In this document: positions 1 through 64,000 of the stretch, piece after piece | Layout of the letters: the number at the start of each line of letters is the position of its first letter | How positions within the stretch are numbered: the first letter of the stretch is position 1 | Origin: Mesaphorura yosii | Taxonomy: Eukaryota; Arthropoda; Collembola; Poduromorpha; Tullbergiidae | Direction: 5' to 3' | NCBI GenBank assembly: GCA_009869945.1 | Contig: WIXG01000064.1 | Span: forward strand, 124,001 to 188,000 | Length of the DNA: 64,000 nt | Translations under genes and position numbers: made by a program | Notes under the pieces: generated by a model | Told to the model about the DNA's origin: nothing | Database searches by the model: none | The model's input: the letters and a program-made list of their open reading frames with translations, nothing else

Positions 1-817
1 AGCCAGCTTCAGCATCATCTTTGCTTTCACTCTGCTCGGTTGCAGTGGAATTGGGGGCTTCGGGTAGCAGGACTCCTGCCATTTGCAGTCGATGCAGAAA
101 TTCTGTCTTTGTTTGAGAATTTTGTGTCGAGGCTGCGACGTGTTCCTCTGCGGCCTCTATCACTTCGGGTAGTTGAGGCTCAATAATTGGCTTCTTCACG
201 TCCGTGTTTGTTAAATTTTTTGCAGTGTTTGATTGTAGAATTTCTTGATTTTTTGTGTCTTCAGAATTGATTAGTTTAATTGTTGTGGATTGTAATGCCG
301 GTGGATGTGGACTCCCCGAGGCACTGTCTGGTTCATCTTGGACCTGATCTTCCGAGTCGTCCAAAAGCTGTTCTTTCCTTGAGTCAATGGAATTTGGATG
401 CGGGGTTGTGCCAACACGAAGCCGAATCCCAGTGCCATCAACAGCACCAGTCAAAGTCTTAATTGAAGGGTTTTCGCCGACTTGACGCATCTCAGCATCA
501 ACATCAGGTGACGCGGGCACGAACTCCGCCGTCTGATGCTGTGCCATTTTGTTACTGAACTGCACCGCTGACGGTGAGAACTGTCGGTCATCAACAACTT
601 TTGACATTGGGAATGCTGATACAATCTGCAGTGGAACAAGAAACAAAAAATCAGCATGTGAATTCTCAGGTGTTCCCTGAAATTGCTCTTTCCGCTGTTT
701 TCTGTGCGTTACGTCTTCATTTGGACTATTTACGCATAGTTCATGGTTCGCTGTCCATCTGATTGCCGTGTCATTGCGAGTTTGTATTCCAAACACGCGA
801 GCTCCCACTCCCACCAT
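1..817 (-). CDS. Unknown protein, partial (runs off left edge)
   Basis: One minus-strand frame is open for 272 codons, from an ATG at 815-817 to the window edge, which is long for chance. The product is hydrophilic and low in complexity, rich in Ser, Thr, Gln, Glu, Asp and Pro, with no signal peptide, membrane segment or domain I recognise. A good 3' splice site (a T-rich run then CTGCAG) lies just upstream of 625, so the securely coding part may be only 1-625. A second acceptor-like site (TTTTCCCACAG) lies next to the ATG, so 626-817 could be another exon or intron read by chance. The true start and the C-terminus are not defined here. I assign no function. Confidence 0.5.
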   Translation of the reverse strand, partial: MVGVGARVFGIQTRNDTAIRWTANHELCVNSPNEDVTHRKQRKEQFQGTPENSHADFLFLVPLQIVSAFPMSKVVDDRQFSPSAVQFSNKMAQHQTAEFVPASPDVDAEMRQVGENPSIKTLTGAVDGTGIRLRVGTTPHPNSIDSRKEQLLDDSEDQVQDEPDSASGSPHPPALQSTTIKLINSEDTKNQEILQSNTAKNLTNTDVKKPIIEPQLPEVIEAAEEHVAASTQNSQTKTEFLHRLQMAGVLLPEAPNSTATEQSESKDDAEAG

Positions 818-3176
818 ACTGTGGGAAAATGTAGTTAATCTCTTAAATTGAAAATGCTTCCTACCTTTTAAATTAGGTTTTGCAAATATTCAACAGGAAC
901 TGGGACTGCCGTCATTTTGAGGATAAGGATTCTCTTTATGCCTTTTGCACCATTTGATTTAATTTTTAAAACGAGCTCTACGTGGTTCAAGATCAAAGTT
1001 GTTCAGCGACTTTTGCGTGAAGTTGGCTAGTTTATAACCAAGTTAATTAAACCGCTCCACCTTGTCCATAGTCCACTGTTTTAATGATCATTCATAAACT
1101 TCAAATTTTGATTGTTTTTCAGATTTCGTTGGATTCCACGTTTCAATGATGCTGCATGTAGGAACAAATGAGGAAAGGACCGAAATCAGAGACGAAGCGA
1201 GCAAAGAAATTCCTTCGCACAAGTGTATCGAGAGTTGCGACATTAAATGCCATGGTGTGGCATGCAAATATAAATATTGTTGTACAACAATACAATCTGA
1301 GCACGTCCAGCACGAGGAAAATTATACGTACAATACAATCTGTCAAGTCGACCCTTCTCTTCGAAAACTCGGATGAAAAACTTGAATATCTGCAATTTGA
1401 ATTGCTGGAATTTAGAAGTAAAAAACTGGACACACATGTGTACCAGCAGCAGAAGTACCACACCGAATGCGTGGCATGAAAATTAAGGCATGTGTGTTTA
1501 CTAACGTTTTACAAGTTTTACTTTTACAAATTCAAGCCAGGATTTACAAAAAGTGAAGAATTTCATGTGGACTCAAGATTATCATGATTGCAGATGATTC
1601 CTTCACTGCTCGTTGCATAACAATGAGCGGACTAGTCGAGCGTACGTTTTCGTTTATGTAAATCTGGTTTTTGCCTTCGTCTCAAGGATTCAAGCACACG
1701 GTTCATGTTTAACAGAAAAAGAATTCTGATCTCGCTTCCCTGCTGCCTGGCCTGGATTAATGACAAGCCAAGCCAAGTCACATGCACGGCAGGTGAGAAG
1801 ATTCTGGCCTGGAAGGAATTAGCAAGGACCGGAATTATTTAAACTAGGCAGAACACCCTGCAATTATTAATGACTTCTGGGGCAAAGCGAGGTTCAAACG
1901 ACAATTAAACTATACTTTTCAAGTGTAGTCAGCAAGTTCAAGTTAATTACCTGAATATTGCAGCAGATAAACAGTGGAAAGATTCCAATCCCAAGTCCAG
2001 TTGCAACAGCTGCCCTCATTTTTGTGTTCTGAGTCTGCATTGCTATTTTCTTACAGCGTTGGGATGACTTCAAATAATTGATTGGCAATGTCGTTTTGAT
2101 CTGCCCAGGTGCACTAACAAAAAACTGGATCTAAAAATCGAGCACTGCTGATTTTGGTTGACAGCGAGCAGGCAAAAAGGTTGTCGCACACTCCCAGCTT
2201 CGAGCTTTTTAGCACCACAAAAACTGGACCACAATTCTGACACGTCTCTATTCGATTGACAATTGGAACAGGAGTGCGAGCGTTGGGCGCATGGCTTACT
2301 AATGATTTCTAATACCGAAATTCACTTTTTATGTGTATTTAATTATGTACTTGTTAATGTCTTATGAAAGTGAATGAGATAATTTAATAACGCTCTCAGC
2401 TTGCAAGCGTTAATGTGCCAGGCAGTCACAAGTCTCAGGCGGCACGAAGACGCGTTCAATGCAGCGTCTAAACAGGGTTAAGGTTATTCTTAAAGAAATA
2501 CGACGAGTACAAGCACAAAGCACAACGCGCACGCTCTAACAACAATGCGTACTTGAAGCACAAAGATTTTGGAGATTAAACTCTCATTACGAGCGATGGC
2601 TATAAATATGAAGTGAATATTGCTCTTGGGTTTGTGAGCACTCAATTTGACGTCATGCACAAGCCAATCCAAAGCCAAAGGGCATGATTATATAGTACCT
2701 GCCTGATGTGCTGTGTACGTGACGGAATAAATGAATGGAGCAGTCAACATCCATCAACAATCGAAAAAGGAGACAATAATTAGTAATAAATCCATTACTG
2801 CTTTTATCGCCGTCATCAACTTCTATTTCGCCTTCACCTTGAATCTTCAACTGCAACTACAACCGCATTTACTCATAATGGCAGTCAAATTTATGATGGT
2901 GCAATAGTACAAAGAGCCAACATGCAGAGTTAATTAGACCACAAATTCCTGCTCTGCTCTGCAGACGCAATCAGAACTTCAGTATCCATAAATTCATTTA
3001 CCTCTTCCATCACACTAGAGTTCCTTATGGCTCCATTACCTGTTTTAGCCTGACTTGAATGATTGCGAAGAAGGCAGAGAAATGTCGCAGTAAGCTAAAG
3101 AATTTATTACGGAGAAAATGCCAATTTTCGTGAAACAGATTAGAAGGCTAATAGGCAGTCCGTCATTGGTTTCGGC
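818..3176. other. Intergenic, no gene recognised
   Basis: Several short overlapping ORFs occur on both strands, densest at 1143-1479, where three frames are open at once. None has a recognisable domain, a consistent splice pattern or coding-like composition. I see no RNA gene or repeat. Confidence 0.5.
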
Positions 3177-3666
3177 TTAATAGGTAACTTGGTATCCGTG
3201 TTGCTCAACTGGCTTGTGGACAGTTTGGGCAGAGTAGACAACGGCTGGAGTGTACTGAGTGTATGCTTGCTTGTATGTGTTGTAGTTATGTCCATGCCCA
3301 TAGGTGGAAACGGCTGGAACAGTCTGATAGGTCTTGGCCGATGTAACTGGATAATATTGCTGCTGATACTGATGCTTGTAAACGACTGGAGACTGCACAG
3401 TTTGATAAGTCTTGCTGGAGACAACAGGAACGGTTTGCTGGTACACGGTTGGAGTTTGGTGGTAGACGACCGGGACGGTTTGGTGCTGAACCACTGGAAC
3501 AGTGTGGTGGTACTGCTGGACTGGAGTGTGGACCGTTTGGTAAGCGTAATTCGTGGCATCGGCCACGGCGAAAAGGGCAAGGAGTGCGACCTTCAGAAAA
3601 ACAATTCGCCATTACAAATAGTTCCGGGAATAAGCGAATACAGTGAATACTTACGAATTTGAACAT
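3177..3666 (-). CDS. Repetitive secreted cuticle-like protein
   Basis: Two coding exons, 3655-3666 and 3177-3590, joined across a 64-nt intron (donor GTAAGTATT, acceptor CTGAAG), give 141 residues. The spliced N-terminus, MFKFVALLALFAVADA, is a clear signal peptide; the first exon encodes only MFKF. The mature chain is almost entirely Tyr, Gln, Val, Thr, Pro and His, with repeats such as YQTV, QTVPVV, KTYQTV and HTPVQQY. This is typical of arthropod low-complexity cuticular or structural proteins. No Rebers-Riddiford chitin-binding consensus is visible, so I do not place it in a named cuticle family. A TATA box lies 94 nt upstream of the start codon. It could also be a silk-like or eggshell protein; secretion and a structural role are well supported. 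Confidence 0.85.
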
Positions 3667-3759
3667 GGTGGCTGCTGAGATGAAGCTAATTCAGAGAATC
3701 AGGATGCAAAGGCAGTAGAAGGAAGAAAGAACTGAGACCCTCGTGGAAGGCGGGAGCCG

Positions 3760-3766
3760 TTTTATA
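3760..3766 (-). promoter_or_regulatory. TATA box of the cuticle-like gene
   Basis: TATAAAA on the minus strand, about 95 nt upstream of the start codon at 3666. This predicts a transcription start near 3735 and a 5' leader of about 70 nt. Confidence 0.65.
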
Positions 3767-5318
3767 GACAAGGTCCAGATCCTATCGACCATAGAAGCCG
3801 TGACACTCCCCAAAGACGATTTATTCATCGAAATTAAGAGGCATTACATAATTTCTTCAGCTCACGGGGTCATAAAGTGCTGGAGCATGCCCACGTCGTG
3901 ATCTTCCGAGGGTGTTGTTCAAAATTTATTTTGCCTTCTGCCTCTGCTTCTGGCCTCGCCTGTAAACTGAATAATCATGATCGCTTTCGGGCGTTGAAAA
4001 CCGGTCCAGCCATTATTGATGTGACTTTACGCTGCTTGTGCTCTGGAACTTGATCAATTTCATTGCATGAGAATGTTCGCTTTATCGAAAAGACTACAAT
4101 TGACCTTCAAACTTTTGACTTAATGGGCGGTTGGACAAGAGAAAGGGTTAAGCCGGCCGCAAGAACAGGTCGTGGCAGTAATCTTCTTTTTGGTCATGAC
4201 GTTCGCTTAATCCCATTGTGAGTTGCTTCAGTGGGTCTTTAAAATCTGAAAAAATCGTTATGTAATGTAAGCCCGGTTTCATGAGACAATCTGAAAATTG
4301 TGTGTGCTTTAATGAGACATCGTGCTCGGTGCAATTATTATACTGAGAATTAATTTGCATATTGACCACATCAAAATCGACAAGTTTTCGGTTCACATCA
4401 GATAGGATTTATTCCGTACCTAGTCAAAAGTCAAAAGATACCACAACTCAGCAATGCGCGACCAGGGAACAATTATTCTAGTGTCACTTGACAAAACTCC
4501 ATTTTAAAATTGCATATATCTTGAATAATGGTTAAGAATGATTGAAGACAGTATTTCTCAAAAAGTAGTACAGTACAAGTATGCAATATTTGCTAGTGAA
4601 CAGTCTACAATTATTCCAACATTAAATTGACTACATGAATTGACTACATGAAAACTAAGAACAGTGTCGCACTTATGTACACAAGTAAAATATACGAATA
4701 TATTCTTCGTCTGCCCACGATATAAAGTTTAAAACTGAATACTGCAGGTAAATTTTTGGTCTTTTGGCGTTATGATGCGTCTTAGTTTGATCCAACTAAT
4801 TCTTCTGGAATATTTACACGATACTTTACCTTTTCACTTATCATTTAACATCCGTCACGTTAATTAAAAGCATGATCATTGTTTAAGTCTCACATTTGTA
4901 TCGAAATTGAAGTCATTTCTTGGTGCAGTGCATTCCGAAGTTGTCTTTATCGTACATAAATACTATTTTCTATCGATGACCACTTCAAGCTTTATTTAAT
5001 AGCAATACAGTTAAAATCAGGTAAAATCGTACACTTCCTCTTAAGTAGTGCACCCGTCGTCACGCAGTCAGTCATGCTTTAATTTCTCTAATTTCTGTAC
5101 TACTATGCTGATAAAGCGCTTGAAGTCTATAAATTGGAGTAGAACCTTCAGACATTTCACTGTCTCCCTGAGCTGATTTCTCTGATTTCACCGGAGATTG
5201 CAACATACTTTCCAATTCACAACCATGAAAAATCGAGTCGTCGAATGGCCATATTACGAACTTAAGCTATGCGATTTCTAAATCACCTGAGTAAAAGAAG
5301 TTCAAGTAAGGTTAACTC
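3767..5318. other. Intergenic; includes likely SPT20 3' UTR
   Basis: No gene seen. A minus-strand AATAAA (TTTATT at 4991-4996) lies about 325 nt beyond the SPT20 stop codon and is a plausible poly(A) signal. The rest is AT-rich with only short ORFs. Confidence 0.45.
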
Positions 5319-8300
5319 TCACCGACTCCCTAAATTCCCACCCGTGCCCTGTGAAGGATTGTTCACTACCCGAATGGTGGGCTGTCCCTGAGCAGTAGAG
5401 CCTGGAGTCTGAGTATTATTTCCAACATAACCTATTACATTAATTAATTGCTGAGGTTGAGGTGGCCGGTTTGGCGGCGGCGCTGGAGCAATTTGTCTGT
5501 AGGCGGTGGGTCTTGCCAAGCCCACAGCTCCACCGCCTCCGCTGCCCTGTCTCGCGTTCAATGGAGCTCCTCCCAAGGAAGATGCCAACATGGGAGTGGC
5601 AGAGGCAATTGGGTTCAAACGACTGCCCCCAGTCCTTTGAGTCACTTGTGGCTGGCCAGATGACGCAACTAATCTGTCCAACAGAGTTCCGTATGAAGAC
5701 GAGGTTGCAACATTCACCCCTCTGGCGGAAGAAGGATCAAAACGGTTCGCCGTAGATAAGCCAGAGGAGTCAGCAGAAGGAGTTCCGGCCAACAATGCAC
5801 TCAATCTGGGTGTTGTTGTGGAGTATGGTACAGGATTTGTTGCAATATTGGGCGATATTGGACTTAAGATTGATGTTATTGATGGACTTTGCGGCGATTG
5901 CATTGGTGACAATCCATTTGTCTGTGGATTTGTTGAAGACATAATCGGCGGAGATCCCAGGAGATCGTTCAGCGTTATTGAATTGCTATTACTGTTTTGC
6001 ACAGGCTTAGTCGGAGACAGGCTGGAGGTCACCACATTCATTCCAGTGTTGGTAGCGGCACCCTTTCTCATGGCACCGTCAAGCTTCTGTCCCAACTCTG
6101 GTCCAATTGCTTCGGATAATGCGTTGAACAGTGTGTCTACGCCGTCCTGTTGATGACGCGCGGCGCTATTTCCGGCGTCAAAAATAATTTGATTTTGGTT
6201 TTGATTGACCAAGGAGGTGGTTGGATGAGGTGACGATGAAGGAGCTCCACCCAGATTCAGGTTTAAGTTGAGGTTCAAATCGAGGTTAAGACCATCAATT
6301 GTAGCCGTCGGTCCGCCAGCTTGGTTTCTGAAGGCAGCCCTTGATGTAGACGGTGCCGAATTTAGTAAGGAATGCAGATCAGGTACGTTGAGTTCCTCAA
6401 GCTCCCTTTGGCTCGTGTCGTTACACTTCGACTGCTGAGCAGGTCCAATCGTGGCGGAGATTGTAGCGGTACTGGTGCCTCTATTTCCTGCCAAGCCTGC
6501 GCTGTTAATCATTTGCGCTTGATGGTTAATTGAGCTAGGAGCCGAATTAATAATTATACCAGGATTTAAGATGGTCGCCCCAGAGTTAGCCGGGCTCATA
6601 TTTAGAGATAGTGCATTTTGCCTGAGTATTTGCTGTTGCTGAGGAGTTAACGTCATGGCGTTGGCATTATTTGAAAATCTCAGGATTGTGTTCAAGCCAT
6701 TCAAGGCGGGGTTACTCGAAGTGCTTGGCGAAATTAGTGACGTCGTGGTCACATAATTTTGTTGTTGGCCCGCATTAAGTAAACTGTCCAAGCTGATGGT
6801 GTTCAAGTTCAAGCTGACACTTCCGTTGTGCTGATGGTGGGCACCAGTGTTTGTGATTATCATGATAGGCTGTTGCTGAGATGTCTGAGGCTGGCTCTGG
6901 ACCAAATGCTGTGATTGCTGCGACTGATGCACAATTTGATTCAGTTGTTGTTGGAGGTTGTGCTGCTTCTGATGGTCCATCGCGTTGCCCAGTTGAACCT
7001 GGCTCGAATTTGGGTTCTGGGGTTGAGGTTGAATGACTGTCATCGGTTTCGGATTAGGAGCCAGGAGAAGAGTCGCCAACGCCGGCTTTTTCAATCTTAA
7101 ACTATTACTGTTGGGTACCGGATTTGTGGGAGGTTGCTTCAATAATTGCTGCGGTTGCTGTTGATGGTGAAGCTGTGCCGTTGTCTGAATCTTGGGCACT
7201 GTATAGCAGGCATTGCCTGTGCTCGTAACTATGCTTGCACTGGACTGCTGCAGGTTGACATTAATAATTTGTGGCCTCGTGAGAAGTGGCTGCTGGTGAA
7301 CGACTCTTGCTGAATTTAGATTCAGGTTTAAATTCACATTGGCTCCAGATGCTTGAATGGCGGGCTGTGGCGGCTGCATAATGGTCGCAGTTTGAGGCGC
7401 AATGCTGTAATGTATTTGAGGATTCGCAATTTGAGCTTGTTGAATTGATCTGGGCTGTGGATGAACGATTTGAACAGGAGGTTGAGATGTGCTTGTCGGA
7501 CTGGCAGAACTGCTGACAACTGCAACTGCGTTGGTCGTGATCGCGTTCGATGGGCCAGAATTTGACGTTGCCACTGAACACGCCGGAGCAGGAGGGGTCT
7601 TTATCTGACCGATGTTAGGATTGGGCTTGTAGTTATTGTTATTGACGTTGATCGGTAAATTGTTGGTAGTAGTTGTAGGGTTTCTGTTTTGATTTTGACC
7701 CATATATTCGCCAATGAACATCACATGAGGCTTCGGCTGGCCAACCTTCTGGTAAGTGATTTTGCATGGTCGACGCCCATCTTCAGTGAAAATATCCGTA
7801 AACTGTCGTACGTAAAGTTGGACATGCCTCAAGGATCCCAACTCAAACTGGCATTTTGTACTCGGAATACTTCCTGGTTGAGATCTCGTGTCTGAACCAT
7901 GCACGACAGAAAGGTTGTTGTTGATTGGCTCTGCAAAGGACTCCTGTTCAAGTTCTCCGAAGTATGACTCAGTCCCATTTCTCTGGAAAATAGACAATTT
8001 TGTTGAGTGCGGTCTCTTTCTTCTCTCGGTTTCCAGGATGTATTCATCAACTTTTCGAATATAATTCTCGCTCATAATTGGTCGATGAACTGCTCGCTCT
8101 GCCGGGCGTCCAATTCGGGAGAGTTCTTCCAAGTTCGTCGGCGTGCTCATCGGTGGATACTCGATATAGTTCTGGAAAAATTAAAATTGAAATTGAACAT
8201 TCGAATTGAGTTGAGTCTGAGGCAACATTGTTAAAGTTTCTTACAATCGGTGGAAGTTTGAGGGTTTCCGATGGATTGCACCTCTCGGCCAACACACGTT

Positions 8301-9792
8301 CCGGTAATCTTTTCAAGACTGCTTTCGTGAACTGCAAAAATTGAGCGAGATCTTCCTGCTTATGTATCTTCCCGAAAATCGTTTCCCATTCTGCTTGATT
8401 GGGAATTGGATTCTTTGGAGGCAACTTATAGCGAGCATTTTGTGTCTGAATACTTCGAGATTGTTTTGCCTGAATTGCAAATGTTCGGACCGCATTCTTG
8501 ATTTGAGGAGAATTCCACTTGTAGCGTTCAAACTGTCTAACATTGGCTATCAAGCCCACCGACTTTGACGGGTCTAAGCAAAGCCCCGAGTACGTTCGGA
8601 GTAGAAGTTGCTTTTCTACTTCCAATCTTTGCCTTAAACTTAATCTGTCGAAATCACGATCGTCGGGTTTTGCCTCAGCTTCTTCACCACTTGCCATTCT
8701 TAGACGTTTGGAAGCAGGTTCATTGTCCTCATCATCCTTTTCGGATCCCTGATGGCCAGGAACATGATTTTGCTCGCTTGGTGCGGGAATGTTTCCGTTT
8801 GCCGTACTCAGTCTTTTGTACAATTTTCTATCTTCAATGCTGGTCGCAACAAGTTGTTTTACGTCAGAAGATATCGTGTAGTTTGTGGGCTTCAGAAGCA
8901 CTTTCTTCACAACAGGTGAATTCCTCTTGGATAAATTCGAAGTGAATCGTCGATGATCCCGAATTTCACAAACAACGCAACCAAGATATCTCATCAGATT
9001 TACGCCGTCAATTTTTTCCAGTTTTTGTATCAGTTTGAGTGGGACAATTTCTTGGTCGATACAATCAAGTATGTAAGTTTCACTGTATGGTATTTCGTGT
9101 GACTCTTTGAATACTTGAATTTCAGTCGCATCATTTCCTTCCAATTCTCGTACGTAACAGCAATACGTGTAACCTCGTCCCGGTGGGTACAGATTAATTA
9201 TTAGCACAGCCTTGTTTTTTCTTCGTAGGATTTCTCCATATCGATGTTTACTTGAGTATGGGCTTGACATTCTTCTCTCTTCGTCATCATCTTCCTCGTC
9301 CTCCTCCTCGTTGTTTTCTTCCTGTTCATTTTCTTCTTTGATATTGCGCGATGAAACTCTGCTGTTTTCATTATAGTGATCCCCAGGATATTTGTCGTCA
9401 CCTGGATTCTTTCGGTCACCTCCCTGCGTACTAACCACCGGATCGGAGCATCCATCTCTCTGCATCACTGAAAGTGCAGATTCGGTGTCAAGCTCTTTCG
9501 CACAGTTAGTATGAGTGTTCGGGTTAGTTAAGCTCTCCAGAAGTTTTTCATTCATGTCTTCGCCAAGAGAGCGAATTACCACACGATATGTCACAATGAA
9601 ACTTTCATTAGCATTTCTAGGTTGTGTCCATAAACTGGATGGATCACCAGAAATAAGTTCTCTTAAACGCGTGTCAACAACGGTGCTTGTTGGGCTGGCT
9701 CTTGATTGTGTTAAAGGGAAGGATATTAATGAGCGTCCGCAACTATCGATGCTCACTCGGGGACGATCCAGTCGTGAATGCAATATCTGCAT
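5319..9792 (-). CDS. SPT20 homologue, SAGA complex subunit
   Basis: Two coding exons, 8245-9792 and 5319-8171, are joined in phase 0 across a 73-nt intron (GTAAGAAAC to TTTTTCCAG), giving about 1,466 residues. SPT20 is a structural subunit of the SAGA histone acetyltransferase coactivator in the nucleus. Residues 152-173 are strongly acidic. The SPT20 core begins near residue 186 with RRKNKAVLIINLYPPGRGYT and continues through a YILDCIDQEIVPLKLI segment and a VVCEIRDHRRF segment, matching the family order. From about residue 640 the chain is low complexity: Asn/Gln/Ser-rich with runs such as LNLDLNLNLNLNLGG, as in other long animal SPT20 tails. I start at MQIL (9790-9792), just after a likely 5'-UTR intron acceptor (TTTTGTAG); extending further upstream soon meets a stop. 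It is longer than vertebrate SUPT20H because of the tail. Confidence 0.85.
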
Positions 9793-10223
9793 TGAAACCC
9801 TACAAAAGAGGAAGATTTTCAATAACTTCAACCTGCTTGAGGCAATGCAACTGAGTAATTTTCGCTACCATTGAAGTTAATAAGTACACTTACCTAATTA
9901 AATCGCTTCAAATGGAAGATATTCGACGACTTCGGCGAAGAAGACTTCATGGTTCACTCTTTCCTCCACAATCTCAGTCTGCATCCCACATACCAACTTA
10001 CAATACCACTAATAGACCGAAAAGCGAAGGATAACTGGGTGGTCCTTCTAGTCAATATTAAAAAGGACGAATCACTTACAATATTGAATCAATTAAATCT
10101 GACTAAGCATGCATATCACCAATCAGAATCATAAAAGAGTCAAAAGTCTGTAAAATCCTACACTGGTTACTTACAAAATCTCCTCCGGGAATTAGCGACT
10201 AACAAAAGTTAGTTAGTTGATCA
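9793..10223. other. SPT20 5' leader and possible shared promoter region
   Basis: A minus-strand donor-like TTAG/GTAAGTG near 9890 pairs with the acceptor at about 9801 and suggests a 5'-UTR exon of SPT20 upstream of 9892. No coding exon is seen. The region may be a promoter shared with whatever lies at 10224. Confidence 0.35.
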
Positions 10224-10611
10224 TTGGATTGGATGCAACTGATTTTGCTGCTGCTTGCAGGGTTCTTGAGTAGTTGTCAGTTGAAGGTCCCCTCAATTCG
10301 AGCCACCCAGCAAGGAACTTGGCTGTTTGGCAGGTTGGCACTCGAAGTCAATCTGTCTGGGCGCCACCGAACATCGCACCTTCAACAACAGACCAAAATA
10401 GTTAAGAAAACTGCAGATCCTACGATTATAGGTACAATTATGACACCAAATTTCACTTACCTGGGAAGTTCAAGAAGAGATCATCCAGGTAAGTTTACTT
10501 TTTCCGGGGAACAATTAAATTTTGTCGAAATTAATTCTCGACTGACACTGACACTCTCACATCTGTAAAAGTGCTACCCGTACTTTAATGTTTGCAGATG
10601 ATCTGTGTTGA
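10224..10611 (+). CDS. Doubtful small secreted peptide, 92 aa
   Basis: The ATG at 10224 opens with a signal-peptide-like stretch (MDWMQLILLLLAGFLSSCQL). After 88 codons there is a strong donor, CCAG/GTAAGTTT, at 10488/10489. An acceptor (TTTGCAG) at 10597 would add DDLC and a stop at 10609-10611. The mature part shows no domain or regular cysteine pattern. A strong donor-like site also occurs on the opposite strand near 10460, so the splice evidence is ambiguous. It may be a chance ORF beside the SPT20 promoter. Confidence 0.25.
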
Positions 10612-11650
10612 CGACTCTTTATGTGGAGTGTACAGCTAGAGAACATGTAGCTTTTCTTCTTGAACCGCGTTTTAAATGTAGTGGTAAGAGATAGGATACT
10701 TGCTCTTCTCTGTTGGCATTTGTTTCCAACCTGTCTTCGATTGCAGCCTGTGTCTGAATTCTGAATCTGAATTACTTGTACAATGCGCGCAATATGCCAA
10801 TGGGTAGCACAAGCCTGAGCAGCCAAGGTGGTGCAGCCTTGCTTCTTGTTCATTACTCGGTAATAATAATGTGGTACACTTTTGTTGCCTTCTTTCTAAG
10901 CGATAGCCATTAAATGAAATATGTACATTGCAAGCTCTTTTGGCAATGTTAACAATTAAACCCTCTGAATATTGCCATTACGTTTGCTACATTGCCAAAA
11001 GCAAAAAGACAAGCATATGCTATTTATTCAAGGAGCCACGTCTTGGGACTTGCGCTGAGAGTAATCAAGTGTGAAATATGGTTGATTTTTGCATTAACAG
11101 TACCAGCTATGTCAAACAAATGCAAGAACTGTGGAATTGTTGGTCAGTACAGGTGGCGTGTGGAAAATGGTGCAACAAAGGCTTCACCCTTCGATTTGTC
11201 ATTCCGATTACTAATTACAAGAAATTGATGTAAGATTGCATAGAACAGACGCGTATACCGTAGCCGTGTGCGCTTCGATCCATCGCTGCCGGTATCATTA
11301 CCATATGAGTGATATGATACTGACTACGATTGCACACAGTTTAACATCGAGTTGGGAGTATAACTGAATTGAATGTGCTCCTGATTCCTTATGTAAATTC
11401 AGAGTTCTTTTGTCCCATGTTCTGTCATTATTATAATGAGCAGTTCCATGCCAGCGCCTCTTTCTGTTTCAAGCGTGCTGGATGGTCAGTACAGTACAGC
11501 ATAAGGAGGTGTAGTTCAAGGAGGTCATGAAACGGCAGGTAAGATTTAATGTCTCAGTTCGACTCGAGAGGTTCATGTCAGCGAATGAGTTGTATCGCAG
11601 TGTTCAGGGACATTTAATTCGACAGAAGAAGGCTCCACCAGCCGGTCAGT
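10612..11650. other. Intergenic, no gene recognised
   Basis: Only short unconvincing ORFs on both strands (for example 10992-11228 plus), with no recognisable domain. Confidence 0.45.
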
Positions 11651-11658
11651 TATAAATA
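11651..11658 (+). promoter_or_regulatory. TATA box of the H2B variant gene
   Basis: TATAAATA followed about 25-30 nt later by an initiator-like TCACTAGTTG. The start codon is at 11819, after a probable short 5'-UTR intron (donor AACT/GTAAGA near 11733, acceptor TTTATTTCAG near 11792). Confidence 0.65.
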
Positions 11659-11818
11659 AGCACCCAGATCATTTCATCACTAGTTGTCCGACTTCCGTCG
11701 TGCTGAGCTGCATCATCTCCCGAAGATAAAACTGTAAGATAGCAAACATTCCCAAAACTATAAAAGCTCGAATGGACTTGATCTTTATTTCAGACTGCTC
11801 CGTCGCCATTAGTTCTCA

Positions 11819-12716
11819 ATGGATTCAACCGATCAGATTGAGGAATCAATGGACGAATCAATGGACGAAACAATGGATGAATCAATGGTTCTTGATGGTT
11901 CCGTCGAAAAAGCTCCTGAAGCAGGACCGGCGCCGAGGAAGCCTACAGTTCCACCTGGCAATAAACGAGGAAGACCTGTCAAGCTCACTCCCGGTCCGAC
12001 GACGATGCTGCCACGAAGTAGGAATTTTCTCACTCTCAAGTTACTATTCTTAGCTATGCTTGCGTATGAAAATTGTATTCGTGTGTGTAGATCGTGCTCT
12101 TGAGAGAGTTGCTAGTCCTGCGCAACACACACAAGAACTTTTTAATACAAACGAAGAAGGTGAATCAAGCTATACCGAGGATGAAACGAGTGGAATTACG
12201 GAGGAGGGTGAAAGTGGAACCGAAGAAGAGGAGTCGGAGGAAGAAGAAAATCAACTGGAGGAAGATGACGGCGCTGCTGATGAACCTGAAACTGAAGTCG
12301 TGAGGCCGGCGGCCACAGCCGCAGCTGCTGCCCAAGCACCTTTACCGAAGGCGAAGTCCAAGTCGATGGGGAAGGGACAGAAAAATATTAATATAGATGG
12401 GAAGAAAAAACGTAAAAAGGCCCAACCAAGTGCCTACACCATGTACATTTACAAGGTTCATCGCCAACTCCATAAGGACTTGACAGTTTCAAACAAGGCA
12501 ATGGAAATATTGAACTCATTCACCAATGACATGTTCGAAAGAATCGCCACCGAAGCAGCAAGTCTGGCTAAACTTAATCGCAAACACACTTTGGGGTCAC
12601 ACGAGGTTGCAACTGCGACTCGATTGATTCTCGGATACAATTCTCTTGGCGACCATGCTATAGCTGAAGGAATGAAGTCATTGGCTTTGTATCAACGTAG
12701 TATTGAGAAAGAGTGA
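11819..12716 (+). CDS. Divergent histone H2B variant with AT-hook and acidic N-terminal extension
   Basis: Exons 11819-12017 and 12091-12716 join in frame across a 73-nt intron (CGAA/GTAGG to GTGTGTAG) to give 274 residues. The last ~105 residues are an H2B histone fold: KKRKKAQPSAYTMYIYKVHR aligns with the canonical H2B KKRKRKESYAIYIYKV region, followed by NKAMEILNSFTNDMFERIA and SLAKLNRKHTLGSHEVATAT. The C-terminal helix ends in IEKE. Canonical H2B is about 125 residues and intronless. Here about 165 extra residues precede the fold: MDES/MDET repeats (10-23), an AT-hook-like KRGRPVK (49-55), a Glu/Asp-rich block (about 90-132) and an Ala-rich stretch. A poly(A) signal rather than only a histone stem-loop context suggests replication-independent expression. 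Such divergent H2Bs are usually germline-specific; that is inference. The extension is acidic, unlike the basic tail of normal H2B. Confidence 0.88.
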
Positions 12717-13036
12717 GACAGAATTGTGTAGTCTCCCATTCTTCATCATACTAATTTTTTAATCTAAATCAACTTTCCTTTCTCATGTCAAGAGTAATTT
12801 CGAGTAATTTGAATCCTTCCTAGTACGTAAAACCTAATTTTAGCATTTTTACCTTTCGAGCACGATTTTATCAACTATTTTAACTTGGTTTTAACTCTGC
12901 GCTTCAGTCTGGAAGCCGAATCATTTTCTTAAAGCATTTCACTGCAACAGAAGTAACATCGTAATAGTATTTAAAGCGTTTAGTACGTATGAATGCATCT
13001 AGTTTGTAAGTTCCAAATTCAAAAACCTGAAAGATG

Positions 13037-13042
13037 AATAAA
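13037..13042 (+). other. Poly(A) signal of the H2B variant gene
   Basis: AATAAA about 320 nt after the stop codon. It indicates a polyadenylated mRNA, in contrast with replication-dependent histone genes. Confidence 0.5.
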
Positions 13043-13609
13043 AGTTGAAATATTTGATTTCATGCAAAACCACGCCTGATAATTCGGAGAAATTTTTGTT
13101 TATTAATGAAATTGCCATAAACTACTCTTGCTAGAAGGGGGACTTCTGGTTGTGCAGTTGGAAGTATAGTTGTTTGGTATTTCATCAGAATCATCTGCAA
13201 AGAAGCAGGCGCAATATATTTGCACAGATGGTTATTCCGATGCTCACAACCAGAGGCTATTAATTCGTTCGCTTCTTGCTAATTTTAATCAACACATGCC
13301 AATAATGACTATTACTATTAATTTCCACATAAAGTCAGAGTGTAAGTCGAATTACAATCAAAACCACAATTTTGAATTGAACTGCAACTGGATTCAATTC
13401 AATTTAATTTAGTTTTATTAAGTGTCAAATGAGTCAATAATCACATACTGCGGATTTGGCGGATTTACGACTTATTGCATTGAGCACTTGCACCAGTTCG
13501 TTTCGCAATTTGTCTTGCGTCAATTAATTTTAAAGTGCGACAACAAATCATTTCACCGAATTGGGCCAATGTCTTATCTGGAATTGCTTGAATCATGAGC
13601 TTGCTCAGA
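13043..13609. other. Intergenic, no gene recognised
   Basis: AT-rich sequence between the H2B poly(A) signal and the DPBB promoter; nothing else recognised. Confidence 0.5.
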
Positions 13610-13617
13610 TATAAATA
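13610..13617 (+). promoter_or_regulatory. TATA box of the DPBB protein gene
   Basis: TATAAATA about 107 nt upstream of the start codon at 13717, predicting transcription from about 13640. Confidence 0.65.
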
Positions 13618-13716
13618 CGCCGAGAACTCCACCGATAATCATTCGAATTTCGAATTGAATTAACTAACCTATTTTTGCAACTCAAAAGCCCCAAGTACTC
13701 TTAGCAGCGTTTCAAA

Positions 13717-14630
13717 ATGTACCCAACAACATTTGTTTGTCTCATTATAGCTGCCGGGATCGCAAGCGTTCGAGGCGACTGCTGGAACACCGGCTGTCAA
13801 TTGAACACCTGGGCTGTGACTGGGTGCGCGCAATATGGACGAGTTGAGACTGCACGCAGTCCCTGCAATGGCGGCTACATTTTCACTTGCTGCACTGGTG
13901 GGGGTCAAACGTCGACATCGGCACCCGCACCGGCACCCTCTCCAGCACCTGCACCAGGACCTTCGGGCGATTGGAGTGAGTTAAAATTACAATTTATCGT
14001 AAAGCCTAGACATTTTGTAGCACAAATGGATTTGTTTGGGCAGAAACCGGGGACATCACATATTACAACCTTGGGATGACTGCTTGCGGCCAAACGTTCA
14101 CGGACAATGGTAAATATACACGCATTGGTTATATTTGTATGTAGATTGTCTGTATTGTCCGCCATATTTGTCTGCCCTTTGGCTAGAATCAGGTTTTTCT
14201 TGTCTGTTCTTACGGCAAATACACACGCATTGGTTTTCTGTTACCCTCATGCAAACGAGCTCGCACCCCCCACCCCAGACAAACGTCGCCCTGAAACTGT
14301 ACATAAAAGAACCGTTGCAGACAAATCCCTCCTCTTGTAGACAAATGGCCGCAGTTGATTTCAAATTCTCCAACATATCCCACTTTTTTTTTAGATCTTG
14401 TCGCTGCCATCGCTTTCAGCTACTGGACAGCCGCTAATCCCAACCTCGACCCAATGTGCGGTAGACAAGCTCTTGTACAAGACCCTGCATCGGGGAAGAG
14501 CGTGACCGTGAGAATCTTCGACAAATGTGGTGGATGCAAAGCTGGCGACATTGACTTGTCCCCAGCTGCTTTCCAGCAACTTCGTGACTTTGGAGTCGGA
14601 AGATTCCAAGGGCAGTGGAAATTCATTTAA
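13717..14630 (+). CDS. Secreted expansin-like double-psi beta-barrel (RlpA/EG45-type) protein
   Basis: Three exons are visible. Exon 1 (from 13717) encodes a signal peptide (MYPTTFVCLIIAAGIASVRG), a six-cysteine module of about 40 residues ending in FTCC, and a Pro/Ala linker (SAPAPAPSPAPAPGPS). Exon 2 (about 14021-14109) and exon 3 (14395-14630) encode a DPBB domain: GDITYYNLGMTACGQTFTDN, then NPNLDPMCGR, VRIFDKCGGC and DIDLSPAAFQQL, ending GQWKF. The Asp after IF and the GDITYYN/CGG motifs are those of fungal, bacterial and plant DPBB proteins. Its role would be non-hydrolytic loosening of polysaccharide or inhibitor-like binding. The exon 1-2 junction is a problem: donor A/GTGAGT (13975) and acceptor TTGTAG (14020) leave the DPBB frame one base out, and no other GT-AG pair I tried works. 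Either a base is missing, the junction is unusual, or the gene is damaged. Such genes are rare in animals; acquisition is likely. Confidence 0.75.
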
Positions 14631-14705
14631 GGTCTTACATTCCTTTCGGTTGCATTGATGGCTTTGATCCCGTATCAAATCTTGTAGTCTCGTTTTTTCT
14701 AGTCA

Positions 14706-14711
14706 AATAAA
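14706..14711 (+). other. Poly(A) signal of the DPBB gene
   Basis: AATAAA 76 nt after the stop codon. Confidence 0.5.
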
Positions 14712-15332
14712 GATGGTTGAGTTTAAGTGACGGCGGCATTTCCAGGTCGAAGTAAAAAATCGTCTTCATTTGCACAAGACGTGGCTTGCTTGCATTTACA
14801 AGTTGGTCGTGAATGCTGCCTAGCCAAGCCCAGGGTAATGAAGAGAAAGCAGAAGCCACCTCGCGCAGCCTGGCTGATTCAATTTCCTGAGACGATTTGC
14901 ATTGAAGAGAACCACAATTTCCCAAACAAGAATGCTGAACTTTGACTTTGGATTCGTCATTGTTCAAGACGGGAAGCACTGCAGAAGCCAATAATCAATG
15001 AAATGAACAGCAATCCGCTCGCAGAATTTAGGAATCGGAACAAGGAGTCTAGTTTATGAAATTCAATGGCATGTCCAACACTACAAAAACAAAAAGAACA
15101 TGGCAAAGGTTACTCCTGAAATACTGCAATTACATCGATTCCATAATTTACACGGGCTAATTTACTAGAAAATGTCGACTAGCAAATAACATAACATGAT
15201 TAGAACTATAATTGAAGACTAACAAAGAATAAAAATGGCTAAAAGGTAAAATCGTCTTGATGTTAAAACTAAAACAATGAGGTTCCAGATTTACATGCGA
15301 GAAAACATCGAGTCATCGAGTACGGGAAATGT
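14712..15332. other. Intergenic between convergent DPBB and Piwi genes
   Basis: Contains the 3' flank of both convergent genes; no further gene recognised. Confidence 0.5.
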
Positions 15333-18300
15333 TCAAAGGAAGTGCAACTTGTTGCTGAGGCTATCGGCCGGAGCGCCACCAAGCGCCATTCCAGCGAGGA
15401 AGGCCAGCTTGTGAGCATACTGACAAGGAGCGGGGACTGCAACAGTGCCAGACCAGTTGTAGTACATGTGACACATTTTGTAGGTCAGACGTTGAATCTT
15501 GTCAGCGTCCAAGTCTCCAGAGTCGACCATCACGTTGTAAGAACAGGGACTCACAGTGCCTTGTCTGGCAGCAGCAGAGACCAAATAGAAGTCGTAGCGT
15601 TCAGGGAGTGTGATGGTATCGTCCACAATGGTTCCTGGACAGGGATTCTCATTTGAATTGGTGTTGAAGATGCGAATGTTGATTCTCTTGGTCACGACGA
15701 TGTATGTGAGCTTGGGTGGTTTCAAACCGGCATTTACATAGTAGCGTTCTAATGATGCTTTGATTTGACTTGTTTCGACATCATGCACGTAGCGGAGTTG
15801 ACCATCGCCAACGCCGTCACGATACACGATGATTCTCTCAGGAAGGGTTCCATTCTCGGCGTGGTAAGCGTCTACGCACTCTGAAAATGCGAAATATAAC
15901 ATCACTGTTTAGGTGCACAATTCTTCATGCGTTCCAACTCTTAAAGAAGTGGCCAAACTTACTATTCATATCCAATGCAAGGTTGTTTCCCAGTTCTTCC
16001 TGCCCATTGTGGCTGGAGATGGTGCTGAAGTATCTCGAGAAGCTTTCGTTGACAGTGGCCACAATCGCTCCTATCGCCGACCGTTCTCCTAGCTTCGTAA
16101 CTCCACCACCACGATAAGCATCGAAGCCAACGACCATGCATTTCTATAACCAAACACAAATGCAAAAATATGAATTCAAGAAATTCAGAGCCTTGCTCTT
16201 CTTCAGTTGAGAAGTTAGGAATTAGCGTATCCGCCATACCTTCACAGGAATTATGACACTCCATGGTTCTCCACCAAGCTTGGCGTTGATCTGAACCATA
16301 ACCTTGGTAGCAATCGACATCAGCCCTTTGTTTGTCAAATTCTTTGCCAGGAAGCATTGGGATGGAACTGTAATAAAGAAAAGTTTAACTAAGGGCTTAA
16401 TTGTTAATACGAAACTGAGCATGAGTACGGGATCATTATTTGACCGTACTCACGTGAATACATAGTCATACTCATATTGAAGAACTGATTGTTAATTCCA
16501 CCCTGAATCTGAGCGTCGTCGTCTGAATTCTAAATTGGCCTTGGGACAGAAAGAGATACAAAACAAATGCAACTTACGTCCCATGTTCACACTCAGTCTC
16601 TTTTTGACAACTGAGTACAGGTCCAGCTTGTTGTTTGGAAGAATGACGAAAAGAAGTTGGAGGTTATTTTTGGAGGTTGCGGCATCCACGGCGGACAGAT
16701 AGCTTGCACTTCTTCCGTCCGGAATTTTGATTCTGTAAATAAAGAAATGAGTATTGATTAGTATTGGACATAATTGAAATGCGAAACTTGAATGAAATGA
16801 ATGAAAAATGAAAGTTGGCTTACATGTCAAGTGGTGGACGAATGTTGAGTCCCAGCGGTCTTGCGACTTGAGTCATGAGTCTAATCAAGTTGTCAACGTT
16901 TTGAGCATCGCGTTGAGGTACCAAAATTGCCCATCTTTCCAAGTTGATGCACTTCAGCATTTGACGCTCTACAAAGAAAAGAAGAATGTGTTAATTCAAA
17001 GCCATAAACAAACGAGAAAGCCTAAATTATTGTTCTATGGGTCTATTTAAATGACTTGGCTTACTTCTAAACGCCATAGTCCAATCTGCCTTTTCGTTTG
17101 GTCGTTCAGGCTTGTTATCTCCTCCTGGTCCAAAGACAATCCCTTCCCTTGGCAGGATTCGCCCTTGGCATCTTGTCAGGTCGTTTGAAAATTCAAGGCC
17201 CCATCCAGTTAATTCTTTGATAAGCACTGGTTTTGACTGCAGGTCTCGCATGAAGGACTTGATAGCCTCGATTCGCTTTGGAGGGATCATGTGAAGATGC
17301 TCAGCCAAGGCTTTCATGAGAGTGAAGTTTGCTCGCATGTCATCCGTGAGACCCGTCATCTGACACAATTCTGGAACCAGAAGCACTCTTTGTTTCTCTT
17401 CTTTGCCACCATGGATATCCTTCTGTTTGGCTTCCACCACCAACAAAGGCTGGTCGAAATCAGTGACGTTTTTGTTGTAGCGTTTTGCAAAGTAGTCCAC
17501 GAACGTGACTTGAACTCCCTTCTGGTCGAATGTGCTTCTGGGGTTCAGGGACCACTTAATGTCGTCAACACGATAGGTTTTGTTGTTGTAACTGGTGAGA
17601 ACGATGCTGCCAACCAGAGCTTTAGTATTCTCCTTGAAGTCACCCGGAGCACTCTGCAGTCTTCGAAGGACGTCCAAACAGGTTTCCGACCGAACAACTT
17701 TGTGGGTGACTTCCACGCAGAGCAGGACTTCTTTCTCGTGGCTTCTGATTGCAGTGATATATCCTGGCCAAAGTTCAAGCTTAAACTGATTGAATTTGAT
17801 GCCCTTCGAGGGGTTGTAGAAATTTCTTCCCAATTGATTCAATTCCAGTCCAAATAAGCATTTTCGGAGCATCACGTTATAGAATTGCATGTACATGGAG
17901 TCGCCGGGGATCAGCTTGTTGACAAATTTGATTGCTGCAAAGATGTCGCAGTCCATGAGATCATCATGGGCTTTGACGACGAGGGACAGTTCTTTGTTGG
18001 AGTACAATGTTGTTCCATCGTACAGAAAGCATCCGATTTGCTCCTTGTTTTTGTGAATGATCTTCTTTCGAAAACCGACGCTGTCAATTTCAACTGAGAA
18101 TTGGACAGAATGCGTGTACAGACACCAATCGCACTCCTTCTTCAATGCAAAGTAATTGCTTAGAAGTGGAACGACATCACCAACTTTGCCTTGCTTGACT
18201 GTCCCCTCCGGTTTGGTGTGAATAAATTCGTACTTGTCAGCTCTGAATCCACGGGTTGAGACAATCTTTCCGGCGTGTCCACCAATTGCACCAGCAAGTC

Positions 18301-18553
18301 TCGCCCCTTGATGTTTCGGACCAGCTTCAGCCATCAGGGACACCAGGTCTCGTTTCTGTTGCGTCAGGGCGAGTTGTTCAAGCTCGCCTGGCAAGCAGGT
18401 GCTGGGGTCGATTTCTTCACGAGGTGCAGCAGTCAAGCCAATTGCTGCAGCCATCTGAGCCTCCGTCGCTCGTCGGGATCGAAGACGAGTGCCACGACCT
18501 CTGCCACCCGAACCAGAGCCCCCCGAACCACTGCCACTGGCTTGGCCTTCCAT
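15333..18553 (-). CDS. piwi: PIWI-clade Argonaute (Piwi/Aubergine-like)
   Basis: Six coding exons, 17065-18553, 16824-16968, 16578-16732, 16240-16367, 15963-16143 and 15333-15880, all join in frame with GT-AG introns of about 80-200 nt to give 881 residues, the usual Piwi length. Piwi proteins bind piRNAs and silence transposons in the germline. The N-terminus is Gly/Ser/Arg-rich ([13 protein letters not shown]), resembling sites of arginine methylation read by Tudor proteins. PAZ lies at about 250-380, MID about 480-630 and PIWI about 630-870. MID has [11 protein letters not shown]. The slicer residues are present: Asp in VVGFDAYRG (about 647), Glu in HNGQEEL (about 688), Asp in [13 protein letters not shown] (about 721) and His in CQYAHKLAF (about 856). 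The protein ends LSNKLHFL, as the family does. It is probably catalytically active. I cannot say which Piwi paralogue it is. Confidence 0.95.
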
Positions 18554-19295
18554 CTTCTTTCAGTTCTTGTTAATAAGAGGAAACCAGAAGTTGAGCAAAG
18601 AGTAAACTGAATGCCAATACAAGCTCGTGAGTATTAAAAGGTAAGCGTCAGCCAAGAGCTCAGTCGAGACGATGTTTTCTCAGCAAAAGTAAAATCAGGA
18701 ATGAAGAATTTCTGATACGGACCTTCAAACGAAAACTTCGGTTGTAACCTCCTTGCCCAAGCACTCCAAGAAATTTGACTGTTTGGATAGTTCTTTGTCT
18801 TCCAACATATCCAAATCACGCGGCGTTTCTACGTGGTCTGATTAGGCAGGTCTTAATTTGAAAACCATTCAAATTGATCATTCAAATAAAATATAAACTC
18901 TGCGCAACCTCGCATGAAACACATTGGGACGGTTGAATTGGAACGGGCTAATCATATGTCCGTGTAAATGCAAAGTCTTGGAAATAGAAATCCAATGACC
19001 TCGCCGATTACCGCCTGGGAAGCTTGCAACCAATTCAATCAGGTCCATGTAATCTTCCATTAATCTGAGGTTATTGTGAACCTGAACACGGAAGTGCAAA
19101 CGAATAGTAAAATAAACGAAACTGGACGACGTAAACTCGAGTTGATTAAGCTGTGGTTTGAAACCGATACACAAAGTTCAATTTTATTTAGATTCAGATT
19201 CAGATTACAGGGTAGAAAGAAAGAAATAGAGCAGAGGATTTTTCAAAGGGGCAAAAATGAAATTCTGAATTTATTGCTTATCAGTTCGTACAATA
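18554..19295. other. Intergenic, Piwi promoter side and TSSK 3' flank
   Basis: No gene recognised. It holds the upstream region of the Piwi gene and the 3' flank of the kinase gene, both on the minus strand. Confidence 0.5.
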
Positions 19296-20828
19296 TTAGG
19301 ACTTATGGTTCATGGCGTGTTCTGATACTTGGATTTTACTGCCTTTGTGCAGATGTGAGACTTTCACATCTCCTTCCGTTGGTACGAATGGCTTGACTTC
19401 TACCGTATCGGCGTCAACGATTTTCACTGGCACAGGCGAAATTTCTGGAGTCTGGCTTGGCGAAGGAACATCAGCTTCCGGACCAGGAGGTGCATGAGTT
19501 TGACCTCCGGACTGGGCTTCGTGTGTCGGCTGCATCGCTGCAACGGTTTTCGGTTTGGGGGCAGGTTGATTGATTGCCAGACGGGAAGCTTCATGTCGAT
19601 CCAGTTGCAAATCTATGTTTGAGCCTTTTTGGATCCATGCATCTATCCATAACTCCATCACTGGTTTGCGGCGCTCGGGAATGGGCTCCAACAGCACATA
19701 AAGAAATGCCTTGACGTCAGGAGACAGCAAATCTTTCATCTGCGAACAGCACTTGCCTCAGAAAAAATTCCACAGAAGCAGTTCTTTAAAGTAAAAGGAG
19801 TATCTGTACTTTATTGCGAAATTTCCACTGGCGGCTCATTTGGCAGTCATACAGCTTTCTCAGACTTGCGTCGTCAAACGGCATAGATTTATTGAGCATC
19901 ACAAAGAGGATTACGCCGATGGACCAAAGATCAGCTGCTTTGGGCTCATACGGCTGCCCTCTGATTATTTCCGGCGGTGCATAGGAGACAGATCCACAAA
20001 ATGTCTCACACTTTCCTTCACCAGGAAGAATGTAACGGGCAAAACCAAAGTCCGATATTTTTATGTTGAATGACTTTGTGAGAAGGATATTTTCGCCTAC
20101 ATAATTTGCATGAGTTACAGATTATCATTGTTTGTAAACTAACGTCAGTGCAGGTGCAGGCACGAACAGTCGGGTTGCTGCTTACATTTCATGTCGCGGT
20201 GTGCGATGTTGCGTTCGTGAAGGTAATGCATGCCTGGGTCACAAAAACTTTGTCAGTGCTGTATAATTATAGAATGAAATGCTTAAGCTTATCTCTGCGG
20301 ACCACGAATGACTTGACAAAACCAAATTCGGCACTGCTTCTCTCGAATAGCGCCGTTCTGCTTGATAAAGTCGAGCAGGTCTCCATTCTCACAGAATTGC
20401 ATAAACAAGAAGTATTTGTGCTTCCGCTGCAAAATGCTGTGAATACGGATCAAGTTTTGGTGGTTGATGCGACTCATAACTTCAACCTCACGTGGAAAGA
20501 ATCTTCGAAGGAAATCTCTTGGAGCGGACGCACCGTCGATTACTTTGCATGCCAGCTTTTGCTTTCGATCCTTAATGTGCGGCTCAGAATACTCGGAGAG
20601 ATAAACCTGAAAGGTATGCGAGTCAAAACAAAAACCGCCTGCGACTGAGCAGGCAACAAAGTTAGGTGGACAATTTAGCACCTTTGCATAAGACCCTTCG
20701 CCCAGAAGTTTACCCAATGTGTATCCTCTTCTCCATAAAATCTTCTCGTCAGAATTTGCATGCTTCGCTCCGGGAGGTTGTTCCACCGACTCGCCGCTTT
20801 CATTGTCCAGATTTTGCAACTGTGGCAT
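19296..20828 (-). CDS. TSSK-like serine/threonine kinase
   Basis: Five exons, 20682-20828, 20303-20606, 20186-20233, 19810-20096 and 19296-19739, join in frame to give 409 residues. The kinase domain runs from about 36 to 290: glycine loop LGEGSYAKV, catalytic Lys70 in LACKVID, HRD (162-164) in NIAHRDMKCEN, DFG (182-184) in SDFGFARY, and the activation segment ending in SYAPPE. The PREVEVMSRINHQNLIRIH and NGDLLDFIKQNGAIRE segments match the testis-specific serine kinase family, which acts in spermiogenesis. All catalytic residues are present. A Pro-rich, mostly disordered tail of about 120 residues follows. The exon 2 donor (CGTG/GTCCGC) is weak; I chose it because it preserves RGMHYLHERN. 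It could also belong to a related CAMK-group family. Confidence 0.88.
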
Positions 20829-23800
20829 TTTACCATTCAGCTAATGCTCAGCGGGATTGAATTCTAATCTCACTAGCCGCCAACTTTGTTTGTTGCCTCT
20901 ACCGATGGAGTAATTTTGGAGGCCATTCTTGATCGCTTCACATGACAAGTTGGGCCCATACATGGCTTTCCATAAAAGGAATCTGAATTGCTTGCTGTCA
21001 AAGTCACAGATGGCAATATGGAAATGGCAAGGTTACTCAGGATACTTTCCATTACCTACGATTTCTTTAAAAAAAGCTTAGAATTTATTCTTCTACTTGA
21101 AGTCACAAATCAAAAGAATCGGTACTTCAGGATTGGAATATTCCATCGTTCGCAGTAATAAGAATACAATAGGGCCTCGTAAAAGTAATGATTGTAAAAA
21201 CATAAGAAATCAAGATGACAAGAATAACCCCAGAACGTCAGAGTAGAAACGATAAGCGAGAAACAAAAACGTTTCATTTCCATTGCACATGATATGGCTA
21301 TTTCACTATTCTAGTAAATCTAACATTAAAATATGCGTCCAACATGACACTAATTTTATCAGTGTCCCTGACTAGCTCGATTGTAGTCATTTCATTTTTA
21401 GCGCTAAGATAATCATAAATCCCGTATTAATCCCTGCCTACTAAATTGCACAAACTGTTTTGTCGTCGTTGATTCTTTCTTCAATGCATTACTGAAAATA
21501 AGATGCTAAGTTAGCTGAACCGACTTGTCTCTTCTCATAGTATCACAATATGATTACGCCTAGTGTCTACGAGTATGCAGCCGTTTTCTACTCCCTGACA
21601 GATTAAAATGCACGCTTAAGCCTAAGTGAGACGCAATTCTTTAAAATCTTTGGTTTTCTTAATTCCGAGTACGCTTAACTTAATTAGCCTTACTGATTCG
21701 TACGTAATTGGTATAATAGTGAATTTTGTATGCACGATGTGTCCGTGGATTAGACCTGTCGCATAAATCTTCTCCAGTTTAACTCCGTAGTTGGTAGTTG
21801 GTATTTGCCGTTTCAGAACCAGTAAAGATCTTTACTCGAGGACTCTTGAGCAGAGGACTCCAGACCTGCAACCATGAAAAACAACATAAATTAATTACAG
21901 CGTTCACTGTCACTCGCTAGCAAGTTTTGGTTTCTATTTCTATCTGCACTTCAATTTCCATGAAATATGATTCAATTACATTTGTCATCGAATAAGCGGA
22001 CGAGCTGCCGTTGCTTTATTGCTTGCCATTACCCACGTCTCACGTATCGTGCACAAACCAATGGTGAAAGTAAAACAAATCGAAGGAGAAAATAGAAATG
22101 GCCACTAGAACGGAAAAGTAGGCGGAGTGTCACTTCTCTTGTGTTTTATTGGAAAAACCTGTTCGAGATAGGGGGATTCAGCCATGCCGTGCTTTGCGTT
22201 GTAGTGAAATATACACGATTTCTATACCGCAAGCAAATAATCAACGTCAATCCTTGCAGAAGCATAAGCACCACGATATGCAGTAGTGAAAGTCTGTATT
22301 CCCAGTCCTCCGTGCGGACTGCGGTGGAAATTGTGGAAAATGAAAGGGAAAAGCATGACGCAGACCCGGTGATGGAAATTACGTGCCTTGCCTCTGCCAA
22401 CGTCAACCATCCTGCATGTGGTATGAACTCAGAACTGAGAGTCCACAGGCCGCAGTCCGCAGAGGACATGCAATAATGTCATGAGAGGGAAGCGTACTCT
22501 TCACGGGGGGAAACTTTTATTTGATTCCCATCTCCGTGCGTAATTGTTATTATTATTGGCGACTTCAATCAAATGTCCTTCGTTGCACGTCATGCATGGC
22601 CAGTATAGAATTCTCTGAAACCAAGACACGTATTACAGCGAAGCGTTCGGCGAACTGAGACATGTAATGCACTGGCAAGTAAGAAAAATGAGGGCCATTC
22701 AGTCAACTTTCTTCAGTAAAGGCTGTCCGGGACCTCAAATGTTAATCTCACCGTGTCAATTGCTTTTAGCTTTGAAGCAAATTCTTTGAAGAATCGACAA
22801 AATACTCAAACACTCTTATGCAAACGAAACAGTTCTAATTCTTATGATATATCATAGCCGTTTCGCATAATTACATTGATATTCATGTTCCCACATTTCG
22901 TATTCATAATACTTTCGATTAGCTTTCCACATCCGCGTTGCACGTCCTTTTGTACTTTTCGTAATAATGACGATGATGATCTGCAGCCGGGAAGCAGGCA
23001 AGGCAGCAAATGCGCGTAATACAAAGAGATGAGAGAGAAAGAACAGAGAAGAGCAGGGCATGAAAAACTAATAAAATGACATTATGAGTTCTGCCATTAA
23101 TGTAGAAGGGACGGGCGAATTCGAGCGAGAGAGCAGGGGCAGAAGCGCAGAGCATATTTTTCTGTGCCCGCATGCACGCAGTGCTACTTGAACAATAATG
23201 ACTTTTACTCACCCGTACGTAATGAGAATCATACGGCATTTAGGAACTCGTGCTGTACTGCACGGCAAAATCATTATTGCTTATTACTGTGAAGAGACTC
23301 CGCTCGCAATCATCTGATGATATAAATAGGGAATTGGAACATATTAAAAAGTAAAGACCCATATCATACGACTGTATATTGTGCAGGCTCAATATCGCGT
23401 CGAAACGCGTTCCTTGTCCTTCTGCTCAATGAATTTTATTAAATTACAGACGAGCACACATGAATTTTTGTTGGGTTCATCGATCCGAATGATTCCTCCG
23501 TTCATGAATCACAACTGTTTAATTAAAATTTAGTTATTAATATATCTGCTCCTCGCATGTGTTCGTACTTTTGGAACACGTGAAGATGCTTTGAATTTAT
23601 ACTTCGTAATAAGTAATGAATTTTTAATTTGCGTATGCTCATTTGCATAGAAAGTAATTTAAATTGCTTGAAGGTCATCTGTCATTCATCATCAGTTATC
23701 GGTTTGAATAGTTCGATGGTCCTTTATGTATAGAATTCCGGTCAGCGAATAGCGCCGCAAACTTTATTGAAAATGAAGAAAATAACCAAAATTCGATAGT

Positions 23801-25024
23801 GGGTGTTATCAAGCCTTGCAGTTGAGCTGTAAAGTGACAAATTTGTGATTGTAATCAAAATCAACTTGATGTTCCGTGTGACATGATGCGGAAGACGCCA
23901 CCTCAGCTTCCGAGTTCAATGAGCACTCACGCGCACATGACATGATGATGAGATTACACGAAAATGCATATGTTTGAACTTTTAATTATAAAATTCCTGA
24001 CTGTCTGTCTGTCGTGGGTTGTGTCCTTCCCCAGCCTTGCTTTTCTATTGAATCGGTTTGATCACACCGAAATTCTCTTGACCCTTTCGAATGATTCAAA
24101 TTACAATTTGACAACAATATTGCGTAAAATATCAAACGATGTCGTGAGGGTTCGTCGCAGGAAAGTCATACTCGTGATGAGGAAGGAAAGACCGACAAAA
24201 GATGATGACAATGACGAGCGAGAGTAGCACGACTGCAGGAAGGTTGCACAGGAAGGGATTAGGATCGCTATTACAAATCTCCGAAATCAATTTTAATGAA
24301 TGATGTCAAGGGGTGCCACTTTCACGCTTATTAATAATGTTGAGTATTAGTGCATGCAGAATTATGGAACTCTGACAAGGACATGCTCGGATCGGAAAAG
24401 ATCATTACACCGCCCGCGTTGTCGCGTTGGTGCTTGGACGAGATCACATCACGGGTTTTGTATACGTCACGGCTCACGATAATTACTATATGAGCGCATC
24501 CGCATCATTTATCATTCGATATTGTTTCTGACGAATTGATTTCAGCTCATAAGCTTTGCTAATCACTTTCTGTTTTGTCACGTTGCAGCTGGTTGACGGT
24601 ATCAAATATCACATCATTGATGATGCTGAATGAACTGTCACTTGAACCCCATAAGTTATCAATGAGAGATCAGGCTTTTGTAGAAGTTATTCTGCTGCGC
24701 TCTGCAGCTGAATAGTTTTAATTATTTCTGGTAGAGAATTACTTTCTTAAGTAACTTTCAACTTCTTACCAGTGACTTTAATGCTGTTTCTAAGTGGTGG
24801 CCAGTGAATTAGCCGACCAGTCATCACATTAGCTAATCAATTAGCGAAAAGCTGTCAGCAATGAAATAAATTGCACTGTGACGTCATCGTGTCCCAGAAC
24901 TCTCTTCCCTCTTTCGACTCTTCTCTGCTGCTCGCCTGCAACAACCTTTGGGGACATCATGCCAGCCATCGGCTAATAACGATGACACCACTCATTAGTG
25001 CACGGAGCCTGGCACTATAAATGT
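20829..25024. other. Non-coding, 4.2 kb, no gene recognised
   Basis: Scattered short ORFs on both strands (such as 22141-22476 plus with its antisense counterpart, and 22919-23239 minus) show no domain, splice logic or biased composition. It separates the kinase gene from the retroelement remnant and the vestigial locus. Confidence 0.5.
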
Positions 25025-25440
25025 AATGCTCTTCGGGAAGCTGCTTGTTGCTCCAGGTAGGATGGGAAGCGGCCCGATGGCTTCGTCCCATGGAAGCGTG
25101 GCCGTCAACTGCTATGGGACTTCACTTGTCCCGACACTTTCGCGCCTTCGCATCTGCCTCGTACTTCAGCCGACCTTGGTCATGCTGCTAAGGAGGCGGC
25201 ATCTGACAAGGACCGCAAGTACGTTCAGCTAATGGATCGCTTCCTCTTTGGTCCTGTCGCCGTGGAGACTTCTGGTGTGTGGGACGCTGAAGGTCTCCGC
25301 TTCGTTCTGGAGGTTGGTGTGCGTAACTGGAGAGAAACGCACCGGTACCTTCTAGCTGCAGCGGGTGGCTTTGGCTGTTCAGCGGGGGAACGTTGCGGCT
25401 GTTTTGGGCACACTGCCGGCTGGCCGAACTTGCCGAGATT
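25025..25440 (+). mobile_element. Decayed 3' end of a non-LTR retrotransposon
   Basis: One frame reads DGKRPDGFVPWKRGRQLLWD, then FTCPDTFAPSHLPRTSADLG and YVQLMDRFLFGPVAVETSGVW, ending LRFVLEVG. This order is the conserved C-terminal end of the pol protein of many LINE-type elements. Upstream, the same frame (NALREAACCSR) meets an in-frame TAG just before DGKRPDG. Near 25330 the frame shifts: the usual ending, VALAVQRGNVAAVLGTLPAG, continues in the next frame after another stop. The copy is therefore 5'-truncated and broken by at least one frameshift and two stops. No reverse transcriptase core remains. It lies downstream of vestigial on the opposite strand. Confidence 0.8.
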
Positions 25441-25878
25441 ATCTTTTTAAACCTTGTTAACTGTTAAACTTCTCGGGCTTCGGTCTAATTTTATGATTTC
25501 CTTCCTGAGTCTAGGAGGTATGACTTATAATTTTAGTACCTTTTAGTTTTTAGTAGATATATTTTAGTTTCCGTGTGCAAGATGAAGTCAGAGTTTTTCT
25601 TAATTGTATTCGTGTCTATGAGTTTGTCGAGCGTATTATTATATAATAAAAATGTATTACATTTATTACCCTAATTATCAATTACGATGTAAATATTGCG
25701 CACATGCGTCGTTTAATTTGAGTCGGAAGCCTGCTTTCACAGTGAGACTTAAACAGTGTAGCCTGCAGCGTCGTTGATATAATGCAAGCACAGTATGCAA
25801 GGTATTGAATAAAGGAAGGTATCATGTTCCAAAATGACAGCCCTTAAGAAAACTCGAAGAAAATAACGCGCCGCTTGG
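25441..25878. other. Likely vestigial 3' UTR
   Basis: AT-rich. A minus-strand AATAAA (TTTATT at about 25662) about 215 nt beyond the vestigial stop codon is a plausible poly(A) signal. No other feature seen. Confidence 0.4.
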
Positions 25879-28800
25879 CTAACCTGCCGTCATGTTGGAG
25901 TAATGAGCAGCTGCTGCCGCGCTGTAATCAGCTAGATGAAGATCAGATAGTGACTCGTGATGGTGATGGTGGTGATGATGAGGATGATACCTTCCACCCG
26001 CCCAACTACTCGGCTCGCTGCCTTTCATGCCGCACTGCGAACTTCCAGGCATGACTCCAGTGAATCGCCCTGCCCCGGAACTTGCTGCCGCTCCCGCAAG
26101 CAAAAATGATCCGTACTGAGCTGCGTTGAATCTGAAATCAAATAATATAGCCAACGTGAGTGCGTGGCATGGCAGAAAGTATTCGCTCATGAAGACACGA
26201 AAAGGCATACGTCTTAAATTTTGTTTATAATTTAAGGTTCACTCCTGACATTCGCCCTCAGTTCACTTTCCTTCATGAAACAAAACACGGAAGACGGTCA
26301 AGAAGAATAGAATCGACAACGCTTGTCTGTTGACTTTAAGTGGAGGGGTCCGCGTTCGTGTTGTGAGCACATTTCCCAGCTGTACTCTTCCACTTCCTTA
26401 ACGCGACCATGCACACTCATTTCGGAACACTTTGAGGGTGTGCTTAATGCGCTATACGGACCCTCTTCCGGGAGTAAGAAATAGTTTTCGAAATACCCTC
26501 ATAAATGTCAACATTATCACTCTTAAATTACATATTAAAGATGCTTCGGATATTCCTCACAAAGAACTGCCTTTATAAGAACAAACGACATTTTGTCTTT
26601 ACAAACCATCAAATGCGCAAGTTATTAACGTAATGTGGTGCAATTACTGTTGGACAACGGCTGTGGCTCCGATTCAACTTCAACTCGAATCGAGGGAGCG
26701 TGTCGGGCGAGTTTCAGGGAACTCTACACGATGACTTCAATAATGGCTGACTGAAATTAATCTCTTTTGTTCCTAGCAAAGTACTTTTGTTTGTCTACAA
26801 ACTCGAGACAACTTTCCTCCGTCAAATGCACCGAGAACTCGAAGTTTCCGGTATAGCATCGGACATGCTATGGAACTTTGCTCTAGAACTCACCTGGACG
26901 TGGAAGGCATTGCTGGATAAGGAATCTCGGCCGGTCGTGCGTGGTAACTTTGATGTGGAGGTGGAAGTGGATAGTGCCAAGGATCTCCTTGATGATGAGC
27001 CAAGCCGGCAAGTGGAGTCCCGTAGTCAACAGCTGCTCCATAAAAGTCAGCTCCGTAACTTGCCAATGGCTTACTCGGCTGGTAATTAGAATTCCAAAAC
27101 GATGGTGGGAAATTCCTCGTAGACATTGGTAAACCTGCAAGTATGCAAAGGAAGCAATTACTTGACGTGAAAAGGAGCTACGAACAAACGCGCCACGCAT
27201 ACGAGAGTCAGATTGCCTGTAACCCGAACCACCAGTAATGTTGTTGTTAAAGAGCTTATCAGGGCATTAGAATGTTCATGCCTTCAGATTTCTTGAGGGC
27301 GGAAAAGAATTACTTAATTAACACCTTTTGTTGGGTAAATTTCTTCCTCCCATCGCAGTCTTTTTGCCTCAAGCCAGAGACGGTTGTGAGCTTTGAGCGG
27401 TTATCAAAACGCGATGCGTGTTGTTGCTAGTCTTTTGAGTGTGGGTTATTGGGCTGTGCCAACAATGTGTGTGCGCTAAAATGCTACACCTCCTGATTCT
27501 TAATTCCACCTTTTCAATTTTTAAGAGCTATTGAGAGTAAATACCTGTCGACCTCATAAGTCAACTGCAGTAGCCATATAATATGGTTCGACTTTGGTAT
27601 TCGATTTATCCTAATGCAGCACGCTGAAAAATTCGTTCTCAACAGATTAGAGGAGCAATGAGAGTAGAATCGTAAATTTGATGTTACAAATAATTGCCCA
27701 AAAATGTTTCTTCCAGACAGACCAAGTAAAGTACGGGACGACAGATCATAATTCAATTTTGAAAAGGTCAACCTTTTTCATGTTGCGATTCAACACTGAC
27801 TGATTACTCAGGTTAACTTCTGAAAATTTTGACATCTAGGACAAATACCTGTGCGACGCAAGGCAATATTTATGAACTCAATGCTCGATACGAGGCTGTG
27901 TCGGCACAGAGCTGTGCGTTTTAGTTGATGTGAAAAGTGAAAGTAGGTCCCTGTAAAGTAATGTTTGTTACTGATAAAAAAAATCATTACTGCTCGAACA
28001 TACGAAAATTTCTGGCTAAGGACCTCCTACTGTTACTGACAGTCTTGCTATAAAAACCAACAGCCAACAGCGAGCCCCGATATAAAACGAACCCTTAGTG
28101 GACTACCTTTCATTTTTGGTTTATTATTTCGTTATTCTTGACTGACAATAATAAAAAATTACAGTCTCGGGTCTCGGGAATGGTTACGTTGAGTTGTACT
28201 TTTAACTGACTTGCCTTTTGCCAGGCTCAGTTTAGCTTCACTCTATCAAATCAATCACTACTCAAGTCTTGAGTTGCTGCTTTTTGTAGTTGTTTGAAGT
28301 GTTTGAATACGTCCAGGTTTGATCCTCGTACTTTCTTTCGCAAACGCATAGAAAAGATGCTTTTCTCTGAATTATGTGTGTCGAACTTTGTCTGCCGTAA
28401 ATCAAAACAAGCGGAAGTACGATTCTCGCCTTACTTCCTCCAAGCGCATGTTCAAGTGTACCCTTTCCTTGCTCTAATTAGGGTACAGACTCATTCTTCG
28501 AGTCGCTCTGTCTACCCGCGCTATCTCATTCACAAACACATGCACGGGCACACATGTGTGAATGAAGATCATGTTCACCGTGACTTAATTACGGGTGCTT
28601 CGTGAGTGCTCTTCTTTCAGCCAAAGCTACGAATCGGATAATTGAATCTCAGGCAGAGACAACTGAAATCTTGATAATATCTTTAAGAGCTCTGCGGCCT
28701 CACTTAATCCTTGCGAGAAGCTATACACCGCAGCGTGCAGCAGCAGTAATTGTCAGTGCTGCATAAATTACGTCCGTAATTGCTTTACACTTCGAAAGCG

Positions 28801-31800
28801 TATAAATGTCATCGACAGTCATTACCCCGCAAAATGGCAATGGTAGGAATAATATTAGGGTTTAACTTTCGCAATCCAACTTAAACCGTAAACCAATCCT
28901 AAGAGTCGGAGTGAGAGTGCCAGAAAACTAAGCGGTACAAGTACAAGGCACAGGCGACAAGCGAGGCAAGAAAAGGATTTAAGTTCATTTCCGTCGAAAT
29001 GGATCGTTTAGAAAGATTTATTTTCAATAAAAATTATCTCTTCCCATTCTCTTTTCTGGCTTCCATGTCTGCGCGTTTGCTTCAGTGCTGGAGGTAAAAG
29101 GAATGGGGCAAAACGGCAAGAGTCAGGCGAGCCGTAACTCGTAAATGAAACCTAACAAGTTAATGTGAGTGTACACGCTTGGATTCATAGCACCTCCTAT
29201 GCTGTTTCTTGGAACAAAAGTTCATTGCTGATCAGACTACCGTGACACATGTCAACGGACAGAATATGCAATTTGCATTAACAAACGGCACGTCTCATAT
29301 TCCACACGCTAAAAAATGTGCAAATCCCAGATGCCAGTCACATGAGTTTGCCTTGTGAATCAGAGTTTGAGCATGGCCTAATTAAATATGCAACGCAAAG
29401 AAATTTTCAGCCATTGAAATCAGATAGCGGCTTACTCAACTGGATTCCTGGAAAAGTCGAAGGCAGAAGCAAGCACTGCAGAGTTGCAGCAAAAAACAAT
29501 GTCATCGTCATCAGTCAAACAAACACATCTGCACACCAGACAGACAGCGAGTCAGGATGTCAAGAAATGTGCTTCGAGTCAAAACTCGGCGCACATGACA
29601 TAGTACACGGAAAGTAAAGTCCTTCCGTGTCCGGCACATGTCCGATGTCCAGCCCAGCAAAACTCTAGCCGTAGCTGTAGCCTTGTTATTGAATGCGCAA
29701 TTCACTGATCATGTATCCACGGTTGCCAAGAACCTTGCTTCTGTACGTCGCTTTGAACGAGGATTATATGAATTTGTAAACGGCGGTCGGCGTGCATAAT
29801 TTTATTCAAAATTCCATACTCTATTAATAACTCGATGCTAATTATGGTGGGTTTATCTTACTTTTTGAAGTCGGTTTGTCGCTGACATACGGACCACTCA
29901 GAGCCCGGCTGAAATGTTCATCCACAACTCGCGACACGTCACCGTTATAATGTACAAATACCACACAATTCGCTGAGACGTACTGCGCTCGCTGATTTTG
30001 ACTGCTTGCACTGTTGTTGTTATTTCGGTTTGACTGGCTCGATGTGCTGGAGCTTTGATTTGAACTGTGGTGGTGATGATGCAAATGATGACTTGTCGAT
30101 GGAACGGGGCTGATCGCCCCACCACCGCCGTACCGAAGGAGCGCTTCGTGTTGCGCGTCTTGGAGACGAGCTGACGACGATGTTCCAGGTCTGCTGCTGC
30201 TGCTTGTTCGCAGAGAGTTAATGTTGTGTGAACTAGGTGGTATTGGAATTGACGATGGGCTCAACGGGCGACGAGGTACGGAGTTAGAAGCTGAGGCGGA
30301 CAGCGAGGAATTGTGGATCGGAGTCGAGCCACTGCCCACGCTTCCCGGCCGACCTGTGGACGACCCGTTGCCAGGTCCGAGGGTTATGATGGGGCCGGGA
30401 CTGTTGTAGGACGACGTGTCAGAGGTCAACGAGTCCTGAGGTGAAGGAGCCTGCAGAAAGAAGTGCATAACGTTATATTTCCGCATATTTCGACGTATTA
30501 ATTATAAAGCACAAGAACGATTCGGTTCCAATCAGTTTAGATTAAAGTTCGTAACAGGTTTCTAGTACAAAGATTTGTCGCTCTGTGCAAAATTTATGAA
30601 CGTTTCGCTGCGCACGATTGTGTTTACAAAGCATAAAGCTCCAGTGCAAGTATCGACACATTTCAGTAGTCGTGCATTTCGACGTCCTTTTATTTACGGC
30701 CCATAAATGTCAACAAGCAATGAAAAAGAAATAAAAATTGCAGATTTTGCATATTTACGCAGTCCCCAAATCGTTAAATGAAATTCTTGGAGAGAAGCTT
30801 TTATCTGTCGCTTTGTGAGAGCGCAACGCTCATTGTCCATGCATCTGGTTACAAATTGTTCGCTCATGACTCCTCCATTCGAAGATCGTGTTCTCATGTA
30901 AAATGCAGACAAGGGGTAATAAATGGTAATAAAATTCCGTGCCTGTGTGTGTTCCATACTTATCACACTATAAATTAATTTTTAATCTCCTGTAAGTAGG
31001 CCCATTAAACGAGAGAAGCTAAACGGATCAGGTTTGACTCAGCAACTTCCACAGCAGTCGGTGATGCGGTGGTGGACCAACCGAGAAGAACAAGATTCGT
31101 ATCTCCACAAAATATAATTCTAAAGCACCGAACCAGCACCATTGTACTTGCCCTGTGTTGCTACAGTGCAGTACAAGCGACTGACAAGTGTCTTTTTATG
31201 AACCATCATCGTCGTTGTCATTTTACGAGTATCAACATCTCGGGCTCGAGAACAAGGGCGAAGGCCTAGACAAGTCATGAGCATGGGAACGAGACGTGAA
31301 AGGGGAATAAAAAGACCAGACTTCTTTCTTCTGTGTCTTCGTCGGGAAGAAAAATTGCTGTACACTGAAAACTGTACACGGGAACATCTCCTCATGTTTC
31401 AACAGATTGAATTATGGTTATTGCTACTGAATGGAGAGGCTACGAGAAGGCAGCGTGGAAAGACGAAAGAAAGACAGACGGAGTGAGATCAGACGCAGAG
31501 ATATTCATGACTCGTTGAAATTGAAAACGATCGTACAGCAACATAGAAAGAGGACTCGTAACCCGTTTCGCGGTCTCAGAAAGGACTCACTTCTTTCATC
31601 TGCATACGAGATGCCTCAGCGAAAGGAAATGGAAACGCTTAATTCGAAATCATTAAACTTGATTCAGTTACGAGTTTCAATTACACATACGACGAGCTAA
31701 AAATATGCATTGATTTAACCCGACATGCTGAGTATGCAAATTTGCGCGCTAACTTTGTGATTAGGTTTCAAAACAAAAAGTGAGGTTAGTGAAGCAGCGC

Positions 31801-32083
31801 TGTTTACTGTCTGCCGCTTATGGAATTTGTTGCTTGCGTAATGTGAACGGAATTTCATTGGTACTGCTTTTGAATTGTACTTTCTAGAAACACGTCCTTG
31901 TTTAAACCATTTTCTATCATGATATCAATTGAAAACGTAAATTCATGTGCTTGCGTTACTAGATAAATCAGTGAGTGCGTCTAAAATAGCTTGACTCACC
32001 TTGTCCAATGAAGAATTCGTGCGTTCGCACGACGAAGAAGAGTATGACATAGCGTATGGTTGATACATCACCGTACAACTCAT
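25879..32083 (-). CDS. vg: Vestigial (TONDU-domain transcription cofactor)
   Basis: Four coding exons, 32000-32083, 29862-30450, 26894-27134 and 25879-26131, join in frame to give 388 residues. Vestigial binds the TEAD protein Scalloped and specifies wing and muscle fate in insects. Exon 1 encodes MSCTVMYQPYAMSYSSSSCE. Exon 2 is a Ser/Pro-rich low-complexity region ending in the TONDU domain at about 183-212: QYVSANCVVFVHYNGDVSRV followed by VDEHFSRALS, the near-invariant Scalloped-binding segment. Exon 3 carries the conserved RNFPPSFWNSNYQPS block. Exon 4 has a poly-His run and an AAAAHYSNM ending. Introns are long (about 0.76, 2.7 and 1.5 kb) in contrast to neighbouring genes, as expected where intronic enhancers lie; Drosophila vg has its wing enhancers in introns. 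In a wingless lineage the role would be muscle or appendage patterning. Confidence 0.95.
27135..29861 (-). other. vg: Vestigial intron 2 (2.7 kb)
   Basis: A non-coding interval between the TONDU exon and the FWNSNY exon. It is unusually long for this window and a candidate location for enhancers, by analogy with Drosophila. I cannot identify individual binding sites with confidence. Confidence 0.6.
30451..31999 (-). other. vg: Vestigial intron 1 (1.5 kb)
   Basis: An intron with donor AAG/GTGAGTC and acceptor TTTCTGCAG. Short ORFs inside are not convincing. A further candidate location for enhancers. Confidence 0.6.
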
Positions 32084-35000
32084 CTTTTTCAGATTTTACT
32101 CGTGATACTGAGGCTCAAACAAAAATTCTATTGTAATCCCAACTTCACTGATCACTAGAAAACTTTCGCTAACTATCGCACAGATAATCCAACGTGATTA
32201 GCTTGAGACTCAAATTGGGAGTCACAAATTGATGGTCACAAACAACTACACTGTCAATGCAATGTAAATCTACCGGAGCGTCTCTCGTTTGGCTTTTGAA
32301 TTCAACTTCTTCAGCAAAAAGTCTCATCGGTATCGATTGTGTCTATTTGCTTCCTGAGTTTCACGTTTCACCAGATTCGACTAATTTTACCGGCTAATTT
32401 GCACGAGTTCGTCCACTATATGAAACTCAAAAAGTTCACCAGTATGATGCTTGTCCAGAATGGATTTCATTCAAATGATCGTAAGAGCGGTCAACCGTAC
32501 GAGGTGGTAAAATTAAGCGTCGGGCCTGAACACGAGCTCACTTTTCAAAAAGCCGACCAACTTGAGACCTGTGCTGTGGGTGGGTGCGCGAGTTGTGAGT
32601 AAATAAAAATGAGAATAAGTACTGAAAAATATGTTGGGAAAATTATGATGTGATGACGAGAAAGTAGACTTTTAAGAGAGTACAGCAATACTCTCGTACA
32701 AGAACATAGAGCCCAGTAAGTGGAAGCGGAGCTCGAGCGCAAGGTTGGCAGGCAGCAGCAAAACTTGTTGAAACTTTACTGATGAAGGGGTTGGACTTTC
32801 AGAGTTCCAACCTTCTCTCTGCTATTGACAATACAATGTTTGCAGCGCGAGCAACAGGACCGAGCCGCAATCGCGTACGCGTATATGGTAAAGATATAAT
32901 TTTCTACGTGGTCGAAGTATTATTGGATGTCGACAATACAATAGCGGAGCAAAGCACATTACAGTACAGTACGTGTACGGCAGCTTCATTCAAGCAAGGG
33001 AAAATACGGCGGCTCGGAGTGCTCGATTCGATTTTCTCTCTTTCTCTCTCGCTCTCATTATGGTACATAATAAAATAAAGTGTTCCGGAAGTCTATCAAA
33101 ATGAGAGCATGTACACGGCACGGCGGCACTTGGAAACCGAAACCGGAGACCAACCTGACACAATTGAATTCGGCTTTATTACCACCACACACTTTACAAT
33201 GGAAAATTGCATTCGAGAGCGAGAACCACCGAACTCAGTCTGAATTTTGAAGTCTTATTTTACGCCATTACGAAAAGGCAAAGCCCGTTCTTAATGATTT
33301 ATGAATTGTGGCAACGAACAAATGAGCGATCCATCATACTTTATTTGTGCGTAAAATTTCCTTCGATTTTAATCGCAGTCGCACTTAACGAATTTATCAA
33401 TGCCAAAGGAGCGATGCATTGGTACAGTTCCTGTACGACTTGAAATGCTGACGGAATTAAACACAACGTAAACAGTCAATTAATATTTTAAAAGTAATAC
33501 GCACGTTGAATGAAGTAAATGTGTTGAGCGAAGCAGTGAGTAATGTTTTTGGCATGGGCGACCGTGTCCATGCCCTTACAAAAGCTTAGAATGTAGCACG
33601 GGCAGGTTGGCGTGTTAAGTGGGAATTGAGAATGAAACGAAAGGAATTTAAACAATCAGCAATAAAAATACGGCACGCAGATAAGCAAACTGCTCACGTA
33701 TTCGCAGTGCTGCGTTGTCGCATTACGCACTAGAGTGAATGCAGTCAGTCAGTCGTTCACTGTTGCTGTTGCTAATAAATAATTGATCAATTGATGGTAT
33801 TTCTGATACACTGACTAAGCACAAGAACACAATGCTGCTGCGAGTCAGGGGTCCCTGGCAAGGTGAGAAAACACAATGGTAAATTTCAATCGGAATGTGT
33901 CCAGTCATCTTCCAATTCGATACGTTGGTTTCTGGTTTAGCATAGCTCAGCAGAAGTACAGTCGTCTTGCTCTTAAACTGCAACGCAATACAATATGATT
34001 CCGAATCATGCGCCAATTCTTCCTGTTGGTAAATGCGGCTCAGCTTTCCTGATTTTCAAGCGTCTAGCAGAACACTTTGTCTGGACAATAATTGCATGAG
34101 CCGACCACATCATCAAAATTTAGAGTATCGCGCCATTTCTGAATCGAATGCTAAAACGGCGAATCTCAAAATATTCTTGATTGATGGTGTCAGAAATTAA
34201 TGTATCCAAAACCAAAACCTGCTGCCAAAACTTCCGAATATTCTAATAAAACGAATATAAAAATTCGATCTATCCAAAACCTCCTTTCTCGGAAACTTCT
34301 GGTTGCAGCAGCATTTCATAAAAGTGCAACAGTGAACTCAAATTGAAAGCGGACAGAAAGATGACTGCACACCGAGACTCTCGGTCAGATGATCCAATGC
34401 ATTCACCATGAAATGAATATTAGAATATTAATCACGTCAGCATGATTTGAGGGCGAAAGTGACAACAACTCGACTTCCCGTCGAGTTTAACATGACAGTA
34501 ATATAAGTTCACAACGTGATCACCGCGCTGTCCAAGTACGAAACTTTCATACGCATGGCACATAGCCGAACAAGACTTCATCTTTCAAGCCTTCATGGGT
34601 CGTGCAGAGCGTTTGTGACTTTTGGGTGTGTACGCTGCGGTTGGTATCAATTGTTCAGTGTGACAACTGTGTCTACACTAGGCCGAGAACATGAGCCACT
34701 AAAAGCAATTGTCATTGTCGTCATCACTCCGTATTTCATACACACATGTACACCATTTGCGCGTAATTGCAAATCGATGCCGCGGTTCCGAAAGGTACGA
34801 ACAGTTTACTTTCTCGTTTCTCGCTCGGACACAGACATCAGAACAATATTGACAATACATCAATAAATCAAGTGCAATTTGAGTTGAGAAAATAATTACT
34901 GGATAATACACTTTTTGTAAGATTCGTTGCAAGTTCTGACAGAATGAGAAAACTTGATTTCACAGACACAAAGAGCAAGTCGATGCAATTATGTCTTGTC

Positions 35001-38000
35001 GAGTGGCATTTCTGTACAAAAATGTTGATTACTGCGGTGGATGCGGCCGGTGATGAATAAATTCATGGCATTATTGTAGTCATACACTTATACGAGCCTG
35101 CCTGAGTAGAGGGCAGGCATTACTAATGTCCAGCCGCCGAGTATAGTGGAAATGTGATCCTGCAAGTCGAAGAATTTTAGGAGAGACAAAGACAAGTTTA
35201 TTACAAGTCACTTTAAGTGCATATTGCACATACCAATGTGACAAGGTAACAAATGTTTAAGGCACTCATTGGCCACACGGGTTGATAAAATTTCTGTCAG
35301 GACGAATTTCTTTAGCAAGCAAACGTTTTAGGCATTGGCAATCCCTAAAACCTGTGCAAGTCGCTTATTTCTACAGAAAATGAAGAGTCAATCAAAGGTT
35401 GCCAATATGACACAAGATTCACAGGTTCTAATTATTATATTTTTATAACAATAATTTCTTATTGCAATTTGGAAATTAGAAGACAACTTTTATATTACTT
35501 CTCCTGAAAGTATTGCTTGCCGCATTTGTAAAGACCAAGCTGAACATTTTCTTTGGAGTTCCAGTTTGTGCGATGATGTATCACTTCATTCATACAATTT
35601 CATTTTTCATGCCTTATACAAAAAAGAAAAATATCTTGACAGCCCCAGTAAAATAATTTATTGCTCAGACCGCGTTCAAGAAACCTTCGCTACCAAATGC
35701 CAGTCATCTAACGTTAATCTTGACATTTGACAATGAAAGGTGATTTGTCAACTGCACTTTACATCATTACTCGGGAATCTTTCCTTCGAGCCTCACTTCT
35801 GTAGGACAGAGTGAACAAATTTTGATGGCTTAATCTCGGATCTTTCTCACAGATTTCATTCAAACATAACAGTTTAAGATGATGGGGCAGCGAAATTAAT
35901 CAAATCACAGTCAATTTCATGAATTGTACCACAGCTTTTTTGTATTCCCGAATTTGATAAGAGTTGTCCAGTGTTGAATCCAGCAAAACAGAACTCTGTT
36001 CTGCGCTACTTGAGGCAAGGGCAGCGGCGGCAGTCGTAGACCTCCCAAAAGAAACTCGTTTCTTAATTACAATTTTACATGCAACATTATGCGAGCCTTT
36101 TGTCAACAGTTTTGTATTTCGGCGGCTGAAAGTAAGAGTAACTTGATTCATTCATTCGATGATCAGCGAATAAACGCAGATTATACGCGTGTACGTATCT
36201 AGCGTGTGCAAACAATGTGCAATTCCACAAAATCCCACCTGTGAATGTTGAAATCACCGAAAACAACAGACGGAGCAAATCGCCGAATCCTCTGAAACGG
36301 AAGACTTAAGACCAATGAAAGATAACGAAATGAGTAAAACATGATTGCGTTCAACTTCTGAAGAAGTTCTGAACAAATGACCCTGTGAGTTGCTACGAAA
36401 TTGACTTTTAAGAAGCAGCGTGCGTCTGCCCACACCAACTTACACAATGCGATAAAAGCCCACCGCTATCAGAAGTCTAAGCAATAAATAAAAGGATAAG
36501 CGATGATTAGGCAAGCGATCAACATTTCTTCCACGCACCAGTCAGGTCGGGCACTCACCGACCGAACAATGCATCTGTTGAGGTTGGTTTCATTGTTTTC
36601 AACTTTTGGACGATAGTGTAAAAATAGATGTCAAGACTAAGACTTGCTTTGGAGTGTTTGACATTTTAACTTCCGACTTATGACTTCGTGATCGCTGCGA
36701 CTGCCTGCGCAAAGAGAATTTTTTTTTGTATTTCACTTATTTCCACGTTCATCTCCTGGAGAGATAACTTCGGACTTCTGTAAGCCCTCTCTTGCTGCTG
36801 TCCCGATAAGCGACGACTGTCTTCTTTTGTTTCAAGTCTCAAGCCTCCTTAAACTTTCAAATTGAATCCACAAGGGAATAATTACAAAGTAGAAACCACG
36901 AACTGCAGGACAACGACTGCACTGCGCACCAGGTTCATGTTCAGGGCAGAGCACGTTGCATGTTCAGAACTCAGATTACGAACTGGAATACTGACTTGCA
37001 TATTGCATGCGCTGGAGTGGAGCATGGAAAAGCAGAGGTCTATGGAAAAATGTAAATTGAAAAGTCATGTTCAATGAAACTAACGCTCATTTGCATGTAC
37101 AACAATTCTCGACAATGGTAAAAGTAAAATGTGTAAAATATAAGTAACGAATAAAATGGACGATGTTACTGGGCATCGGGACGCCACCAATTTTATAGAA
37201 AATGCGCCGTTTCATATTCCAATTCTTACTAATTGGTTGTATGAATGATTTAACAATTGCAAATGGTTCAGATTTCCGATTTCGTCTTTTCCAATGACCA
37301 TAATTAAGGTTGAGCATTAATTAAGCACTTATAAGCTCTATCACGTAATGCGTCGAAAGCCGTTAAGTAGTGTTAATGATTGCAGCTTTCACGCGACTAC
37401 AATCAAATTGCGGACGCTTATCGAGTTGAATGCAATTTCTCTTTCTGAATCTGGGAATCGGTTTTCTGTTGCATGCCAAACGCAGACTTGCAAGAGCAGT
37501 TTCCTTGTGCAATCATGCAAGAAAGTTAACATTAACAAACGATTTCTTGCGTTTCCACTTCAAACGCAACCGATTCACTTGTACTCAAGGAGGAGAAAGA
37601 GTGCAACAGTTCCAGCATCTTCCGTGCTGAGCACATGTTCAAGACGGAACGGAACTCGGAACCCGTGAGCCGCGAACTGCGGGTTTGTTAATCAGGCAAC
37701 TGTGTGATATAAATCATGATAATGACCAGTCACACGCCTTGTGCTCATGAAGCAGTTTTACATGTACGAAAAACGGAACTTTGAAATATTGTCCTCTTGG
37801 CAGTCAATAGAGACTCACACGCGTATATGCCCGGTTCAGGCAAATGGTGCCACTAGCCTGAAACGCATAGTAAACTGTGAGTGTGAAATCTGTGAAAGAC
37901 TTCTCAACTTCACGTCTTAGCCCTTGATAACATTAAAGGAATTCCGAGCAACATTCTCGACAAGACATAATTTTCCAAAGGAGAGGATAATTATTCGTCA

Positions 38001-41000
38001 ACATGTTCCAACTGAGCATTTGTGCATTGCGTTACAGCGACTGAACTCTCCATCACATTGGGACAAGAGAGGTTGGCTAGCCTTCTTCATTAAAGTCATC
38101 TCTGGCACCTTTCACTGATTACCAGCTCGGAATTTTTCGATTGCATTTCAAAAATGCTGTCTTCTAGCAATGTTTAGAATTATGGCCGTGTTTCAAATTC
38201 TTAAATACCTGTTTCTCTCGTTGTTTAAATTCTTCACAAGCTCAGCATTCACGATAAAATGCGGGTTATTGAAATATATTCAATCTAACTCTAATGACTT
38301 CTAAATTGCAAGAGTTTGCTGAGCAACTGTGCAAAAGGTGTGCGCACTGTGCGCACTGTGCTACATTTAAACCTTTACTATAAGTTTTACGTGTGTTTTC
38401 CCAAATATAGTTGAGGCGCGATGAGCAGCAACCAATGACAAGCTGAACTTATGATCCGGTTTGACAGGCAACAAATAAACAGTCGTAACCCACCCACGCC
38501 CTCCGTGCCAAACAACATTCTAAATATTCATTTATCATACTTCGACTTGATGAATGGATTCGGTATGCTGACATGTACAGCAAATCAACGAAGACTTCCT
38601 TCCTTCTGAAAAGCAACGAGACTCTTCGATTATGGTTTTAAGATGGAAAAGGTCAGTTAAACAGCTAAATGTCAATGCAGTCGGACCAAATAAAATGAGC
38701 TACATTATAGACTTCAGGTGACTTGGACATAACGTGAATGCACGCGATACGAAGGCAGACAATCGACTTGATTTCGGTTTATTGGATTACGTTATTTTCG
38801 TCAAGCGTTGTTTGCCGAGTCATGTCACGAGCCATGCATTCTTTCACCCGCATATTTTGGAAATTTTTCCTCTCAGTGCGCGTGTGTACGACAGACTGGG
38901 GCTGTGAGTCTGTGCTTGAATGAAGCTCCACTTTAGACTCTTCGAAATTACATGCTTGGTTCTTCATATTGGGACTCGAGCTGTACATGAAAATATGCAA
39001 TACATGCTCACATATTATGTACATGACTCAGCCGACTGAAAAACTCATAATATTAAATTCTTATTCGGGAGACCCTGTTCGGTGGTGCTCTGGAGCGTGA
39101 TGTTAACTTTTTCTCATTTTTTCATTCTACGGCAGTGGCAAGTACATTATTGCGTCGCGCGAGTTCCAGCTGAATGAAGTACACGAGCATCATCGACTTC
39201 ATGTGATCTGTATTCTGCGTTCGTTGACTGCCGTGCTGTGCTGTTCCAGGCATGGCAGTGGCTGAACGAACTGCGAACTCATTTTATCAGAGTCAGCGCT
39301 GCTTCTGGTATTTCTTCGCTGCTTTATCTAAACTGATGAGATTCCCAATTTACTACGTCTTTCTTCCACATCCTTGACGATATAATAATACGGCATGTAG
39401 CTGGCTGTAGGCCCTGCGCTGCAGACAACGAAAATATGCTCCCAGTTTATTACACCCGCTTGCTGCCTGCTTGACTGACTTGTGTGGAACACTGGAATTG
39501 GAATTGGAATGAACACGCAGCGAGAACGATTTCCCTACTGTGACGATAATAAACTGTGAGACTGGAAGACAGATCCGAAAAAGACTCTTCAAAATGAGAA
39601 AACGAACACACAACAGAATGATGATAATGAATTGTTCATTTTACACCACACTTTATTAAATGAGTCTGCCAGCGAAGAATCTGAATCTGTGAAAGGCGCG
39701 TCTGTTGCGCGTTAGTCTTCTTGGTAGGCGAGAGAAAGTTCATTTCAATCAAGTCTCTTGATATGCGGTTTTCTACTTCGCATCCTGCGATAGCGTAAGC
39801 GTTGATCCCGTACAAACTACACACGAACGACCGAGCAGAAAACGGATCGGAACGCTTTCCCGTTCTCATGTTTCAAATCGAAACATTTTCAGGCTTCCTT
39901 TAATTTGAGATATGGTGAGGAGAAAGGAGAGCGTTTGCTGATAAAGAGGGATAAAATTCTCCCTCGGTCGGCCCAAAGGAATGACTTGACTCGTGAATGG
40001 CTCAAGACTAGAATGTAATTCTGAGAAGGGAGAAAGTAATTTGTCTCGTCGTGCGGACGTAGAGCGCGAACGTGGGTTGGCTTGAAAAGTGAATGAAAGC
40101 GTCTCTCCCTTCTGACATTTAACTTTATCGATTCGTTGCCCGTCTCGACGACTGACCGAATGACTACAATTTGGTATACTCACACCAAACTTTCATTTAA
40201 CACACCTTTCGCTTAGTTCGGAGCTATTAGACTTGTGTGCCAATGTTTGAATTGGCGTTGAGAAACTTGGTCTCGAATAAATTGTGTAATCAATTTAAAA
40301 TGTCAAATTGTCAAACCAAAAGGCTTCACGAGTTCCCAAAAGTCAAAGTCAATCAGCTGCACCTCAGTTTTAACTCCGTAACAAGCCTGCAGCTGCCTCA
40401 AAGAAAACGCGAAAACAACTTCTGTCTAAATGAGATTGGAATTCGGAAAGAATGTAAAGCGTTCTCTTCAGAAGCCCACGAAGTTTGTGCAATAAATTCA
40501 CGGTTAAATGTTACACAACATCAAATCAAGTAGAAACACAGTGGCAAGACCAGGCACAAATTCCTTCAAAAATGTTAAAAGCTTGGCAGATTGGGTCTGA
40601 ATGAACTGTGAATTAAGCAACGAAGAAATTCTGAAATTCCATTGAAAAATGTTGCGAAATTCCCGGCCACATTCCGAAGTTTACTAATAGTTGGAGATAA
40701 GACAATGCTGTAAGGCAAGGCGAGGCTTCTGTAGCGCGGCGTACAAATATTTTAAAATAATTTGAACCGCCTTCGTTAATTTGATTACTTAACTTGCTGC
40801 GTTTTAAGCCTGATTTGAATGGTGTTAACAAGATTCTATCTTGTACATTCTTCTCTTCTTCGCTTGCCGGCGGCCGGCCTGCCAAACATCACAATGTAAA
40901 ATTCAAACGCGTGCATTTCATTCTTTAAATTTTTAAAATTTGTGGATAGCATATTTTGGGGCACAAGAATGCAGTAGACACGAAGCAGAACATCAAAGAC

Positions 41001-43299
41001 ACGGTGTAGAAATTCGGGCCAACACATCATAATAGGAAAATTCTTGAAATTTTGAAAGAAATTAATATGAGGGTTTTAACGACTGCATAAATTGGCTGCT
41101 GCGGGCTTCCACTTTGTGTTAGCTGGCGTTAGCTACGATCAAATCTCGTTCAGAATCCCAGCAGCCGGGACCGGAGTGTATTGATGTTAATTGGCTTCAA
41201 CACATTGCGCCAAGTTAAGCAGTTAAGCAGCAAGGCTTGGTGCCCTGTACGTGTGCTCATGGGTCATACTTCAAATTCCATGCATTCTGTTGTCAGAACG
41301 CGCTCGCAGAAGCCAATAATGTCACCGTAATAAATTTCAGAGGCGGGCTGAAGCCGTCGGTAATAAATCCCCGATTGGATTTGTTCCAAGTTGAGGAAAT
41401 TAAAGAAACTTTTCGTAAATTCTTGCAGCGCTTCCAGCTAAAATTATTTGTAACTTTTTCTGTCTCGCTTTTTACAAAGGGTTTGCCAGACTTTGTGAAC
41501 TGAACATTAACTAACTTCCAAATTCCTTTTTATGATACATATTATTCCTGCCCGACTGTGCACTGCGGCTCGACTCATACCTCACGGCTGAAGCATGCCG
41601 TGTCGCGCTTACTTGTTTGTTGCTCCTTCAAGCTAATATTCTTTATTAAAAAAGTTTTTCTAAAAATACTTTCCTTTTCTCATCTGTCTTTGCTCAATTT
41701 CATATGTGTGCATGTGAGGTATGCGTCTGCCCTGCGAGGCGAGTTCTGTGAGTCGTGCTTTTGTTGTAATAATACAATAATGTAATACATGTTGCAGGAA
41801 GAAGTTGACTCGAGAAAATTGAAAAGATAAACTTCTCTCAGGAATTCAACATTTCGTTCGGTGGCAGCAAGCAAAGAGCAACACGAGTCTGTCTGCCAGG
41901 CTGATGTGCAACTAAGAATCTAGAGTTAATTAAAAACAGGCGCAGGCGGATGGATGAGCACTCACGAGAATTGAGGTTATTAAGAAACACAAATAGCATA
42001 GGTCGCTAAAGATCCTGTACTGCTGTTGTTATCCGCAAAATTCGTCAAACATGAAGATGAAATGAAGTTGATCCGAATGCACTTGGTCAGTAAATGAAAC
42101 GTTCCGATGCTCCAACCGTACCATCAGCTGAGGCAATCGCGAACCAGTTTTAATGAGTTTTAGAAGCAGAGTGCTTGGCAAGCGACACGAGAGTGGCATA
42201 ATGACAACTTATGCACGCGTGTATTGTAGTGGAAAGGAAAGATACCGAAAATCCATAACCGCATTGGATGTTTGCTTTGTCAGTAATAACAGCATAATTG
42301 CGCGTAAAAGTCTGTGTCGTCTTCACGCAAGTGTTAAAAGGGTGAACGCGAATGGTGATGGTGAGCCCGAGACGGCGGCTTTGCTTTTTCCTTTCACGTG
42401 CAAAAGATTAAGAGCAGATCTTGTTTCGTTATGCGTTGATGCAAATCTTTACGATGTGCCAAATTGACATTTGTGTCGTTTAAAAGATAATGATGATTTT
42501 ACTACACTGTGCTTCGCCGCGGGTTGGATTACAAATGCGGGTGCATGAAAAGCTGTCCTGTCGTGTCCCGTGTAGGAGGCGGAACGCTAAGTGATGGACT
42601 TAAATATTAGTATCAGTATCAGTAGGCAAACTTCGGGCGCGTTTTACAAGGTTGTTCCCTTTTTCATTTGCTCAGGAAAGCATGTTAAATTGAAAGTACA
42701 GTTGAATTCGTAAAGGCTACACATAATTATCGAAAATCTTACGCGAACCAAGCTAAGTCCAAAAATACGAAACTCACCTGCTTTAAGATGAGCGTATTAC
42801 TCAGGTTTACATTGAAGTATTAAATGACACGCGAGTTTACTGGAACTTACCGCTCTCTATCACCAACCATCATTCAACGTAAGCTAAATTATCAACTTGA
42901 GCCCGTATTGCCGTATTATGAGTCATCAGACCAAATTACGCTGATTATCTCTACTCGCATTTATCATCGCAACGCGTTGCATTTCTTCTAGTGGCTCGGA
43001 CTTGCTAATTACAATTCCTAATTTAGTAAAGTAGAACAGTTACTAAATTAATTTACTAATCTGTAAAAATATTAGAGAGGCCAATTTATTGCAATCGTAA
43101 TCGCGCTCCAATCATCAGTGCACTTTTGTTTTGACTCTTTTTGAGGAGAGGAACTCCTGGGGCCAGCAGGGTTCGCTGTCGGGTCACCGTCATCTGCCGT
43201 TAATTAATTTCAGTCACTCTCAACTTCAGATCTAGAATCCATAATTCATTCAGTGCGTAACTGGTGCATCAGCGCTTCTATTTTTTTGATCTACACAAA
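32084..43299. other. 11.2 kb non-coding region upstream of vestigial
   Basis: No recognisable gene on either strand; all ORFs are short and domain-less. It holds the vestigial promoter side and, at its right end, the UBE2V promoter. A small tandem (GTGCGCACT repeats near 38340) and a CT-rich stretch near 33040 are the only simple repeats I noticed. The size is compatible with distal regulation of vestigial. Confidence 0.5.
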
Positions 43300-43953
43300 A
43301 TGAGTGCTTGTGGTAAGTAGGCGTAAGTAACTGGTCCAACCCAGTTCACCATAATTAGCACTTTAATGATTCAGCTAATCTTGTTGAACACGGCGGTTAT
43401 TAACTTTGTTAGTTGTTCCCCGAGCATTTCGACTATTGGACGAGCTCGAACAAGGACAGAAAGGTTTGGCCGGTGGAACAATTAGTTGGGGGCTAACAAA
43501 TGACGACGATTCAAGCCTCACTCACTGGACAGCAATGATTGTTGGACCACCAACGGTAACCTCATTTGATGTAATCAAATCAGTATCTGACCACCTTGTA
43601 GTGTTCTTCTAATTGTCTAATAGGCACTGTTCGAAGGGCGTATGTATAGTATCAAGATAGAATGTGGTCCGAAGTACCCGGATGTTCCGCCCACTGTTCA
43701 TTTTATCACAAAAATCAATTTAAATTGTGTCAATGCCACTACGGGTTGTGTAAGTTCATCGAAACGTTGGACTGAGCCTGGGTTAAGTTGAGTAACAGAA
43801 AGTCTTCACTTCTAGGTCGAGCCCAGATTTGTTCCTGTCCTTGCTAATTGGAGACGTGAATACTCAATCAAAACTGTCCTTCAAGAGCTTCATGGGGCGA
43901 TGGCCTCGAAGGACATGAAACTTGTACAGCCCCCGGAAGGAGCCATGTTTTAA
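43300..43953 (+). CDS. Ube2v: Ubiquitin-conjugating enzyme variant (UEV, UBE2V/Mms2)
   Basis: Four exons, 43300-43312, 43413-43555, 43624-43749 and 43816-43953, separated by introns of 100, 68 and 66 nt, join in frame to give 139 residues. UEV proteins pair with Ubc13 to build Lys63-linked ubiquitin chains in DNA-damage tolerance and signalling. [59 protein letters not shown] and [14 protein letters not shown] match the family closely, and the C-terminus keeps [11 protein letters not shown]. The position equivalent to the E2 active-site cysteine, in the segment RFVPVLANW, is Phe, so the protein is a non-catalytic variant as expected. The N-terminal MSAC exon is only 13 nt. A poly(A) signal lies at 44105-44110. 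Confidence 0.95.
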
Positions 43954-44104
43954 AGCAAAATAATTATTTTTGGAAACAAAGAACCCAAGGGTCTCCAGTG
44001 ATTCAACTGTACTGTACCTGTGCTAATTTGGTTAATTTGGTATTAACTGTCGTACGTCTCATTAAATGCACATTCAATTTCGAATTTTCATCAGTATATG
44101 AGCG

Positions 44105-44110
44105 AATAAA
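44105..44110 (+). other. Poly(A) signal of UBE2V
   Basis: AATAAA about 150 nt after the stop codon. Confidence 0.45.
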
Positions 44111-47100
44111 CTAAATAGTGTAGTATTGATCTATTTGAAATGAGTTCTGCGATTTCATTTCTCATTTGTGTATATCCGTATGCTCCGAGTCTCGGTCGAC
44201 ATATAGCATCAAACAAGAGTCTTTCACTTTAAATTGGCACTTCGCGATTCGAATCATGAAACTAGATTTCTTGACGAGTTCTTCTATGCTTGATGTTTGC
44301 TTGTTCATAAGACCTCCCAAAGGCAGCCGCCTTTATTATCATCTTACACGCAAGATTATGTGCTTGATAAAATGCACTTAAAGCAAGAAGTTGGTGCCTC
44401 CACGCAATGCGGTGCAAGTACGCAATTCGATGAATGAGAAGGAACACAAACGGATTCCTGAGACCTAAAGTGTTTCTGACCATAATGATTAGCCCCACAA
44501 AAAATTTTAACATTGTTCAAAGAGTTGTCGACCTCAAAAACCCGCGTACGCATGAGTGAATGCGAAAAATTTTATTGCAGCCATATTAATTAACAATACA
44601 AATTGAAATTGTGACATAAGTTGGTTACTACATTACAGATTAATTTATGTGTGTGGTTGCCGAATTAATTTGAATCCGTGCACGGTGCTTGTGTGAGGTA
44701 AGCCGAAAAAGTTCAGGCACAGCAGCACAAGAGGATTGAGCATCGTTCTGCAAGCAAAGTAAACATTTTAAGATTTGATAAATTCTCCTTTTAAGCTTCG
44801 CAGGGGGTAAACAACAACAAAATAAATGTGATCATAAATTAGTACATGAAATCTACGCAAGAAAAAGGATTTGCTTCCACTCTCATCTTGAGAGTTCTGG
44901 ATTTCTCAAGGGAACCCGTTACAGGGTTAAGGCAAAAGACGAGGCTACCTATTTGGTGCCCTGCAACGCACTGCCGTGAACGACTTTTCCGACTTTCAGC
45001 TTGTAAAAACAAAAAGAAAACAAGGTTGACAATCACACACGATGACAATACTGAATGCTCTTTTTCTTTGAAGCAAGATTTCAAAGCCCGTGATGTGCTC
45101 CGTGTTTTTATTAGTTTTCGTAGTCAAAAGCAAAGGGCACGCACCCATCAGTATGTGTTCGGAATGGTTCTTGAGCCATAAATCCCATCATGGGACAAGT
45201 GACTCCAGGTTTAACAGGTTGACAGACATCGTACAATAATACCAAAATGGTGCACACCGAGAAAAGGCTCTTTGTCATCCTTTAACTGCTTTGTGGCGTG
45301 GCATAAACTAGAACTCAATTTCAAACCGACTACGTTTGTGGCATTACCTTTTCCTCGACCCGAAAAGTCGAATGAGACCTGTACAAAACGAGATGAGAGC
45401 CGCAGCGACGCATCGACTCGTCTTTTCTACCAAAGATTAATGCCGGCTTTGATTTATAGTTAAGACAACATCCAGTGAACTTTTCGTTTGATCTCTGCAG
45501 TTCGTGCGCTCCAAAGTATTAATCTCCAGAGATGAGGAAACGACACTGCCGCAAGACGGAACACATAAATTATACGCAGGCAGCCAGGCATTGTCTCTCA
45601 CGATTACTATTTTTGTATTTTACATGATTTTATAGGAATGTAAAGCGAAAACCCGTGTTTTAGACTGCCAACAACATTATTTTACGTCTTTCGTATTTCA
45701 ACGCTCGAACTAACTGTTTTAGTCCAAGTTTCGAACTTTATGCAAATCGGCGTCAATTTAAGGCTCATTATCGTCACATTGCACAGTTGCTCTAAGTTTA
45801 ATCTCCGTGAGTCGCAATTGAACTGACACGAAAAGTTGCGCTTGTGTTATGTGAATCCAATAACTTCTTGCTGTCGTATCGTAGTCCTTCGCCAGTTTCG
45901 AAAGACGGACAGAGGCTTGAAAATATAATTTAGTATCCTTCATTGTTTTAAAAATAAGTCACGTACGGCGGAACCAAGTAAAACAAAAACCGGCAGCAGC
46001 TACTTTTAAAAGCCGACCGCTGTGTGTCGAGTTCCGCTAAGATACGCGTCGAAGTTGCTACTCTCCACTTGGACATAATAATCTGGCAAGATGACATTTG
46101 ATGTCAGTGAGACTCTATGCCTGCTGGTTTCACGTTCGGGGTTTCCTGCTTCGAGACGGTGCGGTGATGAGACGATGCCGAAAAGACAGAGGGACCGTGA
46201 AGCGGTGACAAAGATATGGACTTCCACAAAGTCATTACAATTACAAGATGCATTAGCGATATCTGGCCAGACTAGAAAATACCCTTTTGTGCCGCTTATT
46301 GTTTCCTCAAACCGACTTTTAGTATTTACCAACGACTCCTGTGATGTTGAGAACCCTTTGGATAGTAAGACTAAGGCCTAATTACAGAGTTATGTATGTG
46401 ACAGAGATGCCTGACCGAGAATAGGAACCAGCAGCTGAAGGAAAGGAAGCCCAACTTTTATATTGCCAAACTTCTCAGCTTTTAGTGTGAATTTATTTTA
46501 AAAATTTCAAACATGTGGTAAAGGCATTGTAATTACATTCTCCATTAACGTTGTACAAACCAAAATACCAAAAATTCCATCGTGTCATCGGAGGATTGCA
46601 ATGCAATGGGGACATGACACGGACAGTGAAACTCTTTATGAACACTGCCAACGTCCTACAATAACCATTGTCTCGGTGGGTTTGAAAAGAAGTACCTGCA
46701 TTTTGGACATTTTGCCTGCTTGGAGTCGAAATTGCCTAAAGACAAGGGTAGGCAGTTGATTTGTATTGGCACTAATGGATTCGTTAATTTGGAGTTATTA
46801 CCATGTTTGCAGAAACAGAAAACGTGAACTCGGCGCCTCAGCATTAACGTGAACAGCGATCACCAATAAGATATCACGACAAATGTGATCAAAGCAAGTT
46901 TTGCTGGTTGTGGTGACAGATCAATAATTCATTCAGCCTTCATTGCGTTTTTACATTGCAATATCAACATACGACCACATTGGTTGTCCGTATCAAATTT
47001 AAATTAATCATTCAACACTGATTTGCGATTATTTCGTGTTCAATATCTGATCAATTTCTTCCCACGTAATTAAATTGAATTAATGGACTTATGATGCATG

Positions 47101-48693
47101 TGTTGTAAAATGGTTGTGCTGTGTGATTTATTCCAATTACGTTCGCAGTTGAAGTGAAGGGCATATTCTCATTAATTTTGTGCAGCTAAAGAAAAATGAA
47201 AAATTGAAACAATTATTCTCAGCCACGATGCAATTACGGCTGATTCTGTTCGAAGTGAATGAACAAATAGAACTGCGGAGGAGAATTGATGCTCTGGTGC
47301 AATGCGGGACTCGGAGTAATGCAATTATGAGGTTTCTTCCGTGTTTCTTCCATCGGTTCTATTTTCGTAATAATTCTTTGGACTGTTTGTCTTTTGTGAC
47401 AATTTTTATGAGTATTCTTTTCTCTTTTCCAAATGAGATACAAGAAATGGCTATAAATAGCGGAGCGAGCAGGAGTAGTTGACTCGGCTCGAGTCTCGCA
47501 AGCCGCGTATTGTAACCTTAATGAAATAGTTGGAAATAAATAGCGAGTGATTATATATTGTGTTTCACGGAAAAGAGTGGTAACTGGTAACTCGACTAAG
47601 CGGCCCTTGTCGCGGAGTGATGTAGAAGAGAAAAGAATTTCTCAAGTGAAATTTTTCAGATGCTCAGGAATGTAAAAAGGAACGCTGAGACTGTGTGCTT
47701 GCCTTATTTTGGAATGTGGAACCAAGTCATTACGTTACGTTGCGTTGCACAAGAATAGAAATTGTAACTCTGTCGGAAGGACAATGCTCACTGACTCACT
47801 GCAAAGAGGTTGTAATTGTCACACTCACGATTCGCGTACATAATTGTAGTGTGGCGCTCTAATTCATGACAACATTTCTATCCACGGCACACGACATGAA
47901 ATCAACGATTCAGCGGTGTGGGATAAAAACCCGAGGCGAATAAAACAACGCTTGAAATCTTGCTTCTCTCCTATGAAGGGTCAGCAGCGATAAGCACTCA
48001 GTACAGAAGATCAGTGCACAGTGATCTTACCAATGGCTAAGGTTTTCAAATAATATGTACAATATTCTAATCTGAGCCAAAACTACTACCCATGGACGAA
48101 CTACGTGTTGGAAGTCGGAAGCCAGAAACTGGGGCGTGTGGGAAAGACGAAGCTCCAAAACGAATCTGTTCGAAATTCCGAGCCATGAACAATGAAAATC
48201 GCGAATGCAGTAGAACTGGCAACAGACGAGAAAGACACAAGACAGCTCAAAGAAATGATTTAATGAAGAATCCAAGAATTTATGGCATCTCTTCATTTAG
48301 TGCTTGGATCGGAGATCCAGCAATGAGAGAAACCACGAATCTGCTGAAAGGAGTTTCTTCTTTTCATTTCATCCGTATTTCAGAATGTGCAAAGAATTTC
48401 TGGCATGATGACTCTCGCATTGAACAACCACCACACGGTTTAAACTCATCTCTTCCTGTCGCCGTCGAGAAAGTAAACGAAGTTTCAGAAATATGCAATT
48501 GTACCCAGAGCAGAGGTATAGTGAAAGCAGAAAGGGCCGAGTCCGAATCAAATGGAGTTTCGAACTTCCTTGTTCCCAATCTTTGAAACCCACAATTTGT
48601 AGAATGGGACCAAATATTGTGTCCGGAGACAAGTCATTTATTTAAGTAATGGATGGGTCGATGGTTACAGTTACATAGAGAGCAAGTCGCAAC
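44111..48693. other. Non-coding, no gene recognised
   Basis: Short ORFs only. The longest, 48092-48586 plus (164 codons), has no recognisable domain, signal peptide or splice context and an antisense ORF opposite; I treat it as chance. Confidence 0.45.
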
Positions 48694-48701
48694 ATAATTT
48701 C
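48694..48701. repeat. Target-site duplication, left copy
   Basis: ATAATTTC, identical to the right copy at 49253-49260; together they bound the 551-bp hAT-type MITE. Confidence 0.9.
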
Positions 48702-49252
48702 CAGAGCTGGGCAAGATACAGGGGTCCTGTATATTGAAGATACTTTGCGAAGATCTTTATTTTGGGGGTTCAAGATAACATCCTAAGATCAAATACTTTA
48801 ATTTTCCAAGATACATGTATCTAAGATCCAGGTTTTAGGGCCAAGATCAGATACTGTGTCTTGAAGATACTTTACTAAGATACTCCGTATCATTGCATAT
48901 TTTCGTAACGTAATTCACGCCCGGGCTCAATGTTTTTTTCTCGCTCGATAGTTGAAATCGGCTTGCATTCGTAGTTCTGAAACGAACGCAAGCGAACGTA
49001 GAGTGAGACAAGGCATGATTGTAGCATGTCATTACTCCCCTCCTATGCCCAACCGTTTCTGACATTGCCAAAAGTCAATTTCAATTTCTTTTTTTTCTGC
49101 AAATTTTTGTAAAATATATCTTGATGGGCAGTGGAAATGAAGTGAGTCAGGACACAAGATACTGTGTTTTCAAGATCCAAGATATTTTTTGACCTCAAGA
49201 TACATATCTTCGATCCTGTATCTTAAAGATACAATGATCTTGGCCAGCTCTG
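48702..49252. mobile_element. hAT-type MITE, 551 bp
   Basis: The element begins CAGAGCTGGGCAAGATACA and its other end, read in reverse complement, begins CAGAGCTGGCCAAGATCA: terminal inverted repeats of about 16 bp with one mismatch in the first 16. It is flanked by a perfect 8-bp direct repeat, ATAATTTC, at 48694-48701 and 49253-49260. An 8-bp duplication and CAG-TGGGCAAG termini are hallmarks of the hAT superfamily. Both subterminal regions carry many copies of an AAGATAC-like motif in both orientations. No transposase ORF is present, so it is non-autonomous. The intact duplication and termini suggest a fairly recent insertion. Confidence 0.92.
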
Positions 49253-49260
49253 ATAATTTC
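49253..49260. repeat. Target-site duplication, right copy
   Basis: ATAATTTC, the right-hand partner of 48694-48701. Confidence 0.9.
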
Positions 49261-52200
49261 CTTAGATTTTGGGAAGAATCATGATGCGCTACCATTTCAT
49301 TCGGACACTGAAGTGCCCGTCTTTCGAAAACGACGGTTTGCGTCCTGAATTGACTCTTAGGGCTAGAGGCAGAGACTCTTTGCGCTAGAATCAGCACCCA
49401 AGTGGGCTGATTGGATTCTATAATAAAGAATTGACTCGTTTCTTTGCAGGTTTCCACCCGAACTGATTTTACTGTCAAAAAGAAGAAAAGTGTCTCTCAA
49501 GTAAAAAGCGACAAGTTGTCAAGATAATTAATGGTAAAGGAGAAGACCTGCTAGGCTAGGCATATTGTAATCAAGCAGGCGAGGTCCTGCCGTTTTTTCC
49601 ACACCAGACGCAATACACAGATCTTGGCAAGGAAGGCACGATTTTCCTTAAAACATCACTCGTTCAGAGTCGTTCACCGTAAAATCACGATTGTTCCTTC
49701 TTAAAGCGCCAGCTTAAATGACAACTGTGAAGTAATGACGACAACTACGTCCCTACTACGCCTCTAATCGATTTGGATCCACTCACACTTCAAATTCACG
49801 ACAATCGACGGACAAGCGCATGCATGTGGAGCGGAAAAAATTAAGACCGTGTGCATTCCATTTGCATTTGATACTGCACACAATATGCAAAATTGCATTC
49901 CGATGCAATTCCTACAAGTATTAATGCGCACGTAAACAATTACCAAATGAAGATGTTCAAATTCAAAAGCATTTCATGAATCAAGATAGCCGGATAAATT
50001 CTCATGTTGTGTGTGCATTAGTAAAATTCTGACACGATACTTCCCTGCATTCTCGTTGAGCAAAGTATTTAAAATATTTATTCTTGCATTCGCTGTTCAT
50101 TGTCAATATCATGTGTTGGGAAATTCCTTTGATAAAATTCCGCATTTTATTCCCAGCGATTCATAAAGAAAGGAGGGGCATCGTATACAGACAAGACGGC
50201 CACGGCGCGACGCAGAGAAATAATTTTACTGTCATTTCTTGCTATGGAAAGCAACAAAATTATTCTTCGGCTCGCTTTTTACACAATTCCAATTCATTTA
50301 TCAATGGAAGTGATACTTCCACCTTCACCGTGTAAACCATGACCTGTCTTTCCTTTCTTACGAGTCTGTCGCCTCACTTTGATGGCCGCAGACTTAATTA
50401 ATCAGGTGATCAGGTCACTTAGACCATATCACCTTTGAGGCGCAGCCGCGCCGCTGTCAAGTCCATCAAATCAACTTGAAACTGATTAAAAGACAGGTGA
50501 CATGGACATCCACTTCTTGTTTTAGGTTGGAGATGCAAAACGCCGGCTTTTCTATTAAGTTTACGCACAAATACCTTAGATTATAAACAGGTAACTTGGA
50601 AGCGATGTACCTGCGTTTAGTACGCATGTACGACATTTTGGAGTAAGTACGAATTTAGCTGGAATTGGAAGGAAGCTCATGTGAAAAAAAAAATTCTTCA
50701 AGAAGTCTATAATAATTGAATCCTTAAGCATTCTGTCTATAGTCGCCACGACCAGCCTCTCGAACTTGCTCTCCGGGTCACCAAAAGTCAGCCAATTCGA
50801 AAACTTTTGATTTTGATCAGAATTCGGGAGCGGATTAATTCGATTCCTTTTGATCATATCATCAAACGAAGTATTCAATGGGCTCATTAAGGATAGCACT
50901 CACAGCCGGCAGTGACTTTACTGGACATTCGTTGAATATCCATCATGTCACGTTGTGAGCGTGGAATTCAGAACATCTGGACACAAACTACCTTCAAAGT
51001 ATTTTTATTAGTAAAACTTTAATGTGAAAGGTGTCTGATATTTATTCCTGTGGAGCTCAATTATAATGCGAGAAGCCGACGCAGTCTGATGGACGAGAGA
51101 CCGCCGCCAGTTAACAAGAGTGCGAGACACGCTTTGTTGTTGCTCGTTATCTGCTCCGTCGGCAGTTGCCCTTCTTCTTGTCTCAGAACAATTTAATAAG
51201 TACAACATTTGCTCTTCCTTTAATTGCATTTGCCGCAACATTTTTGCCACCCATGGTGTTTCTTTTGACTCCAACTTCTTCCGAAAAGGTTAACTCGATA
51301 AAACAACTGGGTATCCACTCACAAAGCAGGAGCACAGAGCACAAGTGGAGTTTAATCGTTCTTTGAATGAATTTTATTAACCCACACACTTATTATAATT
51401 CTTCTAACTCCCATTCTCAACTTTCCTACACACACATTCAGATAAATGTATTCTCTGAAGTTTATTGATGATTTAGTGCCCACGAAGTGTAGGAACTATT
51501 TCAGGAATACGGGTAAGTCAATCCCGTTCACTTTCTACAATTTTTAACATGAAAAACTGCAGTGCAGTTTGTATGCGAAAGTCATTCTGCTACCCTTTGC
51601 CCGAAATTTGTGTGGTATCCTGCCTTCATGCCATATTTGCGTTCAAGACGCTTCAATATTTGTCGATCAATGACAGCTAGTAATAAAAATATGATAAATG
51701 ACTTCACTAAAAATCCGACGCACTAATTAGATCATCCTGTCTAACGTAAATGCGCTCATTTTCACAATAAAAAAAACAGGCAACTCGCGCCATTCCTTTT
51801 TTAGCATTGAATTCTGCTGCTACTTTTTTACACTTCCGTTTGCTTGTACTACGAACTCAGTGGCAGTGGTGGAACATAATTACAAGGCTGTAATGAGCTG
51901 TGACTTACACCACAATACGCAAGATTTGAGCTCTGTACGAACCCTCCTGACTGAAAAGCAGTAAACACTCAAGTCCAACCCTTCCATTTTGTGCTCTCGA
52001 TACTCTTGAATCTGACAAGATTTCACTCACGAATAATCAACATTTGACGAGACAGAACGTCAAGAGAAGAACAACACAGAAACGCATATGATAAATTGAG
52101 AAAGAGACAATCATCATCATGGCACATTAGAAGAGTATTAGAATAACTTATCCGTCGCATCTGCAGTGAAACACAAGTACAGAATCAACTGCTACCTCTT

Positions 52201-53182
52201 CAGACCTACTCGAAGTGCCTCGTTTAGAAAGAATGGTCATTTATTGAAAGCTTCCGCGGCACTTCTTGGGTGGCAACGTGTCTCGGCAATCATTATCAAT
52301 TAAACCTATCAGATTTTGTATGTGTTAACATCTCCGAAGGAATCAATTGGTAGGTTTGAATTCAAACCCAAGAGGCTGCCGACAAGCGACAAGACAAACG
52401 GCTGTGATGTAATGAGAATGCATTTCGTAAGTTCTCTGGACATGAAAGACGAAGTGCCTCCCACCAATCTGCATTAATTCATTGACAGGGCAAGGAAGCA
52501 TTTGCGAAATTCTTATCCACATCAAAACTGCACAAATTTATGTTCAAATCGTACCTGGCATACCTCGTATGCAATGTATAACATTTATAACGTCATACAT
52601 AATCAAACTTTGGTAAGGACGTGATCTGTTTGCGCATTATCGAGAACAGAATTGGAGCAAAAGTTACACTAATCATACACACCAACACCATTCATTTAAC
52701 GTGTGATAAAGGAGAATAATGCAATACATGATAAATGAATACCACAACCTAGTGCTTGTTGAGCTGCAGTGAACCTGAACTATAATTTGGACTTCCAACA
52801 TGATTTAACTACAAAGAGAATTAAAGCAACCGCAAAACAAGAAAGCGGTCCTGTCATAAACATAAGATCAAAAAATAGTTCAAATATTTCGTATAATTTC
52901 AGAAAAACCACTAAAAAGCTTTCACTAGCCTCGTGTTGGTCTTTGATACTAAAGTACGCTTCAAGGTACGAGATTTATTAGTTTAAATTTTTGACATCAA
53001 AAGGTGTAGTGAGAATACCCAAATGTGGTTATCAATAAAAGCAGCAGATTAAGCAATGCTGGAGTTGGGAGCCAAAAAATTCCGCCACATTGGGTTTGTT
53101 TCAAGTTCCGACTCCAGAAACAAAAATATAAAATGGTAGCACATTTTGGAGAGAAGCATAAAGTAAAATATAAACAAAAATT
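49261..53182. other. Non-coding, no gene recognised
   Basis: AT-rich with short ORFs only; no domain, RNA gene or repeat recognised. Confidence 0.5.
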
Positions 53183-54223
53183 TTATGCATTGATTTTGAA
53201 TCCTTGAAATATTTTGGTGAACTCGAATTCATCCTGTCTGATTGAACTGCAGTGTGGTGATACTCCACCACCTGCACATTTGCCATTGTCTCTGCCCGCT
53301 GACCAAAATCCCAACAGCCCAATTTGTTCCTTGTTCGCCCAGGCTACCAGCTGCTTCGCGTGTACAGGTTCGAATATTCTCCCATTAAAATTGCGGCCAA
53401 TCATGACTGTGATTCCCAGCATTCTCTTAATTTCTACATCTGACTTTTCTGGCCAGATCTGTTTCATCTGTTCAATGACTGCATTTCCTGCACTGATGAC
53501 GCTGTCGCCGAATTTGAGAGAAGACGGATACTCCATCGTCATTGCGTTCACGATGTCCACCCGTACGCCATTGGCCTTTGCAGCTCGGAGGATGTCCGTG
53601 CCAAGCGCATTTGTTAATCCGTACTGATCACCTTGAACTGGTAACGTGAAGCTGACCTTTGTATCTGGCCGTTCTGCTTGAACTTGTGCCAGAGCTTTGG
53701 TCACTACGTTGTTGTTGATTGGGGCCTCCACGTCTATGTCCAAATGTTTTGATCCAACCGCGTCCAGGCTCTGCTTGTATACATTTACTAACTGTGGGAC
53801 GGTGTGGCAAAGATGCTCCAAATACGGACCCACGGCACCACCGAAGGCTAAAATGAACTTTGTACCAGATGCTTGGGCTTCCTTGATGGGGTCGAGTATG
53901 ACCGAGTCATTCAGCTTATTTTCACCACCCCAATACGGCACACAACCCTCATAGCTTCCCAAAACAAATGCCAAATGGAATGCCCTCTGTCCGGTTTTGC
54001 TCGTGATTTCTTCAAATGAAGGCTTGCTTGGCTTTAGGTTCACATCGTAATATGGAGCGAACAAAGAATCTAAAGCGAGTAATATAGGAGAATCAATATT
54101 AGTACGTCTTCTTTAAGCAAAAAGATCAGGAACACAACTGAAAAATACAGTTAGCTTACTTCCCAACTGAATCAGGGGAAGTAGCAAGTAGATTATCCAA
54201 GGAATTGGAATCGAAAATTGCAT
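53183..54223 (-). CDS. Secreted GH18 glycoside hydrolase (chitinase-like, microbial type)
   Basis: Exon 54160-54223 encodes a signal peptide (MQFSIPIPWIIYLLLPLIQLG) and joins across a 90-nt intron to one catalytic exon, 53183-54069, giving 316 residues. GH18 enzymes cleave chitin or related beta-1,4-GlcNAc polymers outside the cell. The barrel motifs are clear: FAPYYDVNL at strand 1, FILAFGGAVGP at strand 3, and the catalytic DxDxE as LDIDVEAP (Asp132, Asp134, Glu136), followed by VNAMTMEY and a Trp near the end (LLGFWSAGRDNGKC). The intact Glu predicts activity. The arrangement, including GCVPYWGG, WPEKSD, IGRNFNG and GGGVSPHCSS, resembles compact bacterial and fungal GH18s, not the insect chitinase group with KxxxxxGGW and FDGxDLDWEYP. 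Only the signal sequence is on a separate exon, as often seen after horizontal transfer. Confidence 0.88.
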
Positions 54224-54307
54224 CTTTAGAACACCATGAGAGCCAGCAGTTTGTATACGAGATCGAATGAATGGCACCTGAACATATTTGATTGAGAACT
54301 TGCTTCA

Positions 54308-54314
54308 TTTTATA
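54308..54314 (-). promoter_or_regulatory. TATA box of the GH18 gene
   Basis: TATAAAA on the minus strand about 85 nt upstream of the start codon at 54223, predicting transcription from about 54280. Confidence 0.6.
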
Positions 54315-54614
54315 TGTCAAACATGGTACAGGATGACAGGATGACGTTTCGAAACCAGCAGGATTATTGCACTAAATTTCGCAAGTTTCTGATAACTGCT
54401 TTATTTATCCAGTAAACAACCACGTTGAATATTCGACGAATAGTTTGTGCATGTCCTGAATATTCAAATTAAGGCGAAGGTTCCTCAGTGTCGCAATTGA
54501 ACTCATTATCCTGTTCGTTGTGCAAGGTCATAATTGATACACTTGCTGGCAAATCGCGTACTGTAGTCTTTTTTACCGTCAAGTGTGAAATGAAACTACT
54601 GTCGTGGCCCGTAA

Positions 54615-56208
54615 TTACAGGTCCGACAGTTTGATCCTCCAAATGCTTGCTCCTAGTGGCGAAGATGTGTATGCGTATTCTGTCCCAATGGTAAACTGAC
54701 TCAATCCTTCCATCTGATTGCTAGAACTTTGTAGTAATTTTATTGGTGTGCCATTTCCATCAACCTCCAACACCAAACCGATCTTTGGCAATTTGCTCAT
54801 GTCAAATAGCGGGCCGAAATGAAAAACCTATGACAGGAAAGTCAATTAAAGCTTGTGAATCGGGTAGTCGATAGGAAAAGCCGAGTGTCCGCTTACGTAA
54901 TCGTACATGCCTTGCATGTAATCTCTCTGACTTTCGTCAATGGCCAAGTGAGCAAAGATTTCCAGCAAATAGTATCTGAGCCGAACAATGAATAACCTCA
55001 GCGCAGGAAATGTGGACAAGGATTCAGTCACCAGCGTGAACTGCAAATTAAAATGGGTTTTGTAAGTGCGATTGATGCTGCTGGTCCATATTTAAATTCA
55101 TTACATTTTCATTGCGTGGAATCACCAGCGCAATATAGAAGCCACCCCTCCCATTCGGTCTTAGATTATCAGGATAGCCTGGCAAACCGTCAATGAAAAT
55201 GTCGTCCGAGCCTGCCTTAGCACCAGCTATGTAATATCTGAACATTATAAGCCGTACAATAAGTGAGCGCATGATACGGAAGCAGGTGAATTTGGTTAGC
55301 TTACCGTCTAATTTGTCTCCTAAAGGTGTCTGCAATCAAAACAAACGTTTCATCCTCCGAAATTTGCACACCATTCGAAAAGTGAATATCACGCAACAAA
55401 ACAGAGGACTTTTTCGTCGCTGGATCAAACTTTAAAAACCTACATATAATGCAATCCGCACAGTAGTTTTTCGGTATTTTGCAGTCTATCATGCTAACCT
55501 GCCACTGGGCTTCACGAAACTGTCCGTGTGGAAGTTCCCAATCGGATATTTTGTGCTTCCGTCTGTCCAGTACATAGTTCCGTCCTTTGTAAAGTCCAAG
55601 TCTTCCGGCACAAGGGAATATTCTCCTTCGATTGGCTGGGCCATGTCAACGACGACTTTTGTGACACCTGCGATGGTACCGAGTGTTCATTTTTCATGAT
55701 GATAATTGTGTGAACCATAAACCACCTGTTTCGATGTCCAACCGCAAGATCCCTTTGTACGGATCGGTAAAGTAAAGTTCACCGGTCGGGGAGAACCGAA
55801 ACGCAAGTGGGTAACTGCAAGTCTTTGGGATGCCAAGTCTCGTCGACAGAATGGAAGCTGGGCAAGGGTACCCATATTCAGCAATCAGCTGGATGTCTTC
55901 GGAGCTGCGTATTCTGTAGACTCTACCGCGGGCGTCTCCCGTAAACAAATCATTTCCACGCACAGCGATGGACTCTGAAGCAATGATCGTGTTGTTGACG
56001 TAGGTTTCCGCTTTGTCCAATATGAACTTGCTTGAGTCGATTACAAGCGGGGGTTCCAATCTAGAAAACACGCGCTATCACGAATTATTCCTTCTTGTGA
56101 CTATCTTGTTACATACTTGTACCAGTCCGTTTCTACAATTGGTGAGAGATTGGGTCCGGGCGTGAGAAACAATGTAAGACTCAATAATGCACAGCCAATA
56201 AAACCCAT
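54615..56208 (-). CDS. APMAP / strictosidine synthase-like membrane protein
   Basis: Seven exons, 56117-56208, 55726-56060, 55499-55667, 55305-55439, 55105-55237, 54897-55040 and 54615-54827, all join in frame with introns of about 56-70 nt to give 406 residues, close to the length of vertebrate APMAP (about 416). The N-terminus (MGFIGCALLSLTLFLTPGPN) is a signal peptide or signal anchor. The rest is a six-bladed propeller: YVNNTIIASESIAV, DARGRVYRI, LAFRFSPTGELYFTDPYKGI, VPEDLDFTKDGTMYWTDGST, FSNGVQISEDETFVLIADT and LPGYPDNLRPNGRGGFYIAL match the family. These proteins have arylesterase-like activity in animals; plant relatives make alkaloids. The substrate here cannot be deduced. It lies upstream of GH18 on the same strand but with its own promoter. 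Confidence 0.92.
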
Positions 56209-56306
56209 TTTAGTTGCGGTCCGAGCTCACTACAGCAATTTACAAAAATAACTGAACTCATAGGCGAATAAATGGTGCGAAATTCCTCAGAACATGGCTT
56301 ACAGAG

Positions 56307-56341
56307 TGACACTGACCTATTATATCAGTGAGTCAGTGTCA
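56307..56341. repeat. Inverted repeat around the APMAP TATA-like sequence
   Basis: TGACACTGAC at 56307-56316 and its exact reverse complement GTCAGTGTCA at 56332-56341 flank a TATAATA-like core (about 56318-56325, minus strand), about 110 nt upstream of the start codon. It may be a paired regulatory site or chance. Confidence 0.4.
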
Positions 56342-57134
56342 GAGACGTAAGGGTCAAATCCCATATAAAGTTGTCTGTAATCTCTGGATGCAATGCAAGC
56401 GGTGGTACGATAAATAACTTGTGAAGTAACGGCGCGCTGAACAAAGTAATAAACTTGTTACTGAATGCGACTCACGACTAATGAACCCCGTGTTGGTGCT
56501 AAGAATACATGAGCGCTGGTGGTTCTGGCGCATCGTCCCGACGTTTTACTGTAGGCTGTAATGATATGTGCGGAGAATACAAGTTTTCATAATCGTATCT
56601 TCAAAACAAGCTGGGAAATTGTTTACGTCTTGACGAAGTGTGAGTTTATTGACTTCAAGTTCTAAACGCAACAATAAAAATACCGTCTCACTCGCATCGG
56701 GTTACAATTTCAAGATCATGGACAGCAGCTTGTATTCATGCTAATTAGTAAAGATTCATTCATTTGCAAGTATACAGCTCGCGGCCCCGATCATTGATCA
56801 CTGACTGAATTCATTGAGTTAACTTGACAAGTTGATTGAGGTAAGTGAGATTAGTTAATTTTATCACAATAACTTCCCACGCTATCATAAACGCGGAGCC
56901 TCTTTGTGACTGTTTCAAAAAAGTCAACGTCTCGCGGACTCTTCCAATTTACACCAGGCGAAATACTTTAATTAAAGTAATTCATGTATCCGGCCCAAAA
57001 TAATCATCTTACAGGGTTGAAGCACTTATAAGTTAAAATACTGAATTTGTTCAATGTTTGCAGGTCACAAGGAATTCGAGCTTGAGAAAATTGCCTTCCA
57101 ATGTCATACTGAGTTCGGCCTTTGAAACGCCAAG
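56342..57134. other. Divergent intergenic region
   Basis: Lies between the APMAP-like gene (minus) and the SINA-like gene (plus). It presumably holds both promoters; no other gene seen. Confidence 0.5.
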
Positions 57135-58028
57135 ATGGAGCCGGACTTTTGGGATTCGTCTGCTGATGATGATTCACTGGATGAAAATGACCTGAGGTAG
57201 TTTACAATGCGTAAATTCTGGCCCACCGAAATCCTACAGGTCGGGAGTACTGATTGATTCGATTTTACTCCTTTTAGGGGACTTGAGGTTACCAGATCCC
57301 CACTTCAAGAAGACTTGCTTCCACTACTCGAGTGTCCAGTTTGCTTCGATTTACCGCTTCCTCCAATTCTGACATGCTACCAGGGACATATAATATGTGC
57401 CAATTGCTGCCCAAAACTGCAATCAAAGAAATGCCCACTTTGTCAGAAACCCATAGGATACGGACGAAACTTTTTTGCTGAAGATTATATCAATAGGAGT
57501 ATGATGAATTGCAAATATAAGGCTGATGGTTGTAAAGCGACTTTTACAGGAGCTGAGGCCAAGTCCCACATTCCGCAATGCGAATTCAGGTTGGTACATA
57601 AACTAAAGCTAACACTGGTGTTGATTGCGCTCAATTAATTGTTATTACTCCTATTTCACAGGCCTCTCAAATGTCTTCACTGTGCCAAAAAGGTTCCTTT
57701 CGGGGAATATGAAGGCCATTTATGGAATACTCACAAAATTAGTCAATGGGACATCACGGAGAACGGTTCCAGAATTTATGAGATTGAGAAAAATAGGAGC
57801 TTCCATGGCCCGCAATGTGAGAATAGTTTATCACTTTATACACATACTTCATCCCTCATTCATCCTATTATTTTGAAAATCATTACAATTGTCGTATTCT
57901 TTGCAGTGAACCACGATGCAATCAACAGTTCAGTGGCAACAAGTATTCTTTTAGTATCGGCAGTTACGGCGTTCTCATTCGTTTCGGAATATGCAATGGC
58001 TTATTTCTCCGACTTTATGAACGCATAG
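57135..58028 (+). CDS. SINA/SIAH-like RING E3 ubiquitin ligase, C-terminus uncertain
   Basis: Exons 57135-57196, 57278-57589 and 57662-57816 join in frame. They encode an acidic start (MEPDFWDSSADDDSLDENDL), a RING finger at residues 40-76 (C-x2-C-x10-C-x3-H-x2-C-x2-C-x8-C-x2-C) and a SIAH-type double zinc finger (CKYKADGCKATFTG through HIPQCEF, then CLHCAKK through HLWNTH). This architecture is that of Seven-in-absentia ligases. The C-terminus is unclear. With the standard junction to an exon at 57907, the frame ends LNHDAINSSVATS... at 58028, 216 residues in all. One base over, the exon is open for about 70 codons to about 58118 and reads KYSFSIGSYGVLIRFGICNG, then LFLRLYERIDYLAAFYTKLT, which looks more like the expected SINA substrate-binding domain. 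The 90-nt intron is also in frame if retained. Confidence 0.8.
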
Positions 58029-58337
58029 ATTACCTGGCGGCTTTTTACACCAAACTGACCAAGCAAACCAAAGTTCATAAAACAATTTTGAGTATTACAT
58101 GTGCTTCAATGTCGACTTGACTAGGATTTTAAGTAGTAGACAATTACTGACCAAAGAATGCGTACGGAAGAGTAGATAGTAATCAAAGAAATTTATTAAT
58201 TTTGTACCGTCCAATTTTCGATAATGGTGACTCACTGCTAGTGCTATGTGAATGTTCGGTATTGAAAGATTGAACTTTGTCCTCTATGCATACTTTGACA
58301 GGTTGACTTTGCTCTGTTAATTACGTTTCGGGTAGGA

Positions 58338-58343
58338 AATAAA
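58338..58343 (+). other. Poly(A) signal of the SINA-like gene
   Basis: AATAAA about 220-310 nt after the two possible stop codons. Confidence 0.4.
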
Positions 58344-58469
58344 TGTCAGTCCATTGTCTTCCAAGGTTGAGTTGGCTTTAATCCATTTCTCCATTTCCAA
58401 ACGTTAATCAATAATCGTTGAGCAAGTGTGGTCGTTTCCGTCTTGTTGATTCCAGTTTCAGAAAGTTAA

Positions 58470-58628
58470 ATGGGACAAGAAATCCATTATTCCTCGACTG
58501 GAGTGTGGGGTAGGGATCAAGCCAAGCAGCACGAAACCGAAGCTCTTGCCAAATCTCAGACGTCATTCAAGAAGAAGTGTGTCGCCCATCTGCCTGGTCT
58601 GACCCGCTTGTACTTGCGTGCGTTCTAA
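58470..58628 (+). CDS. Candidate small ORF, 52 aa
   Basis: The ATG at 58470 lies in a good context (TTAAATGG), just after what looks like a 3' splice site (TTCCAGTTTCAG), as in a gene with a 5'-UTR intron. The product starts MGQEIHYSSTGVWGRDQAKQ and ends HLPGLTRLYLRAF. It is basic, without a signal peptide or membrane segment, and its composition is unlike the low-information ORFs around it. I do not recognise the family. It may be a conserved short protein, or an exon of something larger. Confidence 0.35.
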   Translation: MGQEIHYSSTGVWGRDQAKQHETEALAKSQTSFKKKCVAHLPGLTRLYLRAF

Positions 58629-60542
58629 CCTGCTAGGCTTTAGAACCGTGCCATCCCATACCGTGCTGCTCCTGGCTTTATTTTGGCGGAACTGAAACAC
58701 CAAAGCTTGAGTACGGGATTGATTTACAAGCTATGGTATTGTGCAGGTGTGTGGGCCAGGCAAGACGCTATAAATATTTTATGTCCATGGGCATGCATTT
58801 TGGCTTCCAACTTGCCAAATCTTACTGCTTACTGCTTAGCACCTATTTCCCGTGCGTTGGTGCTAAGCTGGATTACTGCTACCTATTTACATGTCCGCCG
58901 CCGCTGGTCCAGCACTGGCACTAGAAAACTAGGGAAAATCATGTTGAGTGGAGTGAGACAAACTGCAAAACATGGTTACAAAGGCATTAAAATATATCGC
59001 ATCCTATTACTTTGATCACCATCGTGAATATTGCTCAACCACTTGTGCTTTGCTGCCAGTAGCTTGTATACTATGCAAAAAGTTTCGCTACTTGGAAAGC
59101 AGTAACCAGTGAGTGCATTGCGGTGAGGTACACACGCATGGAATTGGAATTGGAGTGTCCCGAATCCCAGCACTGCCACTGCTTCTCATCGCGCGTCGTG
59201 TGTGTTCTCGGTTTTACTATCAATGCCATGCCACACTTTCTTCATGTGCAGTGACAGAGAGCACAGCAGCAGCAGCAGCTGAGCTTGGGCATTCAAAATT
59301 TATATTGTTACAACGTGCAAAGTGAAAACGATTCATGCAGAATATTTTATTGTTGTTGAACTGTTTAGGATAATTCGTAAAAGTGTCTGTGGCTTTATTT
59401 CTTTGAACAATTCCTGTTAAACTGTTCATTTTGCATCTGTGCTTGATAATTTACTGGACCAGCTCAAAATTTATCCTCGTCACGTGGTGAAGTGATCGTG
59501 AATGGACTAAATAAATTGGATGCAGATACAATCTCATCTCACCAATTCTGTTCGTTTGAGCATCTCTTCTGTCGCCTACACAAGCCATCAGCGACAGACG
59601 ACTTAATTCACCATTTCAACTCCTAATCTTTAGTTCATCGCATCTGAAGTTGAAACATAAAATGGAATTAATTGTTTCGTGATCCAGTTACACATGTATT
59701 AAACGGATAAGGTTTCTGGATGTGCATAAGGCAACGATCAGTTGAAAAAAGAAAACCAAGACGAATGAGGCCATGTGTTGATTTTACTTGATAAGATAAT
59801 GCGCTGTACTTAATATCTGTTGAGAACGTATTTACCTTCTCATGTATGCAAAATTCCATAATGCGATCTACCGCATGTACTGATTTTATGTAAATTTAAG
59901 AGTCAGGAGTGAGAAGTCTCCAGCTGTAACCGTCTAAGTAAGATAATGTAATGATGATGACCATCATTATATACTTAATGCGTGAAACATAACTCTCCAA
60001 TACTTCTATGTCTGCCCGTTGTTAAGGGTGTTGTTCAAATTAGTGAACGCTCTTACCTCTAACTCTGTTATTGCCATTGTTGTTATTGTCAGTTGTTACC
60101 TGCATTAGTTATCTATTTTTAGTGCAACCAAGTTATTGCATTTTACCTTCCACGTCGTCTCTTATCAGCAATAACCCGTCAATACATTAAAATCGACATC
60201 ACTAGCCTTGTATAGTTGGTTGAACTTTTGATCACTTTGCCCTGTCGCTACACTTACTTGTAACTCTAGTTGACACAATCACGAGCTACGGGCAGCTGCG
60301 ATTGTATTACACTGTGATAACTCCCTAGTTAACCTCACATTGTACATAAATTCACATATGCGCTTTGTGTTGAGGGAATTAGTCATCAACTTTTATGATT
60401 CATTGTACAAGTCAAGTTCCCTGAAATTGTGAAATCTCTCCATGGCCATAATTTCCATAATTCATCCAAGTAATTTAAGTTAAGTTAATTCGTGACATAA
60501 TTTCAAATATCCATTGTGAAGAATTAATTCACCACCGTCATC
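58629..60542. other. Intergenic, no gene recognised
   Basis: Short overlapping ORFs only. The right end is the GDAP2 promoter side and leader. Confidence 0.5.
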
Positions 60543-63303
60543 ATGTTAGACAAAGAGAAAATCGTGAAATGGTCGGACATGGACCTCGGTCATTTAGACT
60601 TGAGTACATCAACGACTCCAAATTCAGTAACTTCTCCCCCTGCGCCAGCCGCTTCTAACGGAATTATGTACCGCCAACATGAGACCACGTTATTTAATAT
60701 TGATCCTGTAATAAACAGCCGCGTCGCGTTATGGTAAGTGAACGTTTCGTAACTGGACTTGTCTTTGTGCAGGCGTTCAGGGTATTGAGTTCAAGTTGTA
60801 ATTTTCTCTCACCTTCGAAGACCAGATCAATATTTTTGCAAAAATAGGCTGCGTAGTTCGAGTTACCTTTCATAGTACAGTCGTGTATGAACTTTTGTAA
60901 TTTAGACAATTTCGAAAGAAGAATTAGAACAAACGGCATTACTCCTTGTTTACTTTGGTTAGCCAAAGCACCCAGAGTGACAATTTCAATTTCGAACTTT
61001 CGGTAACAAGATGGGATACTAAAAACTTATTATCTCATTTATTTCAATTATGTGCAAGCATATTTTCCGTAGTACAATGAGAAAAGTTTGGCCATTGCAT
61101 GGGAAGGGTTCGCAGTTTCGAAGATACACTCATTTCAAACTAAGTTGAGTAAAGCGGGAACGGAATAGATTGACCAAGTGCAAATCAATAATTCAGGGCG
61201 AACTGGGCGGTCGCGTTCAGATTGACATAAACCCCGCAAACATTAGAATTTATGGATTTGACGGTCACGAGAAAACATGAGTGGGCACTACGCAGTTTGT
61301 CTACCAACTTTGTATTCGTGAGATCCGCCTCACGTTAGACGATGGGAATGCGGACACACTTGCCATTGCCATTGTATTTGTCGCATTTATTACTATAATT
61401 ACATGCTGCCACTCTTTCAGTCTGGTCTTTTAGTGATTAGTGCTCAGCACTCAGTATGCTGTGCTGAATTAAAGAGGGCATGGAGAGACTTTCAGTTCCT
61501 TCGATTACTGTAAATAAATAATCAACCGCACACTTGACAGCTTGTGCGGCACGAAGTAATTGCGTTGGCTTTGGCTGCATTGACAAAGAGTTTCTAATGC
61601 ACTGATACTGACTGACGGAGCACCGTGCGCAATGCATGTGAAACGAGCAGGCATAAATTCGAGTTAGATAAAATTTTCGAATACAGTTGAAAGCATTCAG
61701 GTAATGGGGACAAGAAAGGAGAAAGTGGCACGGGGAAAGGAATATTCTGGCATGGTATATTTCATTATTTCGCGTACGTTGATTATGCACGGTAAAATTA
61801 CAATTATGATTATGGAAATAGAAACTCCGTATGGCTAGGTTGGTAGCTCATTAAATTATAGTGACAGGCACAGGGGCAAGTGTGACAGTCTGGAGCGCCA
61901 AGAAAATCTATTTAGTCTGATCGATTCCTTGCATAAACCAAAATCTAATGGCTTACGCCTTACATGTATGATATCGAATATCGACCAGAGGAAATAAACA
62001 CAACATAAAGCCATGATTTTTGCATTTACGATCACCTTTCCAATCTTAAAATATAATTGAGGACCTAGTTGCTCTCGTGCAACTGAAATCGATCAATTGA
62101 AATTTTGAACAAAGTGGAATCAGTGGAATGGATAGGTAAATTAACTCGTATTCTTTTTGTTTCCAGGTACGGTGATATTTTCTCCTTGTCAATCGACGGG
62201 ACAACTCAGACAACGAATGAAACCATAGATGATTTACCACTTGGACTTATAGAACGAACCGGGCCAGATTATGCTGTTGAAATTAAGGATGAAATTAAAA
62301 CTATTCGGACTGGTGAAGCCAAAGTTTTCCGCGGACACCAAAACCTGCCATGTCGACATCTAGTATTGACAGTGAATCCGAAGTTTTCTGAGAAATACCG
62401 TACCGCAGCTGAAACGGCACTCTACAGTTGTTACAATAGTGTTCTGCAGGTGAGAATAAAATGCAATTAAAACGAAAGTGTGGTAAAAGATGTGGTCCCA
62501 AAATCTTTGTTCTAATTTTCACTTTTCAGCAAGCAATCGAAAAAGGTATGAACACAGTTGGGATTCCACCACTTCACCTGAGTACCAAATCTCCTCCGTA
62601 CCCGGATGAACTTGGTGCAAATATTTGCATAAGAACCGTGCGAAGATTTCTTGAGAAGGGACACTCACTACCTCAGCTCATTGTCATTTCGGTATCAGAT
62701 TCGAATCTATTCAAGTAAGTTTACTTTCCACCTTTCGATTAAGTTATGAAAGAAGTTTCTCCGGATTTTCTTTGAGTTCTTGAGAATGAATACCGTTTAA
62801 TTGAAAAAGTTATTTCGCGCTTTCTCGCTTTTATTCATGGCGTGACCTCTTGCCTTGATGATTCATGTGTTGATAGTTGAGTTTGACCTTCATTTCTCAG
62901 CCATAAGCCACAAATACAGACTTTAATGTTTTATATCTTGTTTACTTAGGCTTTACGAGACTCTTATGGTCAGTTATTTTCCTCGTGAACCAGCTCATGA
63001 AGAATACGCTTGCTTTCGCCTACCTGTTGAAGTCGGTGATTCCGATGGTGCACCATGGTGGCCTGACCGTAGAATAAGAATATTTTCTAACCCAGCGGAA
63101 CATCCTCACAACGGCAGCACAAGCGATGACGAGATCAGCATAACACTATTTCCTGGAGAATTGAATCGCGACTTCGTAACAATGAAAGATGATGTAGACA
63201 AAGAGAGATTACTTTGCGATCATGGCAGAAACAAGAAAAGGAACATCCAAATCTTAAACGAAAAAGAACGTGCTATCGCGTTTGAGATTGAAACCAAAGA
63301 GAG
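60543..63303 (+). CDS. Gdap2: GDAP2 homologue (macro domain part), partial at right edge
   Basis: Exons 60543-60733, 62167-62449, 62530-62714 and 62950-63303 join in frame for 337 codons; the last ends at a donor (GAGAG/GTGAGT), so the gene continues beyond the window. GDAP2 has an N-terminal macro domain and a C-terminal CRAL-TRIO domain; only the first is here. Diagnostic segments are INSRVALWYGDIF, TTNETIDD, IRTGEAKVFRGHQNLPCRHL, KYRTAAETALYSCYNSVLQ and RTVRRFLEKGHSLPQLIVIS, with LYETLMVSYFPREPAHEEY and the DGAPWWPDRRIRIFSNPAEH linker. The VNTSNE loop of vertebrate GDAP2 is replaced by TQTTNE, so ADP-ribose binding should not be assumed. Intron 1 is about 1.4 kb; the others are 80-235 nt. 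Confidence 0.92.
60734..62166 (+). other. GDAP2 intron 1
   Basis: A 1.4-kb intron (donor ATG/GTAAGTG, acceptor TTGTTTCCAG). Short ORFs inside show no domain. No embedded gene seen. Confidence 0.7.
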
Positions 63304-64000
63304 GTGAGTTTACAGCCTCGTAATGTTAGTTAGGTTACGGAAACCCCTCTGAATGAATGGGTCGTAATTTCGTCCGTACTCACGTAAGAACGGGTAATTA
63401 CGGGTAATTAAGGAAATCTTTTGTACCACGTCATTTGTGAAGTTAGTCATCATTACCAGCACACACTACGAATCCAAATTACAGATATGATGAAGGAAAT
63501 AACGCAAAAACAATGAACTTTAAACTGACGTAAGCTTTCCGGTTTCACTCCTGCAGTGTGCCTTTATCAGCTGTCACCTTATTGAGGATATCACAAGTGC
63601 CAGAATAAAGGTGACAACTTTGTTGAAATATGATAGTATTGTAAACAGGCTTCAATCAACACTAATATTTGTTTCTGTTGTCATTCGCATGTTGTCGATC
63701 TAAGTCTATTGAAGTTGGCTAATTGCCTTTCTGTCTTTCGACTTTTACTTTTACAAAGAATTTGTGATAGCGTTTGAGTGACATTCAATCCTAGTAATAG
63801 AGCATTGTTTAGAACATCTCCGAGCTCTCCTTTGCTTACGGTCACAATTAATGTGTGCTCTAAATAATGATTGGTCAGTATGATAGTGAATCTCCTGTTG
63901 TTGTGATCGATCCTGTGGTGTGGTAAATCGGAATTATAAGTCGTTAGTTCATTGTTTAGATTAGGTGAGATGGACTAGCTAGTGCTATTTCTCATATTTG
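63304..64000 (+). other. GDAP2 intron 4, incomplete
   Basis: At least 697 nt of intron to the window edge. No further exon was recognised, so the CRAL-TRIO exons should lie beyond 64000. Confidence 0.6.

Follow-up and report, generated by a model that had tools for sequence, protein, structure and literature searches.

The number of H2B variants identified in animals is small (PMC8857922), and the portions of the literature available to us describe several systems with features in common with the gene reported here. In flowering plants, to which it is confined, H2B.8 is a sperm histone whose negatively charged IDR is associated with phase separation and silent AT-rich chromatin. The Arabidopsis H2B.8 IDR still condenses nuclei after being scrambled or swapped for similarly negative animal IDRs (PMC9668745). 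The SPKK tails of sperm H2Bs bind A/T-rich DNA in its minor groove (PMC9903204). The H2B variants described for mammals belong to the germline, and several have introns or poly(A) signals. The account of Oikopleura dioica describes many divergent, lineage-specific histones that are commonly male-specific. Acidic disorder also occurs in the FACT subunit SPT16, where a phosphorylated segment is described as binding the H2B tail and partly replacing DNA (PMC9376062).

We analyzed a 64,000-nucleotide stretch of the Mesaphorura yosii assembly (the window) that carries a gene for an H2B-type histone with a long N-terminal extension (Table 1). The predicted coding sequence runs from an ATG at 11819 to a stop codon at 12714-12716, and the joined frame encodes 274 amino acids. 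Exon 1 encodes an acidic block with MDES/MDET repeats (residues 1-30) followed by most of a block containing an AT-hook core (residues 31-66).

Table 1. Features of the H2B-type gene (positions in the window)
Feature	Position	Strand	Basis
Exon 1, coding part, residues 1-66	11819-12017	+	frame translation, codon score
AT-hook core KRGRPVK, residues 49-55 (RGRP 50-53)	11963-11983	+	motif match
Predicted intron, 73 nt, phase 1, GTAGGA...TGTGTAG	12018-12090	+	GT-AG, in-frame join
Exon 2 with stop codon, residues 67-274	12091-12716	+	open frame
Acidic block, residues 73-137, no K/R (65 residues)	12108-12302	+	charge count
Basic H2B-like tail, seemingly retained, residues 150-182 (GKGQKNI...GKKKRKK)	12339-12437	+	fly alignment, PDB matches
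Histone fold and C-terminal helix, residues 183-274	12438-12713	+	PF00125, PDB H2B chains, fly H2B identity
AATAAA poly(A) signal	13037-13042	+	read in sequence

Codon usage supports both exons. We scored each segment against a table of 2,573 codons from genes of the window. Exon 1 scored 22.0 bits in frame, a value that 0.36% of 2,503 random pieces matched; these pieces were drawn from outside five excluded gene regions and credited with the best of their six frames. When the repeats were removed, the in-frame score fell to 14.1 and one reverse frame scored 11.4; the AT-hook part taken alone thus provides weaker coding evidence. In exon 2, the tail (36.0) and the fold (19.7) scored well in frame and negatively in the five other frames. 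Both flanks of the gene scored negatively in all six frames.

The junction between 12017 and 12091 is a prediction with moderate splice signals. Its donor (GAA/GTAGGA) and acceptor (TGTGTAG) look weaker than the sites of five introns of 79-514 nt from H2A.Z, H3.3 and one H2B gene of this genome. Alternative in-phase acceptors at 12109 and 12136 would cost the chain a few residues, and an ATG at 12066, inside the intron, can open exon 2. Together with the small margin of exon 1 over a reverse frame once its repeats are removed, these features could mean that exon 1 belongs to another transcript or that a different acceptor is used, in which case the AT-hook and the histone fold would not form one protein. 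We consider such an error quite improbable, because codon use across the whole of exon 1 is coding-like in the expected frame and the join is in phase. The acidic block shares exon 2 with the fold regardless.

The anatomy of the gene is unlike that of replication-dependent histone genes, which have a 3' stem-loop and lack poly(A) signals and introns. A direct scan of window positions 11000-14500 detected no histone stem-loop (RF00032), and a genome-wide search, in which 75 of 10,958 first-look candidates were scored, listed none on the contig that carries the gene (C64). The 93-Mb assembly (1,127 contigs), for which histone gene counts are lower bounds, contains at least eight H2B-like genes, including this one. 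The seven others each have a stem-loop match 31-172 nt past the last codon; six pass the 34-bit cut-off and the seventh, on contig C817, scores 33.1. In control searches, all 14 of 14 prokaryotes gave matches at a loose E of 10, none of them above the cut-off. The initial annotation had described an intron-bearing gene with a poly(A) signal that is not a replication-dependent histone. The last point agrees with the predicted intron, the poly(A) signal and the lack of a stem-loop, against the stem-loops of the other seven genes. The poly(A) signal is readily located, but the intron, though GT-AG and in phase, is a prediction.

The C-terminal part of the protein is a strongly diverged H2B-type histone rather than a canonical one, judged by its sequence. 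The Pfam Histone family (PF00125) matched residues 153-245 (E 9.4e-16), and the best 60 of 178 PDB sequences matched were all named H2B. From YIYKV onward, 44 of 86 core residues are identical to fly H2B. For scale, yeast and Arabidopsis H2B share 72/86 and 71/85 with the fly core (these reference sequences were entered by hand), and the seven other H2Bs of this genome range from 54 to 85 of 86. These matches bear out the initial assignment of the C-terminal part to H2B.

We asked how this divergence is distributed. Columns that are invariant in ten other H2Bs were preferentially kept (19/27, compared with 26/62 of the other columns; Fisher p 0.02). When the same test was applied to each of the ten others, 27 of 27-32 columns were kept, making the window gene the least conserved of the eleven. 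In human numbering, taken as the fly index plus 2, the residues changed here and invariant in the ten are L45, P50, R92, P103, G104, E105, S112 and A117. Y40, Y42, K57, D68, E76, T88, E93, R99, H109 and E113 are among those kept, and we take them to have contact roles. The start of alpha-C is altered: P103-G104-E105 is lost, one residue is inserted before the helix and K108 is replaced by D. None of the other seven H2B-like genes departs from the norm at the alpha-C start. Position 120 is Leu in place of Lys, and two paralogues also lack this Lys (Ser in C817, Arg in C78). We assume that K120 is the ubiquitination site and that E105 and E113 belong to the acidic patch. In a tree of the eleven H2Bs, the window gene formed the longest branch (1.25), and a search for a sister paralogue found none with support (supports 17-69).

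Two alternatives draw on this divergence. The longest branch of the eleven and the fewest invariant residues kept are what a decaying H2B duplicate under relaxed drift could show. We regard decay as very improbable, given that 274 codons are open, that invariant columns are retained in excess and that codon use is coding-like. Under free drift, 206 codons would stay open by chance with a probability of (61/64)^206, or ~5e-5, if all codons are assumed equal. At the sequence level, the H2B variant gene is real. The protein could instead act outside nucleosomes, for example within a regulatory dimer or as part of a sperm structure, the latter as described for H2B.L in the subacrosome in the part of the literature available. 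The strong divergence, the branch of 1.25 with no supported sister and the changes at residues invariant elsewhere, together with the H2B.L precedent, fit such a role, but many conserved fold residues are kept and the best PDB matches all lie within H2B. Also against it, the remaining basic tail could serve as a nuclear signal. We judge a role outside nucleosomes improbable, although the changes at invariant residues could weaken the fit of a nucleosomal histone.

The N-terminal extension alternates acidic, basic (with the AT-hook), acidic and basic segments. Net charges are -12 for residues 1-30, +8 for residues 31-80 (with KRGRPVK), -26 for residues 81-135 and +11 for residues 136-182. The MDES/MDET repeats (11837-11884), the KRGRPVK core and the acidic block named in the initial annotation could all be located. 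We take an RGRP core flanked by K/R to be the HMGA-type AT-hook consensus. A flanked core arose in 19 of 200,000 shuffles of the tail and a bare RGRP in 426 of 200,000. The Pfam AT-hook profile gave no match at an E setting of 10, but a profile of such short length can lose weak matches to the HMMER filters; the hook therefore rests on the motif. A single AT-hook usually binds weakly. An acidic segment as strong as the one found here appeared in 3 of 20,000 tail shuffles, and the net charge of residues 67-145 is -0.30 per residue. The block is probably disordered, judging from its composition and from a poor AlphaFold2 model of exon 2 alone built from a single sequence (mean pLDDT 61.4, pTM 0.26). 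In that model, pLDDT was mostly <50 over the acidic block and low nearly throughout the tail, with one helix over residues 114-164. Neither SPKK/SPKR repeats nor the KVVXETV motif of H2B.8/H2B.S occurs in the 274-amino-acid protein.

The ordinary H2B tail had been read as replaced by this extension, and our comparisons contradict that reading. Residues 156-180 align to the fly H2B tail without gaps at a score reached by 4 of 5,000 shuffles of the region; against three other tails, 151, 1,061 and 1,098 of 5,000 shuffles reached the score. Apart from two, the best 60 of 178 PDB phmmer rows start matching between residues 141 and 156. The alignment and the match starts point to an H2B that seems to carry about 150 additional residues ahead of a partly retained tail of its own.

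The placement of an acidic block beside a basic tail suggests two opposite effects on chromatin. The block could act in cis like the SPT16 segment, covering the basic tail and the DNA-binding face so that the nucleosome is labile or the dimer stays soluble until deposition, with the AT-hook as an anchor. The SPT16 segment, in the available description, binds to the tail of H2B with partial displacement of DNA (PMC9376062), and residues 156-180 resemble such a tail. The changed P103-G104-E105 and R92 might also suit a looser nucleosome. Set against this, the H2B.8 acidic tail insert is described as condensing chromatin (PMC9668745), and CK2-type sites in residues 1-150 are not enriched (a count of 9 was reached in 3,375 of 20,000 shuffles). 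We regard loosening by the same variant as rather unlikely, but it deserves serious weight. DNA binding by the hook and a chaperone-like action of the acidic block are both plausible.

We compared the extension with the tails of the other H2B-like genes, whose start codons were chosen by us and set the tail lengths and charges given here. Net charge per tail residue is -0.10 in the window gene, whereas the seven others lie between +0.12 and +0.33, and RGRP occurs in the window gene only. Three of the seven have basic tails of 105-134 residues, indicating that tail lengthening is general in this genome. A search of the genome with the full protein at E up to 1, with 18 candidates scored, detected neither exon 1 nor the acidic block a second time. 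Judged by sequence, no other H2B-like gene found in the genome has this acidic AT-hook form. Homologues without the AT-hook and the acidic block had been named at the outset as evidence against the gene. All seven paralogues are of this kind, but none is a known orthologue, so what they lack does not refute it. In GTDB genomes, 590 stretches matched a peptide pattern from the full protein and none encoded a relative, as expected for a eukaryotic gene.

The core-histone set of this genome is unusually diversified, with eight H2B-like genes, twelve H3-like loci and several H2A-like ones, many with long or odd N-terminal tails. We cataloged histone loci L009-L028 on C62, C237, C78, C817, C667, C469, C287, C339, C335, C998, C11, C773, C104, C283, C82 and C20. 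One H2B gene (L016, C62:182399-183233) has both a stem-loop match and an 88-nt intron within the histone fold. A divergent, intron-bearing H2A (L026, C104:154551-154880) is 51% identical to fly H2A and longer around loop L1. No stem-loop is listed at its locus, and an upstream frame ends in GARRGRRPVR at a likely splice site. This H2A is a possible partner of the H2B variant. On C773 (L025, 888-1040), an H3-like fold (32% over 85 amino acids to fly H3) lies at the end of a long frame whose RGRG-bearing extension is acidic and then basic. This could be an H3 variant, centromeric or otherwise, and no stem-loop is listed on C773. Another H3-like protein (L013, C339:75027-75380) has a long Ser/Glu-rich tail, with no stem-loop listed on C339; we presume it to be a possible CENP-A.

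Other genes of the window and the genome were noted in passing. Downstream of the H2B gene, an Argonaute/Piwi-type gene with PAZ and Piwi domains on two frames occupies 15333-18559 on the - strand. Upstream, also on the - strand (5319-9864), are a frame with an Spt20 SEP domain (SAGA subunit) and then a Gln/Asn-rich frame of 953 amino acids. A 309-amino-acid frame at 53183-54112 on the - strand had no Pfam match at E 0.1 and to our eye resembles a bacterial-type GH18 chitinase. Contig C22 carries six homeodomains, which we read by signature as abdA, Ubx, Antp, ftz, Scr and Dfd, an arthropod-type set compatible with Collembola. The abdA- and Ubx-type homeodomains speak against a tardigrade. COX1 was sought in the assembly and not found. 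On C420 (23869-33337; L061, L062), an uninterrupted NRPS frame of 3,156 amino acids contains three condensation domains. In a test for a link to springtail beta-lactam synthesis, searching 3,010 of its residues returned general NRPS/adenylation matches among the best 25 of 109 families, with no ACV synthetase among those 25. The presence of this frame in an animal assembly reflects horizontal transfer or contamination.

We propose, with a probability of about 0.4, that the gene encodes an H2B variant, polyadenylated and probably of the germline, with an AT-hook that favors AT-rich DNA and an acidic disordered block that condenses chromatin. The H2B fold, the frame that stays open though half the core has diverged, the preferential retention of invariant columns and the lack of a stem-loop favor this proposal, as do the precedents of H2B.8, the SPKK sperm H2Bs and the mammalian germline variants. 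The single AT-hook without a profile match and the eight changed invariant residues count against it, and chromatin could equally be loosened by an acidic block lying beside a basic tail. Under the condensing proposal, an intron-bearing, single-copy gene would yield a polyadenylated message, and the protein would probably pair with an H2A and enter nucleosomes outside S phase. By analogy with mammalian, Oikopleura and hydrozoan variants, it would most likely be used in the germline. The AT-hook would bind the minor groove of linker or neighboring AT-rich DNA. The acidic disordered block would make charge contacts with basic tails and thereby draw neighboring nucleosomes together, as does the H2B.8 insert. 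A broader version of the proposal is that this is the first animal H2B that unites in one chain an AT-hook DNA address of its own and an acidic condensing or chaperoning segment. It would represent an independent animal form of the H2B.8 strategy that dispenses with Lys120 ubiquitination and has a remodeled acidic patch, in an arthropod whose core histones are widely diversified. We offer it tentatively and think it unlikely to hold in full.

A histone that combines DNA targeting with an acidic disordered block in cis offers a test of whether tail charge patterning alone sets chromatin condensation, as argued for H2B.8, and of whether animals reached the same solution as the plant variant. The genome supplies eight H2Bs graded in tail length and charge for comparison.

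The closest comparison is with H2B.8. Both proteins, as far as H2B.8 is described in the available text, are diverged H2Bs with a long negative disordered stretch in the tail, and the block here (residues 67-145) is more acidic, at -0.30 per residue compared with -0.19 for the H2B.8 IDR composition. The KVVXETV tail motif that the available text assigns to H2B.8 is absent here, and the term AT-hook does not occur in that text on H2B.8/H2B.S (PMC7410336). H2B.8/H2B.S form a flowering-plant clade, whereas the genome studied here has arthropod-type Hox genes. We conclude that the likeness to the H2B.8 tail reflects convergence and not homology.

Sperm H2Bs with SPKK repeats, as described for sea urchins and hydrozoans in the text available, likewise have an N-terminal extension with a minor-groove, A/T-preferring motif; here a single AT-hook core stands in place of the repeats and acidic blocks are added. 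The Hydractinia SPKK H2Bs are termed replication-dependent in that text, and the window gene does not have that anatomy. Divergent or long tails are reported for the mammalian germline variants in the text examined, with less than 50% fold identity for H2B.W, H2B.L and H2B.N; the same text places introns in H2B.K and H2B.N and describes most genes for H2B.L, H2B.N and H2B.K as having poly(A) signals, as here. An AT-hook or acidic block was not found for H2B.W, H2B.L, H2B.K or H2B.N in the same text. Oikopleura dioica provides another animal genome with diversified histones, but its H2B genes are described in the available text as all intronless, stem-loop-bearing and short-tailed, unlike the window gene. 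The acidic segment of SPT16 sits in a separate chaperone subunit, whereas the acidic block here lies within the histone. Proteins with HMGA-type AT-hooks have the same K-flanked RGRP core; in this case there is one hook only, in a histone, with no Pfam match. Among the matches listed from open-licence literature, no title or opening of an abstract concerned an animal H2B with an AT-hook or an acidic extension. The initial annotation knew of no standard H2B variant with this arrangement, and the literature seen in part does not contradict this for the combination, but H2B.8 and the SPKK histones each anticipate one half. Thus, each half of the design has a precedent, and their combination in one H2B looks new.
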